From Agrococcus sp. ARC_14 (lineage in GTDB: Bacteria; Actinomycetota; Actinomycetes; Actinomycetales; Microbacteriaceae), in assembly GCF_022436485.1 (NCBI RefSeq), contig NZ_JAKUDO010000001.1:930001-994000 (forward strand): a stretch of DNA of 64,000 nt, in the 5' to 3' direction. Positions 1 through 64,000 of the stretch are shown here, piece by piece. The number at the start of each line of letters is the position of its first letter. Positions within the stretch are counted from its first letter, which is position 1. The position numbers and the translations under genes were made by a program. A model generated the notes under the pieces. The model was given only the letters and a program-made list of their open reading frames with translations, was not told the origin of the DNA and did not search any database.

Positions 1-437
1 CGTTCCTGTCGAAGGGCGAGGACACCCGCTCGCTCGACGAGGAGGACCAGATCTTCTCGATCACGCTCGAGCAGGCGGTCGAGAAGTTCGCGCAGCCGAA
101 GTACGGCGCGCGAAAGGCGGCCTCGGCGCTCAAGGAGTTCGACGCAGACCCGGTCAGCGGCAAGGCCATCAAGCTGCGCGACGGCCGCTTCGGGCCATAT
201 GTGACCGACGGCGAGACGAACGCGACGATCCCGCGCGGCGAGGATGTCGCGGCCGTCACCTTCGAGCGCGCGGTCGAGCTGCTGCAGATCAAGCGCGACA
301 AGGGCCCGACCAAGAAGCCCGTGCGCCGCACTGCCGCCAAGAAGCCGGCTGCGAAGAAGCCTGCCGCCAAGAAGCCGGCTGCGAAGAAGCCCGCGGCGAA
401 GAAGCCAGCCGCCAAGAAGACCCCGCCCGCCGAGTGA
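1..437 (+). CDS. topA: DNA topoisomerase I, C-terminal part (5' truncated by window)
   Basis: The reading frame is open from base 3 to the TGA at 435-437; the start lies outside the window. The visible residues carry the type of C-terminal repeat found in actinobacterial TopA (GRFGPYVTDGETNATIPRG followed by a short helix) and then a basic tail made of repeated AAKKP units. Lys/Ala-rich tails of this kind are known in actinobacterial TopA, where they help DNA binding and processivity. The enzyme relaxes negatively supercoiled DNA. The order topA-tmk-holB is common in Actinobacteria and supports the call. The stop codon overlaps the start of tmk by one base (TGATG), so the genes are probably translationally coupled. 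Confidence 0.93.
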   Translation, partial: FLSKGEDTRSLDEEDQIFSITLEQAVEKFAQPKYGARKAASALKEFDADPVSGKAIKLRDGRFGPYVTDGETNATIPRGEDVAAVTFERAVELLQIKRDKGPTKKPVRRTAAKKPAAKKPAAKKPAAKKPAAKKPAAKKTPPAE

Positions 438-1069
438 TGTCCGGCGCGTTCATCACGCTCGAGGGCGGCGACGGCTCGGGCAAGACGACACAGGCCGGGC
501 TGCTGCAGGCCTGGCTCGAGGAGCAGGGCCGCACGGTGGTGCGCACGCGCGAGCCGGGCGGCACCGAGCTCGGCATCGAGATCCGCAGGCTCGTGCAGCA
601 CACCGAGGGGCACGTCGCACCGCGTGCCGAGGCGCTGCTCTACGCCGCCGATCGCGCGCAGCACGTGGCGACGCTCGTGCGCCCCGCGCTCGAGCGCGGC
701 GAGGTCGTGCTGCAGGATCGCTACCTCGACTCGTCCGTCGCCTACCAGGGCGCGGGTCGCGAGCTCGACGGCACGCAGATCCGCGACCTGTCGCTGTGGG
801 CGACCGACGGGCTGCTGCCGCATCTGACGATCCTCCTCGACATCGATCCGGCGGCCGGCCGAGAGCGGATGGCGGGCCGTGCGGATGCGCCGTACGACCG
901 GCTCGAGGACACCGGGCTCGACTTCGCCGAGCGCGTGCGCGACGCCTACCTGGCTCTCGCCGAGGCCGAGCCGACGCGCTTCGCCGTCGTCGAGGCATCC
1001 GGGAGTCCCGACGAGGTCCACGCGCGCGTGGTGTCGCCTGTGCGTGCGATGCTCGACACGCGGCGCTGA
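437..1069 (+). CDS. tmk: Thymidylate kinase (dTMP kinase)
   Basis: A 210-residue protein that phosphorylates dTMP to dTDP with ATP. A P-loop GGDGSGKTT lies near residues 9-17, the DR(Y/H) motif appears as QDRYLDSSVAYQG near residue 94, and REPGGTELG near residue 37 matches the dTMP-binding region. Length is normal for bacterial Tmk. I chose ATG 437, which overlaps the topA stop; a GTG directly before it (434) is the alternative and would add one residue. holB follows after 27 bases, consistent with a replication-related operon. Confidence 0.96.
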   Translation: MSGAFITLEGGDGSGKTTQAGLLQAWLEEQGRTVVRTREPGGTELGIEIRRLVQHTEGHVAPRAEALLYAADRAQHVATLVRPALERGEVVLQDRYLDSSVAYQGAGRELDGTQIRDLSLWATDGLLPHLTILLDIDPAAGRERMAGRADAPYDRLEDTGLDFAERVRDAYLALAEAEPTRFAVVEASGSPDEVHARVVSPVRAMLDTRR

Positions 1070-1096
1070 GAGCGCGGCTGACGTGGGGGAGCGCGC

Positions 1097-2260
1097 ATGA
1101 CAGGCGGATGGAGCGAGATCGTCGGCCAGGCCGGCGCCGTCGCGCAGCTGCAGCGCGCGGCGGGCGACGACGGCGGTGCCGAGTCCAGCGGTGCGATGAC
1201 GCACGCCTGGCTGCTCACCGGGCCGCCGGGATCCGGGCGCTCGAACCTCGCTTATGCGTTCGCGACCGCGCTGCTCTCGCCGCCCGGCGGCATCGATCCC
1301 GAGGTGGCGACGCTCGTCGCGGCGCGCACGCACCCCGACCTGGTGACGCTCTCGACCGAGGGCGTGCTCATCACCATCGCGCAGGCACGTGCCGTCGTGC
1401 GGCGGGCGTCACTCGCGCCATCGGCCGCCCGCTATCGCGTCGTGGTGGTCGAGGATGCCGACCGGATGGCCGAGCGCACCTCGAACGCGCTGCTCAAGGC
1501 GCTCGAGGAGCCGCCGCCGGAGACGGTCTGGATCCTCTGCGCGCCCAGCGAGGCCGACCTGCTGCCCACCATCCGCTCGCGGGTGCGCACGCTCACGCTG
1601 CAGGTGCCAGACCCTGCAGAGGTCGCGAGGCTGCTCGTCGAGCGCGACGGGGTCGACCCCGCGATCGCCGACCGTGCGGCTCGCGAGGCCCAGAGCCACA
1701 TCGGCATGGCGCGCAGGCTCGCCACGAGCGAGGAGGCCCGCGCCCGGCGGGCGGAGACGCTGGAGATCGCGATGCGGGTCTCGACCGCGGCATCCGCCGT
1801 GCTCGCCGCCGCCCGCTACGTCGAGATCGCCACCGCCGACGCCGACGCGCTCTCCGCCGAGCGCGACGAGGCCGAACGTGCCCAGGCGCTGCACCAACTG
1901 GGCATCGAGCCGGGCGGCACGGTGCCGCCGCAGCTGCGTCGCCAGCTGAAGGAGCTCGAGGAGGCGCAGAAGCAGCGCGCCAAGCGCGGCATGCGCGACG
2001 GCGTCGACCGCATCCTCGTCGACCTGCTCTCGCTCTACCGCGACATCCTCATGACCCAGCTCGGCGTCGGCCGCGAGCTCGTCAACGCGGCGATGCAGCC
2101 GACCGTGCATGCCGCTGCCGACTACCTCGCTCGCGCCGCCGTGATCGATGTGCTCGACGCCATCCGCCTCGCCCGCGAACGCATCGAAGCGAACGTGCCG
2201 CCGCTGCTCGCCCTCGAAGCGATGCTCGTGCAGGCCGCCCGCGCGGCGCAGCGCCGCTGA
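1097..2260 (+). CDS. holB: DNA polymerase III subunit delta'
   Basis: A 387-residue AAA+ clamp-loader subunit that works with delta and tau/gamma to load the beta clamp. Motifs are a modified Walker A (GPPGSGRSN, about residues 42-50, Lys replaced by Arg, as usual in a non-hydrolysing delta'), the Walker B-like VVVVEDADRM, LLKALEEPP, and the sensor SRVR. The four-cysteine zinc module that normally follows Walker A in delta' is absent: the segment after ALLSPPGG has no cysteine. A poorly conserved tail of about 130 residues follows the core. Position directly after tmk is typical. Confidence 0.93.
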   Translation: MTGGWSEIVGQAGAVAQLQRAAGDDGGAESSGAMTHAWLLTGPPGSGRSNLAYAFATALLSPPGGIDPEVATLVAARTHPDLVTLSTEGVLITIAQARAVVRRASLAPSAARYRVVVVEDADRMAERTSNALLKALEEPPPETVWILCAPSEADLLPTIRSRVRTLTLQVPDPAEVARLLVERDGVDPAIADRAAREAQSHIGMARRLATSEEARARRAETLEIAMRVSTAASAVLAAARYVEIATADADALSAERDEAERAQALHQLGIEPGGTVPPQLRRQLKELEEAQKQRAKRGMRDGVDRILVDLLSLYRDILMTQLGVGRELVNAAMQPTVHAAADYLARAAVIDVLDAIRLARERIEANVPPLLALEAMLVQAARAAQRR

Positions 2261-2288
2261 CGCTAAGGTCCCGCGCGGCTGCGCGCAA

Positions 2289-2294
2289 TAGCGT
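2289..2294 (+). promoter_or_regulatory. -10 box TAGCGT, leaderless-type promoter
   Basis: TAGCGT is followed by six bases and then the ATG at 2301. This is one of a recurring set of TANNNT boxes 6-8 nt from start codons in the window, so transcription is expected to begin at or next to the A of the ATG. No good -35 is visible. Confidence 0.5.
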
Positions 2295-2300
2295 TGAGGC

Positions 2301-3860
2301 ATGCATCGCACCCGTCGCGGCCTGGCCGCTCTCGCCGCAGTTGCCGTGACCACCCTCGCGCTGACCGGCTGCATCCTGCCGCCGCCGATGCCTGGCCCGG
2401 TCGCCGACCCGACGGGGGGTGAGCCGCAGTGGAGCCCGACGGGCGAGACGGTCGCCACAGAGCTCCAGCCGTTCTACGGCCAGGAGGTCGCGTGGGATGA
2501 CTGCGGCACCCTCTGGTGCGGCACCGTGACCGCGCCCATGGACTGGAACGACCCATCCGCCGACACCATCGAGCTCTCGGTGAACGTCGCGCCCGCCACG
2601 GGGGAGCGGCACGGCGCGATCCTCTACAACCCCGGCGGCCCTGGTGCATCCGGCGTGGAGTACGTGCGCGACTACGGCGACTACCTGCTGCACGCGGACG
2701 TGCGCGAGCACTACGACCTGGTGGGCTTCGACCCCCGCGGCGTCGGCGGTTCGACGCCGATCTCCTGCTACGACGACCCGGCCGAGCTCTACGACTGGCT
2801 GTGGGAGATCCCGGAGGGCCCGGCGCCGGAACCGCTCAGCGACGCCGACCTCCAGGAGCAGCTCGAGTCGGCGCAGTGGTTCGGGGAGGCCTGCCTCGAG
2901 CACACCGGTCCCTACCTCGAGTTCGTCGGCACCGAGCAGGTGGCGAGCGACATGGATCTGCTGCGCGCGCTCTTCGGGCAGGAGAAGCTCAACTACCTCG
3001 GCGTCTCCTACGGCACGCTGATCGGCTCGACCTACGCCGACCTGTTCCCCGACAACGTGGGTCGCATGGTGCTCGACGCCGCGGTCGCGCCCGACGCCAC
3101 CGACTTCGAGGGCACGCTCTTCCAGGCGGCGGGCTTCGAGCTCGCCTACGGCAACTTCGTGGCCGACTGCCTGCAGCAGCAGGACTGCCCGTTCCAGGGC
3201 GATGAGGCGGATGCGCTGGCGCAGACCCGCGAGCTCATCGAGCAGCTCGATGCGAGCCCCATCCCGATGGCGGACGGCAGGCAGCTCGGCTCCAGCGCGT
3301 TCTTCATCGCGATCGCCGCGAACCTCTATGCCGACTTCCAGTGGCCCACCCTGCGGCAGATCATCACGGATGCGATGGCTGGGGACGGTGAGAGCGCCTT
3401 CGCCGCCGCGGATGAGTACTACGGCGTGAACCCTGACGGCACGTTCGTCGACAACTCGCTCGAGTCGCTCATCGCCGTCAACTGCATCGACGGGCCCGCG
3501 GTCACCGACTTCGACGAGGTGCGCGCGAACGCAGAGCAGATCATGGCGGCGGCGCCGACCCTCGGCCCGGACTTCGTCGGCGTCGGCTCGTGCGCGGCGT
3601 GGCCGTTCGAGGCGACCCGCGAGCCGCACGAGATCACCGCGCCGGGCGCCGAGCCGATCATCGTGGTCGGCGGCCTCAACGACCCCGCGACCTCCTACCA
3701 GCAGGCGGTCGACCTGGCCGAGATGCTCGAGTCGGGCGTGCTCATCTCGGTCGATGCCGAGGGTCACGGGCAGTACAACAACGGCAATAGCTGCGTCGAC
3801 CGCCCGGTGAACGACTACTTCCTGAACGGCACGGCGCCGACGGCTGATCTCGATTGCTGA
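2301..3860 (+). CDS. Secreted alpha/beta-hydrolase lipoprotein, tripeptidyl aminopeptidase (TAP) family
   Basis: A 519-residue exported lipoprotein. The N-terminus has an Arg-rich start, a hydrophobic stretch and a lipobox ending LALTGC, with lipidated Cys near residue 24. The hydrolase core shows an oxyanion region NPGGPGASG, the nucleophile elbow GVSYGT (Ser near 236), an acidic residue in GGLNDPAT (near 461) and the catalytic His in AEGHGQY (near 488). The C-terminal Cys-containing TAP-like domain is present. Known relatives such as Streptomyces SlpD/SlpE remove N-terminal tripeptides; the substrate here is unknown. No SD sequence is needed if the transcript is leaderless. Confidence 0.85.
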   Translation: MHRTRRGLAALAAVAVTTLALTGCILPPPMPGPVADPTGGEPQWSPTGETVATELQPFYGQEVAWDDCGTLWCGTVTAPMDWNDPSADTIELSVNVAPATGERHGAILYNPGGPGASGVEYVRDYGDYLLHADVREHYDLVGFDPRGVGGSTPISCYDDPAELYDWLWEIPEGPAPEPLSDADLQEQLESAQWFGEACLEHTGPYLEFVGTEQVASDMDLLRALFGQEKLNYLGVSYGTLIGSTYADLFPDNVGRMVLDAAVAPDATDFEGTLFQAAGFELAYGNFVADCLQQQDCPFQGDEADALAQTRELIEQLDASPIPMADGRQLGSSAFFIAIAANLYADFQWPTLRQIITDAMAGDGESAFAAADEYYGVNPDGTFVDNSLESLIAVNCIDGPAVTDFDEVRANAEQIMAAAPTLGPDFVGVGSCAAWPFEATREPHEITAPGAEPIIVVGGLNDPATSYQQAVDLAEMLESGVLISVDAEGHGQYNNGNSCVDRPVNDYFLNGTAPTADLDC

Positions 3861-3945
3861 GCGCTGCTTCGCTGGGCGCGGAGCTGATGACGTGGGCGCC
3901 TCATGACCACTCGATGCGCTATGATCGTTGATCGTGCCTCGGCAC

Positions 3946-4021
3946 GCCGCCTTAGCTCAGTCGGCAGAGCGATTCACTCGTAATGAATAGGTCCGGAGTT
4001 CGATTCTCCGAGGCGGCACCA
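3946..4021 (+). tRNA. tRNA-Thr (anticodon CGT)
   Basis: A full cloverleaf can be drawn by eye. The acceptor stem GCCGCCT (3946-3952) pairs with AGGCGGC (4011-4017), the D arm is GCTC/GAGC, the anticodon stem ATTCA (3972-3976) pairs with TGAAT (3984-3988), and the T arm CGGAG/CTCCG encloses TTCGATT. The seven-base loop CTCGTAA places anticodon CGT at 3979-3981, which reads ACG (Thr). The CCA end (4019-4021) is encoded. A terminator hairpin follows closely. Confidence 0.97.
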
Positions 4022-4028
4022 GCGCGAA

Positions 4029-4055
4029 AGGCCCCGCAGACGCGGGGCCTTCGTC
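4029..4055 (+). terminator. Intrinsic terminator after tRNA-Thr
   Basis: AGGCCCCGC (4029-4037) pairs perfectly with GCGGGGCCT (4042-4050) around a 4-base loop AGAC, followed by the short T-rich tail TTCGTCGT. It lies 8 bases after the tRNA CCA. Confidence 0.85.
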
Positions 4056-4067
4056 GTCTCCGCGGCC

Positions 4068-4073
4068 TATCCT
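4068..4073 (+). promoter_or_regulatory. -10 box TATCCT, leaderless-type promoter
   Basis: TATCCT with a 6-base spacer to ATG 4080. It overlaps the region just after the tRNA terminator, giving the acetyltransferase its own promoter. Confidence 0.5.
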
Positions 4074-4079
4074 GCAGGC

Positions 4080-4736
4080 ATGAGTGAGCCCGTCGTCGTC
4101 CGCCGCTTCGTCGAGGCGGATCGGGCGGAGCTGCTGGCGCTCTTCGCCCGCGCCGGCGAGGGCGCGCCCGGCGGCGAGCTCTGGGGACACGTGCCGTCGG
4201 TGCGCGACATCTACCTGACCGCCTACATCGACCTCGAGCCCGAGTCGCTGTTCGTCGCCGAGCTCGGCGGGCGACTGGTCGGCTACCTCGCAGGCTGCCT
4301 CGACAGCGCATCCTTCCCGAGCGAGGACGAGCGGCTGTCGCAGGCGATCCGTCAGCACCGCCTGTGGCTGCGGCCCAGGGCGCTCGCCTTCTTCGCCCGC
4401 GACAGGCTCGCGGCGGCGGCGGCGCGCCTGCGTGGGCAGTCGACCGACCTGAGCGAGCTCGTAGACCCGCGATGGCCCGCGCACCTGCACATCGATGTCG
4501 CCGCCGAGGGTCGCGGCACGGGTGCCGCCCAGGAGCTCATGCGGCAATGGCTGGCACACGTCGACACCGCTGGCGTGCCCGGCTGCTTCCTGCAGACGCT
4601 CGCCGAGAACACCCGAGCCGTGCGCTTCTTCGAGCGGATGGGCTTCCACGCCCACGGGGAGCAGGTGGCGATCCCGGGTGGTCGGCACGAGGGTCGGCAG
4701 CTCCATCAGCTCACGATGGTGCACCCCGGGCCGTGA
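4080..4736 (+). CDS. GNAT-family N-acetyltransferase
   Basis: A 218-residue acetyl-CoA-dependent acetyltransferase. The first half has the N-terminal strand-helix (VRRFVEADRAELLALFARA) and a strand FVAELGGRLVGYLAG. The acetyl-CoA-binding loop is seen as VAAEGRGTGAAQELMRQWL, near residues 140-158. This is followed by CFLQTLAENTRAVRFFERMGFHAHGE, the usual beta5/alpha4 region with the N-x-x-A-x-x-F-Y/F-E pattern. Substrate not predictable. A single gene with its own -10 box; pncA follows 20 bases later with another -10 box. Confidence 0.85.
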   Translation: MSEPVVVRRFVEADRAELLALFARAGEGAPGGELWGHVPSVRDIYLTAYIDLEPESLFVAELGGRLVGYLAGCLDSASFPSEDERLSQAIRQHRLWLRPRALAFFARDRLAAAAARLRGQSTDLSELVDPRWPAHLHIDVAAEGRGTGAAQELMRQWLAHVDTAGVPGCFLQTLAENTRAVRFFERMGFHAHGEQVAIPGGRHEGRQLHQLTMVHPGP

Positions 4737-4744
4737 CCGACGCG

Positions 4745-4750
4745 TAGCCT
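4745..4750 (+). promoter_or_regulatory. -10 box TAGCCT, leaderless-type promoter
   Basis: TAGCCT with a 6-base spacer to ATG 4757 of the nicotinamidase gene. Confidence 0.5.
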
Positions 4751-4756
4751 GGGCGC

Positions 4757-5329
4757 ATGAGCGCAGGCATCCTCATCGTCGACGTGCAGAACGACTTCAC
4801 CGAGGGCGGCGCCCTCGGCACGCAGGGCGGCGGCGCCGTGGCTGCGGCCATCACCGAGCACCTCCGCACGCACCGCTATGACCTGGTCGCTGCCAGCCGC
4901 GACTGGCACGACGCCGAGAACGACAACGGCGGCCACTTCGCCGACGGCGAGCCCGACTTCGTCGACACCTGGCCGGTGCACTGCGTCGCGGGCACCGCCG
5001 GTGCCGAGTACCACCCGGCGCTCGACGCGCTCGCGATCGACGTGCACATCAAGAAGGGGCAGGGGCGGCCCGCCTACTCGGCGTTCGAGGGCACGACTGA
5101 CGACGAGGAGGCGCTGGCCGAGGTGCTCGAGGAGCAGGGCATCGACCGCCTCGACGTCGTCGGCATCGCGACCGACTACTGCGTGAAGGCATCCGCGCTC
5201 GACGCCGCGGCGGCCGGGCTGCAGGTGCGGGTGATCGACGGTCTCACCTCTGCCGTGTCGCCGGAGACCCGCGCGAGCGCGCTCGACGAGCTGCGCGCCG
5301 CGGGCGTCGAGGTCGTGGCGCGAGCGTGA
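4757..5329 (+). CDS. pncA: Nicotinamidase (isochorismatase-like hydrolase)
   Basis: A 190-residue cytoplasmic enzyme expected to hydrolyse nicotinamide to nicotinate and ammonia in NAD salvage. The catalytic triad of the family is visible: Asp in ILIVDVQNDF (about residue 9), Lys in HIKKGQG (about 97) and Cys in IATDYCVKAS (about 139). The metal site fits SRDWHD (about 47-52) and the His of GGHFADG. Length and motif spacing match PncA rather than generic isochorismatases. Homologous enzymes activate pyrazinamide. Confidence 0.92.
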   Translation: MSAGILIVDVQNDFTEGGALGTQGGGAVAAAITEHLRTHRYDLVAASRDWHDAENDNGGHFADGEPDFVDTWPVHCVAGTAGAEYHPALDALAIDVHIKKGQGRPAYSAFEGTTDDEEALAEVLEEQGIDRLDVVGIATDYCVKASALDAAAAGLQVRVIDGLTSAVSPETRASALDELRAAGVEVVARA

Positions 5330-5376
5330 ACGACGACCAATTTTGCTTAGCCAACGATAAGTAGTCGCACAACCTG

Positions 5377-5382
5377 TAGTCT
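5377..5382 (+). promoter_or_regulatory. -10 box TAGTCT in an AT-richer intergenic stretch
   Basis: TAGTCT with a 6-base spacer to ATG 5389. The 59-base gap before the MMPL gene (from about 5336) is visibly AT-richer than its surroundings, with GCTTAGCCAACGATAAGTAG upstream of the box. It could hold an operator, but I found no convincing dyad. Confidence 0.45.
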
Positions 5383-5388
5383 GTCTGC

Positions 5389-7539
5389 ATGACCTCGACG
5401 AGCACGCCCCCGACTCGCTCACGCGCCACCACCTGGCTGCGCGTCCTCATCCCCGCCATGCTGCTGATCGCCTGGCTCGCGGTGATGGCCCTCGGCGGCC
5501 CGCTCTTCGGGCGCATCTCCGAGGTCTCCACGAACGAGCAGACGAGCTTCCTGCCCGCCACCGCCGAGTCGACGCAGGTGCAGGAGCAGCTGGGCGGCTT
5601 CCTCGGCGACGACGAGACGCCCGCGATCGTGGTCGCGGCCGCCGACAGCGCGCTCACCGCCGACCAGACCGCCGCGATCGAGTCGCTCGGCGCCGATCTC
5701 GCCGAGCTCGACGGCGTGCTGCAGGTCTCGCCCGCGATCCCGAGCGACGACGGACGCGCGATCCAGCTCCTGGCGCTCGTGGACGCATCCGACTCCGCAC
5801 CGGAGGTCGGCGACACCGTCGAGGTGCTGCGCGCCGCGATCGCGGACGCCGGCATCGACGGCGTCGACATCGCCGTCACCGGCCCCGCGGGCTTCAGCGC
5901 CGACATCGTCGAGGCGTTCAGCGGCATCGACGGAATCCTGCTGCTGGTGGCGCTCGCCGCGGTCTTCGTCATCCTGATCGTCGTCTACCGCTCGCCGCTG
6001 CTGCCGGTGCTGGTGCTGGGCACCTCGGTGGCGGCGCTGAGCGCGGCCATCCTGGTGGTCTTCTCGCTCGCGCAGGCCGAGGTGCTGACCCTGAGCGGCC
6101 AGACCCAGGGCATCCTCTTCATCCTGGTCGTGGGTGCAGCGACCGACTACGGCCTGCTCTACACCGCGCGCTTCCGCGAGGCGCTCGGCGAGACCCGCAG
6201 CGCCTGGCAGGCCACGAAGCTGGCGATGCGCGGCGCCTTCGAGCCGATCGTCGCCTCGGGCGGCACGGTCATCGCCGGTCTGCTCTGCCTGCTGCTCAGC
6301 GACCTGGTCTCCAACCAGCAGCTGGGCCCGGTCGCGGCGATCGGCATCGTCGCCGCCATGGTCGCGGGACTCACCCTGCTGCCGGCGCTGCTGCTGGCGT
6401 TCGGCAAGACGGCGTTCTGGCCGTTCATGCCCACTCCCGAGAACCCGCGCCGCAAGGCCGAGGGCACGGGCGTCTGGGCGGCGATCGCCGGCCTCGTCGG
6501 CCGACGCGCCCGGGTCGTCTGGATCGTCACCGCGCTGGTGCTGGGCATCGGCGCCGTCGGCCTCACGCAGCTGCGCGCCGAGGGCGTGCCCGCGAGCGAC
6601 TTCGTGGTGGGGGAGTCCGAGGCGCGCGACGGCCAGGCGCTGCTGAGCGATCATTTCCCCGGCGGGTCCGGCACGCCCGCCTACGTCGTCGTAGACGAAG
6701 CCGGGACGGATGCGATGGCCGACGCCGTCGCGCAGGTCACGGGCGTCGACGCGGTCGCCGTCACCAGCGACGATTCGCCCTCCGGCACCATCCCGCATCC
6801 GGCACCCGAGGGCGGCCCGCTCGCCGAGGCATCCGCCACCATCGTGGACGGCTCGGTGCTGCTGCAGGCGACGCTCACGGATGCGCCCGACTCCGACCCG
6901 GCGCAGGCGACCGTGCGCGAGCTGCGCGAGACGGTGCACGCGGTCGACGCCGATGCGCTCGTCGGCGGGCGCACCGCCGCAGCCATCGACACGAACGATG
7001 CCTCGACGCATGACCGCACGCTCATCATCCCGATCGTGCTCGCCGTGATCGCGCTCATCCTCATGCTGCTGCTGCGCTCGATCGTGGCCGCGCTGCTGCT
7101 GCTCGTGACGACCGTGCTCTCGTATGCGACCGCGCTCGGCGTCGGCGCGTGGATCCTGGAGGCGATGGGGATCCCGGACATGGACCCATCGGTGCCGCTG
7201 TTCGCCTTCGTCTTCCTGGTCGCGCTGGGCGTCGACTACAACATCTTCCTCATGACGCGCGTGCGCGAGGAGGTCGCCAGGCACGGCCACCGCGAGGGCG
7301 TGCTGCGCGGTCTGCGCGTGACGGGCGGGGTGATCACCTCTGCCGGCGTCGTGCTCGCGGCGACCTTCGCGGCCCTGGGCGTGATCCCGGTGCTGTTCCT
7401 GCTGCAGATCGCGATCATCGTGGCGCTCGGCGTGCTCATCGACACGACGCTCGTGCGGTCGCTGCTCGTGCCGGCGCTCGCGCTCGAGCTGGGGCCGAAG
7501 ACGTGGTGGCCGTCGAAGCTGGCGCGCGAGAGGCGCTGA
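5389..7539 (+). CDS. MMPL/RND-family membrane exporter
   Basis: A 716-residue inner-membrane transporter built from two similar halves. Each half has one transmembrane helix, a large extracytoplasmic domain and five more helices (first half helices from about residue 180, second from about 545). Conserved Asp-Tyr pairs that carry the proton relay in MMPL proteins occur in both halves: ATDYGLLYTAR (near 253) and GVDYNIFLMTR (near 614). Relatives are actinorhodin-cluster ActII-3, Bacillus YdfJ and mycobacterial MmpL. Cargo could be a lipid or drug-like molecule. No MarR/TetR gene lies next to it, which is unusual for drug-responsive members. Confidence 0.88.
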   Translation: MTSTSTPPTRSRATTWLRVLIPAMLLIAWLAVMALGGPLFGRISEVSTNEQTSFLPATAESTQVQEQLGGFLGDDETPAIVVAAADSALTADQTAAIESLGADLAELDGVLQVSPAIPSDDGRAIQLLALVDASDSAPEVGDTVEVLRAAIADAGIDGVDIAVTGPAGFSADIVEAFSGIDGILLLVALAAVFVILIVVYRSPLLPVLVLGTSVAALSAAILVVFSLAQAEVLTLSGQTQGILFILVVGAATDYGLLYTARFREALGETRSAWQATKLAMRGAFEPIVASGGTVIAGLLCLLLSDLVSNQQLGPVAAIGIVAAMVAGLTLLPALLLAFGKTAFWPFMPTPENPRRKAEGTGVWAAIAGLVGRRARVVWIVTALVLGIGAVGLTQLRAEGVPASDFVVGESEARDGQALLSDHFPGGSGTPAYVVVDEAGTDAMADAVAQVTGVDAVAVTSDDSPSGTIPHPAPEGGPLAEASATIVDGSVLLQATLTDAPDSDPAQATVRELRETVHAVDADALVGGRTAAAIDTNDASTHDRTLIIPIVLAVIALILMLLLRSIVAALLLLVTTVLSYATALGVGAWILEAMGIPDMDPSVPLFAFVFLVALGVDYNIFLMTRVREEVARHGHREGVLRGLRVTGGVITSAGVVLAATFAALGVIPVLFLLQIAIIVALGVLIDTTLVRSLLVPALALELGPKTWWPSKLARERR

Positions 7540-7603
7540 ACTGCTATGGGGAGGGTCGGGGCGGATGCCTCGGCCCTCTTTTGCGCGAGAGGTTGCGCCC
7601 GAG

Positions 7604-7620
7604 CGTATTACCGTAATACG
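7604..7620. promoter_or_regulatory. Perfect 17-bp palindromic operator of the GntR regulator
   Basis: CGTATTACCGTAATACG is a perfect dyad: 8-bp arms CGTATTAC/GTAATACG around one central C. It lies 26 bases upstream of the GntR start codon and overlaps any reasonable -10 (TATTAC 7606-7611 or TAATAC 7614-7619). FadR/FCD-type GntR proteins bind short palindromes of this form, often autoregulating. It is AT-rich against a GC-rich background. Confidence 0.75.
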
Positions 7621-7646
7621 GTCATACCGACAAGGAGGTCGTCATC

Positions 7647-8312
7647 ATGTTGGAACGACGTGCAGCCCCGTTGCGAGAGCAGGCCGTGGAGGAGATCCGC
7701 GCCTGGATCGTGCGCGGTGAGCTCGAGCCCGGATCGCGGATCACCGAGAAAGTGATCGAGCAGCGGCTCGGCGTCAGTCGCACGGTCGTCCGCGAAGCGC
7801 TCCGCCAGCTCGAGAGCGAGCGGCTCATCCGCATCCAACCTGGTGCCGGTCCCGTCGTCGCCGAGCTCACGCAGGACGAGGCGCGGCAACTCTATGAAGT
7901 GCGCGCCGCGCTTGAGGCAACGGCCGCCAGGCTCGCCGCCCGACACGGCGACGAACACCGGATCCGCGCGGTCGAGGCAGCCTTCGCCCAGATCGGCGAG
8001 CAACCTCCGACCACGCTCGAGGAACTGCTGGCGATCAAGAACGACTTCTACGCTGCTCTCATCGAGGCGAGCCGCAACCACATCATCGGCGAGCAGCTCG
8101 CCAACGTGCAGGCACGCATCAGCCAGCTCCGCGCGGTGACGCTCTCTGCGCCCGATCGCCATCAGGCGATGCGCGCCGAGCTCGGCGCAGTGGTCGACGC
8201 CATCGTGCGTGGCGACGGGGATGCCGCCTACGAACTCTCCGTGGCCCACGTGATGGCGGCATCCGCCATTGCACTCGACCACCTCAACGACCGCACGGAC
8301 GCGCTGATCTGA
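7647..8312 (+). CDS. GntR-family transcriptional regulator, FCD (FadR) subfamily
   Basis: A 221-residue DNA-binding regulator. The N-terminal winged helix covers about residues 8-70 (LREQAVEEIRAWIVRGEL, then EKVIEQRLGVSRTVVREAL). An all-helical FCD ligand domain follows (YEVRAALEATAARLAARH, about residues 85-205), which in this family binds metal and small organic acids. ATG 7647 is preceded by a strong SD, AAGGAGG at 7632-7638. It is the first gene of the catabolic island and probably controls it through the palindrome at 7604-7620. Inducer unknown. Confidence 0.9.
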   Translation: MLERRAAPLREQAVEEIRAWIVRGELEPGSRITEKVIEQRLGVSRTVVREALRQLESERLIRIQPGAGPVVAELTQDEARQLYEVRAALEATAARLAARHGDEHRIRAVEAAFAQIGEQPPTTLEELLAIKNDFYAALIEASRNHIIGEQLANVQARISQLRAVTLSAPDRHQAMRAELGAVVDAIVRGDGDAAYELSVAHVMAASAIALDHLNDRTDALI

Positions 8313-8373
8313 GTGCGCTTGCTGCTGGCGGTTCAGCGCACACGAACATCACTACGGACGAAGGGCAGGCACG

Positions 8374-8793
8374 ATGACAGGCATCGACCCGCAGGAGTAC
8401 ATCGACGAAATGGCACGCAAGCGCGGCTATGTGCTCGACTATCACAAGGTCATGGCCAAGCAGGATTTCCCCGTGCTGCAGGCGGCGAACCACTTGGTCT
8501 CCGCCGCTTACCTCGACCAGCGCACGCTCGACCGCAAGACGAAGGAGCTCATCTTCATCGTCTCGCTCACCGTCATGCGCGCCTCGAAGGGCCACATCCA
8601 GTCGCACATCCGCGTCGCCCTTGACCTCGGGCTGACGCCGACCGAGATTCTCGAGGCGATCGAGATCTCGCTGCCCGAGGCCGGCATCGTCGCCTTCCAG
8701 TCCGGCTTCGAGGCCTGGCGCGAGGTCGTCGGTGCCGACGGCATCGAACCGACTGTCGCTGTGCACGAGGGCGGCTCCGGCGCCGGACAGTAG
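8374..8793 (+). CDS. Carboxymuconolactone decarboxylase (CMD)-family protein, Cys-less
   Basis: A 139-residue all-helical CMD/AhpD-fold protein. The core LDRKTKELIFIVSLTVMRAS...GHIQSHIRVALDLGLTPTEILEAIEI is diagnostic. The CxxC pair that gives AhpD-like members peroxidase activity is missing: the equivalent position reads RASKGH and the whole protein has no Cys. The His (GHIQSH) is kept. That makes it more like PcaC-type decarboxylases or isomerase-like members than a peroxidase. It lies between the GntR gene and the hydrolase gene in one direction. The substrate is inferred only from context. Confidence 0.8.
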   Translation: MTGIDPQEYIDEMARKRGYVLDYHKVMAKQDFPVLQAANHLVSAAYLDQRTLDRKTKELIFIVSLTVMRASKGHIQSHIRVALDLGLTPTEILEAIEISLPEAGIVAFQSGFEAWREVVGADGIEPTVAVHEGGSGAGQ

Positions 8794-8825
8794 CGGCGCA
8801 GGCAGGGCCGTCGATCGGCCAAGCA

Positions 8826-8875
8826 GTTCCGCCCCCGGTGCTGCAACACCGAGGGCGGAACAGGGCCTCGGCCCT
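8826..8875 (+). terminator. Double hairpin inside the catabolic island (attenuator or processing site)
   Basis: GTTCCGCCC (8826-8834) pairs with GGGCGGAAC (8853-8861), with an inner stem GGTG/CACC (8837-8840/8847-8850). Immediately after, AGGGCC (8862-8867) pairs with GGCCCT (8870-8875). No T-run follows. It stands between the CMD gene and the hydrolase gene, so it may lower downstream expression or mark an RNA-processing point. Confidence 0.6.
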
Positions 8876-8908
8876 AGGCGGGAGCAACACAGAGAGGTGA
8901 CACTTCCC

Positions 8909-10162
8909 ATGACCAGTATCAATGCAATTGGAGCTTCGGCGGTGCAGCCCGTCCCCCTGACCGAGGCGGCGCGTGATCGACTGCTCGCTGACCCGCGGTT
9001 GAGTGAACTCTCCCGGGGCGCGAACGTCGCCTTCGAGCTCGCAGCACCTGCTGGAGCGACGGTCGTCGCTGTCCGTGCGGGTCAGGTCGGCTTCAAAGGA
9101 GAGCCGACGTTCGGCGTCCGCGCTGCATCCGACGTCTGGGCACGGCTGCTTGCTTCCGAGCCGAAGGCCGGTGATCAGAACGTTCATGCGCTGGCCCTGG
9201 CGGGTGAGGTCGAGCTGTGGGGCGACTCGCTGACGATTGCGCAACACCTTCATCTGCTCCACAGAGTCTTGGAGATCGCCCGGTCGTCGTATCCCTCGGT
9301 GCAGGCTGACGCGTTCGCACACCGTCCTCTTGGGTTCCGTGGCGAGTATGTCCGGGTCGACGTGCCCAACCTCGGGCTCTGCGACATCTACGTGGAACGC
9401 GCCGGCGCGGGAACGCCACTGCTCTGCCTGCCGACCGCGGGCAGCGACACGAAGCAGTACCACGGGCTGATCACTGAGACCGACCTCACCGACCGATACG
9501 AGGTCATCGCCTTCGACCTGCCGTGGCACGGGAAATCCAATCCTGCATGGGGCCGTCGATCCAGCTCCTACCGGCTCGACTCCGCCGCGTACGTGGGCGC
9601 GATCGTGGCAGTGACTCGAGCGCTCGCACTATCGAAACCGCCGGTACTGCTCGGAGTCTCGATGGCCGGTGCTGCGGTCGTGGAGGCGATCGCGAACCAT
9701 CCCGATCTGTTCGCCGGCGCGGTCGCTTGCCAGGCTGGCCCACGAGTCGCCGGACGCCGCACGGAGTGGCTGCGGAACGCAGCGATCAACCAAGCGCTGC
9801 ACATCCCGGAATGGACCGGCGTGCTGATGGCACCGCAGTCGCCGGCCGAGATGCGCGATCGAGTGTGGTGGGGCTACTCGCAGGGCGGATTCGGTGCCTA
9901 CGACGCCGATATCGGCTACTACTCCGAGAGCTGGGACGTAGACAACGTGTCCGCGCTACTCGATCAGCGCAGTCCCCTGATCGTGGTGCTCTCTGGTGCA
10001 TACGACACGAGCGTTCCCACCGCAGCGAGCCGAGAACTCGCCGAGACCATCCCGAATTCTAAGTTCCGCACCATGCCGGAACTCGGCCACTTCCCGCACG
10101 CGGAGAACCCGGCCGTGTTCGTCGAGCACCTCGAATGGGCGCTCCACAAGATCCTCGACTGA
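8909..10162 (+). CDS. Alpha/beta hydrolase with an extra N-terminal domain
   Basis: A 417-residue protein. The C-terminal ~280 residues are an alpha/beta hydrolase: oxyanion region LPTAGSDTKQYHG, core FDLPWHGKSNPA, nucleophile elbow GVSMAGAA (Ser near 250), Asp in SGAYDTSVP (near 367) and His in ELGHFPHAENP (near 395). The first ~115 residues are not hydrolase; the pattern with GQVGFKGEPTFGVRA and LAGEVELWGDSLTIAQHLHLL resembles an SCP2-like lipid/ligand-binding fold, which is my inference. ATG 8909 was chosen because AGAGAGGTGA precedes it; the frame is open further upstream but crosses the hairpins. Possibly a lactone or ester hydrolase (compare PcaD). Confidence 0.78.
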   Translation: MTSINAIGASAVQPVPLTEAARDRLLADPRLSELSRGANVAFELAAPAGATVVAVRAGQVGFKGEPTFGVRAASDVWARLLASEPKAGDQNVHALALAGEVELWGDSLTIAQHLHLLHRVLEIARSSYPSVQADAFAHRPLGFRGEYVRVDVPNLGLCDIYVERAGAGTPLLCLPTAGSDTKQYHGLITETDLTDRYEVIAFDLPWHGKSNPAWGRRSSSYRLDSAAYVGAIVAVTRALALSKPPVLLGVSMAGAAVVEAIANHPDLFAGAVACQAGPRVAGRRTEWLRNAAINQALHIPEWTGVLMAPQSPAEMRDRVWWGYSQGGFGAYDADIGYYSESWDVDNVSALLDQRSPLIVVLSGAYDTSVPTAASRELAETIPNSKFRTMPELGHFPHAENPAVFVEHLEWALHKILD

Positions 10163-10215
10163 TCGGATCGCGGCCGCGGCCGAACCCACACCATGCACAC
10201 CAGAGAAGGAGCACC

Positions 10216-10737
10216 ATGCCTATCCGTTCAGGCACTCGTCGTCACCGGATCGCCATCATCGACGGGCCTAACATGACCAACCTCGGCGCGCGCAACAAGC
10301 GCGTCTACGGGGCCATCAGTTCGATCGAGGATCTGCAGCAGTACTCGAAGAACTTCGGCGCAGAGCTCGGTGTGGAGATCGACACGTTCGTCTCCAACTT
10401 CGAGGGCGAGATCCTCGAGTACATCCATGCCGCCGCGAACCGCGTCGACGCGTTCATCATCAACCCCGCGGGGCTGACGGAGATCGGAATCCCAACGAAG
10501 CATGCGCTGAGTGAAACGGGACGGCCGGTAATCGAAGTGCACTTCGCGAACGTCGTCGCTCCTCCCACTGCGCCGCGTGGTCTGCCGATTGGCCCATGGG
10601 AGTCGGTCTTCACACCGAGTGTGACCGGCACCACGATGGGGCTGCGTCAGTACAGCTACGCGCAAGCCATCCTCGGACTGACGCTCGCGCTCGATGACAG
10701 CACCTTCCTGGGGGCAGACGTGGAGCAGAGGGCATGA
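10216..10737 (+). CDS. Divergent type II 3-dehydroquinate dehydratase-like protein
   Basis: A 173-residue protein of the AroQ (type II dehydroquinase) fold. Recognisable landmarks are IAIIDGPNMTNLGARNKRVYG (Arg and Tyr of the active-site lid), VSNFEGEILEYIH and VIEVHFAN (catalytic His). The normally invariant NPGAYTH motif is replaced by NPAGLTE, so one active-site His becomes Glu and a Tyr becomes Leu. It is therefore unlikely to be the housekeeping shikimate enzyme and may dehydrate a related hydroaromatic acid. ATG 10216 follows GAAGGAG. Its end overlaps the next SDR start by 4 bases (ATGA). Confidence 0.8.
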   Translation: MPIRSGTRRHRIAIIDGPNMTNLGARNKRVYGAISSIEDLQQYSKNFGAELGVEIDTFVSNFEGEILEYIHAAANRVDAFIINPAGLTEIGIPTKHALSETGRPVIEVHFANVVAPPTAPRGLPIGPWESVFTPSVTGTTMGLRQYSYAQAILGLTLALDDSTFLGADVEQRA

Positions 10738-11489
10738 GCGGCTTCGCCGGTCGTCGAATCCTCATCACAGGAGGGTCCTCGGGCGTCGGTCGCGCTTGTG
10801 TCGAGCACTTCCTCGACCTCGGTGCCCATGTCGGCAATCTGGACCTCGTCCCGACCACTGACCACGGCGCATCGCTGCACGCGCAGGCGATCGCTGACGT
10901 CAGGGACACGGCGGCGGTGCAAGGGGCAGTCACCTCGATCGCTGAGGACCTCGGTGGGCTCGACGTCGTGGTCAACAACGCGGGAGTGAGCTTCATCGGT
11001 GGGGTCGAGGATGGCGATGCAGACGACTGGGCGCGCATCCTCGACGTGAATCTCGGAGGGTACGTGCGGACGATCCGCGCCGCGCTTCCGCATCTGCGAC
11101 GGTCTGCCGCGGCATCCATCGTCAACGTCTCGTCGACGACCGCGACTTCAGGCTTCCGGCGTCGCGCGCTGTACTCGGCATCGAAGGGCGCGATTGAAGC
11201 GATGACTCGATCGATCGCCGCAGACCTCCTCGCCGAATCGATCACGGTGAACGCTGTGAACCCGGGCACGGTGGACACCCCGTTCATGGACGAACTCGCT
11301 GCTCGGAGCGCGGATCCCGCTGCCACCCGAGCCGCGTTCGACAATCGGCAGCCAACCGGCCGGATGGTCCGACCTGAAGAGGTGGCCCGAGCCGTCGCGT
11401 ACTGCGCTGACCCCATCAACCGCTCGCTGGTGGGCAGCACCGTCGTCGTCGATGGCGGGATCCTCGCCTGCCACATCACCGAAGCCTGA
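10734..11489 (+). CDS. SDR-family oxidoreductase (first of two)
   Basis: A 251-residue classical short-chain dehydrogenase. It has the cofactor motif TGGSSGVG (about residues 10-17), NNAG (about 81-84), the catalytic Ser in NVSSTTA and the Y-x-x-x-K pair in YSASKGA (about 143-149), and the PGTVDTPF segment. The quaternary/C-terminal VDGG motif is present. The Asp after strand beta2 (NLDLVP) suggests NAD rather than NADP. It overlaps the dehydroquinase-like gene by 4 bases, so the two are co-translated and likely act in one pathway, for example oxidising a ring hydroxyl. Confidence 0.88.
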   Translation: MSGFAGRRILITGGSSGVGRACVEHFLDLGAHVGNLDLVPTTDHGASLHAQAIADVRDTAAVQGAVTSIAEDLGGLDVVVNNAGVSFIGGVEDGDADDWARILDVNLGGYVRTIRAALPHLRRSAAASIVNVSSTTATSGFRRRALYSASKGAIEAMTRSIAADLLAESITVNAVNPGTVDTPFMDELAARSADPAATRAAFDNRQPTGRMVRPEEVARAVAYCADPINRSLVGSTVVVDGGILACHITEA

Positions 11490-11527
11490 CACCAGACACC
11501 TCCATTCCAGGAAAGCGAAGGATCACG

Positions 11528-12283
11528 ATGCGACTCAAGGGAAAGACGGCCATCATCACGGGGGCCGCACAGGGGATCGGACGACAGATCGCGGCTCGAT
11601 TTGCCGCAGAAGGCTCGAACGTTGTCGTTGCCGACCAGAACGGGGAGCTGGCGGAGCGGAGTGCGCGAGAGATCAAAGCTGCTGGGGGCCGCGCCGCGGC
11701 GATCACCGTCGACGTCGCTGACGCGGCCTCGGTGCAGGCACTTGCCGCTGGCACGATCGAAGTCTTCGGGGGTATCGATGTCCTCGTGAACAATGCGGCG
11801 ATCTTCTCGTCGCTGACGATGCGACCGTTCGAGGAGATCAGCCCTGAGGAGTGGGACACGCTGTTCGCGGTAAACGCAAAGGGAGTCTTCCTTGCGTGCC
11901 AGGCCGTCAGTCCGGCCATGCGCGCCAACGGCGCGGGCAGCATCATCAACATCTCCTCCAGCGTGGTCGTCACGGGGCGCCCCAACTATGCGCACTACAT
12001 CGCTTCGAAGGGAGCGGTCTGGGCGCTGACGCACGCTCTGGCGACTGAGCTCGGCAGCGACAACGTCCGGGTCAACTGCATCAGCCCGCATGGCATCGTC
12101 ACCGAAGTGCCTCGGGCGACGATCTCGGAAGACGGCTGGCGGCAGAACCTCGCCGAGCAGGCGCTGAAGCGCAAGGGCGCTCCTGACGATCTGCTCGGGG
12201 CGTTCGTCTTCCTCGCCAGTGATGAGAGCGCCTATATGACCGGCCAGACGCTCTCGCTAGACGCGGGTCTCCGCTTCACCTGA
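11528..12283 (+). CDS. SDR-family oxidoreductase (second of two)
   Basis: A 251-residue classical SDR. It has TGAAQGIG (about residues 12-19), NNAAIFSS, ISSSVVVTGRPNYAHYIASKGA with catalytic Ser, Tyr and Lys, and ISPHGIVTEV near the substrate loop. The VVADQNGE strand again favours NAD. An SD-like GAAAGCGAAGGA precedes ATG 11528. It resembles the first SDR only at family level, so this is not a recent duplication; two successive oxidations or opposite-face reductions are possible. Followed 48 bases later by the transporter. Confidence 0.88.
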   Translation: MRLKGKTAIITGAAQGIGRQIAARFAAEGSNVVVADQNGELAERSAREIKAAGGRAAAITVDVADAASVQALAAGTIEVFGGIDVLVNNAAIFSSLTMRPFEEISPEEWDTLFAVNAKGVFLACQAVSPAMRANGAGSIINISSSVVVTGRPNYAHYIASKGAVWALTHALATELGSDNVRVNCISPHGIVTEVPRATISEDGWRQNLAEQALKRKGAPDDLLGAFVFLASDESAYMTGQTLSLDAGLRFT

Positions 12284-12331
12284 GCCCGAGCCGACCACTC
12301 AAGAAACGGAACACGACGAAAGGAACTACGA

Positions 12332-13711
12332 GTGCAGCCGAAAACTCTGTCGACGAAGGAGTCGACGCGACGGCGCGTGGTGCGCAAGGTTAGCGTCCGC
12401 CTGATGCCGATCATCTTCCTGCTCTACCTGGTCAATTACATCGACCGGACCGCGCTGGGAATCGCCAATGTCAACGGAATGTCCGAGGAACTATCGCTGA
12501 CCGCGACGATGTTCGGCTTGGCATCCGGCATCTTCTTTGTCGGATACATCCTGCTCGAGGTTCCGAGTGCCGTCATCGCTCAGCGGCTGGGCGCTCGTCG
12601 TTGGATCGCCAGAATCGCTATCAGCTGGGGGGTGGTGGCGTCACTGACTGCCTTCGTCCCGAACTTCGAGTGGCTGGTCGGCGCACGATTCCTTTTGGGC
12701 GTCGCAGAGGCGGGATTCGCTCCGACCGTGCTTCTCTATCTCACGATCTGGTACTCGAACCGCGAACGCCCGAAGGCATTCTCGATCTACCTGCTCGGCA
12801 TTCCACTCTCGTCTGTTGTGGCAGGGCCGCTCGCCACGTGGCTCACGCAGGTCGGTGACGGCGTCTTCGGCCTCGAGGGCTGGCGTTTCATGACGCTTGC
12901 GTCCGGCGTCCCAGCAGTGCTGCTCGGAGTGGTCGTCTTGTTCGTCCTCGTCGATCGTCCGGAGCAGGCGCGCTGGCTGTCCCAAGAAGAGCAGGCTGTG
13001 CTCGAGGACGACATCGCGGAGTCCTCGACCGCGGATTCCGACAACCACCGGGGCGGCATGCTCTCTTCAATGCGTTCGGGGAAGACCTGGGTGCTCGGTG
13101 TCGCGTACTTCGGCGTCGTCTACGGGCTGTATGGCATCGGCTTCTTCCTGCCGAGCGTCATCGCCGGCTTCGAGGCGGCCAACGGTGAGCCGCTTGCGCC
13201 CCTGCAGCAGGGGCTGCTGATCGCCGTGCCGTACGCGTTCGCTGCGATCGCTCTGATCCTGTGGCCACGAGACGCGGCGCGGAGGAACGAGTTGGGATGG
13301 CACACGCTCATCTCGACCGGGGTCGGCGCAACCGGAATTCTGATCGCCGCGTTCGCGCAGCATCCGGTTTTGATCATGGTCGGCGTGACGCTGTGCGCTA
13401 CCGGCGTGATCTCCAGCATGCCGCTGGTGTACAGCCTCAGCGCTCGCCTGCTGCCGGCCATCGCCGTTGGCGCCGGTCTCGCGCTGGTCAACACCATCGG
13501 CAACGTCGGCGGATTCGCAGGGCCATTCATCACGGGTTGGCTGTCGGATCTCTTCGGCAACACCCAGATCGCGTTCGTCGTTCTCGCCGGGATCCTGGTC
13601 TCGGCTGGCGTCATCTCGGTCATCGTCCAGCGCACCTCCAAGGTCGGAGTGCCGAACGGTGATGAGTTCGCCGACACGGCTTCAGCACCGGACGCAGTCG
13701 AGCAGCGGTAG
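12332..13711 (+). CDS. MFS transporter, anion:cation symporter (ACS)-like
   Basis: A 459-residue, 12-helix major facilitator. The N-terminus RLMPIIFLLYLVNYIDRTALGIA is the typical start of ACS-family organic-anion symporters (tartrate, glucarate, phthalate type). The loop 2-3 motif appears as AQRLGARRWIAR, and the central loop carries DRPEQARWLSQEEQ, also characteristic of ACS members. The start is GTG 12332 after GAAAGGAACT. As last gene of the island it most likely imports the acid that the enzymes degrade. Substrate not predictable from sequence. Confidence 0.87.
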   Translation: MQPKTLSTKESTRRRVVRKVSVRLMPIIFLLYLVNYIDRTALGIANVNGMSEELSLTATMFGLASGIFFVGYILLEVPSAVIAQRLGARRWIARIAISWGVVASLTAFVPNFEWLVGARFLLGVAEAGFAPTVLLYLTIWYSNRERPKAFSIYLLGIPLSSVVAGPLATWLTQVGDGVFGLEGWRFMTLASGVPAVLLGVVVLFVLVDRPEQARWLSQEEQAVLEDDIAESSTADSDNHRGGMLSSMRSGKTWVLGVAYFGVVYGLYGIGFFLPSVIAGFEAANGEPLAPLQQGLLIAVPYAFAAIALILWPRDAARRNELGWHTLISTGVGATGILIAAFAQHPVLIMVGVTLCATGVISSMPLVYSLSARLLPAIAVGAGLALVNTIGNVGGFAGPFITGWLSDLFGNTQIAFVVLAGILVSAGVISVIVQRTSKVGVPNGDEFADTASAPDAVEQR

Positions 13712-13739
13712 AGGAAGAAGTCCATCTCGAGCGGAACGC

Positions 13740-13779
13740 GCTGGGAAGGGCAGCCATGCAAGGCGCTGCTGTTCCCAGC
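13740..13779 (+). terminator. Hairpin at the end of the catabolic island
   Basis: GCTGGGAA (13740-13747) pairs with TTCCCAGC (13772-13779), with an inner CAGC/GCTG pairing (13751-13754/13765-13768). It lies 29 bases after the MFS stop. No T-tract. The remaining gap to gabD (to 13931) holds a small dyad TTGTT-GAG-AACAA at 13847-13859 of unknown meaning and an AAGGAG SD before the next start. Confidence 0.5.
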
Positions 13780-13931
13780 CGTGGGCTGCGCCACACTCGT
13801 CGGTCCTAGATCCGCATACACGCTCGCTCACCCGACGAACTACGGTTTGTTGAGAACAACGCAACAGCATCCGCCCGGCCGCACGGGTAATTCGTATGCG
13901 ATTGTGATCAATCCAGAGTAAGGAGTCCACT

Positions 13932-15401
13932 ATGAGCGCGACCACCGAGACCCAGGTGCTCGACGGCGTCCACGGCCAGCTGTTCATCGGCGGCGAATGG
14001 ATCGACGGCGAGCAGGGCACGATCGACGTGCGCGACCCGGCGACGGGCGACGTCATCAAGCAGATCGCTGACGGATCGGTCGCCGACGGTGTGCGCGCGC
14101 TCGACGCCGCGGTCGCTGCGCAGGAGGCGTGGGGCCGCACCCCGGCGCGCGTGCGCGGCGAGATCCTGCGCAAGGCCTTCGATCTGCTGCAGGAGCGCAA
14201 GGAGGAGTTCGCGCTGCTCATGACGCTCGAGATGGGCAAGCCGCTCGCCGAGGCGCGCGGGGAGGTCGCCTACGGCGGCGAGTTCCTGCGCTGGTTCGCC
14301 GAGGAGGCCGTGCGCATCGACGGCCGCTACACGATGACGCCCGAGGGCACCGGCCAGATGATCGTCACGCACCGACCGGTCGGCCCGTGCTTCCTCATCA
14401 CGCCCTGGAACTTCCCGCTCGCGATGGCGACCCGCAAGCTCGGGCCCGCGCTCGCCGCCGGCTGCACGGCAGTCGTCAAGCCCGCGACCCTGACCCCGCT
14501 CACGACGCTCGCGCTGGTCGCGCTGCTCGAGGAGGCCGGGCTGCCCAAGGGCGTCGTCAACGTCATCACGACGAAGTCCACCGGTGCGCTCTCCGAGAAG
14601 CTGCTCGCCGACCCGCGGCTGCGCAAGGTCTCGTTCACGGGCTCGACGCCGGTGGGCGTGCAGCTGCTGAAGCAGGCGGCGGAGAACGTGCTGAAGGCGT
14701 CGATGGAGCTCGGCGGCAACGCCCCCTTCGTCGTCTTCGAGGATGCAGACCTCGACAAGGCCGTCGAGGGCGCGCTGCTGGCGAAGTTCCGCAACATCGG
14801 CCAGGCATGCACGGCGGCCAACCGCTTCATCGTGCACGAGTCGATCGCGGATGAGTTCGCGACGCGCGTCGGGGATGCGGTCAAGGCCATGAAGATCGGC
14901 CGCGGCACCGAGGAGGGCGTCACGATCGGCCCGCTCGTCGAGGACAAGGCCGTGGCCAATGCGGTGCGGCTGGTCGAGTCGGCCGTCGCCGCCGGCGCCA
15001 CGCTCGTCACCGGTGGCAAGGCGATCGAGGGCGCCGGCTCGTTCTTCGAGCCGACGGTGCTCGACGGCGTCAACGCGACGATGGCGGTCTCGATCGAGGA
15101 GATCTTCGGGCCGGTCGTCGCGATCCAGCGCTTCCGCAGCGAGGAGGAGGCCGTGCGGCTCGCGAACGCGACCGAGTACGGCCTGGTCGGCTATGTCTTC
15201 ACCGAGGACACCAAGCGCGGGCAGCGCATGATCGAGCTGATCGACACCGGCATGATGGGCCTCAACGTGGGCGTGGTCTCCAACGCGGCCGGCCCCTTCG
15301 GCGGCGTGAAGCAGTCGGGCCTGGGCCGCGAGGGCGGCGCCGAGGGCATCCACGAGTACCTCGAGACGAAGTACACGCTGATGCCGAACCCGTTCGCCTA
15401 A
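13932..15401 (+). CDS. gabD: NAD(P)-dependent succinate-semialdehyde dehydrogenase family protein
   Basis: A 489-residue aldehyde dehydrogenase. It has TPWNFPLAMATRKLGPALAAGC, the cofactor segment VVKPATLTP, FTGSTPVG, the general-base Glu in MELGGNAPF (about residue 260) and the catalytic Cys in GQACTAANR (about 294). Best match by eye is the GabD/GabD2 group that oxidises succinate semialdehyde to succinate; other semialdehydes remain possible. ATG 13932 follows AAGGAGTCCACT. It has its own upstream region and the base composition of the host, so I do not count it in the neighbouring island. Confidence 0.87.
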   Translation: MSATTETQVLDGVHGQLFIGGEWIDGEQGTIDVRDPATGDVIKQIADGSVADGVRALDAAVAAQEAWGRTPARVRGEILRKAFDLLQERKEEFALLMTLEMGKPLAEARGEVAYGGEFLRWFAEEAVRIDGRYTMTPEGTGQMIVTHRPVGPCFLITPWNFPLAMATRKLGPALAAGCTAVVKPATLTPLTTLALVALLEEAGLPKGVVNVITTKSTGALSEKLLADPRLRKVSFTGSTPVGVQLLKQAAENVLKASMELGGNAPFVVFEDADLDKAVEGALLAKFRNIGQACTAANRFIVHESIADEFATRVGDAVKAMKIGRGTEEGVTIGPLVEDKAVANAVRLVESAVAAGATLVTGGKAIEGAGSFFEPTVLDGVNATMAVSIEEIFGPVVAIQRFRSEEEAVRLANATEYGLVGYVFTEDTKRGQRMIELIDTGMMGLNVGVVSNAAGPFGGVKQSGLGREGGAEGIHEYLETKYTLMPNPFA

Positions 15402-15410
15402 GCTGCCCCT

Positions 15411-15507
15411 CCTCGTAGGTCGAGGAGGCCGCGGGCGTAGCCCGCCGCCGTCGCGAGACCGGTCTCGCGACGCGCGCCGGCTGCGCCGCCGCGCTCCTCG
15501 ACCTACG
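15411..15507. repeat. REP-like nested palindrome, likely bidirectional terminator
   Basis: CGTAGGTCGAGGAG (15414-15427) is matched exactly by its reverse complement at 15494-15507, and the centre holds a perfect 20-bp palindrome TCGCGAGACCGGTCTCGCGA (15451-15470). It fills the gap between two convergent genes. Related sequence (CCTCGTAGGTCGAGGAG plus a CACGAGACCGG part) recurs at 35223-35310, so this is a dispersed genomic repeat and not just a local hairpin. Confidence 0.8.
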
Positions 15508-15514
15508 GTTCGGG

Positions 15515-16426
15515 TCAGGCCAGGTCGAGGATCAGCTTCCCGCGCACGTGCCCGCCCATGAGCTGCTCGTAGGCTTCGCGGAAGCGCTCGAGCGGAGCGC
15601 GCGCCTCGACGGAGACGACGAGCTCACCGGATGCGGCCAGTCGCGCGAGGTCGTCCAGCGCGCCGGTCTGGGCCAGGTCGGAGGCGACGCCGCGTGCGCC
15701 GTGCGCGCCCTTCGCCGCGATCGTGATGCAGCGCTCGATCGGCACGCCGACCTCGAGCGCCGCGGCGACGCCATCGGCACCGGCGCAGTCGAAGCACGCA
15801 TCGATCGGCAGCATCTGCTCGAGCCGTGCTGCCAGCCCCTCGCCGTAGGCGACCGGCTCGGCCCCCAGCGAGCGCAGCAGCTCGAAGTTGCGCTCGCTTG
15901 CCGAGCCGATCACGCGGGCGCCCTTGCGCTCGGCCAGCTGCACGGCGAGCTGGCCGACGCCGCCGGCCGCGCCGTTGATGAAGATGGTCTCGCCGCCGCG
16001 CTCGATCAGCTGCTCGACGCCGTCCCAGGCGGTGCGGCCCGCGACGACGAGGCTCGCGGCCAGGCCGGCGTCGAGCCCCTCGGGGATGCGCGCGAGCCGC
16101 TCCTGAGCAGGGTCGACCACCGTGAGGTCCTGCAGCGCCCGTGTGCGTGCCGAGCCGAACACTCGGTCGCCGGCGACCCATCCGCCTGCACCGCCCTCGC
16201 CGACCTCGTCGATCGTGCCCGCGATGTCGTTGCCGACGCCGAGCGGCGGCTGTAGGCCCCGCGAGGCAGCGGCGGGGCCGCCGGCGAAGATCTTCCAGTC
16301 GACCGGGTTGAGGGCGGCAGCCTCGACACGGATGCGCACCTCGCCGGGCCCGGCGTGCGGCTCCTCGACCTCGCGCAGCTCGAGCACCTCTGGGCCGCCG
16401 AAGCGGTCATGCATGACGCGTCGCAT
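15515..16426 (-). CDS. NADP-dependent MDR-family oxidoreductase (quinone reductase-like)
   Basis: A 303-residue medium-chain dehydrogenase/reductase of the zinc-independent type. The N-terminal GroES-like domain reads RVEAAALNPVDWKIFAGG, and the Rossmann motif appears in FINGAAGGVGQLAVQLAERKGARVIGSAS. No structural-zinc cysteines are present. The start is ATG 16426, which sits 7 bases after a TAGCGT box (16434-16439 on the minus strand), giving MRRVMHDRFGGPEVL as the N-terminus. Earlier upstream codons in the same frame are antisense to nothing conserved and were dropped. Substrate unknown. Confidence 0.85.
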   Translation of the reverse strand: MRRVMHDRFGGPEVLELREVEEPHAGPGEVRIRVEAAALNPVDWKIFAGGPAAASRGLQPPLGVGNDIAGTIDEVGEGGAGGWVAGDRVFGSARTRALQDLTVVDPAQERLARIPEGLDAGLAASLVVAGRTAWDGVEQLIERGGETIFINGAAGGVGQLAVQLAERKGARVIGSASERNFELLRSLGAEPVAYGEGLAARLEQMLPIDACFDCAGADGVAAALEVGVPIERCITIAAKGAHGARGVASDLAQTGALDDLARLAASGELVVSVEARAPLERFREAYEQLMGGHVRGKLILDLA

Positions 16427-16460
16427 GGGCTCCACGCTACTGAGTCGGCGGGCTTCGACA

Positions 16461-16476
16461 CGCGCAGCGCTGCGCG
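16461..16476. repeat. Short perfect palindrome in the gap between two minus-strand genes
   Basis: CGCGCAGCGCTGCGCG is self-complementary over 16 bases. It lies after the end of the ABC exporter gene (16509) and before the oxidoreductase promoter, so a terminator role for the exporter operon is plausible. Such GC palindromes occur by chance in this composition. Confidence 0.3.
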
Positions 16477-16508
16477 CGGAGCGGCTCAGCCGGCAGGGGT
16501 GCGGACGG

Positions 16509-18311
16509 CTACTCGACGGTCGTGGTCGGGGCGGGCGCGAGCAGCTGGTGCGTGGCGAGCTCGCGATAGAGCGGCGACGACTCCAGCAGCTCGGCGTGCG
16601 TGCCGGTGGCGAGCACCTGCCCGCCGTCGAGCACCACGATCTGGTCGGCATCGACGACCGTCGCGAGCCGGTGCGCGATCACGAGCGTCGTGCGGCCCTC
16701 GCTCGCCACATCGAGCGCCACCTTCAGCGCGGCCTCGTTGCGGGCGTCGAGGTTGGCAGTCGACTCGTCGAGCAGCAGGATCGGCGTCGATGCCAGCAGC
16801 GCGCGGGCGATCGCCAGGCGCTGCCGCTCGCCGCCGGAGAGCAGCACGCCGCCTTCGCCGACCTCCGCGCCGAGCCCCTTCGCCGCCCGGCTCACGAGCC
16901 CGCCCAGGTTCACCGAGTCGAGCGCGGTGAGCAGTTGCTCGTCGCTCGCATCGGAGGCGCCGAGGCGCAGGTTGTCGCGCAGCGTACCCGCGAGCACCGG
17001 GGCGTCCTGCTCGACGTAGCCGATGCGTGCCCGCAGGCTGTCGCGGTCGACGTCGCGCACGTCGACGCCGCCCACGCGCACGCTGCCGCCCGTCACGTCG
17101 TAGAACCGCTCGACGAGCGCGAACGTCGTCGACTTGCCGGCGCCGGATGGGCCGACGAGGGCTGTGCGGGATCCGGCCGGCACCGAGAAGGAGACATCCT
17201 CGAGCACCACGCGTTCGTCGTCGGCCGCCGGGTAGGCGAAGGTGACGCCCTCGAACGCGACCATGGGCGCGCCCACCTGCGGTGCCAGCGCGACGTCCGC
17301 ATCCGCATCCGCCTCGCTCGGCAGCCGCACGATCTCCTGGATGCGGCCGAGCGCGCCGAGGGCGACGCTCACGGCCGCGATGGCGCCGGCGAGCTGGCCG
17401 AGCGGCATCACCATCAGGAACAGGAACAGGAGGAAGCCGACCAGCTGCGAGATATCGAGCTCGCCCGTGGCCACGCGCAGCCCGCCGACGCCCAGCACGA
17501 CGAGGAACGACAGGTTCACGGCGACACCGAGGATCGGCACGACGAACGCCGAGATCTTCGCGACCCGCACGCCCGCGCGGAACGCATCACCCGCACGCTC
17601 GCCGACGCCATCGACCTCGCGCTCGGTCGCGCCGGCCGCGCGCACCGTGCGCACCGCGCTGATCGCCCGCTCGAGCGCGCTCGTCAGGTGACCGACCTCC
17701 TCCTGCGCCTTGCCGGAGGCACGCGTGAGCAGCGGCATCACGACGAGCATCGCCGCGATCGCGACTGCGAGCACCAGCACGGTCAGTCCCAGCAGCAGCG
17801 GGTCGATGATGAGCATGGCGACGACGGCCCCCACGAGCGTCAGCAGGCCGCCGATCGACTCGACCAGGCCCTGCGTCAGCACAGCCCGCAGCAGCGTCGT
17901 GTCGCTGCCGACGCGGCTCACGAGGTCGCCGACCCGCCGGGCGTCGAACTCGGGGATCGGCAGCCGCAGCATGCGACCCACCAGCGTGCGGCGCGTGCGC
18001 AGCACCACGTGCTCACCGAGCAGCTGCAGCAGGAAGTGCTGGAAGCCGTCGCTGACCGCGCCGATCACCACGACCAGCACGAGCACGAGCGGCAGCCACT
18101 CGAGCGGCTGCGTGTCCTCGACGCGCGCGATGACCTCCTGCACCAGCACCGGCTGGGCGAGTGCGAACGCGGCGCCGAAGACCGACAGCACGATCGCGCC
18201 GGTCAGCAGCCCCTTCTTGGGGAAGAGGTAGGGCAGCAGCTCCTTGACGCCGGCCCGCGGCCCGTCGTCGCCGGCCCGTCGTCGGCCGAACAGGCCTCGT
18301 CGTTCGCTCAT
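16509..18311 (-). CDS. ABC transporter, fused permease-ATPase (type IV exporter, multidrug type)
   Basis: A 600-residue half-transporter expected to form a homodimer that exports drugs or lipids. Six transmembrane helices occupy about residues 35-330. The nucleotide-binding domain follows: Walker A GPSGAGKSTT (about 387), Q-loop ARIGYVEQD, signature LSGGERQRLAIARALL (about 480), Walker B ILLLDESTA and the H-loop VIAHR. The start is ATG 18311; upstream sequence in the same frame belongs to other genes. The small HTH gene ends 13 bases upstream on the same strand, forming a regulator-transporter operon. Confidence 0.92.
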   Translation of the reverse strand: MSERRGLFGRRRAGDDGPRAGVKELLPYLFPKKGLLTGAIVLSVFGAAFALAQPVLVQEVIARVEDTQPLEWLPLVLVLVVVIGAVSDGFQHFLLQLLGEHVVLRTRRTLVGRMLRLPIPEFDARRVGDLVSRVGSDTTLLRAVLTQGLVESIGGLLTLVGAVVAMLIIDPLLLGLTVLVLAVAIAAMLVVMPLLTRASGKAQEEVGHLTSALERAISAVRTVRAAGATEREVDGVGERAGDAFRAGVRVAKISAFVVPILGVAVNLSFLVVLGVGGLRVATGELDISQLVGFLLFLFLMVMPLGQLAGAIAAVSVALGALGRIQEIVRLPSEADADADVALAPQVGAPMVAFEGVTFAYPAADDERVVLEDVSFSVPAGSRTALVGPSGAGKSTTFALVERFYDVTGGSVRVGGVDVRDVDRDSLRARIGYVEQDAPVLAGTLRDNLRLGASDASDEQLLTALDSVNLGGLVSRAAKGLGAEVGEGGVLLSGGERQRLAIARALLASTPILLLDESTANLDARNEAALKVALDVASEGRTTLVIAHRLATVVDADQIVVLDGGQVLATGTHAELLESSPLYRELATHQLLAPAPTTTVE

Positions 18312-18324
18312 CGTCCGCTCTCCG

Positions 18325-18528
18325 CTACCGCTTGCCGTGCTTCTTGTGGACCGCCTGTCGCGAGACCCCGAGCGCATCGGCGATCGCCTGCCAGGCAAAC
18401 CCCTCCATTCTTGCGCGTCGCACGAGCGCCGACTCCTCGCGCTCGATCTCGCGACGCGATTCGGCCGAGCGGGCGAGCTGCTCGAGCACGCCGAGAGGCC
18501 GCTCGCTCGATGCCGTGATGCGCTCCAT
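18325..18528 (-). CDS. Small helix-turn-helix regulator (67 aa)
   Basis: A 67-residue protein with a coiled, charged N-terminal half and a C-terminal HTH (WQAIADALGVSRQAVHKKHGKR, recognition helix SRQAVHKK). It has no room for a ligand domain, so it may act as a simple repressor or need a partner. The ATG at 18528 lies 6 bases from a CAAGAT -10 box that is spaced 17 bases from a perfect TTGACA -35, predicting a leaderless mRNA. Two dyads overlap exactly these boxes, so autorepression is likely. It is the first gene in the exporter operon. Confidence 0.8.
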   Translation of the reverse strand: MERITASSERPLGVLEQLARSAESRREIEREESALVRRARMEGFAWQAIADALGVSRQAVHKKHGKR

Positions 18529-18529
18529 G

Positions 18530-18575
18530 TGTCAATCTTGGTTGACGAATGCGGATGTGTCAACTCTGGTTGACA
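18530..18575 (-). promoter_or_regulatory. Twin operators TGTCAA-N6-TTGACA over the HTH/ABC promoter
   Basis: Two related dyads: TGTCAATCTTGGTTGACG (18530-18547, one arm position imperfect) and TGTCAACTCTGGTTGACA (18558-18575, perfect 6-bp arms). Their centres are 28 bases apart. On the minus strand the second supplies the -35 TTGACA and the first covers the -10 CAAGAT and the transcription start. They also sit in the shared region upstream of the plus-strand ABC ATPase gene (start 18624). Confidence 0.75.
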
Positions 18576-18609
18576 TCGGCGGCTCGGCCACCGTGTCGGC
18601 GGCAGGCGG

Positions 18610-18615
18610 TAGCGT
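18610..18615 (+). promoter_or_regulatory. -10 box TAGCGT before the ABC ATPase gene
   Basis: TAGCGT with an 8-base spacer to GTG 18624. The operators at 18530-18575 lie just upstream of where its -35 would be, so one regulator could influence both directions. Confidence 0.4.
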
Positions 18616-18623
18616 GATGGATC

Positions 18624-19550
18624 GTGCCAGCACCTGTCATCGAGGCCACGGGCCTGACCAAGCGCTACGGCGACTTCACGGCCGTCGACGGCATCGACTT
18701 CGCGATCCAGCCAGGGGAGGCGTTCGGCTTCCTCGGCCCCAACGGCGCGGGCAAGTCGACGACGATGCGCATGATCGCCGCCACCTCCACCCGCACCGCG
18801 GGCGACCTCACGGTGCTCGGCTTCGACCCGGAGAGCCACGGGCCGGAGATCCGCGCGCAGCTGGGCATCGTGCCGCAAGCCGACCAGCTCGACGAAGAGC
18901 TGCGGGTGATCGACAACCTCATCGTCTACGGCCGCTACTTCGGGCTGCCGCTGCCCTACGTGAAGCGCCGCGCTGAGGAGCTGCTGGAGTTCGCGCAGCT
19001 CACCGACAAGCGCAAGTCGCGCGTCGACGGGCTCTCCGGCGGCATGAAGCGCCGCCTCACCATCGCCCGCGGCCTCATCAACAGCCCGAAGGCGATGCTG
19101 CTCGACGAGCCGACCACGGGCCTCGATCCGCAGGCTCGGCACGTGCTCTGGGATCGGCTCTTCCGGCTCAAGGAGGAGGGCACGACGCTCGTGCTCACGA
19201 CGCACTACATGGACGAGGCAGAGCAGCTCTGCGACCGGCTCGTCGTCGTCGACAAGGGCACGATCGTCGCGGAGGGCAGCCCCTCGGCGCTCATCCGTCA
19301 GTACTCCACCCGCGAGGTGCTCGAGGTGCGCTTCGGCTCCGCCCACAACGAGGCGGCGGCGAAGACGATCGAGGGCATCGGCGACCGCATCGAGGTGCTG
19401 CCCGATCGCGTGCTCATCTACGACAACGACGGCGAGGCCGCGATGGCGGCGGTGCACGAGCGCGGCCTCAGCCCCATCACGTCGCTCGTGCGCCGCTCGA
19501 GCCTCGAGGACGTCTTCCTGCGGCTCACGGGAAGGTCGCTGATCGAATGA
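18624..19550 (+). CDS. ABC transporter ATP-binding protein (DrrA/NodI-like)
   Basis: A 308-residue ATPase for a two-permease exporter. Walker A GPNGAGKST is near residues 39-47, the signature LSGGMKRRLTIARGL near 137, Walker B MLLDEPTTGLDP near 155 and the H-loop TTHYMDEAE near 190. The C-terminal ~90 residues form the regulatory domain typical of DrrA/NodI proteins. GTG 18624 is the start. The next gene overlaps by 4 bases, and the pattern ATPase plus two ABC-2 permeases fits drug or polyketide export. Confidence 0.9.
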   Translation: MPAPVIEATGLTKRYGDFTAVDGIDFAIQPGEAFGFLGPNGAGKSTTMRMIAATSTRTAGDLTVLGFDPESHGPEIRAQLGIVPQADQLDEELRVIDNLIVYGRYFGLPLPYVKRRAEELLEFAQLTDKRKSRVDGLSGGMKRRLTIARGLINSPKAMLLDEPTTGLDPQARHVLWDRLFRLKEEGTTLVLTTHYMDEAEQLCDRLVVVDKGTIVAEGSPSALIRQYSTREVLEVRFGSAHNEAAAKTIEGIGDRIEVLPDRVLIYDNDGEAAMAAVHERGLSPITSLVRRSSLEDVFLRLTGRSLIE

Positions 19551-20407
19551 GCGAGCACGTCGCTGCGCGCCCCGGCACGATGGATGCCGGTGGTGTCGAT
19601 CACGCCGTCGTCGCCCGTCGTGCGAGGGCCTGGGGCTGGTGGTTCGTCGCCGAGCACCGCATCCGCGCCATGCGCTCCTACGTCGCCTCGTGGATCGCGA
19701 TCGGCATCGGCTCGCCGTTCCTGTACCTCATGGGCCTGGGCCTCGGCCTCGGCCTGCTGGTGGATGCGAACCAGGGTGCGCAAGGCGTCGACGGCGTGCC
19801 ATACCTGACCTTCATCGCGCCCGCGCTCGCCATGGCGACGGCCATGCAGACGGCCGCGCAGGAGAACACCTACGGCGTCTTCGGCGGCTTCAAGTGGTTC
19901 CCGATGTTCTTCGCGATGAACGGCACCCCCATCAGCCCTGCCCACATCGTGGTCGGCTTCCAGGTCTCGGTGCTCGTGCGCGTGATGCTGCCGCTGATCG
20001 CCTTCTCGGCCGTGATGGTGCTGTTCGACATCGGCGACCCGTTCGGCGCCCTGCTGCTGCTGCCGATCGGCCTGCTGCTCGCGACCGCCGTCGGCTTCGC
20101 CGTGATGGCCTGGGTGGCGACGCAGACGGAGGACCGCGGGCAGCTCTCCTTCGTCGAGCGGTTCGTGGTCGTGCCGCTCACGCTCTTCTCCGGCACCTAC
20201 TTCCCGCTCGAGACGCTGCCGGTCTTCCTGCACTGGGTCGGTTGGATCTCGCCCCTCTGGCACGCGGCAGAGCTGGGGCGCGCAGCGCTCTACGGCGCGC
20301 CGCTGACGCCGCTCATGCTGCTCGTCCATCTCGGCTACCTCGTGCTGCTGGCGGCCGTCACATGCTGGCTCTCGATCCGCACCTTCCGACGGAGGCTCGA
20401 CAAGTGA
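19547..20407 (+). CDS. ABC-2 type permease (first)
   Basis: A 286-residue integral membrane protein with about six helices. It has the ABC-2 pattern: an N-terminal amphipathic part, IGSPFLYLMGLGLGLGLL as first helix, LTFIAPALAMATAMQTAAQENTYGVFGGFKW, and the late FSGTYFPLETLPVFLHWVGWISPLWHAAELGR segment typical of NodJ/DrrB-like permeases. ATG 19547 overlaps the ATPase stop, and its own stop overlaps the second permease, so all three are translationally coupled. Confidence 0.87.
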   Translation: MSEHVAARPGTMDAGGVDHAVVARRARAWGWWFVAEHRIRAMRSYVASWIAIGIGSPFLYLMGLGLGLGLLVDANQGAQGVDGVPYLTFIAPALAMATAMQTAAQENTYGVFGGFKWFPMFFAMNGTPISPAHIVVGFQVSVLVRVMLPLIAFSAVMVLFDIGDPFGALLLLPIGLLLATAVGFAVMAWVATQTEDRGQLSFVERFVVVPLTLFSGTYFPLETLPVFLHWVGWISPLWHAAELGRAALYGAPLTPLMLLVHLGYLVLLAAVTCWLSIRTFRRRLDK

Positions 20408-21240
20408 CCGAGCTGCACCCATCCGAGCTGATCGAGGCGCCCGCCCCCTCCATCCGCGGCCCGTTGCGCGGCCTCTATGCCGGCAACACCCGCTCGGTGG
20501 TGATGCGCGGCCTGCAGGTGATGGCGCGCACCAACTGGGTGGTCGTGCTCACCGGCTTCTTCGAGCCGGTCTTCTACCTGCTCTCCATGGGCGTCGGGCT
20601 CGGCGCGCTCATCGGCTCGGTGGAGTTCTACGGCACCGATGTGCCCTACGCCGCCTACATCGCGCCGGCGCTGATGGCGGTCAGCGCCATGAACGGCGCC
20701 GTCTACGACTCGACGATGAACGTCTTCTTCAAGATGAACTTCGCCAAGCTCTACCAGCAGATGCTCTCGACCTCGCTCGGCCCGCTCGACGTCGCGCTCG
20801 GCGAGATCCTGCTGGCGCTGTTCCGCGGCCTGCTGTACGCCTGCGGCTTCATGGTCGTGACCACGCTCATGGGCCTCAACCTCTCCTGGACGGCGGTGCT
20901 GGCGATCCCGGCCGCGCTCGTCGTGGCGTTCGGGTTCGCCTCGTTCGGCATGGCCATCACGAGCTACATGAAGACGTTCCAGCACCTCGACTACGTCTAC
21001 TTCTTCATGATGCCGATGTTCTTGCTCTCGGCCACGTTCTTCCCGATCGAGGTCTACCCGCAGGGCGTGCAGTGGGTCATCCAGGCGATGCCGCTGTGGC
21101 ACGGCGTCGACATGATCCGGCAGCTGACCACGGGCATCATCCAGCCCTCGCTGGGCATCCACCTGCTCTACTTCGCCGTGATGATCGTCGCCGGGCTGTG
21201 GTTCACGACCGCCCGCCTGCGTGCGCTCTTCCTGCGCTGA
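20404..21240 (+). CDS. ABC-2 type permease (second)
   Basis: A 278-residue membrane protein, paralogous to the preceding permease. It carries LTGFFEPVFYLLSMGVGLGALI, YIAPALMAVSAMNGAVYDSTMNVFFKM and LLSATFFPIEVYPQGVQWVIQAMPLWHGVDMIRQL. The start is GTG 20404, which overlaps the previous stop codon (GTGA). With the first permease it would form a heterodimeric channel. The frame is open further upstream, but that part is antiphase to the first permease and was rejected. Confidence 0.87.
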   Translation: MTELHPSELIEAPAPSIRGPLRGLYAGNTRSVVMRGLQVMARTNWVVVLTGFFEPVFYLLSMGVGLGALIGSVEFYGTDVPYAAYIAPALMAVSAMNGAVYDSTMNVFFKMNFAKLYQQMLSTSLGPLDVALGEILLALFRGLLYACGFMVVTTLMGLNLSWTAVLAIPAALVVAFGFASFGMAITSYMKTFQHLDYVYFFMMPMFLLSATFFPIEVYPQGVQWVIQAMPLWHGVDMIRQLTTGIIQPSLGIHLLYFAVMIVAGLWFTTARLRALFLR

Positions 21241-21257
21241 CGCACAGTCGCCGAGCC

Positions 21258-21263
21258 TAGGGT
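21258..21263 (+). promoter_or_regulatory. -10 box TAGGGT, leaderless-type promoter
   Basis: TAGGGT with a 6-base spacer to ATG 21270 of the PfkB-family gene. Confidence 0.5.
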
Positions 21264-21269
21264 GAGCGC

Positions 21270-22205
21270 ATGGCACGCGTGCTCGTCTTCGCCCCGGCAC
21301 CCATCCTCACCATCACGGTCGAGGCGCATCGCGGAGAGCCCGAGGTGCATCTGCACGTGGGCGGGCAGGGAGTCTGGCAGGCGCGGATGCTCGTCGCGCT
21401 CGGCGCCGACGTGGTGCTGGTGTGCAGCGTGGCGGGAGAGGCGGGGACCGTCGCCCGGCACCTGCTCGCCGACGAGGGCTTCCGAGTGGTCGCGATCGAG
21501 CGCGAGGGGGTCAGCCCCGCCTACATCCACGACCGGCGCGGCGGTGAGCGACAGCCCATCGTGGAGGCGCAGGGCGAGCCGCTCTCGCGCCATGAGCTCG
21601 ACGCGCTCTACTCTGCGACGCTGCGGGAATCGGCGGATGCAGACCTCGTCATCCTCTCCGGGCCCGAGGGCGACGACATGCTGGAGGCCGACGTCTACCG
21701 GCGGCTCGCGAGCGACATGCGCGAGCTCGGTCGTACGGTGCTCGTCGACCTCGCGGGCGATCGGCTGGAGGCGGCGCTCGAGGGCGGCGTCGACGTGCTC
21801 AAGGTCAGTCACGAAGAGCTCGTCGCCGACGGCCGCGTCGCCGACGGAGACGACGAGGCCCAGCTGCTCGCGGCTGCCAGGGAGATCGCCGCGGGCGGTG
21901 TCGGCCTCGTCGCGGTCACTCGCGCAGCAGCCGGCTCGATCGTGGTCGGTCAGGAGGGCACCTGGCGCGTCGTCGCCCCTGAGCTCGAGCCGGTCGACAC
22001 GCGCGGCGCCGGCGACTCCTACACCGCGGGGCTGGCGTCGGTGCTGGCCGCAGGCGGCAGCCACGCCGATGCCGTGCGCACGGGTGCCGCCGCCGGCGCG
22101 GTGAACGCCACGCGGCGCGGGCTCGGCACCGGCGACGCCGAGGCGATCCGGGCGATCGCCGCGCGGGTCGAGCTCCAGGCTCTCGACGACGAGGCGGCGC
22201 GCTGA
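21270..22205 (+). CDS. PfkB-family carbohydrate kinase
   Basis: A 311-residue sugar kinase of the ribokinase/1-phosphofructokinase group. The N-terminal signature is seen as HVGGQGVWQARMLVALGADVVLVC, and the C-terminal signature with the anion hole and catalytic Asp as DTRGAGDSYTAGLASVLA (about residues 243-260). The ordering of a phosphofructokinase-like lid is conserved, but residues that define the sugar are not clear. It overlaps surE by one base. The pairing with a nucleotidase may point to a phosphate-balancing role, which is inference only. Confidence 0.82.
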   Translation: MARVLVFAPAPILTITVEAHRGEPEVHLHVGGQGVWQARMLVALGADVVLVCSVAGEAGTVARHLLADEGFRVVAIEREGVSPAYIHDRRGGERQPIVEAQGEPLSRHELDALYSATLRESADADLVILSGPEGDDMLEADVYRRLASDMRELGRTVLVDLAGDRLEAALEGGVDVLKVSHEELVADGRVADGDDEAQLLAAAREIAAGGVGLVAVTRAAAGSIVVGQEGTWRVVAPELEPVDTRGAGDSYTAGLASVLAAGGSHADAVRTGAAAGAVNATRRGLGTGDAEAIRAIAARVELQALDDEAAR

Positions 22206-22963
22206 TGCGGGCGCTCATCACGAACGACGACGGCATCGACTCGCCAGGACTGCTGGCACTGGCGCGAGTCGCGATCGAGGCGGGCATGGATGTGGTGGTC
22301 GCGGCGCCCGCGCACGAGCACTCCGGTGCCAGCGCATCCATCATCGCCACGCAGGGCGCCGCCGTGACTGCGGCCGGCGGCAAGGGCACGGTGCGCTCGG
22401 AGCGCCGCGCCCTGCCCGGCCTGGACGCGGATGCCTACGCGGTGCACGCCGCACCGGCGCTCATCACGCTGCTGGCGCTGCACGGCTCCTTCGGCGGAGC
22501 GCCCGACGTCGTGCTCAGCGGCATCAACCGCGGTGCGAACGTCGGCGGCGCCATCATGCACTCCGGCACGGTGGGCGCCGCGCTCACGGCCGGGCAGGGC
22601 GGCGTGCGGTCGCTCGCGGTCTCGCTCCACGTCGGGCTCGCCGAGGACGGCGAGCAGCACTGGGCCACTGCGGCAGCGCTGAGCGCCCGTGCGCTCGCCC
22701 GGCTGGTCGGCGAGCCCGCCGGCACAGTGCTCAACCTCAACGTGCCCAACGTCGCAGACGCGACCGGCCTCGAGCTCGTCGAGGCGCCGCTGGCCCGGTT
22801 CGGCATCGTGCAGACGACCCTGACCGAGGTGGCGGGCGACGAGGTGCGGCTCTCCATCCGTGAGCACAGCGCCGCCGACGCGCCCGGCAGCGACATGGAG
22901 CGGCTGGCTTCCGGGTTCGCCACGATCACCGTCGTGCAGACGATCGCCGAACGTCGAGCCTGA
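22205..22963 (+). CDS. surE: 5'/3'-nucleotidase SurE
   Basis: A 252-residue metal-dependent phosphatase that removes phosphate from nucleoside monophosphates, often linked to stationary-phase survival. The N-terminal TNDDGIDSPG (metal ligands Asp8, Asp9), the Ser in HEHSGAS (near 40) and the Asn in LSGINRGANVG (near 103) are all present. ATG 22205 overlaps the stop of the kinase gene (TGATG). Length is normal for the family. Confidence 0.93.
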   Translation: MRALITNDDGIDSPGLLALARVAIEAGMDVVVAAPAHEHSGASASIIATQGAAVTAAGGKGTVRSERRALPGLDADAYAVHAAPALITLLALHGSFGGAPDVVLSGINRGANVGGAIMHSGTVGAALTAGQGGVRSLAVSLHVGLAEDGEQHWATAAALSARALARLVGEPAGTVLNLNVPNVADATGLELVEAPLARFGIVQTTLTEVAGDEVRLSIREHSAADAPGSDMERLASGFATITVVQTIAERRA

Positions 22964-22982
22964 CGTTCGGCCGATACGGCGA

Positions 22983-23013
22983 CGGCCGGCCGCCCTCCTC
23001 GGGCAGCCGGCCG
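22983..23013. terminator. Compound hairpin between convergent genes
   Basis: CGGCCGGC (22983-22990) pairs with GCCGGCCG (23006-23013), and an inner GCCC/GGGC pair (22992-22995/23001-23004) extends it. It separates surE from the convergent MFS gene. There is no T-tract, so the confidence is moderate. Confidence 0.55.
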
Positions 23014-23056
23014 CATCCGTCGTCGAGCGCGCAGCGCTCTGTGTCGGCTCGAGCGC

Positions 23057-24418
23057 TCAGCGCTCCATGTCGACGTCCTTGGTCTCCTTCGACACCAGCA
23101 GCGCGATGAGCGTGAGCACGCCCGCGCCCGAGAGGTAGACGCCCACCCAGAAGGGGCTGCCGCCGCCTGCCGTCCACAGCGCGACCGCGATGAACGGGGC
23201 GAGCGCGGCGCCGAGGATCGACGAGACGTTGTAGCTCACGCCCGAGCCTGTGTAGCGCACGTTGGTCGGGAAGAGCTCCGGCAGCAGCGCGCCCATCGGG
23301 CCGAAGGTGAAGCCCATGAGCGACATGCCGAGGATGAGCCACAGCATGACGCCGAACGTGCCGCCACCGGTCAGCGGCACCCAGAGCAGGCCGAACGCGA
23401 TGATCGCGAGCGTCACCCAGATGAGCAGCTTGCGACGGCCGAAGCGGTCAGCGAGCGGCCCGGACACCAGCGTGAAGATGCCGAAGAACACCACGCCGAC
23501 GATGAGCATCAGCACGAAGGTGTTGTACGAGTAGCCCAGCCCCGGCACGTCGGCGTCCACGGGCGCGCGGCCGTACGTGAGCGAGAACGCCGTCATCAGG
23601 TAGAAGAGCACGTAGGTCGCGAGCATGAAGAAGGTGCCGAGCAGCAGCTCCTTCCAGTGGTCGCGGAACACGGTCGCGAGCGGCAGGCGCTGGATCGTGC
23701 CCGTCGACTTCGCCTTCTCGAACGAGGTCGACTCGACGAGCTTCAGCCGCACCCAGAGGCCGACGATCACCATCACGGCCGAGAACAGGAAGGGGATGCG
23801 CCAGCCCCACTCGAGGAAGGCCTCGGACGGCATCGAGGGGTCGTCGCTCGGCAGCACCGCGGCGATGAGGAGGAACAGGCCGTTGGCGATGATGAACCCG
23901 ATCGGGGCGCCCAGCTGCGGGAACGTGCCGTACCAGGCGCGCTTGCCCGCCGGGGCGTTCTCGGTCGCGACGAGCGCAGCGCCCGACCACTCGCCGCCGA
24001 GGGCGAAGCCCTGCGCGAGGCGCATCAGCACGAGCAGGGCCGCGGCGAACCAGCCGATCTGGCCGTACGTCGGCAGCACGCCGATGAGGAAGGTGGCGAT
24101 GCCCATGGTGAGCAGCGCGCCGACGAGGGTGAGCTTGCGCCCGTGCTTGTCGCCGAGGTGGCCGAACACGACCGATCCGATCGGGCGCGCCACCATCGCG
24201 GCGCCGAATGCGGCGAACGATGCGAGCAGGGCCGTGGTGTCATCCCCGGTGGGGAAGAACAGGTGCGGGAACACCAGCACGGCGGCGGTCGCGTAGACGT
24301 AGAAGTCGTAGAACTCGATCGTCGTGCCGATGAGGCTTGCGAAGATGACGCGGCCGCGGGAGTTGGCCGGCTGCTGCTGTGACGACTCGGCGGTCGCCTG
24401 GCTTGCGGAGAGGGACAT
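23057..24418 (-). CDS. MFS transporter, metabolite:H+ symporter (MHS) family
   Basis: A 453-residue 12-helix transporter. The N-terminal SLIGTTIEFYDFYVYATAAVLVFPHLFFP, RPIGSVVFGHLGDKHGRKLTLV and RLAQGFALGGEWSGAALVATENAP are hallmark motifs of the MHS family (KgtP, ProP, shikimate and citrate transporters). Substrate could be an organic acid or compatible solute. The start ATG 24418 follows AGGAAGCAGC. The 179-base upstream gap carries a TACACT -10 candidate (24544-24549, minus) that would leave an mRNA leader of about 120 bases, in contrast to the leaderless genes around it. Confidence 0.9.
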   Translation of the reverse strand: MSLSASQATAESSQQQPANSRGRVIFASLIGTTIEFYDFYVYATAAVLVFPHLFFPTGDDTTALLASFAAFGAAMVARPIGSVVFGHLGDKHGRKLTLVGALLTMGIATFLIGVLPTYGQIGWFAAALLVLMRLAQGFALGGEWSGAALVATENAPAGKRAWYGTFPQLGAPIGFIIANGLFLLIAAVLPSDDPSMPSEAFLEWGWRIPFLFSAVMVIVGLWVRLKLVESTSFEKAKSTGTIQRLPLATVFRDHWKELLLGTFFMLATYVLFYLMTAFSLTYGRAPVDADVPGLGYSYNTFVLMLIVGVVFFGIFTLVSGPLADRFGRRKLLIWVTLAIIAFGLLWVPLTGGGTFGVMLWLILGMSLMGFTFGPMGALLPELFPTNVRYTGSGVSYNVSSILGAALAPFIAVALWTAGGGSPFWVGVYLSGAGVLTLIALLVSKETKDVDMER

Positions 24419-24597
24419 GCTGCTTCCTGGATGGGTTCACGCGCGGGGACGGTGCGGGTGTGCGATGCGCGTGTGGAGAGCGGTCCGCTTGTGACGGTCC
24501 GGTCGTGTCGGAGACACCCTTGGCTCCGCTTGGACGACGATCCAGTGTAACGAGCAGGGGGGCCTTCGCCCGCACTCCGACGAGGGCCAGGTGCGGG

Positions 24598-25056
24598 CTA
24601 CGGGGCGGTGGCGAAGTCGCCGCTCGTGCGCCACTCCGATGCGAGGTCGGTGACTGCCTCGTCGAACTCGGTCGGCTCGCATGTGCGGATCTCGAGGGTG
24701 TGCGTCGCACCGGCGGAGACGTAGGCGATGTCGGTGGTGATGGAGCCGGGGCACGCGTCGCCGCTGGATCGGTAGTCGCCGAGGATGCCCGCGTCGGTCA
24801 GCAGGATCTCGAGGCGATCGAGCTCCGCCGCATCCTCGATGACGTAGGTCGCAGTGTCGAAGTCTGGGATCGCCTGCGCCTGCGACGCCTCTGCGCGGCT
24901 GATGTCTGCCACGGGCGTCACGCTGCAGCGCGGATGCAGCGCAGCGCACGGCATGTCGGGGTCATCCAGGTGGGGCGGCAGGACGCAGCCGGTGGCGGCG
25001 AGGCCGACGACCGCCGCGACGCCTGCCGCGGCCACCCAGCGAGCAGCGGTACGCAT
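24598..25056 (-). CDS. Hypothetical lipoprotein
   Basis: A 152-residue exported protein of unknown function. The signal peptide RTAARWVAAAGVAAVVGL ends in the lipobox AATGC, with lipid Cys near residue 24. The mature part has four further cysteines (MPCAALHPRCSV, GDACPGS, RTCEPTE) that could form two disulfides. No family recognised. ATG 25056 sits 6 bases from a TACGGT box, so it has its own leaderless-type promoter. It stands alone between the MHS transporter and the riboflavin operon. Confidence 0.72.
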   Translation of the reverse strand: MRTAARWVAAAGVAAVVGLAATGCVLPPHLDDPDMPCAALHPRCSVTPVADISRAEASQAQAIPDFDTATYVIEDAAELDRLEILLTDAGILGDYRSSGDACPGSITTDIAYVSAGATHTLEIRTCEPTEFDEAVTDLASEWRTSGDFATAP

Positions 25057-25062
25057 GCGCTC

Positions 25063-25068
25063 ACCGTA
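25063..25068 (-). promoter_or_regulatory. -10 box TACGGT, leaderless-type promoter
   Basis: Read on the minus strand, TACGGT with a 6-base spacer to the ATG at 25056 of the hypothetical lipoprotein. Confidence 0.45.
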
Positions 25069-25105
25069 GGCGACGCCGCTGGGTGCCGTCTGCGGGGCGC
25101 CGGCG

Positions 25106-25594
25106 TCAGTGCTCCAGCGAGCGCAGCGCCAGCGCCGCCTCGACGACGGCCTCCGCCGCCTCGCGGCCCTTGTCCTCCTTGGAGCCGGGCAGGCCCGCGC
25201 GGTCGATGCCCTGCTGCTCGTCGTCGAGGGTGAGCACGCCGAAGCCGATCGGCTTGCCCGTGCGCAGGGCCGCGTGGGTGAGGCCGATCGTCGCGGCCTC
25301 CGAGACGTACTCGAAGTGGGGCGTGCCGCCGCGGATGATGACGCCGAGCGCCACCGCGCCGTCGAAGCCGGCCTCGAGCGCGGCCTGCGCCACGACCGGC
25401 AGCTCGAACGAGCCCGGGACCGGCAGCTCTGTCACCTCCGCGCCCATCTCGGCGAGCGCGCGGCGCGCACCCTCGAGCAGCCCGGTCGCGATCTGCTCGT
25501 GCCAGCGGCCGTGCACGATCACGATCCGCAGCCCGCTCGCGTCGAGACCCGTGCCATCCGCTGTTGTGCTCTCGGGGCGTCCTTCTCCAGCCAT
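25106..25594 (-). CDS. ribH: 6,7-dimethyl-8-ribityllumazine synthase
   Basis: A 162-residue subunit of the lumazine synthase shell. It condenses 5-amino-6-ribitylaminouracil with 3,4-dihydroxy-2-butanone 4-phosphate. Diagnostic parts are LPVPGSFELPVVAQAAL, GVIIRGGTPHFEYVSEAATIG (with the active-site His region), FGVLTLDDEQQGIDRAG and KGREAAEA. It has a ~20-residue extension before GLRIVIVHGRWH. Last gene of the minus-strand riboflavin operon; it begins 3 bases after the ribBA stop. Confidence 0.95.
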   Translation of the reverse strand: MAGEGRPESTTADGTGLDASGLRIVIVHGRWHEQIATGLLEGARRALAEMGAEVTELPVPGSFELPVVAQAALEAGFDGAVALGVIIRGGTPHFEYVSEAATIGLTHAALRTGKPIGFGVLTLDDEQQGIDRAGLPGSKEDKGREAAEAVVEAALALRSLEH

Positions 25595-25597
25595 GGC

Positions 25598-26866
25598 TCA
25601 GCCTTCTCCCTGCTCGTCGTTCTGTGCGATCACGGCCGGCAGGCGGTGACCCATGCGGTCGCGCTTGGCCTCGAGGTAGTGCTCGTTGAAGGCGCCCACG
25701 CCCACCAGCAGCGGCACCAGCTCCTCCACGGCGACGCCGTGCTGCTCGAGCGCGTCGCGCTTGAGTGGATTGTTCGACAGCAGGCGGATGGACTCCACGC
25801 CCTGCAGCCGGATGATCGCCGCGGCCGCACCGTACTCGCGGGCGTCGGCGGGCAGGCCGAGTGCGAGGTTGGCATCGAGCGTGTCGAGGCCGTCCTCCTG
25901 CAGCCGGTAGGCGCGCAGCTTGTTGATGAGGCCGATGCCGCGCCCCTCCTGGCCGCGCAGGTAGACCACCATGCCGTTGCCGGCCTCCTGGATCTGCTGC
26001 ATCGCCGCGTCGAGCTGCGGCCCGCACTCGCACTTCAGCGAGTGCAGCGCCTCGCCCGTGAGGCATTCGGAGTGCACCCGCACGAGCGCGCCATCGGCGA
26101 GCGCGTCACCGGCGATGATCGCCAGGTGGTCTGCGCCGGTCTGCCGGTCGCGGTAGGCCGCGATGCGGAAGGTGCCGAACTGCGTCGGCACGTTCGTCTC
26201 GACCTCGAAGGAGACGCGTGCCGACTCCTCGTTGGCTCCGCCGCACGCGGTGGGCAGACCGCCGGCGTCGAGGTAGTCGATGAGGTCCGCGATCGTGATG
26301 AGCGGCAGGTCGTGCTCCTCGCCGAAGGCGATGAGCGACGGCAGCCGGCGCATCTCGCCGGCATCCTCGACGAGCTCGCCGATGACGCCGACGGGGGACA
26401 GGCCCGCGAGCTGGGTGAGCTCGACGGCAGCCTCGGTGTGCCCTGCGCGAGCGCGCACGCCGCCCTCGACAGCCCGCAGCGGCACGATGTGGCCGGGGCG
26501 GCGCAGGCTCGTCGCATCCGACGTCGGGTCGGCGAGCACCCGCAGCGTGTGCGCGCGGTCGTCGGCCGAGATGCCGGTGGAGGAGCGATCGGCCGCGTCG
26601 ATCGTGATCGTGTAGGCCGTGCCGCGCTCATCCTCGTTCTCGAGCACCATGAGCGGCAGGCCCAGGTCGTCGGCGCGATCCGCGGTGAGCGGCGCGCACA
26701 GGTAGCCGGAGGTGTGGCGCACCATGAAGGCGATCCACTCCGCGGTCGCGAGCTGCGCCGACATGATGAGGTCGCCCTCGTTCTCGCGGCCCTCGTCGTC
26801 GACGACGATCACGGGCTTGCCCTCCTTGAGGGCGCGCAGCGCGACGTCGATGGTGGTGATGCTCAT
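25598..26866 (-). CDS. ribBA: Bifunctional 3,4-dihydroxy-2-butanone 4-phosphate synthase / GTP cyclohydrolase II
   Basis: A 422-residue fusion that feeds both branches of riboflavin synthesis. The N-terminal ~200 residues are DHBP synthase (DDEGRENEGDLIMSAQ, TGISADDRAHTLR, GHTEAAVELTQLAGL). The C-terminal half is GTP cyclohydrolase II with the zinc cysteines in VHSECLTGEALHSLKCECG and the RGQEGRGIGL active-site loop. The start ATG 26866 overlaps the end of ribE by 4 bases. Both domains look complete. Confidence 0.95.
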   Translation of the reverse strand: MSITTIDVALRALKEGKPVIVVDDEGRENEGDLIMSAQLATAEWIAFMVRHTSGYLCAPLTADRADDLGLPLMVLENEDERGTAYTITIDAADRSSTGISADDRAHTLRVLADPTSDATSLRRPGHIVPLRAVEGGVRARAGHTEAAVELTQLAGLSPVGVIGELVEDAGEMRRLPSLIAFGEEHDLPLITIADLIDYLDAGGLPTACGGANEESARVSFEVETNVPTQFGTFRIAAYRDRQTGADHLAIIAGDALADGALVRVHSECLTGEALHSLKCECGPQLDAAMQQIQEAGNGMVVYLRGQEGRGIGLINKLRAYRLQEDGLDTLDANLALGLPADAREYGAAAAIIRLQGVESIRLLSNNPLKRDALEQHGVAVEELVPLLVGVGAFNEHYLEAKRDRMGHRLPAVIAQNDEQGEG

Positions 26867-27477
26867 CGCCTGGCCTCCAGCTGCAGCATGCGCTCGACGT
26901 GGCGGGCGACGATGTCGGTCTCGATGTTGACGCGCTCGCCGACCTCGCGGAAGCCGAGCGTCGTGGTCGCGAGCGTCTCGGGGATGAGCGAGACCTCGAA
27001 CCACTGCGCGGCCTCGTCGGGTGCGCTGATGCCCGAGACCGTGAGCGAGATGCCGTCGATCGCGATCGAGCCCTTCGTGGTCACGAGGTGGGCGTGCTCG
27101 GGATCGAGCGAGAAGCGCACGGTGCGCTGCCCGTCGCCCTCGGTGATCAGGAGCACCTCGGCCGTGCCGTCGATGTGGCCCTGCACGATGTGGCCGCCCA
27201 GCCGGTCGCCGACCGCGGCCGCGCGCTCCAGGTTCACGCGGTCACCCGCCGTGCGGTCGCCCAGCGTGGACATGTCGACCGAGACCTGCATGACGTCGGC
27301 CGTGAACGCATCCGCCGTCTGCTCCACGACCGTCAGGCACAGCCCGTTGACGGCGATCGAGTCGCCGTGGGATGCGTCGCTGACCGCAAGGGGTCCGCGC
27401 ACGGTGAGGCGCCACGCCTGGCCGCTGCGCTCGAACGAGATGACCTCGCCGAGCTCTTCGATGATGCCGGTGAACAT
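26863..27477 (-). CDS. ribE: Riboflavin synthase alpha subunit
   Basis: A 204-residue enzyme made of two similar beta barrels, which dismutates two lumazines to riboflavin. The N-terminus MFTGIIEELGEV is diagnostic; each half repeats a pattern (GDSIAVNGLCLTVV in the first, GSIAIDGISLTVS in the second), and GHIVQGHIDGTAEV lies at the domain junction. The start ATG 27477 overlaps the ribD stop by one base, and the stop overlaps ribBA by four. Confidence 0.95.
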   Translation of the reverse strand: MFTGIIEELGEVISFERSGQAWRLTVRGPLAVSDASHGDSIAVNGLCLTVVEQTADAFTADVMQVSVDMSTLGDRTAGDRVNLERAAAVGDRLGGHIVQGHIDGTAEVLLITEGDGQRTVRFSLDPEHAHLVTTKGSIAIDGISLTVSGISAPDEAAQWFEVSLIPETLATTTLGFREVGERVNIETDIVARHVERMLQLEARR

Positions 27478-28493
27478 CACTGCTCGCTCTCTGTCGTGGC
27501 CTCGACCAGGAGGTCGTTGCCAAGCTGCTCGAGCCGTGTCACCGTGAGGCGGCGCTGCTCGTCGATCGTCTCGACGCCGAGGTCGTCGAGAGCCGTGCGC
27601 GGGCCCCCGATCAGGGTCGGCGCGAGGTAGACGGTGAGGCGGTCGGCGAGCCCTGCGCGGATGAACGCGCTCGCGAGGGTCGGCCCGCCCTCCACGTAGA
27701 GGGTCTGGATGCCGGAGGCGGCGAGGGCGAAGAGCTCGCGCTCGAGCTCGTGGCCGGCCGTGCGCAGCTCGCGCGGGTGCTGCCGGACGGCAGCGTCGGC
27801 GGGGATGGCGCGCTCGCCGAAGACGATCGGGATCGGCTGCGGGACGTCGTCGACGCCCTCGATGCGTGCGGTCAGTCGAGGGTCGTCGGCGAGCACCGTG
27901 CCCGTGCCGACGGCGATCGCGTCGTGGGCGCTGCGCTCGCGGTGCACGTCGGCGCGGGCCTGGGGGCCGGTGATCCACTGACTGGTGCCGTCAGCGGCGG
28001 CGGCGCGGCCGTCGAGGGACTGCGCCCACTTCACGGTCACGCGCGGGCGCCCGGTGCGCTGCACGAACAGCCAGTCGGCGATCAGGGCATCGGCCTCGTG
28101 CTCGCCGTGGCGGTGGACGTCGACGCCGCCCTCAGCCAGGCGCGTGCTGCCGCCGCTCGAGGCTTCCCCGGGGTCGGCGGCGCCGTAGACGACGCGGCCG
28201 ATGCCGGCGCTCAGCAGCGCGGCGGCACAAGGGCCGGTGCGGCCGGTGTGGTTGCAGGGCTCGAGGGTGACGACGGCCGTCGCGCCGCGCGCCTGCGCGG
28301 GATTCACGCGCGAGAGCGCATCGACCTCGGCGTGCGCGGTGCCGGCACCGCGGTGCCAGCCCTCTGCCAGCATCCGGCCATCGGCAGCGAGGATGACGGC
28401 GCCCACCTGCGGGTTGATGCCGCGCGGACCGCGCAGTGCGAGCTCGCGAGCGCGCGCCATCGCGGCGCGCTCTGCGGCGGTGATCCCGGACAT
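27477..28493 (-). CDS. ribD: Bifunctional riboflavin biosynthesis deaminase/reductase
   Basis: A 338-residue enzyme catalysing deamination then reduction of the pyrimidine intermediate. The deaminase half has the zinc motif HAEVDAL and LEPCNHTGRTGPCAAAL. The reductase half has VTVKWAQSLDGRAAAADGTSQWITG and VEGGPTLASAFI. The start ATG 28493 is preceded by AGAGGAACGG. It is the first gene of ribD-ribE-ribBA-ribH and lies directly downstream of an FMN riboswitch, so the operon should be shut down by FMN. Confidence 0.95.
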   Translation of the reverse strand: MSGITAAERAAMARARELALRGPRGINPQVGAVILAADGRMLAEGWHRGAGTAHAEVDALSRVNPAQARGATAVVTLEPCNHTGRTGPCAAALLSAGIGRVVYGAADPGEASSGGSTRLAEGGVDVHRHGEHEADALIADWLFVQRTGRPRVTVKWAQSLDGRAAAADGTSQWITGPQARADVHRERSAHDAIAVGTGTVLADDPRLTARIEGVDDVPQPIPIVFGERAIPADAAVRQHPRELRTAGHELERELFALAASGIQTLYVEGGPTLASAFIRAGLADRLTVYLAPTLIGGPRTALDDLGVETIDEQRRLTVTRLEQLGNDLLVEATTESEQ

Positions 28494-28525
28494 CCGTTCC
28501 TCTCCGAACGCGCGCGGGGATCCGA

Positions 28526-28543
28526 GGGGTCGCAAGCGACCCC
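28526..28543 (-). terminator. Expression-platform hairpin of the FMN riboswitch
   Basis: GGGGTCGC (28526-28533) is followed after AA by GCGACCCC (28536-28543), a near-perfect GC hairpin between the aptamer and the ribD start. No T-run follows on the minus strand, and the ribD SD lies about 22 bases further on. It may act as a weak terminator or be part of a helix that controls SD access. Confidence 0.6.
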
Positions 28544-28550
28544 GCGTGCG

Positions 28551-28677
28551 CCTCCCCTCCGGACTCTCACCGTCGGTGCTGGAATTCCACCAGCTCAACC
28601 GGGCGAGCGCTCATCGTGACGCGTTCGCTCGGGTCGCGGACTCTCACCGCCGGTTCAGACTTGCACTGACCCCGGGC
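28551..28677 (-). promoter_or_regulatory. FMN riboswitch (RFN element)
   Basis: On the minus strand the conserved RFN blocks are easily read in order: GGGGTCAGTGCAAGTCTGAA, CCGGCGGTGAGAGTCCGCGA, CCCGGTTGAGCTGGTGGAAT, then CCGACGGTGAGAGTCCGGA and GGGGAGG. Only the variable P3-type stem (around 28607-28632) differs in length. FMN binding is known to turn off rib operons through this element. It sits upstream of ribD. Confidence 0.95.
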
Positions 28678-28690
28678 ACGTTGCTCTCAC

Positions 28691-28696
28691 ACCCTA
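28691..28696 (-). promoter_or_regulatory. -10 box TAGGGT for the riboflavin operon
   Basis: On the minus strand TAGGGT lies about 14 bases before the first riboswitch block, which would start the RNA close to 28684. No good -35 is visible. The next ~80 bases upstream hold no gene. Confidence 0.45.
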
Positions 28697-28776
28697 CAAC
28701 TCGGCTGCAGCCGCGCTCATTCCCGCCGTCATGCGGCGACCCCGCGGTCCCGCGGCCCCGCTGCCGCCGCGCCGTC

Positions 28777-28873
28777 CTGCACAACGCAAGCCCGAGCGCC
28801 AAAGAGTGCAGTCCCTGTGGATCGTGGCCGCTGTGTCAGGCGAAGAGCGGTGCGGGAGGCTTGCGTTGTGCAG
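28777..28873. repeat. Inverted-repeat element, copy A (upstream of DUF559 gene 1)
   Basis: CTGCACAACGCAAGCC (28777-28792) is exactly complementary to GGCTTGCGTTGTGCAG (28858-28873), giving 16-bp arms around a 65-base centre. The centre contains CAGTCCCTGTGGATCGTGGC, resembling CAGCCCGTGGACCACGGCGC in copy B at 29835-29925. The gap 28700-28950 holds no gene apart from this element. Confidence 0.75.
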
Positions 28874-28950
28874 TCCAGAGGGCGACGAGTTGTGCACAGG
28901 TGCGGAGATCGACCCTGCCGGGTCTCGGGAACTGGCGCATCCTGGCGCGC

Positions 28951-29811
28951 ATGTCTACGCTCCGGCCGCTGCCGCAAGGGGAGACCCGAGTCGATGAATA
29001 CCGGGAGCTTCTGGCGCAGGGCAGCTCGCGCGCGGCGATCGACGAGGGCCTGCGGCTCGGGCTGATCATGCGTGCGCGCCGCGACGTCTATGTCTGGCAG
29101 CCCGCCTCCGAGCAACTGATGCAGGCGCTCAGGATCGGTGGACGTCTGGCTTGCGCATCCGCGGCTGAGGCGCTGGGGCTCTGGGTGCCACGAGACGGTC
29201 GGCTGCACGTGCACCTCTGGGATGGCTCGACGCGACTTCGAGACCCACGGGATGCCAAGCGTCGGCTCCAGCGCCGCGACGGGATCGTGCTGCACTGGGC
29301 GGACCTTGACGAGAATGACGGCACTCGCTGCTCGACCTCGGCCGGTGCGGCTGTGCGCTGCATCGCGCGCTGCCTCGGCGTGCAGGAGGCGATCCGCGTG
29401 GCTGACTCCGCGCTGCAGCGAGGGCTCGCAAGTCTCGCCGAGATGAGAGCGGCGCTCGAGGGATTCGATTGGCTTGAGGAGCCGGCCATCAGCGCCGTCG
29501 ATGCCCTCTGCGGCTCCGGCTACGAGACTGACGCCAAACTTCTCCTCCGTGCTGCCGGATTGGACTTCAGCCAGCAGGTGCGCATCCCTCGTGTCGGGAT
29601 CGTCGACTTCGTCGTCGGTGGCTGCGTCATCGTCGAGATCGATGGCCGAGAGACGCACGCAGACACGTTTGAGGGGGATAGGGCCCGCGACACAGAGGCT
29701 CTGCTCCAGGGCTACGTCACGGTTCGGCTCTCAGCCGCTTGGCTGGACCGCAACGCGCACCGCTTCGTCGCCGTGGTCCGTGCTGCGTTGGCGCTACACC
29801 CTCGCGGCTGA
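28951..29811 (+). CDS. DUF559-type endonuclease-fold protein with AbiEi-like N-terminus (gene 1)
   Basis: A 286-residue protein. The first ~60 residues resemble the winged-helix start of AbiEi-like antitoxins (SRAAIDEGLRLGLIMRARRDVYVW). The C-terminal ~110 residues fit the DUF559/Vsr-like PD-(D/E)XK fold, with a Glu in YETDAKLLLRAAGL and the D..ExD pattern in VDFVVGGCVIVEIDG. Families like this are frequent in Microbacteriaceae, mostly uncharacterised; DNA cleavage is inferred from fold. The start ATG 28951 has a CATCCT box 7 bases before it. No toxin partner is adjacent. Related inverted repeats flank the gene. Confidence 0.72.
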   Translation: MSTLRPLPQGETRVDEYRELLAQGSSRAAIDEGLRLGLIMRARRDVYVWQPASEQLMQALRIGGRLACASAAEALGLWVPRDGRLHVHLWDGSTRLRDPRDAKRRLQRRDGIVLHWADLDENDGTRCSTSAGAAVRCIARCLGVQEAIRVADSALQRGLASLAEMRAALEGFDWLEEPAISAVDALCGSGYETDAKLLLRAAGLDFSQQVRIPRVGIVDFVVGGCVIVEIDGRETHADTFEGDRARDTEALLQGYVTVRLSAAWLDRNAHRFVAVVRAALALHPRG

Positions 29812-29834
29812 GCCCCAGGGGCCTCGGCGTCCCG

Positions 29835-29925
29835 GCACAACGCAAGCAGACGCGAGGCAACTCGCGGCAGCCCGTGGACCACGGCGCATGCCCCGCGCGA
29901 TCAGTGGCTAGGGCTTGCGTTATGC
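29835..29925. repeat. Inverted-repeat element, copy B (downstream of DUF559 gene 1)
   Basis: GCACAACGCAAGC (29835-29847) pairs with GCTTGCGTTATGC (29913-29925) with one mismatch, the same arm sequence and orientation as copy A. The arms enclose a centre of similar length (65 bases) with a partly similar core. It begins 23 bases after the stop of the gene, so it may also terminate transcription. Confidence 0.72.
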
Positions 29926-29952
29926 ACGCGGACGATTGCGCAAGAGGATGGA

Positions 29953-30008
29953 TGCAGGGGTGCAGGGGTGCAGGGGTGCAGGGGTGCAGGCGTGCTGGGG
30001 TGCAGGCC
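29953..30008. repeat. 8-bp tandem repeat (TGCAGGGG, about 7 units)
   Basis: Units are TGCAGGGG four times (29953-29984), then the variants TGCAGGCG, TGCTGGGG and TGCAGGCC. It lies between copy B and the end of the acetyltransferase gene, outside any gene. Copy number is likely to vary by slippage. Confidence 0.8.
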
Positions 30009-30030
30009 GGCAGGCGCCCCGGCGGCGGGC

Positions 30031-30579
30031 TCAGTCGAGTCGCGGCCAGGGGCGCGCGCCGGCAGGCGCGCCGCCAGCGACTCGCACCGCGAAGTGCTGC
30101 GTGACCGGCTCGCCCCGCTGCGTGCCCTCTCGGGTGCCGAGATAGGTGAAGCCTGCGGCCTTGGCGACCCGCATCGAACCCAGGTTGCCGTCGAAACAGC
30201 TCCAGATGACCTCGGGCCACGTCAAGCAGCCCTCCGCGTGCCCGACCAACGTGCGCAGCGCATCCGCCATCAGGCCCTTGCCCTGCGCGGACGGGTGCAG
30301 CCAGAAGCCCACCTCGCCCTCATCCGTGCGGAGGCCGATGACGCCCGCCAGCGGCCCGCGCAGCGACTCGCGGATCGCCCACACCCGCTCATCGTGCTCG
30401 CCGCGCCAGCCGGCGGGCACGAAGCCACGCACGAACTCCTCGGCGTCGGTGCGCCCGTAGGGCACGGGAACCTCGAGGAAGCGCTCCGCCTGTTCGGTCG
30501 AGCACGCTTCGACGACGCGGTCGACGTCCTCCTCGCGGAGGGCCGTCAGCACGACCTTGCCGCCCATGATCGGCAGCAT
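30031..30579 (-). CDS. GNAT-family acetyltransferase (RimJ/RimL-like)
   Basis: A 182-residue acetyltransferase. It has TALREEDVDRVVEAC at the start, GPLAGVIGLRT, EVGFWLHPSAQGKGLMADALRTL (acetyl-CoA loop) and WSCFDGNLGSMRVAKAAGFTYLGTREG, which together match RimJ/RimL-type enzymes that modify ribosomal or other proteins. Start uncertain: ATG 30579 (used) or ATG 30567, 4 residues in; neither has a strong SD. It lies 37 bases after trpS on the same strand and is probably co-transcribed. Confidence 0.82.
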   Translation of the reverse strand: MLPIMGGKVVLTALREEDVDRVVEACSTEQAERFLEVPVPYGRTDAEEFVRGFVPAGWRGEHDERVWAIRESLRGPLAGVIGLRTDEGEVGFWLHPSAQGKGLMADALRTLVGHAEGCLTWPEVIWSCFDGNLGSMRVAKAAGFTYLGTREGTQRGEPVTQHFAVRVAGGAPAGARPWPRLD

Positions 30580-30616
30580 GGGCCCGGCCAGGGCGGTCAC
30601 TGCGAGCTCTGCGCGG

Positions 30617-31612
30617 TCATCGCAGCCCCATCGCCCCCATGGCGCGAGCCAGCGTCGCATCGGCGACCTCGGCGGCGCGGTCGGCGTTCGCAGCCAGCAG
30701 CCGGTCGAGCTCGGCGGGGTCGGCGAGCAGCTCGAGCGTGCGCTCGCGCACCGGTGCCAGCTCGGCCACCACCGCGTCGGCGACCTCGGTCTTGAAGACA
30801 CCGTAGCCCTGGCCGTCGAAGTGCGCCTCGAGGTCAGCGACCGGTGTGCCGGTCATGGCGCTGAGGATGTCGAGCAGGTTCGTGACGCCCGGCTTCGACT
30901 CCTTGTCGGCGCGGATCGCACCGTCGGTGTCGGTGACCGCCGAGCGGATCTTCTTCGCCGTCTTCGCCGGGTCGTCGAGCAGCCAGACGATGCCCTTGTC
31001 GTTGTCTGCCGACTTCGACATCTTCGCCTTCGGGTCCTGCAGGTCGTAGATGCGGGCGCCGTCGGCCAGGATCCGCGGCTTCGGGATGGTGAAGGTCGGA
31101 CCGAACCGCTTGTTGAAGCGCTCGGCCAGATCGCGCGTGAGCTCGACGTGCTGCTTCTGGTCGTCGCCGACCGGCACGATCTCGGCGTCGTAGAGCAGGA
31201 TGTCGGCCGCCATCAGGATCGGGTAGGTGAACAGGCCGACCGAGGCCGCCTCCTGCCCGCCGCGGGCCGTCTTGTCCTTGAACTGCGTCATCCGGCTCGC
31301 CTCGCCGAAGCCCGTGATGGTGCCCAGCAGCCAGGCGAGCTGCGCGTGCGCGGCGACGTGCGACTGCACGTAGAGGCACGCGCGGTCGGGGTCGATGCCG
31401 CCCGCGATGTACTGCGCGGCGAGCGTGCGCACCTGCTCGCGCAGCACATCCGGAGCCTGCGGCACGGTGATCGCGTGCAGGTCGACGATCGAGAAGAAGG
31501 CATCGTGATCCTGCTGCAGGCCGCGCCACTGCTGCAGCGCGCCGATGTAGTTGCCGAGGTGGAGCGAGCCCGAGGAGGGCTGCATCCCCGAGTAGAGCCG
31601 GGGGTGTGCCAT
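30617..31612 (-). CDS. trpS: Tryptophan--tRNA ligase
   Basis: A 331-residue class I aminoacyl-tRNA synthetase. The HIGH-like motif is [14 protein letters not shown] near residues 13-26 and the KMSKS loop is [14 protein letters not shown] near 195. [19 protein letters not shown], which binds tRNA/Trp, is also present. The start ATG 31612 lies 8 bases after the end of the exonuclease III gene on the same strand, consistent with an operon xth-trpS-acetyltransferase. Confidence 0.96.
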
Positions 31613-31620
31613 GGGGATCC

Positions 31621-32448
31621 CTAGAGGTTGTAGTCGACGACGACGGGGGCGTGGTCGGACCAGCGCGTGTCGTAGGAGGGGTAGCGGTCGACGCGGTAGT
31701 CGGTGGCGACGGCCGCGAGCGCGGGGGAGGCGAGCTGGTAGTCGATGCGCCAGCCGGTGTCCGTGTCGAACGCCTTGCCGCGCTGCGACCACCAGGTGTA
31801 GGGCCCGTCGACGTCAGGATGCGCGGCACGGCCGACGTCGACCCATCCGTGGCCGCGGCCGCGCACGCCGTCGACGCCGGTCACCATGCCGGTGCCGAGG
31901 AAGCGATCGAAGTAGGAGCGCTCCTGGGGCAGGAAGCCGGCGCTCTTCTGATTGCCGCGCCAGTTCTTGATGTCGAGCGGTGTGTGGCCGACGTTGAGGT
32001 CGCCCATCACGACGACGTGCTCGGTGTGCGCACGCAGCTGCGGCAGGCGCTTGGCCATCGCGTCGAGGAAGCGGTACTTCGCGACCTGCTTGGGCGTGTT
32101 CACCTCGCCGGAGTGGACGTAGGTCGAGACGACGGTGAGCGGCGTCTCGCCGATCAGGAAGTCGGCCTCGAGCCAGCGCCCCTTCGTGTCGAAGGTCTTC
32201 AGGCCGATGTCGGTGCGGTGCGCGATCGAGGGCTCGCGGGAGAGCACGGCGACGCCGGCGCGGCCCTTCGCGGTCGCGGGGTCGTGCAGCATGTGCCAGC
32301 CGGGCACGAGCGGGAGGAGGTCTTCATCCTGCGCCCGCACCTCCTGCAGCGCGACGATGTCGAAGCCGCCGGCTTCGAGCCAGTCGCCCATGCCCTTGCG
32401 GAACGCGGCGCGGACGCCGTTGACGTTGACGGAGGCGATTCGGACCAT
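31621..32448 (-). CDS. xth: Exodeoxyribonuclease III (AP endonuclease family)
   Basis: A 275-residue member of the endonuclease/exonuclease/phosphatase fold, acting in base-excision repair. Conserved parts are [12 protein letters not shown] (metal Asn), [10 protein letters not shown] (metal Glu), [28 protein letters not shown] (catalytic Asp and Asn), and the C-terminal WRIDYQLAS and [12 protein letters not shown] (catalytic Asp-His). The start ATG 32448 lies 7 bases after TAGGCT (32456-32461 on the minus strand), a leaderless-type promoter. Confidence 0.93.
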
Positions 32449-32543
32449 GCCCTCGAGCCTACCGAGCCCCGCTGACGTGGCGCGTCCCGAGTGGGGCGAG
32501 GACAGCGGATGCTTCGAGGGCCGCGGAAACCTTTCCGAGTGTC

Positions 32544-33509
32544 TCAGCGCAACCGCTTCGCGAGCCGCTTGTGCGCGCGCACGGCGTTGAGGCTGGGACG
32601 CCTGCCCTCCTCGATCTCGGTCAGCAGCGCTTTCGCCTGCGCCGGCGTGAGCGTCGCGTCGATGCCGCCCGCCTCGACGAGCCGGGTATAGGCGCGGCCG
32701 ACCGGCGTGACCGCGACGAACGCCAGCGCCAGCAGCAGGATCTGCATGATGAACCCGAACCAGATCAGGATGATCACGGGGGCGGCGACACCGCCGAGCA
32801 GCGGATTGTTGTCGACGGCGCCGAAGAGCATCGAGGCGACCTGCTTGAGGCCGAAGAAGGCGATCGCGCAGGCGATCGCGGCGGGCACGATGACCTTGGC
32901 GGGCAGCCGCAGCCGGCCGCCGAAGCGATAGAGCAGCAGCACGATCGTGGTGTCGAGCACCAGCTGCACGGCGATGGCCAGCAACCAGGTCGCCCAGCCG
33001 AGGCCGAGTGCCTCGGCGAAGCCCTCGGTCACGATCAGCACGCCCGCCGACACGACCACCAGCAGCCCGATGCCGACCGCGACGCCCAGGTCGCCGAGCT
33101 TCAGCAGCACGAAGTTCGAGGGCGGCGAGCCGAGGTCGAACATGGCGCGAAAGCCCTCGCGGCTCACGGCGATCCAGGCGATCGCTGTGAACAGGATGGC
33201 AACGGCACCGATCGCGCCCGCCCAGCCCGCGATGCGGGTGCTCAGCAGCAGCTCGACGTCGACCGCACCGCCCTCACCGAACAGCCCCGGGATCGATGCG
33301 GAGATCGAGTCGATCACGGCGCTGCGCAGCTCCGGGTTGCCGCTCAGCACCGAGGAGAAGACCGCGAACGCGACGAACAGCGCGGCGAACAGCGACAGGA
33401 ATGCCTGCAGCGTCATGCCCTGCGCCAGCACCGGCCCGCGCATGTCGCCGAATCGCTGCCACGCCCGCACGGGCCATGACCGCATGATGCGCTCGATCAG
33501 CTGCTTCAT
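32544..33509 (-). CDS. YihY/virulence factor BrkB family membrane protein
   Basis: A 321-residue protein with about six transmembrane helices. The pattern GMTLQAFLSLFAALFVAFAVF near the start and FGGRLRLPAKVIVPAAIACAI and VILIWFGFIMQILLLALAFVAV later matches YihY/BrkB proteins. Their function is poorly known; the old ribonuclease BN assignment was a misannotation. A basic tail (LNAVRAHKRLAKRLR) ends the protein. It is transcribed divergently from ptsI. Confidence 0.88.
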   Translation of the reverse strand: MKQLIERIMRSWPVRAWQRFGDMRGPVLAQGMTLQAFLSLFAALFVAFAVFSSVLSGNPELRSAVIDSISASIPGLFGEGGAVDVELLLSTRIAGWAGAIGAVAILFTAIAWIAVSREGFRAMFDLGSPPSNFVLLKLGDLGVAVGIGLLVVVSAGVLIVTEGFAEALGLGWATWLLAIAVQLVLDTTIVLLLYRFGGRLRLPAKVIVPAAIACAIAFFGLKQVASMLFGAVDNNPLLGGVAAPVIILIWFGFIMQILLLALAFVAVTPVGRAYTRLVEAGGIDATLTPAQAKALLTEIEEGRRPSLNAVRAHKRLAKRLR

Positions 33510-33574
33510 CCCAACCTTCCGGCTCTCGCGGCAGCCAGCTCCGGATCGCGTGGCGGCCCTCCGACGGCTCAGCG

Positions 33575-33580
33575 TAGTGT
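33575..33580 (+). promoter_or_regulatory. -10 box TAGTGT, leaderless-type promoter
   Basis: TAGTGT with a 7-base spacer to ATG 33588 of the PTS enzyme I gene. Confidence 0.45.
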
Positions 33581-33587
33581 TGCCATC

Positions 33588-35234
33588 ATGAGTGTGCTCT
33601 CAGGGGTCGGAGTCGGTCGGGGCGTCGCTGCCGCGAAGGTGCTGAAGATGCCGGAGCCGCTCGCACCGCCGAGCGACGAGCCGCTCGCAGCGCCGGTCGA
33701 TGGCGAGCACCAGCGGGTGCAGGCGGCGCTGCAGGAGGTCGCCGCAGATCTCAACGCGCGCGCTGCGGCCGCGGGCGGCGACGCCCAGCAGGTGCTCGAG
33801 GCGGCAGCGCTCATGGCGCAGGATCCGGCCATCCTCGACGACGTGAAGGCGCGCCTCGAGGGCGGCGCCAACGCCGAGAAGGCGTCGTGGGATGCGTACG
33901 CGGCGTTCCGCGAGATGCTCACGGCGATGGGCGGCTACATGGCAGAGCGAGCCACCGACCTCGACGACGTCGCCCAGCGCGTCGTGGCGCGCCTGCGCGG
34001 CGTCGCTGCCCCCGGCGTACCGGTCTCGGACGAGCCGTTCATCCTGATCGCGCGCGACCTCGCGCCCGCCGACACCGCGACGCTCGACCTCGAGAAGACG
34101 CTCGCCCTCGTGACGCAGGACGGCGGCCCCACCTCGCACACCGCGATCCTCGCGCGCTCGAAGTCGCTGCCAGCCATCGTCGGCGTCGTCGGCGTGCTCG
34201 ATGCGCTCGTCGACGGGCAGCTCGTGATCGTGGACGCCAAGGCCGGCACCGTCGTGATCGACCCTGACGAGGCATCCGTCACCGCCGCCGCCGCAGAGCG
34301 CGAGACGCGCTTGGCTGCGGCCTCCGCGCCCATCACCGAAGGCGCGCTCGCAGACGGCACGAAGGTGCCGCTGCTGGCCAACGTGGGATCGGCGAAGGAT
34401 GTGCCGAACGCGGTGGAGCTGGGGGCGGAGGGCGTCGGACTGTTCCGCACCGAGTTCCTCTTCCTCGGCGCCTCCTCGGCCCCCACGGTCGAGGAGCAGA
34501 CGGCGGCCTACACCGCGGTGCTGGAGTCGTTCCCCGGCAAGAAGGTGGTCGTGCGGGTGCTCGACGCCGGCGCCGACAAGCCGCTGGCGTTCCTCAACGA
34601 CGCGCACGAGGAGAACCCCGCACTGGGACTGCGCGGCATCCGCGCGCTGCGGGCGAGCGAGCAGATCCTGCGCGACCAGCTGACGGCGCTCGCGAACGCG
34701 CAGGCGGCCACCGAGGCAGAGCTGCACGTGATGGCGCCGATGATCGCCGACCACGAGGAGACGACCTACTTCGTCGGTCTCGGCAAGGAGCTGGGGCTGG
34801 CGAGCGTCGGCGCGATGGCGGAGGTGCCGTCGATCGCGGTGCTCGCCGATCAGGTGTTCGAGGTGGCCGACTTCGTCTCGATCGGCACCAACGACCTCAC
34901 GCAGTACACGATGGCTGCCGACCGGCAGCTGGGCTCCGTCGCAGCGCTCCAGGATCCGTGGCACCCGGCGGTGCTGCGGCTCGTGAAGCTCATCGGCGAG
35001 GCAGGCACCGCGGCGGGCAAGCCCGTCAGCGTCTGCGGCGAGGCGGCAGCCGACCCCGCGCTGGCGGTCGTGCTCGTGGGCCTGGGCGCGACGAGCCTCT
35101 CGATGAGCGCCACGGCGCTCGCCGATGTGCGCGCAGAGCTGCTGACCGTCACGCTCGACGAGGCGAAGGCGCGTGCCGAGCGCGCCCTCGGCGCCCGCTC
35201 GCCGGCCGAGGCCCGCCAGGCCGCCGCCTCGTAG
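33588..35234 (+). CDS. ptsI: PTS phosphoenolpyruvate-protein phosphotransferase (enzyme I)
   Basis: A 548-residue enzyme that moves phosphate from PEP to HPr. The phosphorylated His is in GGPTSHTAILAR (near residue 184). The C-terminal PEP-binding barrel shows GLFRTEFLF, KVVVRVLDAGADKPL, EVPSIAVLADQ, FVSIGTNDLTQYTMAADR and the active-site Cys in SVCGEAAAD (near 483). It is somewhat shorter than the usual ~575 residues. No ptsH lies beside it. The stop codon (35232-35234) lies inside the first unit of a REP-like repeat. The EIIA-like protein at 57608 is a possible partner. Confidence 0.94.
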   Translation: MSVLSGVGVGRGVAAAKVLKMPEPLAPPSDEPLAAPVDGEHQRVQAALQEVAADLNARAAAAGGDAQQVLEAAALMAQDPAILDDVKARLEGGANAEKASWDAYAAFREMLTAMGGYMAERATDLDDVAQRVVARLRGVAAPGVPVSDEPFILIARDLAPADTATLDLEKTLALVTQDGGPTSHTAILARSKSLPAIVGVVGVLDALVDGQLVIVDAKAGTVVIDPDEASVTAAAAERETRLAAASAPITEGALADGTKVPLLANVGSAKDVPNAVELGAEGVGLFRTEFLFLGASSAPTVEEQTAAYTAVLESFPGKKVVVRVLDAGADKPLAFLNDAHEENPALGLRGIRALRASEQILRDQLTALANAQAATEAELHVMAPMIADHEETTYFVGLGKELGLASVGAMAEVPSIAVLADQVFEVADFVSIGTNDLTQYTMAADRQLGSVAALQDPWHPAVLRLVKLIGEAGTAAGKPVSVCGEAAADPALAVVLVGLGATSLSMSATALADVRAELLTVTLDEAKARAERALGARSPAEARQAAAS

Positions 35235-35310
35235 GTCGATGCCGCGCAGCGAGCCGCCGCCTCGTAGGTCGAGGAGCGCCGCGCGCAGCGCGACGCGTCA
35301 CGAGACCGGA
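35223..35310. repeat. REP-like repeat, second copy (two partial units)
   Basis: GCCGCCTCGTAGGTCGA occurs twice (35223-35239 and 35256-35272). The second is followed by GGAGCGCC, a GCGCGCAGCGCGACGCG run and CACGAGACCGG, i.e. the same building blocks as 15411-15470. The first unit contains the ptsI stop codon (TAG 35232-35234). It separates convergent genes. Confidence 0.7.
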
Positions 35311-35314
35311 ACCG

Positions 35315-36961
35315 CTACCGCTTGCGCCCCGACGCCCGCGCGACCGCCACCGCGAACTCGCGAGCCCGCTCGCGCTCACCCTCGATCGGCAGCACGATCG
35401 ATGCGTGTGCGACAGCGCTGACCTGCTTGCGCAGCCGCCGGCGCGCCCGCGATCGTCGGGCGGCACCGATGGCGCCGCCCACGAGCGCGCCGATGATGCC
35501 CAGCACGATGCCCAGCAGCACGCCGCCGATGAGGCCGACGAGCGGGATCGGCCAGCCGTCGAGCCAGCTCTCGGTGCCCTCGACCTGCGGGATGACGGGC
35601 GCGACCATGCTCCACAGCGGCAGCAGGATCGGCAGCAGCAGCCAGATGCCGCCGATCACGGCGACCACGAGCGCGAGCCACTGGAGGGCTGCGAGCAGCG
35701 GCCACCACCAGGAGCCGCGCGCGCCCAGGTCGGTGCGTGCGACCGCCCGGTCGAGCTCCGACGGCAGCGACTCCAGCGCATCCGCTGCATGCTCGTGGAT
35801 CGCCGCCGTCCATCCCTCGCCGAGCCCTGCGGCCGCGGCGTCTGCGTAGCTGCGCACCGCCAGGCCGGCCTGCGCGCGCTGTGCCGCATTCATGGGAGGC
35901 ATGCCCGTGCGGTTGACCTCGGCGCGGTGCTGCCCGGCGTCGCGCCGGTCGCGACCGAACGACAGGTGCAGGCGCCGCAGCGGGTCGGGCGCCAGCCGCA
36001 GCAGCCAGGCCGTGAGGGGCCAGCCGGTGATCTGCCCGGCGCGCTTGCGATAGCTGCTCGCGACCGCCTGCGCGACGGCGTCGACATTCGCGGCCGTCCC
36101 GAGCCCGCGCTCGAGCGCCTGCGCATCGGCGGTTCGCAGCTTGCCGGGCACACCGGCGGCCTCGAGGCGCGCTGCCGCGCCCCGCACATCGGCGGCGAGG
36201 CGCTGCGAGGCGGCCTTCCGCTCGGATGCGAAGCGCGCGATCAGGCGCCGCAGGTCGTCGATGCCGGTGCCCTGCGTCGCCGAGACCGGCAGCACCTGCA
36301 CGCGTTCGAGCCCGTCGCCCCGCAGCAGCCCGCGCAGCGAGTCGACGACCCGGCCGACCTCGTGCTCGGGCAGCCGGTCGACCTGGTTGAGCACCGCGGC
36401 GGTGACAGATGCGTGGGTCGCCAGCGGCGCGATGAAGTCGCGATGGATGACGGCGTCGGCGTACTTCTGCGGGTCGACGACCCACACCAGCACGTCCACC
36501 TGGCCGGCCAGTCGCTCGGCGATGGCGCGGTGCTCGAGCGCGACCGAGTCGAAGTCGGGCAGGTCGATGAGGATGAGCGAGAGATCCTGCCCGCGACCGT
36601 CGCGATCGGCGGCGAACGGCCGATCCATGATGCGCCGATCGCTCACCTGCAGCCAGTCGAGCAGGTCGGATGCGCCGCGCGGGTTCCACACGGCGGCGAG
36701 CGGCACCGAGGTGGTCGGCCTGCGCACGTGCGTGCGCGCCACCGACTCACCCGCGAGCGCGTTCATGAGCGACGACTTGCCGGATCCGGTGGCACCGAAG
36801 AAGCCCACGACGGTGTGCTCCGACGAGAGCGCGCGCCGCTCGCTCGCGCGGCCGGCGATGCGGCGCACGGTCTCGAGCTCGCCCTCCGGCACGCGGCCCG
36901 CGCCGAGCTCTGCCGCCTCCGAGAGCGCGCTGAGCAGCTGGTCGACGGTTGGCTCGCTCAC
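35315..36961 (-). CDS. Dynamin-like GTPase with C-terminal membrane segments (second of pair)
   Basis: A 548-residue protein. The GTPase domain has G1 GFFGATGSGKSSLMNALAG, G2 RPTTS, G3 IDLPDFDS and G4 NQVD (in VLNQVDRLPE). A helical middle part follows, then two hydrophobic segments: WWWPLLAALQWLALVVAVIG with its continuation, and PLVGLIGGVLLGIVLGIIGA. The tail is Arg-rich. This layout fits bacterial dynamin-like proteins or YfjP-type GTPases. It starts 4 bases inside the end of the larger GTPase gene, so the two are made together and may hetero-oligomerise, as DynA/DynB do in Streptomyces. Confidence 0.78.
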   Translation of the reverse strand: MSEPTVDQLLSALSEAAELGAGRVPEGELETVRRIAGRASERRALSSEHTVVGFFGATGSGKSSLMNALAGESVARTHVRRPTTSVPLAAVWNPRGASDLLDWLQVSDRRIMDRPFAADRDGRGQDLSLILIDLPDFDSVALEHRAIAERLAGQVDVLVWVVDPQKYADAVIHRDFIAPLATHASVTAAVLNQVDRLPEHEVGRVVDSLRGLLRGDGLERVQVLPVSATQGTGIDDLRRLIARFASERKAASQRLAADVRGAAARLEAAGVPGKLRTADAQALERGLGTAANVDAVAQAVASSYRKRAGQITGWPLTAWLLRLAPDPLRRLHLSFGRDRRDAGQHRAEVNRTGMPPMNAAQRAQAGLAVRSYADAAAAGLGEGWTAAIHEHAADALESLPSELDRAVARTDLGARGSWWWPLLAALQWLALVVAVIGGIWLLLPILLPLWSMVAPVIPQVEGTESWLDGWPIPLVGLIGGVLLGIVLGIIGALVGGAIGAARRSRARRRLRKQVSAVAHASIVLPIEGERERAREFAVAVARASGRKR

Positions 36962-38904
36962 CGGCTCGTCTCCTGCTCGCCCGAACGGTGCCCATCCGCC
37001 GACGGCTCGTCGTGCTCGATCGCGGGCAGCGGCCCGGTGCCGCGCTCCAGCTCCCGCACCTCGTCGGCCTCGGCCTCGAGCGGCGACTCGGCCGCGTCAT
37101 CCATCGCCTCGCCCTCCACCACATCGATCGGCAGCAGCGCGCGATGCTCCGCCGTGGCAGACGGGCGCCCGACGAGCGCCATCGCGCGCTCGAGCTCGGC
37201 GGCCGCGTCGCGCAGCGCAGCACCGTCGGCACCGGCCTCGACGGGGTCGAGCAGCGCATCCCAGCGGGCGGCCTGCTCGTGCATCAGCGCATGCACGCGC
37301 GTCTCGAGATCTTCGCGCGCCTGCGCGGCAAGGCGACGTACCGCATCCTCGCCGAAGATCGTCTCGAGCAGCTTCTGACCGACGACGGCCGAGCCGCCCG
37401 CGATGGCGATCTCGCCGCCCGTGAGGCCGCCGGTGGAGGCGAATACGACCACCATGAGCGCCACGGTGATGACGTTGAGGCCGAGCGACATGACCCGCGC
37501 CTTCGTGCGCTTGCCCGCCGCCTGGTCGGTGATGAGCTCGATCAGTCCCTGCTGCCAGTCGCGCACGAGCTGCGAGGCGCGCGAGGGCAGGTCGGCAGAC
37601 GGATGCGCGAGGTCGGCGCCGCTGGTCAGCTGCCTGCCGACGGCGCTCTGTCGCACGCGCGTCCAGGCGTCGGAGGCCGCGCGGCCCGCCTCGTCGACCA
37701 TCACCGCGTGCAGGCCCGACTCGATCTCGTGCTCGACCTCGATGGCCGGGGCCGGCTTGCCCTGGAACCAGGCCGTGACCTTGTCTCGGGTGCGGGAGAA
37801 CCAGGACTCGAGGGTGCGGAAGACATCGGAGGTGCCCACGAAGTCCTGCCAGCGGGCGAGCACCTCGCCGCGCAGCAGCACGCCGTCGCGCGTCGCGTCT
37901 CCGACCCGCTCGGCCGCGTCGGTGTGCACGGTGGCGACGGTCTCGCGCAGGTCGTTCGCGACGACCACCTGCTCGTCACGGGCATCGGCGACGGTGCGGG
38001 CGGTGACGGCGAGGCGCGAGACCGTGCCCGCGAGGGTGCGGCCGGCGATCCGGGCGCGCTCGGCTCGGTCGCCGGCGATGCCGGTGAGCCAGCCGCGGAT
38101 GGCCCCGACGGCGCTGGCGGGCAGCATGCCGCGGTCGTCGAGCTGCGACTCGCCGACGACGAACACGGGCGCGGTGCCCAGGCCTCGCTCGCCCAGCATC
38201 TGCCGCAGGTCTGCCTCGACCTCTGCCTCCGCGCCCGGGGGCACCCGGTTGAGCACCACGCCGACGGTGATGTCGCGGGCGGCGGCGTCGTCGAGCAGCT
38301 TCCACGGCACAGCGTCGGCGTAGCGGTTGGCGGTGGTGGCGAACAGCCACAGGTCGGCGGCCGCGAGCAGCTGCGCTGCGAGCTCGCGGTTCTCGTCGGC
38401 GATCGAGTCGACGTCGGGGGCGTCGAGGATGGCCAGATCCCTCGGCACGCGCTCGTCGGCCACGAGCACCACCGAGCCGATCTGCGCGGCGTCGGGCTCC
38501 TCGCCCGCCTCGCTCGCGGGGGCGTCGCGCACCACGCCCGTCACGCGCGCCAGTCCGGGCAGGATGCGCGACGATGCGAACCAGCCAGCATCGACGGGGG
38601 AGTGGAGCAGGATGGGCTGCCGCGTCGTGGGGCGGATGACGCCCGTGCGGGTGACGGGCAGGCCGATGAGGGCGTTCACGAGCGTGGACTTGCCGGCGCC
38701 GGTGGAGCCGCCGACGACGGCGAGCAGGGGCGCCTCGAGGTTGCTGAGCCGCGGCTGGATGTAGTCGTCGATCTGCCGCACCGCCGAACGCCGGCCGTCT
38801 CGGGCGGTGTCGGAGCCGGCGATCGAGAGCGGCAGGGCGACGCCGTCGAGCGCGGAGCGCAGGGCGTCGAGCCGGTCGAGTGCGGCGATGGTGGCGTCGG
38901 TCAC
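36958..38904 (-). CDS. Dynamin-like GTPase (first of pair)
   Basis: A 648-residue GTPase. The G1 motif AVVGGSTGAGKSTLVNALIG is near residue 44; RPTTRQ (G2) and LDAPDVDS (G3) are clear, but the G4 position reads NRVP, without the Asp that normally gives guanine specificity. A long helical region and a hydrophobic segment (VITVALMVVVFASTGGLTGG, near 490) follow. The start is set at GTG 38904, 6 bases from a CAGACT box; GTG 38922 is the alternative. The end overlaps the second GTPase. A membrane remodelling role, for example in division, is inferred from family only. Confidence 0.78.
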   Translation of the reverse strand: MTDATIAALDRLDALRSALDGVALPLSIAGSDTARDGRRSAVRQIDDYIQPRLSNLEAPLLAVVGGSTGAGKSTLVNALIGLPVTRTGVIRPTTRQPILLHSPVDAGWFASSRILPGLARVTGVVRDAPASEAGEEPDAAQIGSVVLVADERVPRDLAILDAPDVDSIADENRELAAQLLAAADLWLFATTANRYADAVPWKLLDDAAARDITVGVVLNRVPPGAEAEVEADLRQMLGERGLGTAPVFVVGESQLDDRGMLPASAVGAIRGWLTGIAGDRAERARIAGRTLAGTVSRLAVTARTVADARDEQVVVANDLRETVATVHTDAAERVGDATRDGVLLRGEVLARWQDFVGTSDVFRTLESWFSRTRDKVTAWFQGKPAPAIEVEHEIESGLHAVMVDEAGRAASDAWTRVRQSAVGRQLTSGADLAHPSADLPSRASQLVRDWQQGLIELITDQAAGKRTKARVMSLGLNVITVALMVVVFASTGGLTGGEIAIAGGSAVVGQKLLETIFGEDAVRRLAAQAREDLETRVHALMHEQAARWDALLDPVEAGADGAALRDAAAELERAMALVGRPSATAEHRALLPIDVVEGEAMDDAAESPLEAEADEVRELERGTGPLPAIEHDEPSADGHRSGEQETSR

Positions 38905-38910
38905 GCGGCT

Positions 38911-38916
38911 AGTCTG
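38911..38916 (-). promoter_or_regulatory. -10-like box CAGACT before the GTPase pair
   Basis: On the minus strand CAGACT (A at position 2, T at 6) with a 6-base spacer to GTG 38904. It supports that start over the earlier GTG at 38922. Confidence 0.35.
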
Positions 38917-38950
38917 CCCCACCCGGCGGCAGGCGCCCTGCCGCCGCGGC

Positions 38951-39463
38951 TCAGCGCAGCGAGAGCAGCTCCACCCCGCCCGTCGCCAGCAGGCCGAAGG
39001 CCACGCCCCAGACGACGATCGAGATGCACTGCCAGAGGATCACCGCGTTGCGCGAGGCGCCGAAGGAGACCATCGCCCCAGAGGTGATCTGGCTCGGCAG
39101 CAGCGTCTGACCCAGCAGGCTCACGCCCGGCACGCCGAAGCGGTCGAACATCCGCTTGAGGCGCTGCCGGCGCGGGGAGAGCTCCTCGAGCGTCTCGCGT
39201 CGATCCAGCACCTTCTTCCGCGCCGCATCCGCCGCGAACACGAAGCCGAGCATCGAGATCGCATTGCCGACGATCGCCGCGACGATGGCGACGGCGGGGT
39301 GCAGGCCCACCAGGATGCCGATCACGGCGCCGAAGTAGCTCTCGACGAACGGGATGGCGCTGATCGCCATGATCCCGAGCCACTGGGCCCACGCCGGCAG
39401 GCCTGCGGTGAAGTCAGAAAGGGCTTCGAGCACGAGTGGATCCTCCGATTCGGGGCGACTCAT
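38951..39463 (-). CDS. Small multi-drug export family membrane protein
   Basis: A 170-residue membrane protein with about four helices. The pattern AISAIPFVESYFGAVIGILVGLHP, then a conserved cytoplasmic stretch RMFDRFGVPGVSLLGQTLLPSQITSGAMVSFGASRN, matches the family named small multi-drug export proteins, whose function is barely tested. The start ATG 39463 abuts the XRE operators. A promoter on this strand, TTGACA (39514-39519) with a 17-base spacer to CAGACT (39491-39496), is interrupted by one operator and followed by the other, so the XRE protein probably represses it. Confidence 0.75.
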   Translation of the reverse strand: MSRPESEDPLVLEALSDFTAGLPAWAQWLGIMAISAIPFVESYFGAVIGILVGLHPAVAIVAAIVGNAISMLGFVFAADAARKKVLDRRETLEELSPRRQRLKRMFDRFGVPGVSLLGQTLLPSQITSGAMVSFGASRNAVILWQCISIVVWGVAFGLLATGGVELLSLR

Positions 39464-39467
39464 CCGG

Positions 39468-39503
39468 TGACAAGTCTGCTTGACATGACAAGTCTGCTTG
39501 TCA
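39468..39503. promoter_or_regulatory. Tandem 18-bp operators of the XRE regulator
   Basis: TGACAAGTCTGCTTGACA (39468-39485) is followed without gap by TGACAAGTCTGCTTGTCA (39486-39503). The second is a perfect dyad (7-bp arms TGACAAG/CTTGTCA, 4-base centre TCTG); the first differs at one base. They overlap the -35 of the XRE gene and the -10 region of the divergent membrane-protein gene. Confidence 0.8.
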
Positions 39504-39526
39504 CCGACGGATGTGTCAAGTACGCT
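39498..39526 (+). promoter_or_regulatory. XRE promoter, TTGTCA-17-TACGCT, leaderless
   Basis: TTGTCA (39498-39503) and TACGCT (39521-39526) are spaced by 17 bases, and ATG 39533 follows after 6. Transcription should start at the ATG. The -35 is part of the second operator. Confidence 0.65.
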
Positions 39527-39532
39527 TTCCAC

Positions 39533-39727
39533 ATGCAGAGTCGTGTCCGCGAGCTCAGGCTGCAGCAGGAGCTGTCGCAGCAAGCGCTCGCGCAGGCGAT
39601 GGCTGTCTCGCGACAGACGATCAACGCGATCGAGACCGGCCGCTACGATCCGTCACTGACGCTCGCCGTGCACCTGGCGCGGCACTTCCACACGACCGTC
39701 GAGGAGCTGTTCCATGTCGACGCATAA
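39533..39727 (+). CDS. XRE-family helix-turn-helix regulator (64 aa)
   Basis: A 64-residue single-domain HTH protein. It reads VRELRLQQELSQQALAQAMAVSRQTINAIETGRYDPSLTLAVHLARHFHTTVEELFHVD, the standard Cro/CI-like five-helix domain (recognition helix SRQTINAIE), closest in style to YozG-like small regulators that pair with a membrane protein gene. The stop lies 14 bases inside the next gene, which supports co-expression. The true start is ATG 39533, immediately after the promoter; a longer upstream frame is antisense to the GTPase gene. Confidence 0.88.
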   Translation: MQSRVRELRLQQELSQQALAQAMAVSRQTINAIETGRYDPSLTLAVHLARHFHTTVEELFHVDA

Positions 39728-40124
39728 GGCGCTGCGGATGTCGTGGTGGAACGCCGTGATCGCTGCGGGCGCGCTCCTCACCGCCGTCGTGCTCGCCATC
39801 CTGGGCGACTGGTTCGCGGCCGGTCTCATGACGCTCGCGGCGATCGCGTTCGTGCTGAGCGCGCTCTACGCGCGCTCCGGCCGGGCGAGCGACATCACGC
39901 GACTCAACGCCGTCGAGTACATCGACGAGCGCGACCGCGCGATCGGCGCCTACGCGTTCGCGATCGTCGGCGTCGTCGCGCTGCTGCTCTCGCTCGGCGT
40001 GTTCGTCGTGGTCGCGGTCTCGACCGGCGGCGAGGGGGCGGTGTTCTGGCTCGCGCTGGGCCAGGTGCTCTTCCTCATGGCGGCCTGGGCGGTCGCGAAC
40101 GTCATCGCCGTGCGCCGCTCCTGA
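39714..40124 (+). CDS. Membrane protein co-transcribed with the XRE regulator
   Basis: A 136-residue protein with four predicted helices (SWWNAVIAAGALLTAVVLAI, WFAAGLMTLAAIAFVLSALY, AFAIVGVVALLLSLGVFVV and FWLALGQVLFLMAAWAVAN). A cytoplasmic loop carries ITRLNAVEYIDERDRAIGAY, a motif shared by membrane proteins that sit next to YozG-like regulators. Function unknown; it may modulate the regulator. ATG 39714 overlaps the regulator gene by 14 bases. Confidence 0.75.
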   Translation: MSTHKALRMSWWNAVIAAGALLTAVVLAILGDWFAAGLMTLAAIAFVLSALYARSGRASDITRLNAVEYIDERDRAIGAYAFAIVGVVALLLSLGVFVVVAVSTGGEGAVFWLALGQVLFLMAAWAVANVIAVRRS

Positions 40125-40132
40125 TCGTGCCG

Positions 40133-40178
40133 ACGACGAGAGGGCCGGCACCCTCGCGGATGCCGGCCCTCTCGTCGT
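40133..40178. terminator. Long perfect hairpin, bidirectional terminator
   Basis: ACGACGAGAGGGCCGGCA (40133-40150) is fully complementary to TGCCGGCCCTCTCGTCGT (40161-40178), an 18-bp stem with a 10-base loop. It lies between two convergent genes (membrane protein and sdhB). Confidence 0.88.
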
Positions 40179-40187
40179 ACGGTCAGA

Positions 40188-41050
40188 TCAGAGCTTGACG
40201 CCCGTCATCATGGCCTGCTTGACCTCTGCGATCGCCTTGGTGACCTGGATCCCGCGAGGGCAGGCATCCGTGCAGTTGAAGGTCGTGCGGCAGCGCCAGA
40301 CGCCCTCCTGGTCGTTCAGGATGTCGAGGCGCACCTGGCTCGCCTCGTCGCGCGAGTCGAAGATGAAGCGGTGCGCGTTCACGATCGCGGCGGGGCCGAA
40401 GTACTGGCCGTCGGTCCAGAACACGGGGCACGAGGTCGTGCACGCAGCGCACAGGATGCACTTGGTGGTGTCGTCGAAGCGCTCGCGCTGCGCGATCGTC
40501 TGGTGGCGCTCCTTCTCGGGCTTGGAGCTCGCCTGCAGGAAGGGCTGGATCTCACGGAACGAGTCGAAGAACGGCTCCATGTTGACGATCAGGTCCTTCT
40601 CGAGCGGCAGGCCCTTGATCGCCTCGACGTAGATCGGCTTCGAGGTGTCGAAGTCCTTCACGAGCGCCTTGCAGGCGAGACGGTTCTTGCCGTTGATGCG
40701 CATGGCGTCCGAGCCGCACACGCCGTGTGCGCAGGAGCGACGGAAGGCGAGCGAGGGATCCTGCTCCCACTTGATGCGGTGCAGGGCGTCGAGGATACGC
40801 TCGGTGGCGAACATCTGCACGTCGTAGTCGACCCAGCGGGGCTCGTCATCCACCTCGGGGTCGAAGCGGCGGACGATGACCGTCACCGGGAAGCTCTGGG
40901 GCTCCTCGACCACCTCGGCGGCCTGCTCGAGCGGGCGGTCGTGGCCCGCCTGCGCGGAGTCGACCTCCTGGGGAGCCGTGCCACCCTCGGTGGCGGCAGC
41001 CTGCGCGGCGGTGTCCTCGCCGGGCGTCTCGCTGATCTGCGTCGCAGCCA

Positions 41051-41051
<1 letters not shown>
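40188..41051 (-). CDS. sdhB: Succinate dehydrogenase iron-sulfur subunit
   Basis: A 287-residue electron-transfer subunit. The [2Fe-2S] ligands lie in RRSCAHGVCGSDAMRINGK with a later Cys (LACKAL), and the [4Fe-4S]/[3Fe-4S] ligands in CILCAACTTSCPVFW and TTFNCTDACPRGIQV. The first ~50 residues are an acidic Ala/Glu/Gln-rich extension that is not needed for the fold. It overlaps sdhA by one base and ends the operon. Confidence 0.95.
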
Positions 41052-42838
<1,787 letters not shown>

Positions 42839-42863
42839 GTACCTGAGGGTCTCCGAATCTTGC

Positions 42864-43322
42864 TTAGAGGTCTGCGCAGAACGACGGCAGCAGTGAGGGG
42901 TCCGCGTTCGGCGGGCAGGGGTCGAACGTGAAGGTGATGAGCGTGCCCAGGATGATCAGGATCGCCGCGGCGATGCCGATCGCCCAGATCGCCACCGCGC
43001 GGGTCCGCGGCTTGTGCACGTAGTCGTTGACGATGGTGCGCATGCCGTTCGAGCCGTGCAGCAGCGCCAGCCACAGCATCAGCACATCCCACCACTGCCA
43101 GAACGGGTTCGCGAGCTTGCCGCCGACGAAGCCGAAGTCGATCGCGTGGATGCCGCCAGGCGTCCAGATCAGGTTGTAGGCGAGGTGGCCGAAGATCAGC
43201 ACGATGAGCACGACGCCGGAGGCGCGCATGAAGATCCAGCCGGCCTTCTCGAGGTTCGGGCCGCGACGGCCCTTCGAGCGCGCCGGGTAGGCGTAGTTCG
43301 GGTTCTCGATCGTGGTGGTCAT
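42864..43322 (-). CDS. sdhD: Succinate dehydrogenase membrane anchor subunit
   Basis: A 152-residue subunit with three helices ([62 protein letters not shown]). Conserved histidines that can ligate heme are in FGHLAYN and [11 protein letters not shown]. The short N-terminus is rich in Tyr and Arg. Start ATG 43322 overlaps the sdhC stop by one base. Confidence 0.9.
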
Positions 43323-43759
43323 CAGTGGCCCTCCGCGATCGGCGCGAACACGTTCATGAGGTGGTTCGGCACGAAGTAGCCCATCAGCACCACGACGAGA
43401 CCGATGACGATCCAGAACAGCAGCCGCTGGTGCTTCGTGGCCCACGGCCAGGCGTCGACGAGGATGATGCGCAGCCCGTTCATGGCGTGCAGCACGACCG
43501 CGCCGACGAGGGCGACCTCGCCCAGGCCCATGATCGGGTTCTTGTACGTCGCCATCACTGCGTTGTACGCCTCGGGACTCACGCGGATGAGCGCGGTGTC
43601 GAGCACGTGCACGAGCAGGAAGAAGTAGATCGCCACACCGGTGATGCGGTGGAGCACCCACGACCACATGCCCTCGTTGCCGCGATACAGCGTGCCGCTG
43701 AACGTGGTCTTCCGGGGCTTGGGGTCGGGGAGGGTGAGGCTGCTCGATGTCTCAGACAC
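43322..43759 (-). CDS. sdhC: Succinate dehydrogenase cytochrome b subunit
   Basis: A 145-residue membrane subunit. The family start GTLYRGNEGMWSWVLHRITGVAIYFFLLVHVLDTAL contains the R-x-T-G motif and a heme His, and VVLHAMNGLRIILVD the second helix. I place the start at GTG 43759, because GGAGGG lies 7 bases upstream; an earlier in-frame codon at 43789 would lack an SD. A TAGGAT -10 box (43799-43804, minus) gives a short leader. First gene of sdhC-sdhD-sdhA-sdhB. Confidence 0.9.
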   Translation of the reverse strand: MSETSSSLTLPDPKPRKTTFSGTLYRGNEGMWSWVLHRITGVAIYFFLLVHVLDTALIRVSPEAYNAVMATYKNPIMGLGEVALVGAVVLHAMNGLRIILVDAWPWATKHQRLLFWIVIGLVVVLMGYFVPNHLMNVFAPIAEGH

Positions 43760-43838
43760 GCGCGTTCCCTCCGTTGTTCGACCGGGCAAGGTACGACCAT
43801 CCTATGCCTCTGGCGAACAGCCGACGGCCCCGGCGGCG

Positions 43839-44990
43839 TCAGGCGTCGACGAGGCCGTCCACACCGCGGAGCGCGCGGCGCGCCGCGTGCTCGTAATGGC
43901 CGAGCAGCTGATCGGTCACTGCAGACCATGACCGGCCGAGCACGCGACGGCGCCCGGCCTCGCCCATCCGTGCCCGCATCCCCGGGTCGCTGACGAGCTG
44001 CGCGACGGCGGTGTGCAGCTCGGATGCGTCGTCGGGCTCGAAGAGGAATCCGGTGGCGCCGTGGTCCACGAGATCGATCGGACCGCCGGCGCGCGGCGCG
44101 ATCACGGGCAGCCCGCTCGCGGCCGCCTCCTGCAGGGTCTGGCCGAAGGTCTCCTCGGCGCCGGTGTGCACGAAGACGTCCATCGCGGCGTAGGCGGCGC
44201 GCAGCGCGCTGCCTGCGAGCTGGCCGAGGAAGATCGGCTTGAGATCGGCGAGCTGCCTGCGCGTGTCGGCCATGCCGGGGCCGTCGCCGACGATGGCGAG
44301 GCGGATGCCGGGTATGCCGCCGAGTGCGCGCAGCCGGTCGAGGCCCTTCTCGGGCGCGACCCGGCCGACGTAGCCGACGATCGTCTCGCCCTCGGGGGCG
44401 ATGCGACGGCGGAGGTTGGCGGCCGCCGGGCCCTGCCGGTTGTCGGGATGGAAGCCGTCGAGGTCGACGCCGCGGGTCCAGCGGTGCACGCGCTTGACGC
44501 CCGCGCCCTCCAGGTCGGCGATCGCGGCGCTCGAGGGCGCGAGCGTGCGGTCGGCCGTGTTGTGGATGAGGCGGATGACCTGCCAGGCGAAGGCGGAGCC
44601 CGCACCCAGCCGGTTGCGGCGCGCGAAGCCGGCGACATCGGTCTGGTAGATCGCGACGCTCGGGAGGCCGATGCGCGCCGCCTCGGCGATCGCCTGGCCG
44701 CCGAGCATGAAGGGGCTCGCGGCGTGCAGCACGTCTGGCTGGAAGCGCGCGAGCAGCGCAGCGACCTGCGGGCTGGGCAGGCCGACGGGGAACTGTCGAT
44801 AGGCGAAGGAGGGCATCTCGTGCACGGGCACGCCTCGGTAGTGCACCGGGGCGCCGCAGCGCGGCGTGATGACGATGGCCTCGCGGCCGGTCTCGACGAG
44901 GTGGTCGAGCACACGGCAGACGGAGGTGGTCACTCCGTTGACGGTCGGTAGGAAGCTCTCGGTCACGATGGCAACTCGCTCGATGCTCAC
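43839..44990 (-). CDS. GT4-family glycosyltransferase, MgtA-like alpha-mannosyltransferase
   Basis: A 383-residue GT-B glycosyltransferase. The N-terminal VAIVTESFLPTVNGVTTSVCRVLDHL is the hallmark of the GDP-mannose-dependent MgtA/PimB-like group. The donor-binding part has GYVGRVAPEKGLDRL, AIVGDGPG and EETFGQTLQEAAASGLPVIAPRAGGP (E-x7-E motif). The start GTG 44990 is 6 bases from TACCGT. It is divergent from manC, which makes GDP-mannose, so a mannosylation role in cell-envelope glycolipids is likely. The frame is open far upstream, but that sequence is antisense to manC. Confidence 0.87.
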   Translation of the reverse strand: MSIERVAIVTESFLPTVNGVTTSVCRVLDHLVETGREAIVITPRCGAPVHYRGVPVHEMPSFAYRQFPVGLPSPQVAALLARFQPDVLHAASPFMLGGQAIAEAARIGLPSVAIYQTDVAGFARRNRLGAGSAFAWQVIRLIHNTADRTLAPSSAAIADLEGAGVKRVHRWTRGVDLDGFHPDNRQGPAAANLRRRIAPEGETIVGYVGRVAPEKGLDRLRALGGIPGIRLAIVGDGPGMADTRRQLADLKPIFLGQLAGSALRAAYAAMDVFVHTGAEETFGQTLQEAAASGLPVIAPRAGGPIDLVDHGATGFLFEPDDASELHTAVAQLVSDPGMRARMGEAGRRRVLGRSWSAVTDQLLGHYEHAARRALRGVDGLVDA

Positions 44991-44996
44991 GGCTCC

Positions 44997-45002
44997 ACGG
45001 TA
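44997..45002 (-). promoter_or_regulatory. -10 box TACCGT, leaderless-type promoter
   Basis: On the minus strand TACCGT with a 6-base spacer to GTG 44990. It decides the start of the glycosyltransferase. Confidence 0.5.
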
Positions 45003-45083
45003 GGACTGGCCGGTGGCGGGGGCGGGGAGCACGCGGTGAACGGGATGTGAACGTCCCGTGGGGATCTGCTGGGAGTGGATGAC

Positions 45084-45089
45084 TAGGCT
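45084..45089 (+). promoter_or_regulatory. -10 box TAGGCT, leaderless-type promoter
   Basis: TAGGCT with a 6-base spacer to GTG 45096 of manC. Confidence 0.5.
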
Positions 45090-45095
45090 CGCCTC

Positions 45096-46208
45096 GTGGC
45101 CACGATCGACGACTTCTACAGCATCATCCCGGCAGGCGGCGTGGGCTCTCGGCTCTGGCCGCTCTCGCGGGCGGACGCTCCCAAGTTCCTGCACGACCTG
45201 ACGGGCAGCGGCAAGACGCTGCTGCGCGCCACCTACGACCGGCTGACGCCGCTCACGGGGACGGGACGGACGATGGTGGTCACCGGCCGCGCGCACCGTG
45301 CAGCGGTCGAGGCGCAGATCCCGGAGCTCGAGGACGCCAACATCGTGCTCGAGGCCGACCCGCGCGACTCCACCGTCGCCGTGGCGCTCGCGGCGGCGAT
45401 CCTGCGCAGGCGCGAGCCTGACGTGATCGTCGGCTCGTTCGCGGCCGACCACGTGATCGACGACGAGCGCGCCTTCCGGCGCGTGACGGCAGAGGCCGTC
45501 GCGGCGGCGCGCGCCGGCTACATCGCGACCATCGGCATCACGCCCACCGAGCCAGCGATCGCCTTCGGCTACATCCGCGCCGGCAACAACCTCGGCGTCG
45601 ACGGTGCCCCGCACGCCGCGGTCGTCGACGAGTTCGTCGAGAAGCCCTCTGCGGAGGTCGCCCGCGGCTACGTCGAGGACGGCGACTACCTCTGGAACGC
45701 TGGCATGTTCATCGCCCGCGCCGACGTGCTGCTCGAGGAGCTCGCGCAGGAGGAGCCGGAGCTCGCCGCGCAGATCGAGGAGCTCGCCGAGGCGTGGGAC
45801 GAGCCTGCTCGCCGCGGCCCAGCCGTCGACCGCCTCTGGCCGCAGCTGAAGAAGATCGCCATCGACTACTCGATCGCGGAGCCCGCCGCCGCACGAGGAC
45901 GCATGGTCGTCGTGCCCGGCGACTTCGACTGGGATGACGTCGGCGACTTCTCCGCCGTGGCGAAGCTGCACAACAACGGCCGCCGCGGCCGGCTGGCGAT
46001 CCTGGGCTCCGAGGGCACCGTGCTCGCCGACTCCGCGAGCGGCATCGTCGTCTCGCAGTCGAAGCGCATCGTCTCGGTGATCGGCATCCACGACGTCGTG
46101 GTCGTCGACACCCCGGATGCGCTGCTGGTGACGACCACGGACAACGCGCAGCGCGTGAAGCAGATCGTCGACGCGGTGCGTCGCAGCGGCAACACCGACG
46201 CGCTCTGA
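45096..46208 (+). CDS. manC: Mannose-1-phosphate guanylyltransferase
   Basis: A 370-residue nucleotidyltransferase making GDP-mannose from mannose 1-phosphate and GTP. The signature IIPAGGVGSRLWPLSRADAPKF is at the start; FGYIRAGNNL, VDEFVEKPSAEVARGYV and YLWNAGMFIA are the sugar-binding segments; FDWDDVGDFSAV is near the C-terminal end. It lacks the isomerase domain of fused ManC/AlgA proteins. Starts at GTG. Its product would serve the neighbouring mannosyltransferase and the gmd branch at 59.5 kb. Confidence 0.94.
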   Translation: MATIDDFYSIIPAGGVGSRLWPLSRADAPKFLHDLTGSGKTLLRATYDRLTPLTGTGRTMVVTGRAHRAAVEAQIPELEDANIVLEADPRDSTVAVALAAAILRRREPDVIVGSFAADHVIDDERAFRRVTAEAVAAARAGYIATIGITPTEPAIAFGYIRAGNNLGVDGAPHAAVVDEFVEKPSAEVARGYVEDGDYLWNAGMFIARADVLLEELAQEEPELAAQIEELAEAWDEPARRGPAVDRLWPQLKKIAIDYSIAEPAAARGRMVVVPGDFDWDDVGDFSAVAKLHNNGRRGRLAILGSEGTVLADSASGIVVSQSKRIVSVIGIHDVVVVDTPDALLVTTTDNAQRVKQIVDAVRRSGNTDAL

Positions 46209-46271
46209 GGCGACGGCCGCTGTGATGCGACTGCCGCTGTGACGCGCTCCGACGCGACTGCCGCACCGAAT

Positions 46272-46328
46272 CCCCGCGAGAGCGCAGCAGCGGTCGCGCT
46301 CTGCGGCTGAAGGTTCGCTCTCGCGGGG
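46272..46328. repeat. Inverted repeat at the 3' end of DUF559 gene 2
   Basis: CCCCGCGAGAGCG (46272-46284) is exactly complementary to CGCTCTCGCGGGG (46316-46328). The 13-bp arms enclose 31 bases. It sits where the stop codon of the DUF559 gene would be expected and borders a GCTTGCG heptamer (46328-46334) like that in the elements around gene 1. Between it and the manC stop, GCGACTGCCG is repeated twice. Confidence 0.65.
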
Positions 46329-47210
46329 CTTGCGTCGCGGCCAGCGATGGTCGCCGCGCCGGATGACCGCAAGGATGTCGCGCTCGACGGCCGGCCAGTC
46401 GTCGTGGATCTGCTGCCAGGTGAGCCGGATCACCAGATACCCCTGCGCCAGATGCATGCGGTCGTAGCGGCGATCGCGCTGATAGGCCTCGAGATCGGTG
46501 TGATGGGCGACCGAATCGCATTCGATGATGAGTCGGTCGCCGACGAGGATGTCGACCCGACGCCCGCGCCACATCCGCACCTGGATCTCCAGAGCCACGC
46601 CCAGTGCGCGCAGCCGCAGCCGCACCATCGACTCCGTGCCAGACTCGGCCTCGCCGCGCACGAGGTCGAGCCAGCGGCGGCCGCTGCTCGGAGCGTCTGC
46701 CGCCCAGGAGCGCAGCTGCTCGAGCGTGGCGAGCCTCCGGTAGACGAGTGAGTCCGCGATTGCGACGAGCTGCTCTCGATCGGCGCACCGCAGCGCGCAG
46801 CGGAACGAGGTCTCCAGGTCATCGAGCACCGCAGCCACCGGCGGGTTCACGCCATACGGGCGGCATCGCGGGTGCCTGCCCGGGCGAGGGCGCTGCGTGT
46901 CGACTCGCGTTCGGCCGCGCGAACCCCGATCGCGGCGGCGCTCCTCGCTGACTCGAACATGCTCGCGCTGGTCTCGGGGGTGCCACGCGCCGTGATGCTG
47001 GAGAGCATCCATGCAGCTGACGCAGCCGCCCAGCGCGATCGCGCGGATCGCATCCGGGTGCGCCTGCTGCCCGTACCAGCCCCGGCGCAGCCGCTGCACG
47101 CCATCGGCAGCGAGACGTCTCCTGATCTCGGCGTGGGTGATGCCGGCGCGCAGCAGCTGCGCGGTGGAGAGCACGCCGAGAGAGGCGCGGAAGAGCTCGA
47201 TGTGGTCCAT
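46329..47210 (-). pseudogene. DUF559-type endonuclease-fold protein with AbiEi-like N-terminus (gene 2), stop codon lost
   Basis: About 290 residues of recognisable homology. ATG 47210 begins MDHIELFRASLGVLSTAQLLRA, an AbiEi-like winged helix, and the PD-(D/E)XK core is intact by motif: Glu in GTESMVRLRLRALGV, Asp in RRVDILVGDR and LIIECDS. Homology ends at RRGDHRWPRRK, but there is no stop in any of the three minus-strand frames here. The frame stays open across the antisense of manC and joins the glycosyltransferase frame, ending only at 43839. An inverted repeat occupies the expected end. The middle (residues ~90-115) is also unusually Arg-rich. It could be a decayed gene or be translated with a long tail. 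Confidence 0.55.
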
Positions 47211-47586
47211 CCGCGGATGGTGACGGATGGGCTCGCGCGGCGTTGGCGCTTGCGTGCCGCATGTGGAGAGACGCTCGCGAGCGAAGAGCGACGCGCGGCT
47301 CGCGAGCGTTGGCGCTGCTCGTGGCGCACTGCCGACGCGGGCAGCAGGGCAGGCGGCTCGCGAGCGTTGGCGCTGCTCGTGGCGCACTGCCGACGCGGGC
47401 AGCAGGGCAGGTGCGCGCAAGCCGAAGGCCGGAGTTCCCGGCAGGGCGGCCCCTCGACTGCGCTGTGCGGTCGAACCTCGGATCTCGCGGGGTCTTCGGC
47501 GCGACGCCCCGCTGATCGACGGTGCATCGTGCGGCGCGCGTACATGACGCCGGTTACGATTGCGCCACCGCACGAAGGAGTCGCCC
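47211..47586. other. Gene-free, repeat-rich region upstream of DUF559 gene 2 and BMP gene 1
   Basis: Holds the 58-bp tandem duplication, a GCTTGCG/CGCAAGC pair at 47248-47254 and 47416-47422 that brackets it in inverted orientation, and, near the right end, a TACGAT -10 box (47555-47560) and an AAGGAG SD (47575-47580) for the BMP lipoprotein gene. No coding sequence was convincing. Confidence 0.6.
47296..47411. repeat. 58-bp tandem duplication
   Basis: The 58 bases at 47296-47353, beginning CGGCTCGCGAGCGTTGGCGC, are repeated exactly at 47354-47411. A partial third unit, CGCTCGCGAGCG, lies before them (about 47272-47283). Each unit has short internal dyads (CTCGCGAG). The duplication looks recent because the copies are identical. 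Confidence 0.9.
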
Positions 47587-48651
47587 TTGTCTCGCACGCT
47601 CGCTGTCCCCGCGCTCGCCGCACTCATCCTGCTCGCCGGCTGCGCCACGCCGCCCGCCGAGTCCGACGCCCCGACCGACCCCGCAGCGCAGTCGCTCGAG
47701 TGCGCGCAGATGGTCACGAACTCCGGCGGCCTCAACGACCGCTCCTTCAACGAGACCAGCTGGGCGGGCATGGAGCGCGCCCAGCAGGAGCTCGGCGTCG
47801 AGGTCAACGCGCTCGTCTCCACCACCGAGAGCGACCTGGCGCCCAACGTGCAGGCGGCCGTCGACACCGGCTGCGGCTTCGTGCTGACGGTCGGCTACGA
47901 GCTCGTCGCCGCGACGGAAGCGCAGGCCGGGGCCAACCCGGATGTCCAGTTCGCGATCGTCGACGAGATCGTCGACGGCGACAACGTGCGCTCGATCGTC
48001 TTCGACACGGCCCAGGCGTCCTACCTCGCCGGCTACACCGCCGCATCCGTCTCGGAGACCGGCATCGTCGCCACCTTCGGCGGTGGCAACCAGCCCCCCG
48101 TCACCCTCTTCATGGACGGCTTCGCGGCCGGCATCGACGCCTACAACGAGGCGAAGGGCGCCGACGTGCAGCTGCTGGGCTGGGACCCGGAGTCGCAGGA
48201 CGGCACCTTCACGGGTGACTTCGAGAACGTCGGCCTCGGCCAGACGCAGACGCAGGCCTTCCTCGCGCAGGGCGCCGACGTGATCCTGCCGGTCGCCGGC
48301 CAGGTCGGCGAGGGCGCCTTCCGCGCATCGCTCGACGCCGGCGGCGAGGCGCTCGTGATCTGGGTCGACAACGACGGCTACGACACGCTGCCCGCCGAGT
48401 TCCGGCCGCTGCTGCTCACGAGCATCCTCAAGAACACGGAGGATGCGGTGGTCACCGCCGTCGGCGACGCGGCGGACGGCACGATCTCGGCGGAGCCGAT
48501 CATCGGCACGCTCGAGAACGGCGGGGTCGACATCGCCCCGTTCCACGATCTCGAGAGCCGGGTGAGCGACGAGACGAAGGCAGAGCTCGAGGCGCTGCGG
48601 GAGCAGATCATCGCAGGCGAGATCACGATCGAGTCGCCCTCCAGCCCCTGA
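47587..48651 (+). CDS. BMP-family substrate-binding lipoprotein (nucleoside ABC importer), first copy
   Basis: A 354-residue lipoprotein. The signal SRTLAVPALAALILLAGC ends in the lipobox (lipid Cys near residue 18). The Med/BMP fold shows GGLNDRSFNETSWAGM, VDTGCGFVLTVGYEL, TAQASYLAGYTAAS and GTFTGDFENVGLGQTQTQAF. I set the start at TTG 47587 because AAGGAG lies 6 bases upstream; a further upstream TTG has no SD. Relatives (PnrA, BmpA) bind purine nucleosides. The next gene is a paralogue, and a single transporter follows. Confidence 0.88.
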   Translation: MSRTLAVPALAALILLAGCATPPAESDAPTDPAAQSLECAQMVTNSGGLNDRSFNETSWAGMERAQQELGVEVNALVSTTESDLAPNVQAAVDTGCGFVLTVGYELVAATEAQAGANPDVQFAIVDEIVDGDNVRSIVFDTAQASYLAGYTAASVSETGIVATFGGGNQPPVTLFMDGFAAGIDAYNEAKGADVQLLGWDPESQDGTFTGDFENVGLGQTQTQAFLAQGADVILPVAGQVGEGAFRASLDAGGEALVIWVDNDGYDTLPAEFRPLLLTSILKNTEDAVVTAVGDAADGTISAEPIIGTLENGGVDIAPFHDLESRVSDETKAELEALREQIIAGEITIESPSSP

Positions 48652-48664
48652 CCTGAGGGGCGAT

Positions 48665-48682
48665 TGCAACGATTGGGTTGCA
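48665..48682. promoter_or_regulatory. Dyad TGCAAC-N6-GTTGCA upstream of BMP gene 2
   Basis: TGCAAC (48665-48670) and GTTGCA (48677-48682) form a perfect 6-bp-arm dyad about 40 bases upstream of a TATGCT -10 box (48721-48726). A similar but shorter dyad GCAAT-GCTCG-ATTGC (49956-49970) lies just before the -10 box of the ATPase gene. They may be sites for one regulator; this is a guess from two examples. Confidence 0.35.
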
Positions 48683-48783
48683 GTGCACCGGCAGCGGCTC
48701 GGGGCCGGCTTTCGCGGCCCTATGCTCAATCCAACATGCGCTCGGCCGCGTCGCGGCGAGCATCCTTTGCACTGGAGGATCCC

Positions 48784-49881
48784 TTGAGGAAGTTCACCCG
48801 TTCCGCCGCGCGCGGCGGCGCCATCGCCATCGGCGCTGCGCTGCTGCTCGCAGGCTGCGCCGCCGCCCCCGAGGCCCCGACCGACAGCGACCCCGCTGCG
48901 GAGGAGCCCACCGTCGACATCCAGCCCTGCATCGTCTCCGACGAGGGCGGCTTCGACGACCGCTCGTTCAACCAGCTCGGTGCAGAGGGTCTCCGTGCCG
49001 CTGCCGAGGGCCTGGGCGTCGAGCCCATCGAGGTCGAGTCCTCGTCGGCATCCGACTACGCACCGAACCTGGCCAGCGTCATCGACCAGGGCTGCAACAT
49101 GGTCGTCTCGGTCGGCTTCTCGCTCGCCGAGGCCACCGGCGCCGCTGCCACCGCGAACCCCGACGTCAACTTCGCGATCATCGACGACAACTCCGTCGTC
49201 GCCGACAACGTGCAGCCGATCGTCTACGACACGGCGCAGGCAGCGTTCCTCGCCGGCTACGCCGCCGCCTCGTACTCCGAGACGGGCATCATCGCCACCT
49301 GGGGCGGCATCCAGATCCCGCCGGTGACGATCTTCATGGACGGCTTCGTCGAGGGCGCCGAGTACTTCAACGAGCAGAACGACGCCGACGTGCAGGTGCT
49401 CGGCTGGGATGCTGAGGGGCAGACCGGCTCGTTCACCGGTGCGTTCGCCGCCGGTGTCGAGGCGAAGGCCATGGCTGAGACCTTCATCGGCCAGAACGCC
49501 GATGTGCTCATGCCGGTCGGTGGCCCGATCTTCCTCTCGGCCGTCGAGGCCATCCGCGATGCGGGCGACGATTCGGGCATCACGATGGTCGGCGTCGACG
49601 CCGACCTGGTCGAGACCTCCCCGGAGAACGCCGACATCTTCCTCACCTCGGTGCTCAAGGGCATGTCGACGGGCGTCCAGACGGTCGTCGAGGAGGCAGC
49701 CGCAGGCGAGTTCTCGAACGCGCCGTACGTCGGCACGCTCGAGAACGATGGCGTCGGCCTCGCGCCGTTCCACGAGTTCGAGGATGCGGTCGACCCCGAG
49801 CTGCAGTCCCAGCTCGACGAGATCCGCGCCGGCATCATCGCCGGTGAGATCGAGGTCGTCTCGCCCGCCAGCCCCGAGTAG
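48784..49881 (+). CDS. BMP-family substrate-binding lipoprotein, second copy
   Basis: A 365-residue lipoprotein paralogous to the preceding one. The signal RKFTRSAARGGAIAIGAALLLAGC ends in a lipobox (lipid Cys near residue 25). The mature domain has EGGFDDRSFNQLGAEGL, VIDQGCNMVVSVGFSL, TAQAAFLAGYAAAS and GSFTGAFAAGVEAK in register with the first copy. The start is TTG 48784 behind a GGAGGA SD; an ATG at 48736 is possible but gives an atypical leader. Two binding proteins for one importer may widen the range of nucleosides. Confidence 0.88.
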   Translation: MRKFTRSAARGGAIAIGAALLLAGCAAAPEAPTDSDPAAEEPTVDIQPCIVSDEGGFDDRSFNQLGAEGLRAAAEGLGVEPIEVESSSASDYAPNLASVIDQGCNMVVSVGFSLAEATGAAATANPDVNFAIIDDNSVVADNVQPIVYDTAQAAFLAGYAAASYSETGIIATWGGIQIPPVTIFMDGFVEGAEYFNEQNDADVQVLGWDAEGQTGSFTGAFAAGVEAKAMAETFIGQNADVLMPVGGPIFLSAVEAIRDAGDDSGITMVGVDADLVETSPENADIFLTSVLKGMSTGVQTVVEEAAAGEFSNAPYVGTLENDGVGLAPFHEFEDAVDPELQSQLDEIRAGIIAGEIEVVSPASPE

Positions 49882-49895
49882 GGCACGGCATGCAT

Positions 49896-49927
49896 GCGTG
49901 GGGGTCGGCTCCGGTCGGCCCCCACGC
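49896..49927 (+). terminator. Hairpin between BMP gene 2 and the ATPase gene
   Basis: GCGTGGGGG (49896-49904) pairs with CCCCCACGC (49919-49927). No T-run follows. It may set the excess of binding protein over transporter subunits. Confidence 0.6.
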
Positions 49928-49973
49928 GTGTGACCGGACATCGGTCCGCGAGCGAGCAATGCTCGATTGCGAC

Positions 49974-49979
49974 TAGATT
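49974..49979 (+). promoter_or_regulatory. -10 box TAGATT before the importer ATPase
   Basis: TAGATT lies 35 bases before ATG 50015, which has its own SD, so this transcript would carry a short leader. GCAAT-GCTCG-ATTGC (49956-49970) sits directly before it. Confidence 0.45.
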
Positions 49980-50014
49980 CGCATGCGTCTTCAGCGTCGT
50001 CGGAGGAAGGGCCT

Positions 50015-51537
50015 ATGAGCGAGCACGTGTCACTCGAGCTTCGTGGCATCACGAAGCGCTTCGGAGCGCTCACCGCGAACGATCACATCGATCTCGAGGT
50101 CAAGGCTGGCGAGATCCACTGCCTGCTCGGTGAGAACGGCGCTGGCAAGTCCACGCTCATGAACGTGCTCTACGGCTTGTACCGGGCAGAGGAGGGCGAG
50201 ATCCTCCTCGACGGCGAGGTGCAGCACTTCGCGGGCCCGGGCGACGCCATGCGCGCCGGCATCGGCATGGTGCATCAGCACTTCATGCTGATCCCCGTCT
50301 TCACGGTGGCAGAGAACGTGCTGCTCGGCCACGAGCGCGCGCTCGGCGGCCTCAGCGGCGCGAAGCAGAAGGTGCGCGAGATCTCGCAGCGCTTCGGCTT
50401 CCACGTCGACCCGGATGCGAAGATCGAGGACCTCCCGGTGGGGGTGCAGCAGCGCGTCGAGATCATCAAGGCGCTCTCGCAGGACGCCAAGGTGCTGGTC
50501 TTCGACGAGCCCACCGCTGTGCTCACGCCGCAGGAGACCGACGAGCTGATGGCGATCATGCAGCAGCTGCGCGACGAGGGCACCGCGATCGTCTTCATCA
50601 CCCACAAGCTCCGCGAGGTCCGCGCGATCGCCGACCGCATCACGGTCATCCGCCTCGGCAAGGTCGTCGGCGAGGCGAGCCCGGAGTCGTCGAGCACCGA
50701 GCTCGCCTCCATGATGGTCGGCCGCCCCGTCGAGCTCACCGTGCAGAAGCGCCCGCCGGTGCTCACCGACAACACGCTCGAGGTCACGGGCCTGACCGTG
50801 CTCGACGGGATCGGGCAGAAGGTCGTCAACGACGTCTCGTTCACGGTGCGCGGCGGCGAGGTGCTCTGCATCGCCGGCGTGCAGGGCAACGGGCAGACCG
50901 AGCTCACCGAGGCGATCCTGGGCCTGCAGCCCAAGTCCATCGGCTCGATCAGCCTCAACGGCCGTGAGCTGCTCGGCAAGTCGGTGCGCGAAGTGCTCGA
51001 CTCCGGGGTCGGATTCGTGCCGGAGGACCGCAAGGTCGATGGCCTGGTCGGCGAGTACTCGATCGCGGAGAACCTCATGCTCGACCGCTACCGGGGTGCG
51101 CCGTTCGTGTCGGCGGGCACCGTCGACCGCGCTGCGCGCGACGAGTTCGCCACCGAGAAGCTCGGCGCCTTCGACATCCGTGCCCAGGGCATCCACACCC
51201 ACGTCGGCACGCTCTCCGGCGGCAATCAGCAGAAGGTCGTGCTCGCGCGCGAGCTCGGGCGCCCGCTCGCGCTGTTCGTCGCCTCGCAGCCGACCCGCGG
51301 CCTGGACGTCGGATCGATCGAGTTCGTGCACAGCCAGATCATCGCCACACGCGATGCGGGCATCCCCGTGATCGTCGTCTCCACAGAGCTCGACGAGGTC
51401 GTCGGGCTGTCCGATCGCATCGCGGTCATGTACCGCGGTGGCGTCGTCGGCATCGTGCCGGCGGACACCAGTCGCGACACGCTGGGTCTCATGATGGCCG
51501 GCGAGCGCCAAGCCGCGACCCCGGAAGGAGCCGCAGC

Positions 51538-51541
<4 letters not shown>
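50015..51541 (+). CDS. Nucleoside ABC importer, ATP-binding protein (tandem domains)
   Basis: A 508-residue protein with two ATPase domains. The first has Walker A GENGAGKSTL (near residue 39), Walker B LVFDEPTAVLTPQE; the second has a degenerate Walker A (GVQGNGQTE), the signature LSGGNQQKVVLARELGR and FVASQPTRGLDVG. This tandem layout is that of YufO/RbsA-type proteins in BMP importers. ATG 50015 is used, with GGAGGAAGG upstream; ATG 49983 in the same frame has no SD. The end overlaps the first permease by 4 bases. Confidence 0.92.
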
Positions 51542-52940
<1,399 letters not shown>

Positions 52941-52944
<4 letters not shown>

Positions 52945-54236
52945 CCGCCCAGCAGCCCGTCGGCGCGCAGGCGCCCTCTCCCGTCGAGACGATCGAGCTC
53001 GAGCGGGCCGTCGTCAAGCACTGGAAGGCACCGATCTCCTACGCGGTGCTCACGGTCGTGGCGCTCATCCTGATGGTGCTGCTCGGCCGCGACGGCGACG
53101 CCACCCTGCGCCTCGCGTCCCGCGGCGACTTCTTCGCGCTCCCCGACGCCGTGCTGCCCGCGCGGCCGACCGGCATCGTCGTCGTCGTCCTGCTCGCCGC
53201 GCTCACCGCCCTGTCGTTCTGGGCGGCCGCCACGGCGCGCAAGGTGGGCATGTGGCTGCCCATCGTGTTCGGCGTGCTCTTCGTGGTGGGCTTCCTCACC
53301 TGGGCGGGCGCGGGCGCCATGATCCCGATCGCCGGTCTGCTGTTCGCGACCGTCGGCCTCTCGGTGCCGCTGATCTTCGGTGCGATGGGCGGGGTGATCT
53401 CCGAGCGCGCCGGCGTCGTCAACATCGCCATCGAGGCGCAGCTGCTCTGCGGCGCCTTCACCGGTGCCGTCGTCGCCTCGACCACCGGCGTCACGATGCT
53501 CGGCGTGCTGGCCGCGATGCTCGCCGCCGTGCTGGTGTCGATGGTGCTCGCGGTCTTCGCGATCCGCTACTTCGTCGAGCAGGTCATCGTCGGCGTCGTG
53601 CTCAACGTGCTGGTCACAGGGCTCACGAACTTCTTCTACTCCTCGGTGCTCACCGACAACCCTGCGCTCAACAGCCCCGAGCGCCTGCCGAAGATCCCCA
53701 TCCCGCTGCTCGAGGGCATCCCGCTCCTGGGCCCGGCGCTGTTCAAGCAGTCGATCATCGTCTACGCGATGTACATCGTGGTGCCGCTCATCGCCTGGGG
53801 CCTGTTCAAGACCACCTGGGGCCTGCGCCTGCGTGCGACCGGCGAGCACCCGCTCGCGGCCGACACCGTCGGCATCAAGGTCACGAAGGTGCGGTTCTGG
53901 AACGTCTCGCTCGCCGGTGCGGTCGCGGGCCTCGGCGGCGCCTACTTCACGCTCGACTCGAACGGCGCCTTCACGCGAGAGATGACGGCGGGCCTGGGCT
54001 ACATCGCGCTCGCGGCGGTCATCTTCGGCCAGTGGCACCCGATCAAGGCGACCCTGGCAGCGCTGCTGTTCGGCTTCGCCTCCGCCCTGCAGCAGACGCT
54101 GGGCGCGATCGGCTCGCCGGTGCCGAGCGAGTTCATGCTCATGCTCCCGTACATCATCACGATCCTCGCGGTGGCCGGCTTCATCGGGCAGTCGCGGGCG
54201 CCGGCGGCCAGCGGCAAGCCATACATCAAGCAATAG
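52941..54236 (+). CDS. Nucleoside ABC importer, permease (YufQ-like)
   Basis: A 431-residue membrane protein with about ten helices. The hallmark GLSVPLIFGAMGGVISERAGVVNIAIEAQLLCGAF and LRLRATGEHPLAADTVGIKVTKVRFWNVSLAGAVAGLGGAYFTL match the second permease of BMP importers. ATG 52941 overlaps the first permease by 4 bases. The next gene, cytidine deaminase, starts 8 bases after the stop, so import and salvage are coupled. Confidence 0.92.
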
Positions 54237-54244
54237 GGGCCGCG

Positions 54245-54670
54245 ATGATCGAGATCGACTGGCAGGTGCTGCACGCGCGCGCCATCGAGGCGACAGCCAG
54301 CGCCTATGCGCCCTACTCGGGCTTCCCCGTCGGCGCGGCCGCGCTGGTCGACGACGGTCGCATCGTCGCCGGCGCCAACATCGAGAACGCCGCCTACGGC
54401 GTGACGCTCTGCGCCGAGTGCTCGCTCGTGAGCGAGATGATCATGGGCGGCGGCGGCAGGATCGTGGCCTTCGCGTGCGTCAACGGCGACGGCGACCGCC
54501 TGATGCCGTGCGGCCGCTGCAGGCAGCTGCTCTCCGAGCACGCGGCGCCCGGCATGCTGCTCGACACCGTCAGCGGCATCCGGACCATGGACGAGGTGCT
54601 GCCGGATGCCTTCGGCCCGGCAGCGCTGGACGACTACGCACAGCAGCAGAGGAGCGAACCCCGTGGCTGA
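54245..54670 (+). CDS. cdd: Cytidine deaminase
   Basis: A 141-residue tetrameric-type enzyme converting (deoxy)cytidine to (deoxy)uridine. The substrate segment is AYAPYSGFPVGAAAL, the catalytic part NIENAAYGVTLCAECSLV (zinc Cys and catalytic Glu), and the other zinc ligands PCGRCRQLL. The start ATG 54245 follows AGGGGCCGCG. Overlaps the next gene by 8 bases. Confidence 0.95.
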   Translation: MIEIDWQVLHARAIEATASAYAPYSGFPVGAAALVDDGRIVAGANIENAAYGVTLCAECSLVSEMIMGGGGRIVAFACVNGDGDRLMPCGRCRQLLSEHAAPGMLLDTVSGIRTMDEVLPDAFGPAALDDYAQQQRSEPRG

Positions 54671-55952
54671 GGCCTTCGACGCCGTCGACATCATCCGCAC
54701 GAAGCGCGACAAGGGCGCGCTCTCGACCGAGCAGATCGACTGGCTCATCGACGCCTACACGCGCGGCTACGTCGACGACCCGCAGATGGCGGCGCTCGCG
54801 ATGGCCATCCTGCTCAACGGCATGGAGCGGCGCGAGATCCACGACCTGACCTTGGCGATGATCGCGTCCGGCGAGCGGATGGACTTCTCCTCGCTCGACG
54901 CGCCGACGGTCGACAAGCACTCCACCGGCGGCGTCGGCGACAAGATCACGCTGCCCCTCATGCCGCTCGTGGCGGCCTTCGGCGCCGCTGTGCCGCAGCT
55001 CTCCGGCCGCGGTCTCGGCCACACCGGCGGCACGCTCGACAAGCTGGAGTCGATCCCCGGCTGGCGCGCCGACCTGACGAACGAGGCGATGCTCGAGCAG
55101 CTCCGCACGGTGGGCGGCGTCGTCTGCGCGGCCGGTTCCGGTCTCGCTCCCGCCGACAAGCGGCTCTATGCCCTCCGCGACATCACCGGCACGGTCGAGG
55201 CCATCCCGCTCATCGCATCCTCGATCATGTCGAAGAAGATCGCTGAGGGCACCGGCGCCCTCGTGCTCGACGTGAAGTTCGGCTCTGGCGCCTTCATGCA
55301 GGAGTTCGAGCGGGCGCGCGAGCTGGCGCTCACGATGGTCGAGCTCGGCCGCGACTCCGGCGTCGAGACGCGCGCGCTGCTCACGACCATGGACACCCCG
55401 CTCGGCCTCACGATCGGCAACGCCAACGAGGTGCGCGAGTCGGTCGAGGTGCTCGCGGGCGGCGGCCCGGCCGACGTCGTCGAGCTCACGGTCGCGCTGG
55501 CGCGCGAGATGCTGGATGCGGTGGGAAAGCCGGATGCGGACGTCGAGGCGGCGCTCGCCGACGGACGGGCGATGGATGTGTGGCGCCGGTTCGTCCTCGC
55601 GCAGGGCGGCGACCCCGACGCGGCGCTGCCCACCCCCAACGAGACGCACACGGTGGTGGCGGAGTCCGACGGCGTGCTGGCGCGCCAGGAGGCGCTGCCC
55701 TTCGGCATCGCCGCGTGGCGCCTGGGCGCTGGGCGCGCGCGGGCGAGCGACCCGGTCGTGCACGCCGCGGGCATCGACCTGCATGTCAAGCCCGGCGACG
55801 CCGTGCGCGCGGGCGATCCGCTCTGGACGATCTCGGCCGACGACGCATCCCGCATCCCTCGGGCGCTCGAAGCGCTCGAGGGCGCCTGGGAGCTCGTTGC
55901 CCCCGGCACCGTCGTCGAGGTGCCGCCGATCGTGCGCGAGCGCATCGCCTAG
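54663..55952 (+). CDS. deoA: Thymidine / pyrimidine-nucleoside phosphorylase
   Basis: A 429-residue enzyme that splits thymidine and often uridine to base and (deoxy)ribose 1-phosphate. The N-terminal helical domain (DIIRTKRDKGALSTEQIDWLI) is followed by the phosphate-binding KHSTGGVGDKITLPL, SGRGLGHTGGTLDKLESIPGW and LIASSIMSKKIAEG. The C-terminal barrel is complete. The start is GTG 54663 after GAGGAGCGAAC; it overlaps cdd. Typical partner of Cdd in pyrimidine salvage. Confidence 0.94.
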   Translation: MAEAFDAVDIIRTKRDKGALSTEQIDWLIDAYTRGYVDDPQMAALAMAILLNGMERREIHDLTLAMIASGERMDFSSLDAPTVDKHSTGGVGDKITLPLMPLVAAFGAAVPQLSGRGLGHTGGTLDKLESIPGWRADLTNEAMLEQLRTVGGVVCAAGSGLAPADKRLYALRDITGTVEAIPLIASSIMSKKIAEGTGALVLDVKFGSGAFMQEFERARELALTMVELGRDSGVETRALLTTMDTPLGLTIGNANEVRESVEVLAGGGPADVVELTVALAREMLDAVGKPDADVEAALADGRAMDVWRRFVLAQGGDPDAALPTPNETHTVVAESDGVLARQEALPFGIAAWRLGAGRARASDPVVHAAGIDLHVKPGDAVRAGDPLWTISADDASRIPRALEALEGAWELVAPGTVVEVPPIVRERIA

Positions 55953-55968
55953 CGCGCTGGAGCTGAAA

Positions 55969-56024
55969 GCGTCGACCCTTTCGGGTCGACGCCGCGACGC
56001 CAGCGCCGAGGCCCGTCCCGGGCC
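55969..56024 (+). terminator. Two hairpins after the pyrimidine-salvage genes
   Basis: GCGTCGACCC (55969-55978) pairs perfectly with GGGTCGACGC (55983-55992) around a TTTC loop; then GGCCCG (56010-56015) pairs with CGGGCC (56019-56024). No T-tract. They probably end most transcription from the importer operon. Confidence 0.7.
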
Positions 56025-56110
56025 GAGGTTGAGCGTGCGCCCAGCAGGTGTCCAGCCGACCGCTGGCGATCGGTGCTTGGCTGAGGCTCCCGGAATCGAA
56101 GGAGTCCGTC

Positions 56111-56428
56111 ATGACCCAGAGCCCGAACCCCGCCACGCCGTCGGCAGTCCAGCCCGGCGGCTACGCGCCCGCCGAGCCGAAGACCCTCAGCATCGTCAGC
56201 CTCGTGCTGGGCCTTGCATCCGTCTTCCTCGGCCTGACGTTCCTGGTGCCGATCGCCGGCATCGTCACCGGCGCGATGGCGCGGAAGCGGGAGCCCGCCG
56301 GTCGCACGATCGCCCTGTGGGGCATCTGGCTCTCGATCGTCATGCTCGTGGTCGGCATCCTGCTCTGGATCCTCGTGGGCGGCTTCATCCTGGCCGCGCT
56401 GGGCATCGCGGCGGCATCCGGAGCCTGA
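56111..56428 (+). CDS. DUF4190-type small membrane protein
   Basis: A 105-residue protein. A Pro/Ala-rich cytoplasmic start (NPATPSAVQPGGYAPAEP) is followed by LSIVSLVLGLASVFLGLTFLVPIAGIVTGAMARKREPAGRTIALWGI and a second hydrophobic segment, the DUF4190 pattern. Function unknown. ATG 56111 with AAGGAG 7 bases upstream. An extended upstream frame was rejected. It separates the pyrimidine genes from add. Confidence 0.75.
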   Translation: MTQSPNPATPSAVQPGGYAPAEPKTLSIVSLVLGLASVFLGLTFLVPIAGIVTGAMARKREPAGRTIALWGIWLSIVMLVVGILLWILVGGFILAALGIAAASGA

Positions 56429-56465
56429 TCCGCGCCATGGTGCCGTGTCGCGTGTCGCGGCCAGA

Positions 56466-56471
56466 TACGAT
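56466..56471 (+). promoter_or_regulatory. -10 box TACGAT before add
   Basis: TACGAT lies 33 bases before ATG 56505, which has GGAGGCGG as SD, so this transcript would have a short leader. Confidence 0.4.
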
Positions 56472-56504
56472 CGAAGCCCCAGGCACCCGGACGATGGAGG
56501 CGGA

Positions 56505-57611
56505 ATGAGCCGGTACGAGGTCGATGGCGTCGACATCCAGACGCTGCCAAAGGTCAGCCTCCACGACCACCTCGATGGCGGGCTGCGGCCGCAGACCATC
56601 CTCGAGCTCGGTGACGAGATCGGGCTCGAGCTGCCCGCGAGCGACGCTGCGTCGCTCGGCGAGTGGTTCGCCACGCAGTCGAACTCCGGCTCGCTGCCGG
56701 AGTACCTGAAGACGTTCGACATCACGACGGCGGTCATGCAGACCGAGCACGGCCTGCACCGCGTCGCGAAGGAGTTCGTGCTCGACCTCGCCGAGGACGG
56801 CGTGATCTACGGCGAGATCCGCTGGGCACCCGAGCAGCACCTGCAGCGCGGCCTCTCGCTCGACGCAGCCGTCGAGGCCGTGCAGGCCGGCATCGAGGAG
56901 GCCATCGGTCTCGTCGCCAGCCACGGCGGGCGCATCCGCGTCGGCCAGCTCGTGAGCGCCATGCGCCACCTCGACCGCGCAGACGAGATCGCAGAGCTCG
57001 CGCTCCGGCACCGCGGCAAGGGCGCCGTCGGCTTCGACATCGCGGGGCCGGAGGACGGCTTCCCGGCCTCGCGCCTGCAGTCCGCGTTCGACATCCTCGC
57101 GAAGGCGCACTTCCCGGCCACCGTGCACGCGGGCGAGGGTGCAGGGATCGACTCGATCACCGACGCGCTCTTCTCCGGTCGTGCGCTGCGGCTCGGCCAC
57201 GGCACGCGCATCGCCGAGGACATCGTGGTCGAGGAGGAGTCCGACGAGGCGATCGTCGTGCGCCTCGGCGAGGTCGCAGAGTGGGTCAAGGATCGCCAGA
57301 TCGCGCTGGAGGTCAGCCCTTCCTCCAACCTGCAGACCGGCACGATCGCACAGTGGGGCGAGTCGCTCGCCGATCACCCGATCGATCTGCTGCACCAGCT
57401 GGGCTTCTGCGTCACGGTCAACACCGACAACCGCCTGCAGTCGAGCACGACGCTGACGCGCGAGCTCGGGCTGCTGGTCGAGACCTTCGAGTGGGATCTC
57501 GACGACCTCGAGCAGGTGGCGCAGAACGCCGCGGCCAGCGCCTTCTGCACCTTCGAGGAGAGCGAGCAGCTCGCCGACGAGATCTCCGACGGGTTCGACG
57601 ACCTCCGATGA
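56505..57611 (+). CDS. add: Adenosine deaminase
   Basis: A 368-residue zinc enzyme converting (deoxy)adenosine to (deoxy)inosine. Zinc His are in SLHDHLDGGLRP (near residue 25) and TVHAGEGAG (near 208); LRLGHGTRI, EVSPSSNLQTG and VTVNTDNRLQS contain the later zinc and catalytic residues. The start ATG 56505 is after GGAGGCGG. It overlaps the EIIA-like gene by 4 bases, a tight coupling that suggests functional link or shared expression. Confidence 0.94.
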   Translation: MSRYEVDGVDIQTLPKVSLHDHLDGGLRPQTILELGDEIGLELPASDAASLGEWFATQSNSGSLPEYLKTFDITTAVMQTEHGLHRVAKEFVLDLAEDGVIYGEIRWAPEQHLQRGLSLDAAVEAVQAGIEEAIGLVASHGGRIRVGQLVSAMRHLDRADEIAELALRHRGKGAVGFDIAGPEDGFPASRLQSAFDILAKAHFPATVHAGEGAGIDSITDALFSGRALRLGHGTRIAEDIVVEEESDEAIVVRLGEVAEWVKDRQIALEVSPSSNLQTGTIAQWGESLADHPIDLLHQLGFCVTVNTDNRLQSSTTLTRELGLLVETFEWDLDDLEQVAQNAAASAFCTFEESEQLADEISDGFDDLR

Positions 57612-58045
57612 CCCTGCCGCTCGATCGGGCGACCTTCTCGCCGGGGGTCCACGCCGCCGATTGGCGTGCCGCCGTGCGCGCCGCGGGCGTCGATCTGGTG
57701 ACCGCCGGCGCGGTCGGGCGCGCCTACGTCGAGGAGCTCGTGCAGCAGATCGAGCAGTCCGGCCCCTTCTGCGTGGTGGCGCCGGGCGTCGCCGTGCCGC
57801 ACGCGAAGGCCAGCGCCGTCGTGCGCCGCGACGCGCTCGCGATCGTCGTGCTCGACGAGCCGGTCGCCTTCGGGCACCCGCACCACGACCCGGTGCAGGT
57901 CGTGATCGGGCTCGCCGCGACGAGCCCCAAGCGCCATCTGCGCATGCTCTCAGAGCTCGCCAACGCCCTGGACGCATCCGGGGTCATCGACCGCCTGGGT
58001 GCCGCAGCGTCGCGCGACGAGGCGATCGCAGCGCTGCAGGGCTGA
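57608..58045 (+). CDS. PTS EIIA-like protein (mannitol/fructose/ascorbate type)
   Basis: A 145-residue phosphocarrier domain. The phosphorylation-site motif is VVAPGVAVPHAKAS, with His near residue 65. The rest matches the EIIA fold (AGAVGRAYVEELVQQIEQSGPF, LRMLSELANAL). No EIIB or EIIC lies next to it, so it may serve a transporter elsewhere or act as a regulator, like EIIA-Ntr. It overlaps add by 4 bases. The only other PTS gene here is ptsI at 33588. Confidence 0.85.
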   Translation: MTLPLDRATFSPGVHAADWRAAVRAAGVDLVTAGAVGRAYVEELVQQIEQSGPFCVVAPGVAVPHAKASAVVRRDALAIVVLDEPVAFGHPHHDPVQVVIGLAATSPKRHLRMLSELANALDASGVIDRLGAAASRDEAIAALQG

Positions 58046-58078
58046 CGCCGCCCGCGGGGCGCTGGGGCGTCGGAGCGA

Positions 58079-58498
58079 TCAGTCGGCCAGCGAGCGCGCC
58101 GCCGTCCGCAGGCCACTGCCCTCGGGCGCATGGCCGGGATCGGTGCCGAGCTCGACGACGCGATTGGCGTCGTCGACGAAGACGACCGACGGCGAGAACG
58201 TGCGCGCCTCGGCGTCGTCGAGCTGTGCGTAGGCGATCACGATCACGGTGTCGCCGACGTGCACGAGGCGCGCCGCGGCGCCGTTGATGCAGAGGATGCC
58301 GCTGCCGCGCTCGCCGGGGAGGGCGTAGGTCGTCAGCCGCGAGCCGTTGTCGACGTCGACGACGTCGACCTGCTGGCCGGGGAGGATGTCTGCGGCGTCG
58401 AGCAGATCCTGGTCGATCGTGATCGAGCCGACGTAGTGCAGCTCGGCCTGCGTGACTGTCGCCCGGTGGATCTTGCCCTGCAGCATCGTGCGCAGCAT
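58079..58498 (-). CDS. panD: Aspartate 1-decarboxylase
   Basis: A 139-residue pro-enzyme that makes beta-alanine for pantothenate. It cleaves itself at Gly-Ser, seen in [10 protein letters not shown] (near residue 23), to form a pyruvoyl cofactor. [38 protein letters not shown] and DTVIVIAYA are diagnostic. I use ATG 58498, where AGAGGG lies 6 bases upstream; the ATG two codons earlier (58504) has its SD too close. It follows the reductase gene by 12 bases on the same strand, an unexpected operon partner. Confidence 0.93.
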
Positions 58499-58510
58499 CC
58501 GCATCCCTCT

Positions 58511-59425
58511 CTACGCGCCTCGCTCCGACAGCGACGCGACGAAGTCGTGGATCGATCTGCGCAGGTCGTGCTCGGTGGACCATCCGGTCTCTGAGATCAG
58601 ACGGGATGCGTCGCCGGTCACGGAGGACTGATCGAGTGCGCGGCGCTGCTGGATCTGCACCGGTGGCTCGTCGATCCCGAGCACCGCGCAGATCGTGCGC
58701 AGGACCTCCCAGCCACTGGCGGACGCACCGCTCGCGACGTTGTAGACCGGCGATGCGAGCTGCTCGGCCTCGAGCAGCAGTCGGTATGCCCGGACGACGT
58801 CACGGACGTCGGTGTAGTCGCGACGGCCATCGAGGCTGCCGGCCTGCAGCGGCTCACCCGGCCCGAGCGCCTGCAGCTTCGAGACGAGATCCGGCACGAT
58901 GAAGCCGCGCCGCTGCCCGGGGCCGATGTGGTTGAAGGGCCGCACCACCACGGTGTCGAGACCTCGCTTGCGGTAGTAGGCCGCCTGGCTCTCGACGAGC
59001 ACCTTCGAGACGGCGTAGGGCGAGTCGTACCCGAACGGCGCCGACTCGGTGGTCGGCGACTCGGCCTGCGCGTCGTACACCGAGCCGCTGCTGACGACCA
59101 GGATTCGGCTCTGGCTCTGGCTCGCCAGCAGCGGTTCGCACAGGTTCGTCATCATCGCGCTGTTCGACTCGATGTAGCGCTGCGGGTCGTCGAACGAGGG
59201 GCCGACCGCAGCCAGCGCAGCGAGATGCACGATGGCGTCGTAGTCGCTCGTGGGCAGCGGCTCCGCGGTCAGATCGTGCGAGAAGTAGTCGGTCAGGCCG
59301 ACCGTGTGCGAGGCATCGCCGGCCGAGGTTCCGTAGACCGCATGGCCAGCAGCCACGAGCTCCTGCGTCAGTGCGATGCCCACGAACCCGCTCGCGCCGG
59401 TGACGAGCACGCGACCAGACCTCAT
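58511..59425 (-). CDS. rmd: NAD-dependent epimerase/dehydratase, probable GDP-4-keto-6-deoxy-D-mannose reductase
   Basis: A 304-residue extended SDR. It has VLVTGASGFVG (cofactor), HLAALAAVGPSFDDP, LVVSSGSVYD (Ser), YAVSK (Tyr/Lys) and RPFNHIGPGQRRGFIVPD. The HIGPGQ region is typical of RMD and related reductases. It is 32 bases downstream of gmd on the same strand, so it likely reduces the Gmd product to GDP-D-rhamnose (RMD) or a similar sugar; 4-reductases cannot be separated by eye. Confidence 0.8.
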   Translation of the reverse strand: MRSGRVLVTGASGFVGIALTQELVAAGHAVYGTSAGDASHTVGLTDYFSHDLTAEPLPTSDYDAIVHLAALAAVGPSFDDPQRYIESNSAMMTNLCEPLLASQSQSRILVVSSGSVYDAQAESPTTESAPFGYDSPYAVSKVLVESQAAYYRKRGLDTVVVRPFNHIGPGQRRGFIVPDLVSKLQALGPGEPLQAGSLDGRRDYTDVRDVVRAYRLLLEAEQLASPVYNVASGASASGWEVLRTICAVLGIDEPPVQIQQRRALDQSSVTGDASRLISETGWSTEHDLRRSIHDFVASLSERGA

Positions 59426-59457
59426 CCTGCCCTCGGCGCTCTCGTCGGTGCGCGACG

Positions 59458-60456
59458 TCAGGATGAGCGGTTGCCGTCGAGGAGGCTGATGTCGTGCGCC
59501 ACCATCCGGCTCACGAGCCCTGCGAAGTCGACCTCGCGCTTCCAGCCGAGCACATCCTCGGCCTTCGCGGGGTTGCCCAGCAGGATGTCGACCTCTGCCG
59601 GGCGGGTGAAGGCCTCGTTGCGGCGGACGTAGGGGTGCCAGTCGTCGACGCCGATCGCGTTGAACGCCTGCGAGAGGAAGTCCTCGATGGAGTGCGTCTC
59701 ACCGGTGGCGAGCACGAAGTCGTCGGGCTCGCTGTGCTGCATCATCTGCCACATGCCGCGCACGTAGTCGCCCGCGTAGCCCCAGTCGCGCTTCGGCCAG
59801 AGGTCGCCGAGCTCGACGTGGTCCTGGAGGCCGAGCGAGATCCGCGCGACCGCGTTCGAGATCTTGCGCGTGACGAACTCGAGCCCGCGTCGCTCGCCCT
59901 CGTGGTTGAACAGGATGCCGCACGAGGCGAACATGCCGTAGCTCTCACGGAAGTTCTTCGTGATCCAGTGCCCGTAGAGCTTCGCGACGCCGTAAGGGCT
60001 GCGGGGATGGAACGGCGAGTGCTCGTCGTATCCCAGTCCGGGACGGTTGTAGTCGAGCCCGCCGTACATCTCCGACGTGGAGGCCTGGTAGAAGCGAGTC
60101 GACGATCCTCGACCGGTGAGGCGGATGGCCTCGAGGCAGTTCAGCACGCCACCGGCGGTCGTGTCGAGCGTCAAGGTGGGGTTCTTGAACGAGTATCCGA
60201 CGTGGCTGATCGCGGCGAGGTTGTAGAACTCGTCCGGGTCGGCCTGCTCGACCGCGCGGATGATCGACGCGGAGTCCAGCAGGTCAGCCTCGATCAGCGT
60301 GACGTTCGGGTACTCGTCGAGGAACTCGCTCTTCTTGACGTTGCTCTGGCCCCGGATGACACCGAAGACCTGGTAGTCCTGCTCCAGCAGCAGCTGCGCG
60401 AGGTGCCCGCCGTCCTGCCCCGTGATACCGGTGATGAGCGCCGACCTCTGGCCCAA
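59458..60456 (-). CDS. gmd: GDP-mannose 4,6-dehydratase
   Basis: A 332-residue extended SDR converting GDP-mannose to GDP-4-keto-6-deoxymannose. ITGITGQDGGHLAQLLLEQ is the cofactor motif, FYQASTSEMYGG supplies the Thr/Ser and catalytic Glu, and the Y-x-x-x-K pair is in SPYGVAKLYGHW. FNHEGERRGLEFVTRKI and LGDLWPKRDWGYAGDYVRGMW are strongly Gmd-like. First gene of gmd-rmd-panD. The substrate is supplied by manC at 45096. Confidence 0.92.
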   Translation of the reverse strand: MGQRSALITGITGQDGGHLAQLLLEQDYQVFGVIRGQSNVKKSEFLDEYPNVTLIEADLLDSASIIRAVEQADPDEFYNLAAISHVGYSFKNPTLTLDTTAGGVLNCLEAIRLTGRGSSTRFYQASTSEMYGGLDYNRPGLGYDEHSPFHPRSPYGVAKLYGHWITKNFRESYGMFASCGILFNHEGERRGLEFVTRKISNAVARISLGLQDHVELGDLWPKRDWGYAGDYVRGMWQMMQHSEPDDFVLATGETHSIEDFLSQAFNAIGVDDWHPYVRRNEAFTRPAEVDILLGNPAKAEDVLGWKREVDFAGLVSRMVAHDISLLDGNRSS

Positions 60457-60528
60457 GATGACCTCCTGCGTGCTTGGCTGAGTAGTGGCGCCAGTATGCC
60501 ACAGGCGCCGGCTGCGGCCCGTCCCGGC

Positions 60529-62196
60529 TCAGCCCTCGAGCAGCGGCCGCGCGGCCTCCGAGAGCGCCGCGACGCGCGCACGGGCGGTGCGGATGCGCTG
60601 CGCCGGAGGGCCCTCGGTGCTCGTCGCGTCGATGTAGACCTTGACCTTCGGCTCGGTGCCGCTCGGGCGCACCATGAGGCGCGAGCCGTCGTCGAGCGTG
60701 AAGCGCAGGATGTCGCCGATCGCACCGTGCTCGGGCAGCGAGAGGTCGTCCGCCGCGAGCACCGCGGCGCCCGCGAGCTCGGTCGGCGGCTCGGCGCGCA
60801 GCGCGGCCATGGTGGCGGGGATGCGCGCCAGGTCGGTGACGCGCACGCTCACCTGGCCCGACTCGAAGGCGCCGAACTCACCGGCGAGGGCCAGCAGCTC
60901 CTCCGACAGGGACGAGCCGCGCTCGTGCAGCTCGCTCGCGAGGGTCAGCACGCGCACCAGCGCCGATATGCCGTCCTTGTCGCGCACCGTGCCGGGGTTC
61001 ACGAGGTAGCCGAGCGCCTCCTCGTAGCCGTAGCTCAGGCCCGGCACGCGCGAGACCCACTTGAAGCCCGTGAGCGTCTGCACGAACTCCAGCCCGTGCG
61101 CCTCGGCGATCACGCCCAGCCCGGGGGAGGAGACGATGGACGCGGCGAGCACGCCGTGCCCGCGGGCGGAGCGTGCGGCATCCCAGCCGAGCAGCAGGCC
61201 CACCTCGTTGCCGGTGAGCATGCGCCAGCCGGTCGGCCCGTCATCGGGCACGGCCACCGCGAGCCGGTCGGCGTCGGGGTCGTTCGCGACGATGAGCTCT
61301 GCGCCCTCCGCGGTCGCGAGCGCCATGGCGAGGTCGAGTGCGCCCGGCTCCTCGGGGTTGGGGAAGTCGACGGTGGGGAAGGCGCCGTCGGGCTGCGCCT
61401 GCTCGGGCACCGGGATGACGGCGGGGAAGCCCGCGACCGCCAGCACGGCCTCGACCGTCTCGAGCCCCACGCCGTGCAGGGGCGTGTAGACGACCTTCGG
61501 GCCCGTGGAGCCCGGCATGCCCTGGTCGGGCTGCCCGATCGCCGCGGTGGCCTCGACGTAGGCGCGCCAGACACCCTCGCCAGCGATCTCGACCTCACCG
61601 CGCGGGTAGTCGGAGACCGGCGTCGCGGCGGCCTCCTCGATGCGCGCGGCGATCTCGCCGTCGACCGGCGGCACGATCTGGCTGCCCTCGTCTGCGCCGC
61701 CCAGGTAGACCTTGTAGCCGTTGTCGGCAGGCGGGTTGTGGCTCGCCGTCACCATCACGCCGGCGCTCGTGCCCAGGTGCCGCACGGCGAAGGCGGCGAC
61801 GGGTGTCGGCAGCAGTCGCGGCAGCAGGATCGCGCGCACCCCGGCGCCCGCGAAGACCTCTGCGGCATCGCGCGCGAACTGCTCGGAGCCGCGCCGGCCG
61901 TCCCAGCCGATGACGATCGAGGGATGCGGCTCACGGCCCACGAGGAAGGCGGCGAGTCCGGCGGATGCCTGCTGCACGACGACGCGGTTCATGCGGTTCG
62001 GGCCGGGCGCGATCCGACCGCGCAGCCCGGCCGTGCCGAACTGCAGGCGGCCCGTGAACGCATCCGTCACCTCTGCCAGCGCGACCTCGTCGCCAGCCTC
62101 AGCGGCGGCGATCGACGCCTCGAGCTCGGCGCGCGTCTCGGCGTCGGGGTCGCCCGCGAGCCAGGCGCGGGCCGCGGTGAGGGCCTCGGCGCTCAT
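60529..62196 (-). CDS. Phosphohexo/pentomutase (PmmB-like phosphomannomutase family)
   Basis: A 555-residue alpha-D-phosphohexomutase. The phosphoserine loop is MVTASHNPPADNGYKVYL (near residue 135), the metal-binding loop NDPDADRLAV (near 305), the sugar-binding loop GYEEALGYLV and the phosphate loop RPSGTEPKVKVY. The gene overlaps the end of punA by 4 bases, as in Mycobacterium where pmmB follows the phosphorylase gene. That coupling suggests phosphopentomutase activity on ribose 1-phosphate besides, or instead of, mannose phosphate. Confidence 0.87.
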   Translation of the reverse strand: MSAEALTAARAWLAGDPDAETRAELEASIAAAEAGDEVALAEVTDAFTGRLQFGTAGLRGRIAPGPNRMNRVVVQQASAGLAAFLVGREPHPSIVIGWDGRRGSEQFARDAAEVFAGAGVRAILLPRLLPTPVAAFAVRHLGTSAGVMVTASHNPPADNGYKVYLGGADEGSQIVPPVDGEIAARIEEAAATPVSDYPRGEVEIAGEGVWRAYVEATAAIGQPDQGMPGSTGPKVVYTPLHGVGLETVEAVLAVAGFPAVIPVPEQAQPDGAFPTVDFPNPEEPGALDLAMALATAEGAELIVANDPDADRLAVAVPDDGPTGWRMLTGNEVGLLLGWDAARSARGHGVLAASIVSSPGLGVIAEAHGLEFVQTLTGFKWVSRVPGLSYGYEEALGYLVNPGTVRDKDGISALVRVLTLASELHERGSSLSEELLALAGEFGAFESGQVSVRVTDLARIPATMAALRAEPPTELAGAAVLAADDLSLPEHGAIGDILRFTLDDGSRLMVRPSGTEPKVKVYIDATSTEGPPAQRIRTARARVAALSEAARPLLEG

Positions 62197-63023
62197 GCCG
62201 CGTTGCCGATCGCCGCGACGACGTCGGCCAGCAGGCGTCCGAGGCGGCCCTCGGCCTCGCGGCCCGCCTCGATGACCTCCTGGTGCGAGAGCGGCGTCGA
62301 CTGGATGCCGGCGGCCAGGTTGGTGATGAGGCTGAGCCCCAGCACCTCCATGCCGGCCTCGCGGGCCGCGATCGCCTCGAGGGCGGTCGACATGCCGCAG
62401 ATGTGACCGCCGATCGCCTTCGCCATCTGCACCTCGGCGGGCGTCTCGTAGTGCGGGCCGCGGAACTGCACGTAGACGCCCTCGTCGAGGCTCGCGTCGA
62501 CGGTGCGCGCGACATCGCGCAGCCGCGGGGAGTAGAGGTCGGTGAGGTCGACGAAGGTGGCCCCCTCGAGCGGCGAGTCGGCCGTCAGGTTGAGGTGGTC
62601 GCTGATGAGCACGGGCTGGCCGGGCGTCCAGTCGGGCTTGATGCCGCCCGCGCCGTTGGTCAGCACCATGATCGACGCGCCCGTCGCGGCCGCGGTGCGC
62701 ACCGAGTGCACCACCCTGCGCACGCCGTGGCCCTCGTAGTAGTGGGTGCGGGCGCCGATCACGAGCGCCCGGCGGCCGTCGTCGGTGAGCACGGAGCGGA
62801 TGGTGCCCACGTGCCCCTCGAGCGCGGGCTTCGAGAAGCCGGTCACCTCGGTGGCGGGGATCGTGTGGGTTGTCTCGCCGATGAGATCGGCGGCCTTCGC
62901 CCAGCCGGAGCCCAGCGTGAGGGCGATGTCATGCTGGTCGACGCCGGTGATGCGGCGGATGTCGTCGGCGGCCTTCTGGGCGACGTCACGAGGGTCTGCT
63001 GGGGGGTCGAGCGGGTGCGTCAT
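62193..63023 (-). CDS. punA: Purine-nucleoside phosphorylase
   Basis: A 276-residue trimeric-type PNP that splits (deoxy)inosine and guanosine. The motifs are LTLGSGWAKAADLIG, IGARTHYYEGHG (phosphate site), LTNGAGGIKPDW, FRGPHYETPAE and CGMSTALEAIAAREAGMEVLGLSLITNLAAGI with the base-binding Asn. The start is ATG 63023, 7 bases after TAGAGT (63031-63036, minus), a leaderless-type promoter; an upstream GTG adds three residues. Complements Add at 56505. Confidence 0.93.
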   Translation of the reverse strand: MTHPLDPPADPRDVAQKAADDIRRITGVDQHDIALTLGSGWAKAADLIGETTHTIPATEVTGFSKPALEGHVGTIRSVLTDDGRRALVIGARTHYYEGHGVRRVVHSVRTAAATGASIMVLTNGAGGIKPDWTPGQPVLISDHLNLTADSPLEGATFVDLTDLYSPRLRDVARTVDASLDEGVYVQFRGPHYETPAEVQMAKAIGGHICGMSTALEAIAAREAGMEVLGLSLITNLAAGIQSTPLSHQEVIEAGREAEGRLGRLLADVVAAIGNAA

Positions 63024-63030
63024 GGCGCCC

Positions 63031-63036
63031 ACTCTA
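63031..63036 (-). promoter_or_regulatory. -10 box TAGAGT, leaderless-type promoter for punA
   Basis: On the minus strand TAGAGT with a 7-base spacer to ATG 63023. It supports that start over the GTG at 63032, which overlaps the box. Confidence 0.5.
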
Positions 63037-63071
63037 GAGCGGGCAGCCGCTTCGCCCGTGCTGCGCGCACC

Positions 63072-63077
63072 TAGGCT
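63072..63077 (+). promoter_or_regulatory. -10 box TAGGCT, leaderless-type promoter
   Basis: TAGGCT with an 8-base spacer to ATG 63086. It shows that the in-frame TTG at 63077 is not the start. Confidence 0.45.
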
Positions 63078-63085
63078 TGACCACC

Positions 63086-63625
63086 ATGGCCAGCGGCGCG
63101 ACGATCCACACCTTCGAGGTGCAGCTCTCTGATGTCGACCGCGGGGTGTACGAGCAGCTGACGCTCAAGGTCGCGCAGCACCCCTCAGAGACCGTGCAGT
63201 TCATGACGACGCGGGTGCTCGCCCTGTGCCTCGAGCACGAGGAGGGCATCGCGTTCGGCGGCGGCATCTCCGGTGGCGACGAGCCCGCCGTGCTGGTGCG
63301 CGACCGCACCGGGGCGCTCGTCGCATGGATCGAGGTGGGCGCGCCCGATGCCGAGCGCGTGCACCGCGGCAGCATGGCAGCAGAGCGCACCGCCGTCTAC
63401 ACGCATCGCGATCCGGAGCGCGTCGCGGCACGGTGGTCGGGCAAGCGCATCCACCGCGCGGAGGACGTGCGGCTCGTCTGGTTCGATGCCGGATTCGTCG
63501 ACGCGGTCGCCGAGGCCATCACACGGCGGACGGCGATGTCGGTGTCCGTGACGGAGGGTGAGCTCTACCTCGAGGTGAACGGCACGACACTCTCGTCGAG
63601 CATCCACGAGCGCCGCGCGGGCTGA
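63086..63625 (+). CDS. YaeQ-family protein
   Basis: A 179-residue protein matching YaeQ: GATIHTFEVQLSDVDRGVYEQLTLKVAQHPSETVQFMTTRVLALCL, then GISGGDEPAVLVRDRTGALVAWIEVGAPDAERVHR and VYTHRD. YaeQ has a PD-(D/E)XK nuclease-like fold (D-E-P and IEVG-x-P positions here), but no activity is established; older links to RfaH/haemolysin expression are uncertain. Transcribed divergently from punA with separate -10 boxes. Confidence 0.85.
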   Translation: MASGATIHTFEVQLSDVDRGVYEQLTLKVAQHPSETVQFMTTRVLALCLEHEEGIAFGGGISGGDEPAVLVRDRTGALVAWIEVGAPDAERVHRGSMAAERTAVYTHRDPERVAARWSGKRIHRAEDVRLVWFDAGFVDAVAEAITRRTAMSVSVTEGELYLEVNGTTLSSSIHERRAG

Positions 63626-63641
63626 GCCCGCCCGGCAGCGC

Positions 63642-64000
63642 TCAGCGGCCGAGCACGAACGCTCGCCTGCCCTCGTGGTCGCCGTAGAACCATCCGAGCC
63701 ACGCCACCGCGGCGGCCAGCAGCACCGCGCCGGCCGCGCACCAGCCGAGGCCCGCGGCGAAGAGCACGACGGCCCAGCCCAGCTGCAGCGTGATGAAGCC
63801 GAGCTCCGCGAGCACCGCGGGCCAGTGGATGCGCACGCTCTGCCTCGCCGTCCCGTCGCCGGCCTTGGGGGTGCGCTCGAACTCCGAGTGCATCGGCCCG
63901 TGGAGCCCCTCGATGAACGCCATCAGCTGGTGCGGCAGCATGCCGGCGTTGAGCGCGACGTAGGGCACGACTCGCGCCAGCCGTCTCAGCAGTCCACGCG
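63642..64000 (-). CDS. C-terminal part of a probable GT2-type glycosyltransferase (5' truncated by window)
   Basis: The minus-strand frame is open from the window edge to the TGA-type stop at 63642, giving about 119 residues. The first part, YVALNAGMLPHQLMAFIEGLHGPMHSEFERTPKAGDG, resembles the C-terminal region of membrane GT2 enzymes (NAxAxIEGLxGxxSEFVRTPK). Two hydrophobic segments follow (ELGFITLQLGWAVVLFAAGLGW and AAGAVLLAAAVAWLGWFYG). The catalytic domain would lie beyond the window, so the call is by the tail only. The GTG at 63968 is not the real start. Confidence 0.6.
   Translation of the reverse strand, partial: RGLLRRLARVVPYVALNAGMLPHQLMAFIEGLHGPMHSEFERTPKAGDGTARQSVRIHWPAVLAELGFITLQLGWAVVLFAAGLGWCAAGAVLLAAAVAWLGWFYGDHEGRRAFVLGR

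Follow-up and report, generated by a model that had tools for sequence, protein, structure and literature searches.

The seven genes found on the plus strand between positions 7647 and 13711 of the window (the whole stretch of 64,000 nucleotides from Agrococcus sp. ARC_14 that was analysed) would, in the reading to which we incline on balance, form a substrate-inducible operon for the catabolism of an organic acid, governed by its own GntR/FCD regulator at a tandem GTNNTAC operator and put together as a mosaic in a polymorphic slot of the chromosome. At the level of sequence, the gene content, the operator family, the co-occurrence of the genes, the polymorphism of the slot, the mosaic history and the retention of catalytic residues are established. 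Among the titles and opening lines of abstracts in the literature, none bore on this combination of genes.

Gene set, operator and regulator

The genes all read in one direction, as the original prediction had it, and encode, in this order, a GntR/FCD-family regulator of 221 aa (7647..8312), a CMD-family protein of 139 aa (8374..8793), a fused hydrolase of 417 aa (8909..10162), a dehydroquinase-II-like (DHQ-like) protein of 173 aa (10216..10737), the short-chain dehydrogenases SDR1 (10734..11489, its start overlapping the end of the DHQ-like gene by 4 bases) and SDR2 (11528..12283), both of 251 aa, and an MFS transporter of 459 aa (12332..13711). The hairpin that was said to end the set (13736..13782, plus strand) closes the low-GC stretch and has a folding energy of -30.9 kcal/mol (z -2.36), matched by 3 of 200 shuffles, but it is followed by no T tract and is absent from the list given by the terminator scan. 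A plus-strand gene for an aldehyde dehydrogenase of succinate-semialdehyde type (13932..15401, 489 aa) comes next and probably forms part of the functional unit; like the operator family, it had been overlooked.

The perfect palindrome expected upstream is present at 7604-7620 (CGTATTACCGTAATACG, with 8-base arms and a 1-base spacer), and is enclosed within a longer element at 7604..7628 on the plus strand, CGTATTACCGTAATACGGTCATACC, in which three GTNNTAC units recur with a period of 8 bases, the start codon of the GntR gene lying 18 bases after it. This tandem motif occupies a single place in the 3.27-Mb host genome, where a reversed control pattern also gave one match, and it recurs at related operons of other Actinobacteria and of Pseudomonas: at least two exact units were found in 12 of the 20 loci of the window-operon type, at 17 distinct places altogether, against none in control loci totalling 663 kb and none in 2.0 Mb of a Markov control (a first-order resampling rather than an exact shuffle). 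Only degenerate matches were seen in L004, L008, L011, L082 and L084, and none in L006, L026 and L085. The regulator itself belongs to the GntR/FCD family to which it had been assigned (PF00392, 64.4 bits against a cut-off of 27; PF07729, 79.2 against 24.3), and the tandem GTNNTAC element is its predicted binding site.

The dehydroquinase-like protein and its companion enzymes

Type II dehydroquinase, a target of drug design, is known from textbooks as an enzyme of a single reaction, and the sources that name members of the DHQ-like group call them "3-dehydroquinate dehydratase" or "dehydroquinase". The window protein has this fold (PF01220, 102.9 bits against a cut-off of 23.3), and its residues N19, R26, Y31, N83 and H109 are invariant in 24 DHQ-like sequences and have five matching residues in the AroQ of the host, which is a separate and canonical protein; we take them to be the catalytic Asn12, Arg19, Tyr24, Asn75 and His101 in the numbering of M. 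tuberculosis AroQ. It differs from AroQ in that His81 has become Glu or is variable, Asp88 is replaced by an invariant His96 and Ser103 by Ala111 in most members, and an insertion takes the place of the Arg112 region, all four being presumably contacts of the dehydroquinate ring (same numbering). In addition, it scores under the five NCBIfam dehydroquinase cut-offs (TIGR01088 and NF003804-NF003807: 98.9 against 169.85, 97.1 against 146, 93.9 against 130, 79.7 against 171 and 73.7 against 195). Thus, with the elimination residues kept, other positions changed and every curated cut-off missed, the protein, as judged by these comparisons, is not AroQ and belongs to an uncharacterised subfamily. 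A widespread subfamily that retains the elimination machinery, has its presumed contacts changed and mostly stands among catabolic genes would show that evolution has put this fold to use in further eliminations.

The genes expected to accompany the DHQ-like gene do adjoin it in other genomes: both SDRs lie nearby in 16 of 41 DHQ-like loci, the GntR regulator and the hydrolase in 9, and the CMD gene in 7. Neighbourhoods with SDR1, SDR2 and the DHQ-like gene span Actinomycetota and Pseudomonadota, joined either to the GntR-CMD-hydrolase part, as in the window, or to a CoA-transferase/thiolase part, of which the distant version L022 carries a BbsA/ChsH2-like OB-fold protein along with a CoA-transferase of class III and a BbsB-like thiolase (356.7 bits), and stands with importers that by eye are of TRAP type. 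At the thresholds used, 18 of the 41 loci have neither SDR (6 of these on contigs shorter than 8 kb), and the subfamily therefore probably serves more than one pathway. Catabolic genes surround the DHQ-like gene in most of the neighbourhoods seen. The plasmid collection gave four DHQ-like matches (42-43% identity), three of whose regions were examined; L046 and L047, where tandem DHQ-like genes stand with xanthine-dehydrogenase-family (molybdenum hydroxylase) genes and SSADH, were set aside as a sister use and not the window operon.

Among the NCBIfam matches listed, no protein of the set reached an equivalog cut-off, in keeping with its original description as uncharacterised. The CMD protein (PF02627, 39.7 bits against 23) has no NCBIfam match at 1e-3; its His78 is invariant in 11 aligned rows, and it lacks cysteine, so that the CxxC peroxidatic cysteines of AhpD are absent, while among eight close homologues (68-94% identical) L004 and L006 have one cysteine each. 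In the hydrolase, the triad Ser251-Asp366-His394 is invariant in 30 sequences, and a fold search with residues 143-417 placed an enol-lactonase first, tied with esterases, with lactonases among the neighbours; a PDB sequence search with a type-B hydrolase gave no match at 1e-8. The original prediction did not mention its additional N-terminal domain of ~125 residues, which has no Pfam match and whose order of helices and strands may resemble that of SCP2-like domains. By eye, each SDR has the motifs TGxxxGxG and YxxxK, and an Asp follows its second strand, which presumably indicates NAD preference. When the best 25 model matches of each were compared, SDR2 passed the generic subfamily model NF005559 "glucose 1-dehydrogenase" (240.2 against 215); its best structure match is 8cxa (364 bits), deposited as a 3-oxoacyl-ACP reductase. 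SDR1-like proteins (49-52% identity) occur in five other genomes of the genus, away from any DHQ-like gene found at 1e-40 by a search that covered part of the five, which counts against a fixed tie between the two. The models nearest to the transporter are those of D-galactonate and 4-hydroxyphenylacetate permeases (TIGR00893, 251.4 bits; HpaX, 239.1 bits), each under its cut-off. The aldehyde dehydrogenase is to be called SSADH-like only, since it misses the SSADH cut-offs (TIGR01780, 566.7 against 646.35; NF008415, 522 against 828), yet these are the two best of 44 families.

A polymorphic slot with a mosaic history

The lower GC bias that had been noticed in the coding sequence is real: the six lowest of the 64 1-kb bins are the six from 8001 to 14000 (0.629-0.662), and GC3 is 0.77-0.83 in six genes and 0.90 in the CMD gene, against 0.957 in the flanking MMPL gene and 0.965 in the aldehyde dehydrogenase gene (the off-frame L062 aldehyde dehydrogenase value being left out of the comparison). 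As the copy in an Agrococcus MAG is also low in GC, descent from a lower-GC congener could explain part of this. The DHQ-like gene is found in the host alone among 299 genomes sampled from the family, and homologues of the hydrolase in 7 of the 299, host included (1e-70), and in the host only among 396 sampled across the phylum (1e-60). The host, a soil-type bacterium, carries a gene set that is rare and was probably imported.

The set is not, however, the simple inserted island implied by the idea of horizontal acquisition, because relatives carry a variant operon at this slot and the regulator is of the genus lineage. Among 16 fetched loci of the genus, the slot is empty in 8, contains the variant operon in 5, has the variant with its start displaced by ~10 kb in 1, and holds ~3 kb of other DNA in 2. 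The variant has HIBADH and lactonase genes instead of DHQ-SDR-SDR-MFS, and retains the GntR, CMD and hydrolase genes and the aldehyde dehydrogenase next to them (gene calls in the relatives are mechanical, and the lactonase was placed in all except L069 and L084). In the trees, the window GntR falls within the genus clade (99/95), whereas the window hydrolase joins L008 (100/100) outside the eight variant hydrolases (100/99); the CMD tree does not resolve the relationships of that protein. The conflict between regulator and hydrolase indicates that the operon, as far as trees can tell, is of mosaic history. The polymorphism of the slot offers a clean natural experiment, in which upper modules of catabolic operons are exchanged while the regulator, operator and lower enzymes are kept.

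In five genus genomes with the variant operon, the aldehyde dehydrogenase gene lies directly 3' of the hydrolase gene, and in Glaciibacter L005 it lies directly 3' of the DHQ-like gene; however, it may be a housekeeping neighbour, given that it stands behind the hairpin without a separate operator site, has a host-like GC3 and is also present in empty-slot genomes.

Proposed pathway and alternative readings

If the protein families are a guide to each step, the MFS protein would import the acid anion, SDR1 and SDR2 would use NAD+ to oxidize hydroxyls of a ring or lactol, the DHQ-like protein (Tyr31/Arg26 as base, His109 as acid, with Asn19 and Asn83) would remove water from a beta-hydroxy carbonyl compound other than 3-dehydroquinate, the PcaD-like hydrolase would open the enol-lactone or dione so formed, the CMD protein would decarboxylate a beta-oxo acid, and the succinate-semialdehyde-type dehydrogenase would turn the aldehyde into a dicarboxylate for the TCA cycle. 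The import, oxidation, dehydration and hydrolysis originally envisaged thus survive as family-based steps of a catabolic operon; the hydroaromatic substrate was not borne out, and a lactone-type acid would be at least as likely, because the presumed ring-contact positions are changed in the DHQ-like protein and the variant operon has a lactonase and HIBADH. A more speculative proposal, to which we would attach only a tentative value, is that of a plug-in system: upper modules (SDR1-SDR2-DHQ-like or nitrilase-lactonase-HIBADH) would replace one another at a single slot, all under the same operator code, and converge on a common beta-oxo acid of the 2-formyl- or 2-acylsuccinate type, which CMD would convert to a semialdehyde and the SSADH-like enzyme to succinate, and which in other phyla a CoA-transferase and BbsAB-like thiolase would convert to acyl-CoA and succinyl-CoA. 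If so, the DHQ-like protein would be a neofunctionalised dehydroquinase whose water-losing HO-C(COOH)-CH2-C(=O) unit belongs to a lactone, for example 2-hydroxyparaconate, and not to quinate.

Known systems resemble the set in part. The Bbs system of anaerobic toluene breakdown recalls the CoA-transferase, thiolase and BbsA/ChsH2-like protein of L022, and SDR2 matches BbsD (7pcs) among others; but both Bbs scores of L022 are under the curated cut-offs (750; 250), the CoA genes are missing from the window, and we know of no SDR1, SDR2, DHQ-like or PcaD-like hydrolase genes in bbs. The end of the vitamin B6 pathway, which we take to comprise N-acetylaminomethylene-succinate hydrolase, pyridoxal dehydrogenase and SSADH, is approached by a weak match of the hydrolase to 3kxp (E 1.4e-4), by SDR2 against pyridoxal 4-dehydrogenase (238.8, under the cut-off of 325) and by the SSADH-type aldehyde dehydrogenase; however, the seven genes include no pyridine-ring oxygenase, and that pathway has, to our knowledge, no DHQ-like gene. 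With B6, the nicotinate, ascorbate, apionate and terpenoid pathways seemed less likely and were set aside, their marker genes being missing.

Alternatively, the operon could clear or consume small lactones or signal molecules of the butyrolactone, homoserine-lactone or furanone type. This would agree with the MBL-fold lactonase-like and HIBADH-like proteins of the variant operon and their Glaciibacter relatives (L005:13449-14273 matches PF00753 at 75.7 bits; L005:3150-4061 reaches 56.6 bits on the AidB lactonase, below the cut-off of 360), with the lactonases near the hydrolase in fold space and with an aldehyde dehydrogenase nearest to the succinate-semialdehyde type, one of which is included in attKLM. 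We nevertheless regard it as rather doubtful, in that an MBL lactonase is missing from the window version, simple butyrolactones would not call for two SDRs and a dehydratase-like protein, and the importer is of the acid type.

A breakdown of quinate or shikimate to protocatechuate, with the DHQ-like protein as catabolic dehydroquinase and the SDRs in place of quinate dehydrogenase, draws on the PF01220 membership, the kept catalytic residues, the enol-lactonase-like hydrolase and CMD adjoining the DHQ-like gene, and the organic-acid type of MFS. It is distinctly unlikely, as the host genome lacks the PF00775 intradiol dioxygenase (the control detects PF00775 in 4 of 14 genomes), and the missed dehydroquinase cut-offs (98.9 against 169.85 at best), the changed equivalents of H81, S103 and D88 and the insertion at R112 speak against it as well. 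The set also departs from the lower beta-ketoadipate pathway (PcaC, PcaD) in its CMD protein and in a hydrolase with an extra domain, which reaches 48.3 bits where PcaD (TIGR02427) demands 255.85. A candidate LigB-type (PF02900) extradiol gene lies far off, at C1:25910.

Finally, detoxification or biosynthesis in place of carbon catabolism, brought to mind by the SDRs, CMD proteins and hydrolases that biosynthetic clusters are generally known to hold, is highly improbable against a transporter of importer type, a dedicated FCD regulator with one genomic site, and a distant version whose TRAP-type importers, CoA-transferase and thiolase point to uptake and breakdown.

The probable operon and its predicted operator

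Flanked by an MMPL gene (5389-7539) on one side and an aldehyde dehydrogenase gene (ALDH; 13932-15401) on the other, seven co-directional genes code for a GntR/FCD regulator, a CMD protein, an alpha/beta hydrolase, a type II dehydroquinase-like protein (DHQ-like; 10216-10737), two SDRs and an MFS transporter, with intergenic gaps of 38-115 bases and an overlap of 4 bases between the DHQ-like and first SDR (SDR1) genes. The original prediction of such a unidirectional set, preceded by a palindrome, followed by a hairpin and less GC-biased than its neighbours, was borne out in each of these features. The six 1-kb bins of 8001-14000 are the lowest in GC of the 64 in the window (0.629-0.662); GC3 is 0.77-0.83 in six of the seven genes and 0.90 in CMD, below the flanking genes (0.957 and 0.965), and of 42 mechanically chosen background ORFs only 5-6 are lower for the six genes and 14 for CMD. 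The hairpin 3′ of the MFS gene folds at -30.9 kcal/mol (z -2.36) and is without a T tract. Every protein belongs to a known superfamily, and the whole is probably a GntR-controlled catabolic operon of a kind already known, in which the DHQ-like protein represents an uncharacterised subfamily; a literature search, mostly without subscription papers, found nothing on this operon.

The palindrome (7604-7620) belongs to a 25-base element in which a GTNNTAC unit occurs three times with an 8-base period; this element is situated 18 bases 5′ of the GntR start codon and is a predicted binding site of the regulator. When the host genome was scanned with SGTNNTACSGTNNTAC, this operator was the sole place found, in three overlapping registers; scanning with the reversed pattern as a control gave a single hit. 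Of the 20 loci (399 kb) with this operon or with its variant, in which HIBADH and lactonase genes replace DHQ-SDR-SDR-MFS, 12 contain at least two exact units, at 17 distinct places in all (24 strand hits). These loci are not independent, as several share one genus and L062 and L063 appear near-identical. One of the places, at 19716 in the Glaciibacter locus L005, is distant from the operon. No such pair was found in 2.0 Mb of Markov control, nor in the loci that served for comparison, nine from Agrococcus without the operon (153 kb) and 32 other DHQ-like ones (510 kb). Operators that are only degenerate (3-4 mismatches to the 17-mer) are present in L004, L008, L011, L082 and L084; L006, L026 and L085 have no match; and in Pseudomonas (L009, L010) three-unit operators stand some 50 bases 5′ of the DHQ-like gene.

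The chromosomal slot and the history of the operon

The MMPL gene is present in 23 of 24 Agrococcus genomes, and 16 of these regions were compared. In eight the slot is empty, with MMPL directly adjoining ALDH; five (L062, L063, L065, L069, L071) hold the variant, with GntR, CMD, hydrolase and ALDH at equal spacing and at 81-86%, 93-95%, 54-57% and 92-95% identity to the window, respectively; in L067 the start of the variant has been moved by ~10 kb of other genes, and L074 and L075 carry ~3 kb of other DNA. The gap genes, annotated in L062, L069 and L071, are HIBADH-like in all three and lactonase-like in L062 and L071, the place of the lactonase in L069 not being resolved. L062, L069 and L071 have a further operator site at the MHS gene, and L063 and L065 have one past the ALDH gene, from which a single regulator appears to control both parts.

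Outside the genus (L082-L084) the variant is accompanied by a LysR gene, an MHS-type transporter and a nitrilase-like gene, ALDH is not adjoining, and a lactonase was called in L082 and L083; the HIBADH, lactonase, MHS, LysR and nitrilase labels come from sequence reading and from similarity to L005 proteins, some of them profile-searched. The nitrilase-like gene and MHS-type transporter also adjoin the variant at L062:4432-6787, in places matching those of L082-L084.

The full gene order of the window is found in L008, from an Agrococcus MAG. G313, a further Agrococcus genome and perhaps identical with that of L008, likewise has SDR1 (91% identity) ~3.2 kb past the MMPL gene. By GntR phylogeny, the window and L008 fall within the genus clade, amid the variant regulators (support of 99/99 for a group of eight rows and 99/95 for one of six), whereas the hydrolase tree joins them as a pair (100/100) and keeps them apart from the eight hydrolases of the variant (100/99), of which they are weakly the sister (81/80); the CMD tree is unresolved. 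Regulator and hydrolase thus differ in history, and on these trees the operon is a mosaic, in which DHQ-SDR-SDR-MFS and its hydrolase were placed under the regulator of the genus. Four variant genes of L062 have a host-like GC3 of 0.94-0.97, in contrast to 0.77-0.90 in both copies of the DHQ version (window, L008), which fits a later arrival of the latter, perhaps via a congener of lower GC. SDR1-like proteins (49-52% identity) in five other Agrococcus genomes count against uniqueness.

Two architectures around the DHQ-like gene

A strict search (1e-40) of 299 genomes from the family found the DHQ-like protein in the host alone; the protein database holds 385 relatives at E <= 0.001, and 84,980 species genomes yielded 41 loci, a count bounded by the two patterns used in scanning. 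The expected co-occurrence with the SDRs was recovered, both being near the DHQ-like gene in 16 of the 41 loci and at least one in 23, with neither in 18 (6 of these on contigs <8 kb).

Type A, with GntR, CMD, fused hydrolase and MFS, comprises the window, L008, L007, L006 (without SDR1) and partial loci. Type B, as in Granulosicoccus (L022), Alcaligenes (L030) and Leucobacter (L021), joins SDR1-SDR2-DHQ to IclR, a class III CoA-transferase and a BbsB-like thiolase; an OB-fold partner and a PcaD-like hydrolase or two are usually present as well, and a TRAP importer often is (the TRAP and IclR labels were given by eye). Among 45 clustered sequences, 20 have the thiolase, 19 the OB-fold protein and 25 a member of the CoA-transferase cluster, into which other CoA-transferases also fall. 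For the identified L022 proteins, the matches to Bbs families fall well below the curated cut-offs. The two types are tied together by Nesterenkonia L026, where GntR, CMD and a hydrolase adjoin the type B set.

Several neighbouring arrangements were also observed. Candidatus Agrococcus pullicola (L024, L036) has, besides a type B fragment of DHQ, hydrolase, OB-fold and thiolase genes, a second partial DHQ-like gene that shares its contig with the end of an MMPL gene. Plasmids of Mesorhizobium and Shinella carry two tandem DHQ-like genes (L046:7524-8462, L047:4125-5019) that adjoin xanthine-dehydrogenase-family genes, SSADH and, in L047, a CMD protein, probably another catabolic use of the DHQ fold. 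In a Pseudomonas, a stand-alone homologue of the window hydrolase's N-terminal domain (L009:11238-11630; no Pfam match at 0.01) adjoins the hydrolase gene, and a gene fusion in Actinobacteria is likely; 3′ of the DHQ-like operon of this locus, L009:15122-19003 codes for a class III CoA-transferase, a glyoxalase-family protein and a hydroxyacid dehydrogenase (by eye), as well as a protein over the HMG-CoA lyase subfamily cut-off (342.7 vs 246 bits). In two Rhodobacteraceae a protein adjoining the type B cluster (L012:13510-14913, L013:13532-14935) matches, in L012, the apiosidase-like family PF13204 (265 bits).

Putative chemistry

The encoded pathway would take up its substrate, oxidise it in two NAD-linked steps and eliminate water, then open an enol-lactone or dione, decarboxylate a beta-oxo acid and, finally, oxidise an aldehyde. 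Degradation of quinate via protocatechuate is unlikely, because no PF00775 protein was found in the host genome. The last step is assigned to ALDH from the position of this gene in the variant operon and from L005, in which a gene 80% identical to it lies directly 3′ of the DHQ-like gene; against its membership are the hairpin in front of it, its own GC and its occurrence in the genomes with an empty slot. Three likenesses, namely the SSADH-like ALDH, HIBADH with CMD in the variant, and the BbsAB-like thiolase of type B, suggest a common 2-acylsuccinate node, which, taken jointly with the reading of the operons as a plug-in system, is a rather doubtful proposal.

Far from the operon, at C1:25910-26668, the host genome codes for a LigB-type extradiol-dioxygenase-like protein, its only match to PF02900 (104.8 bits).
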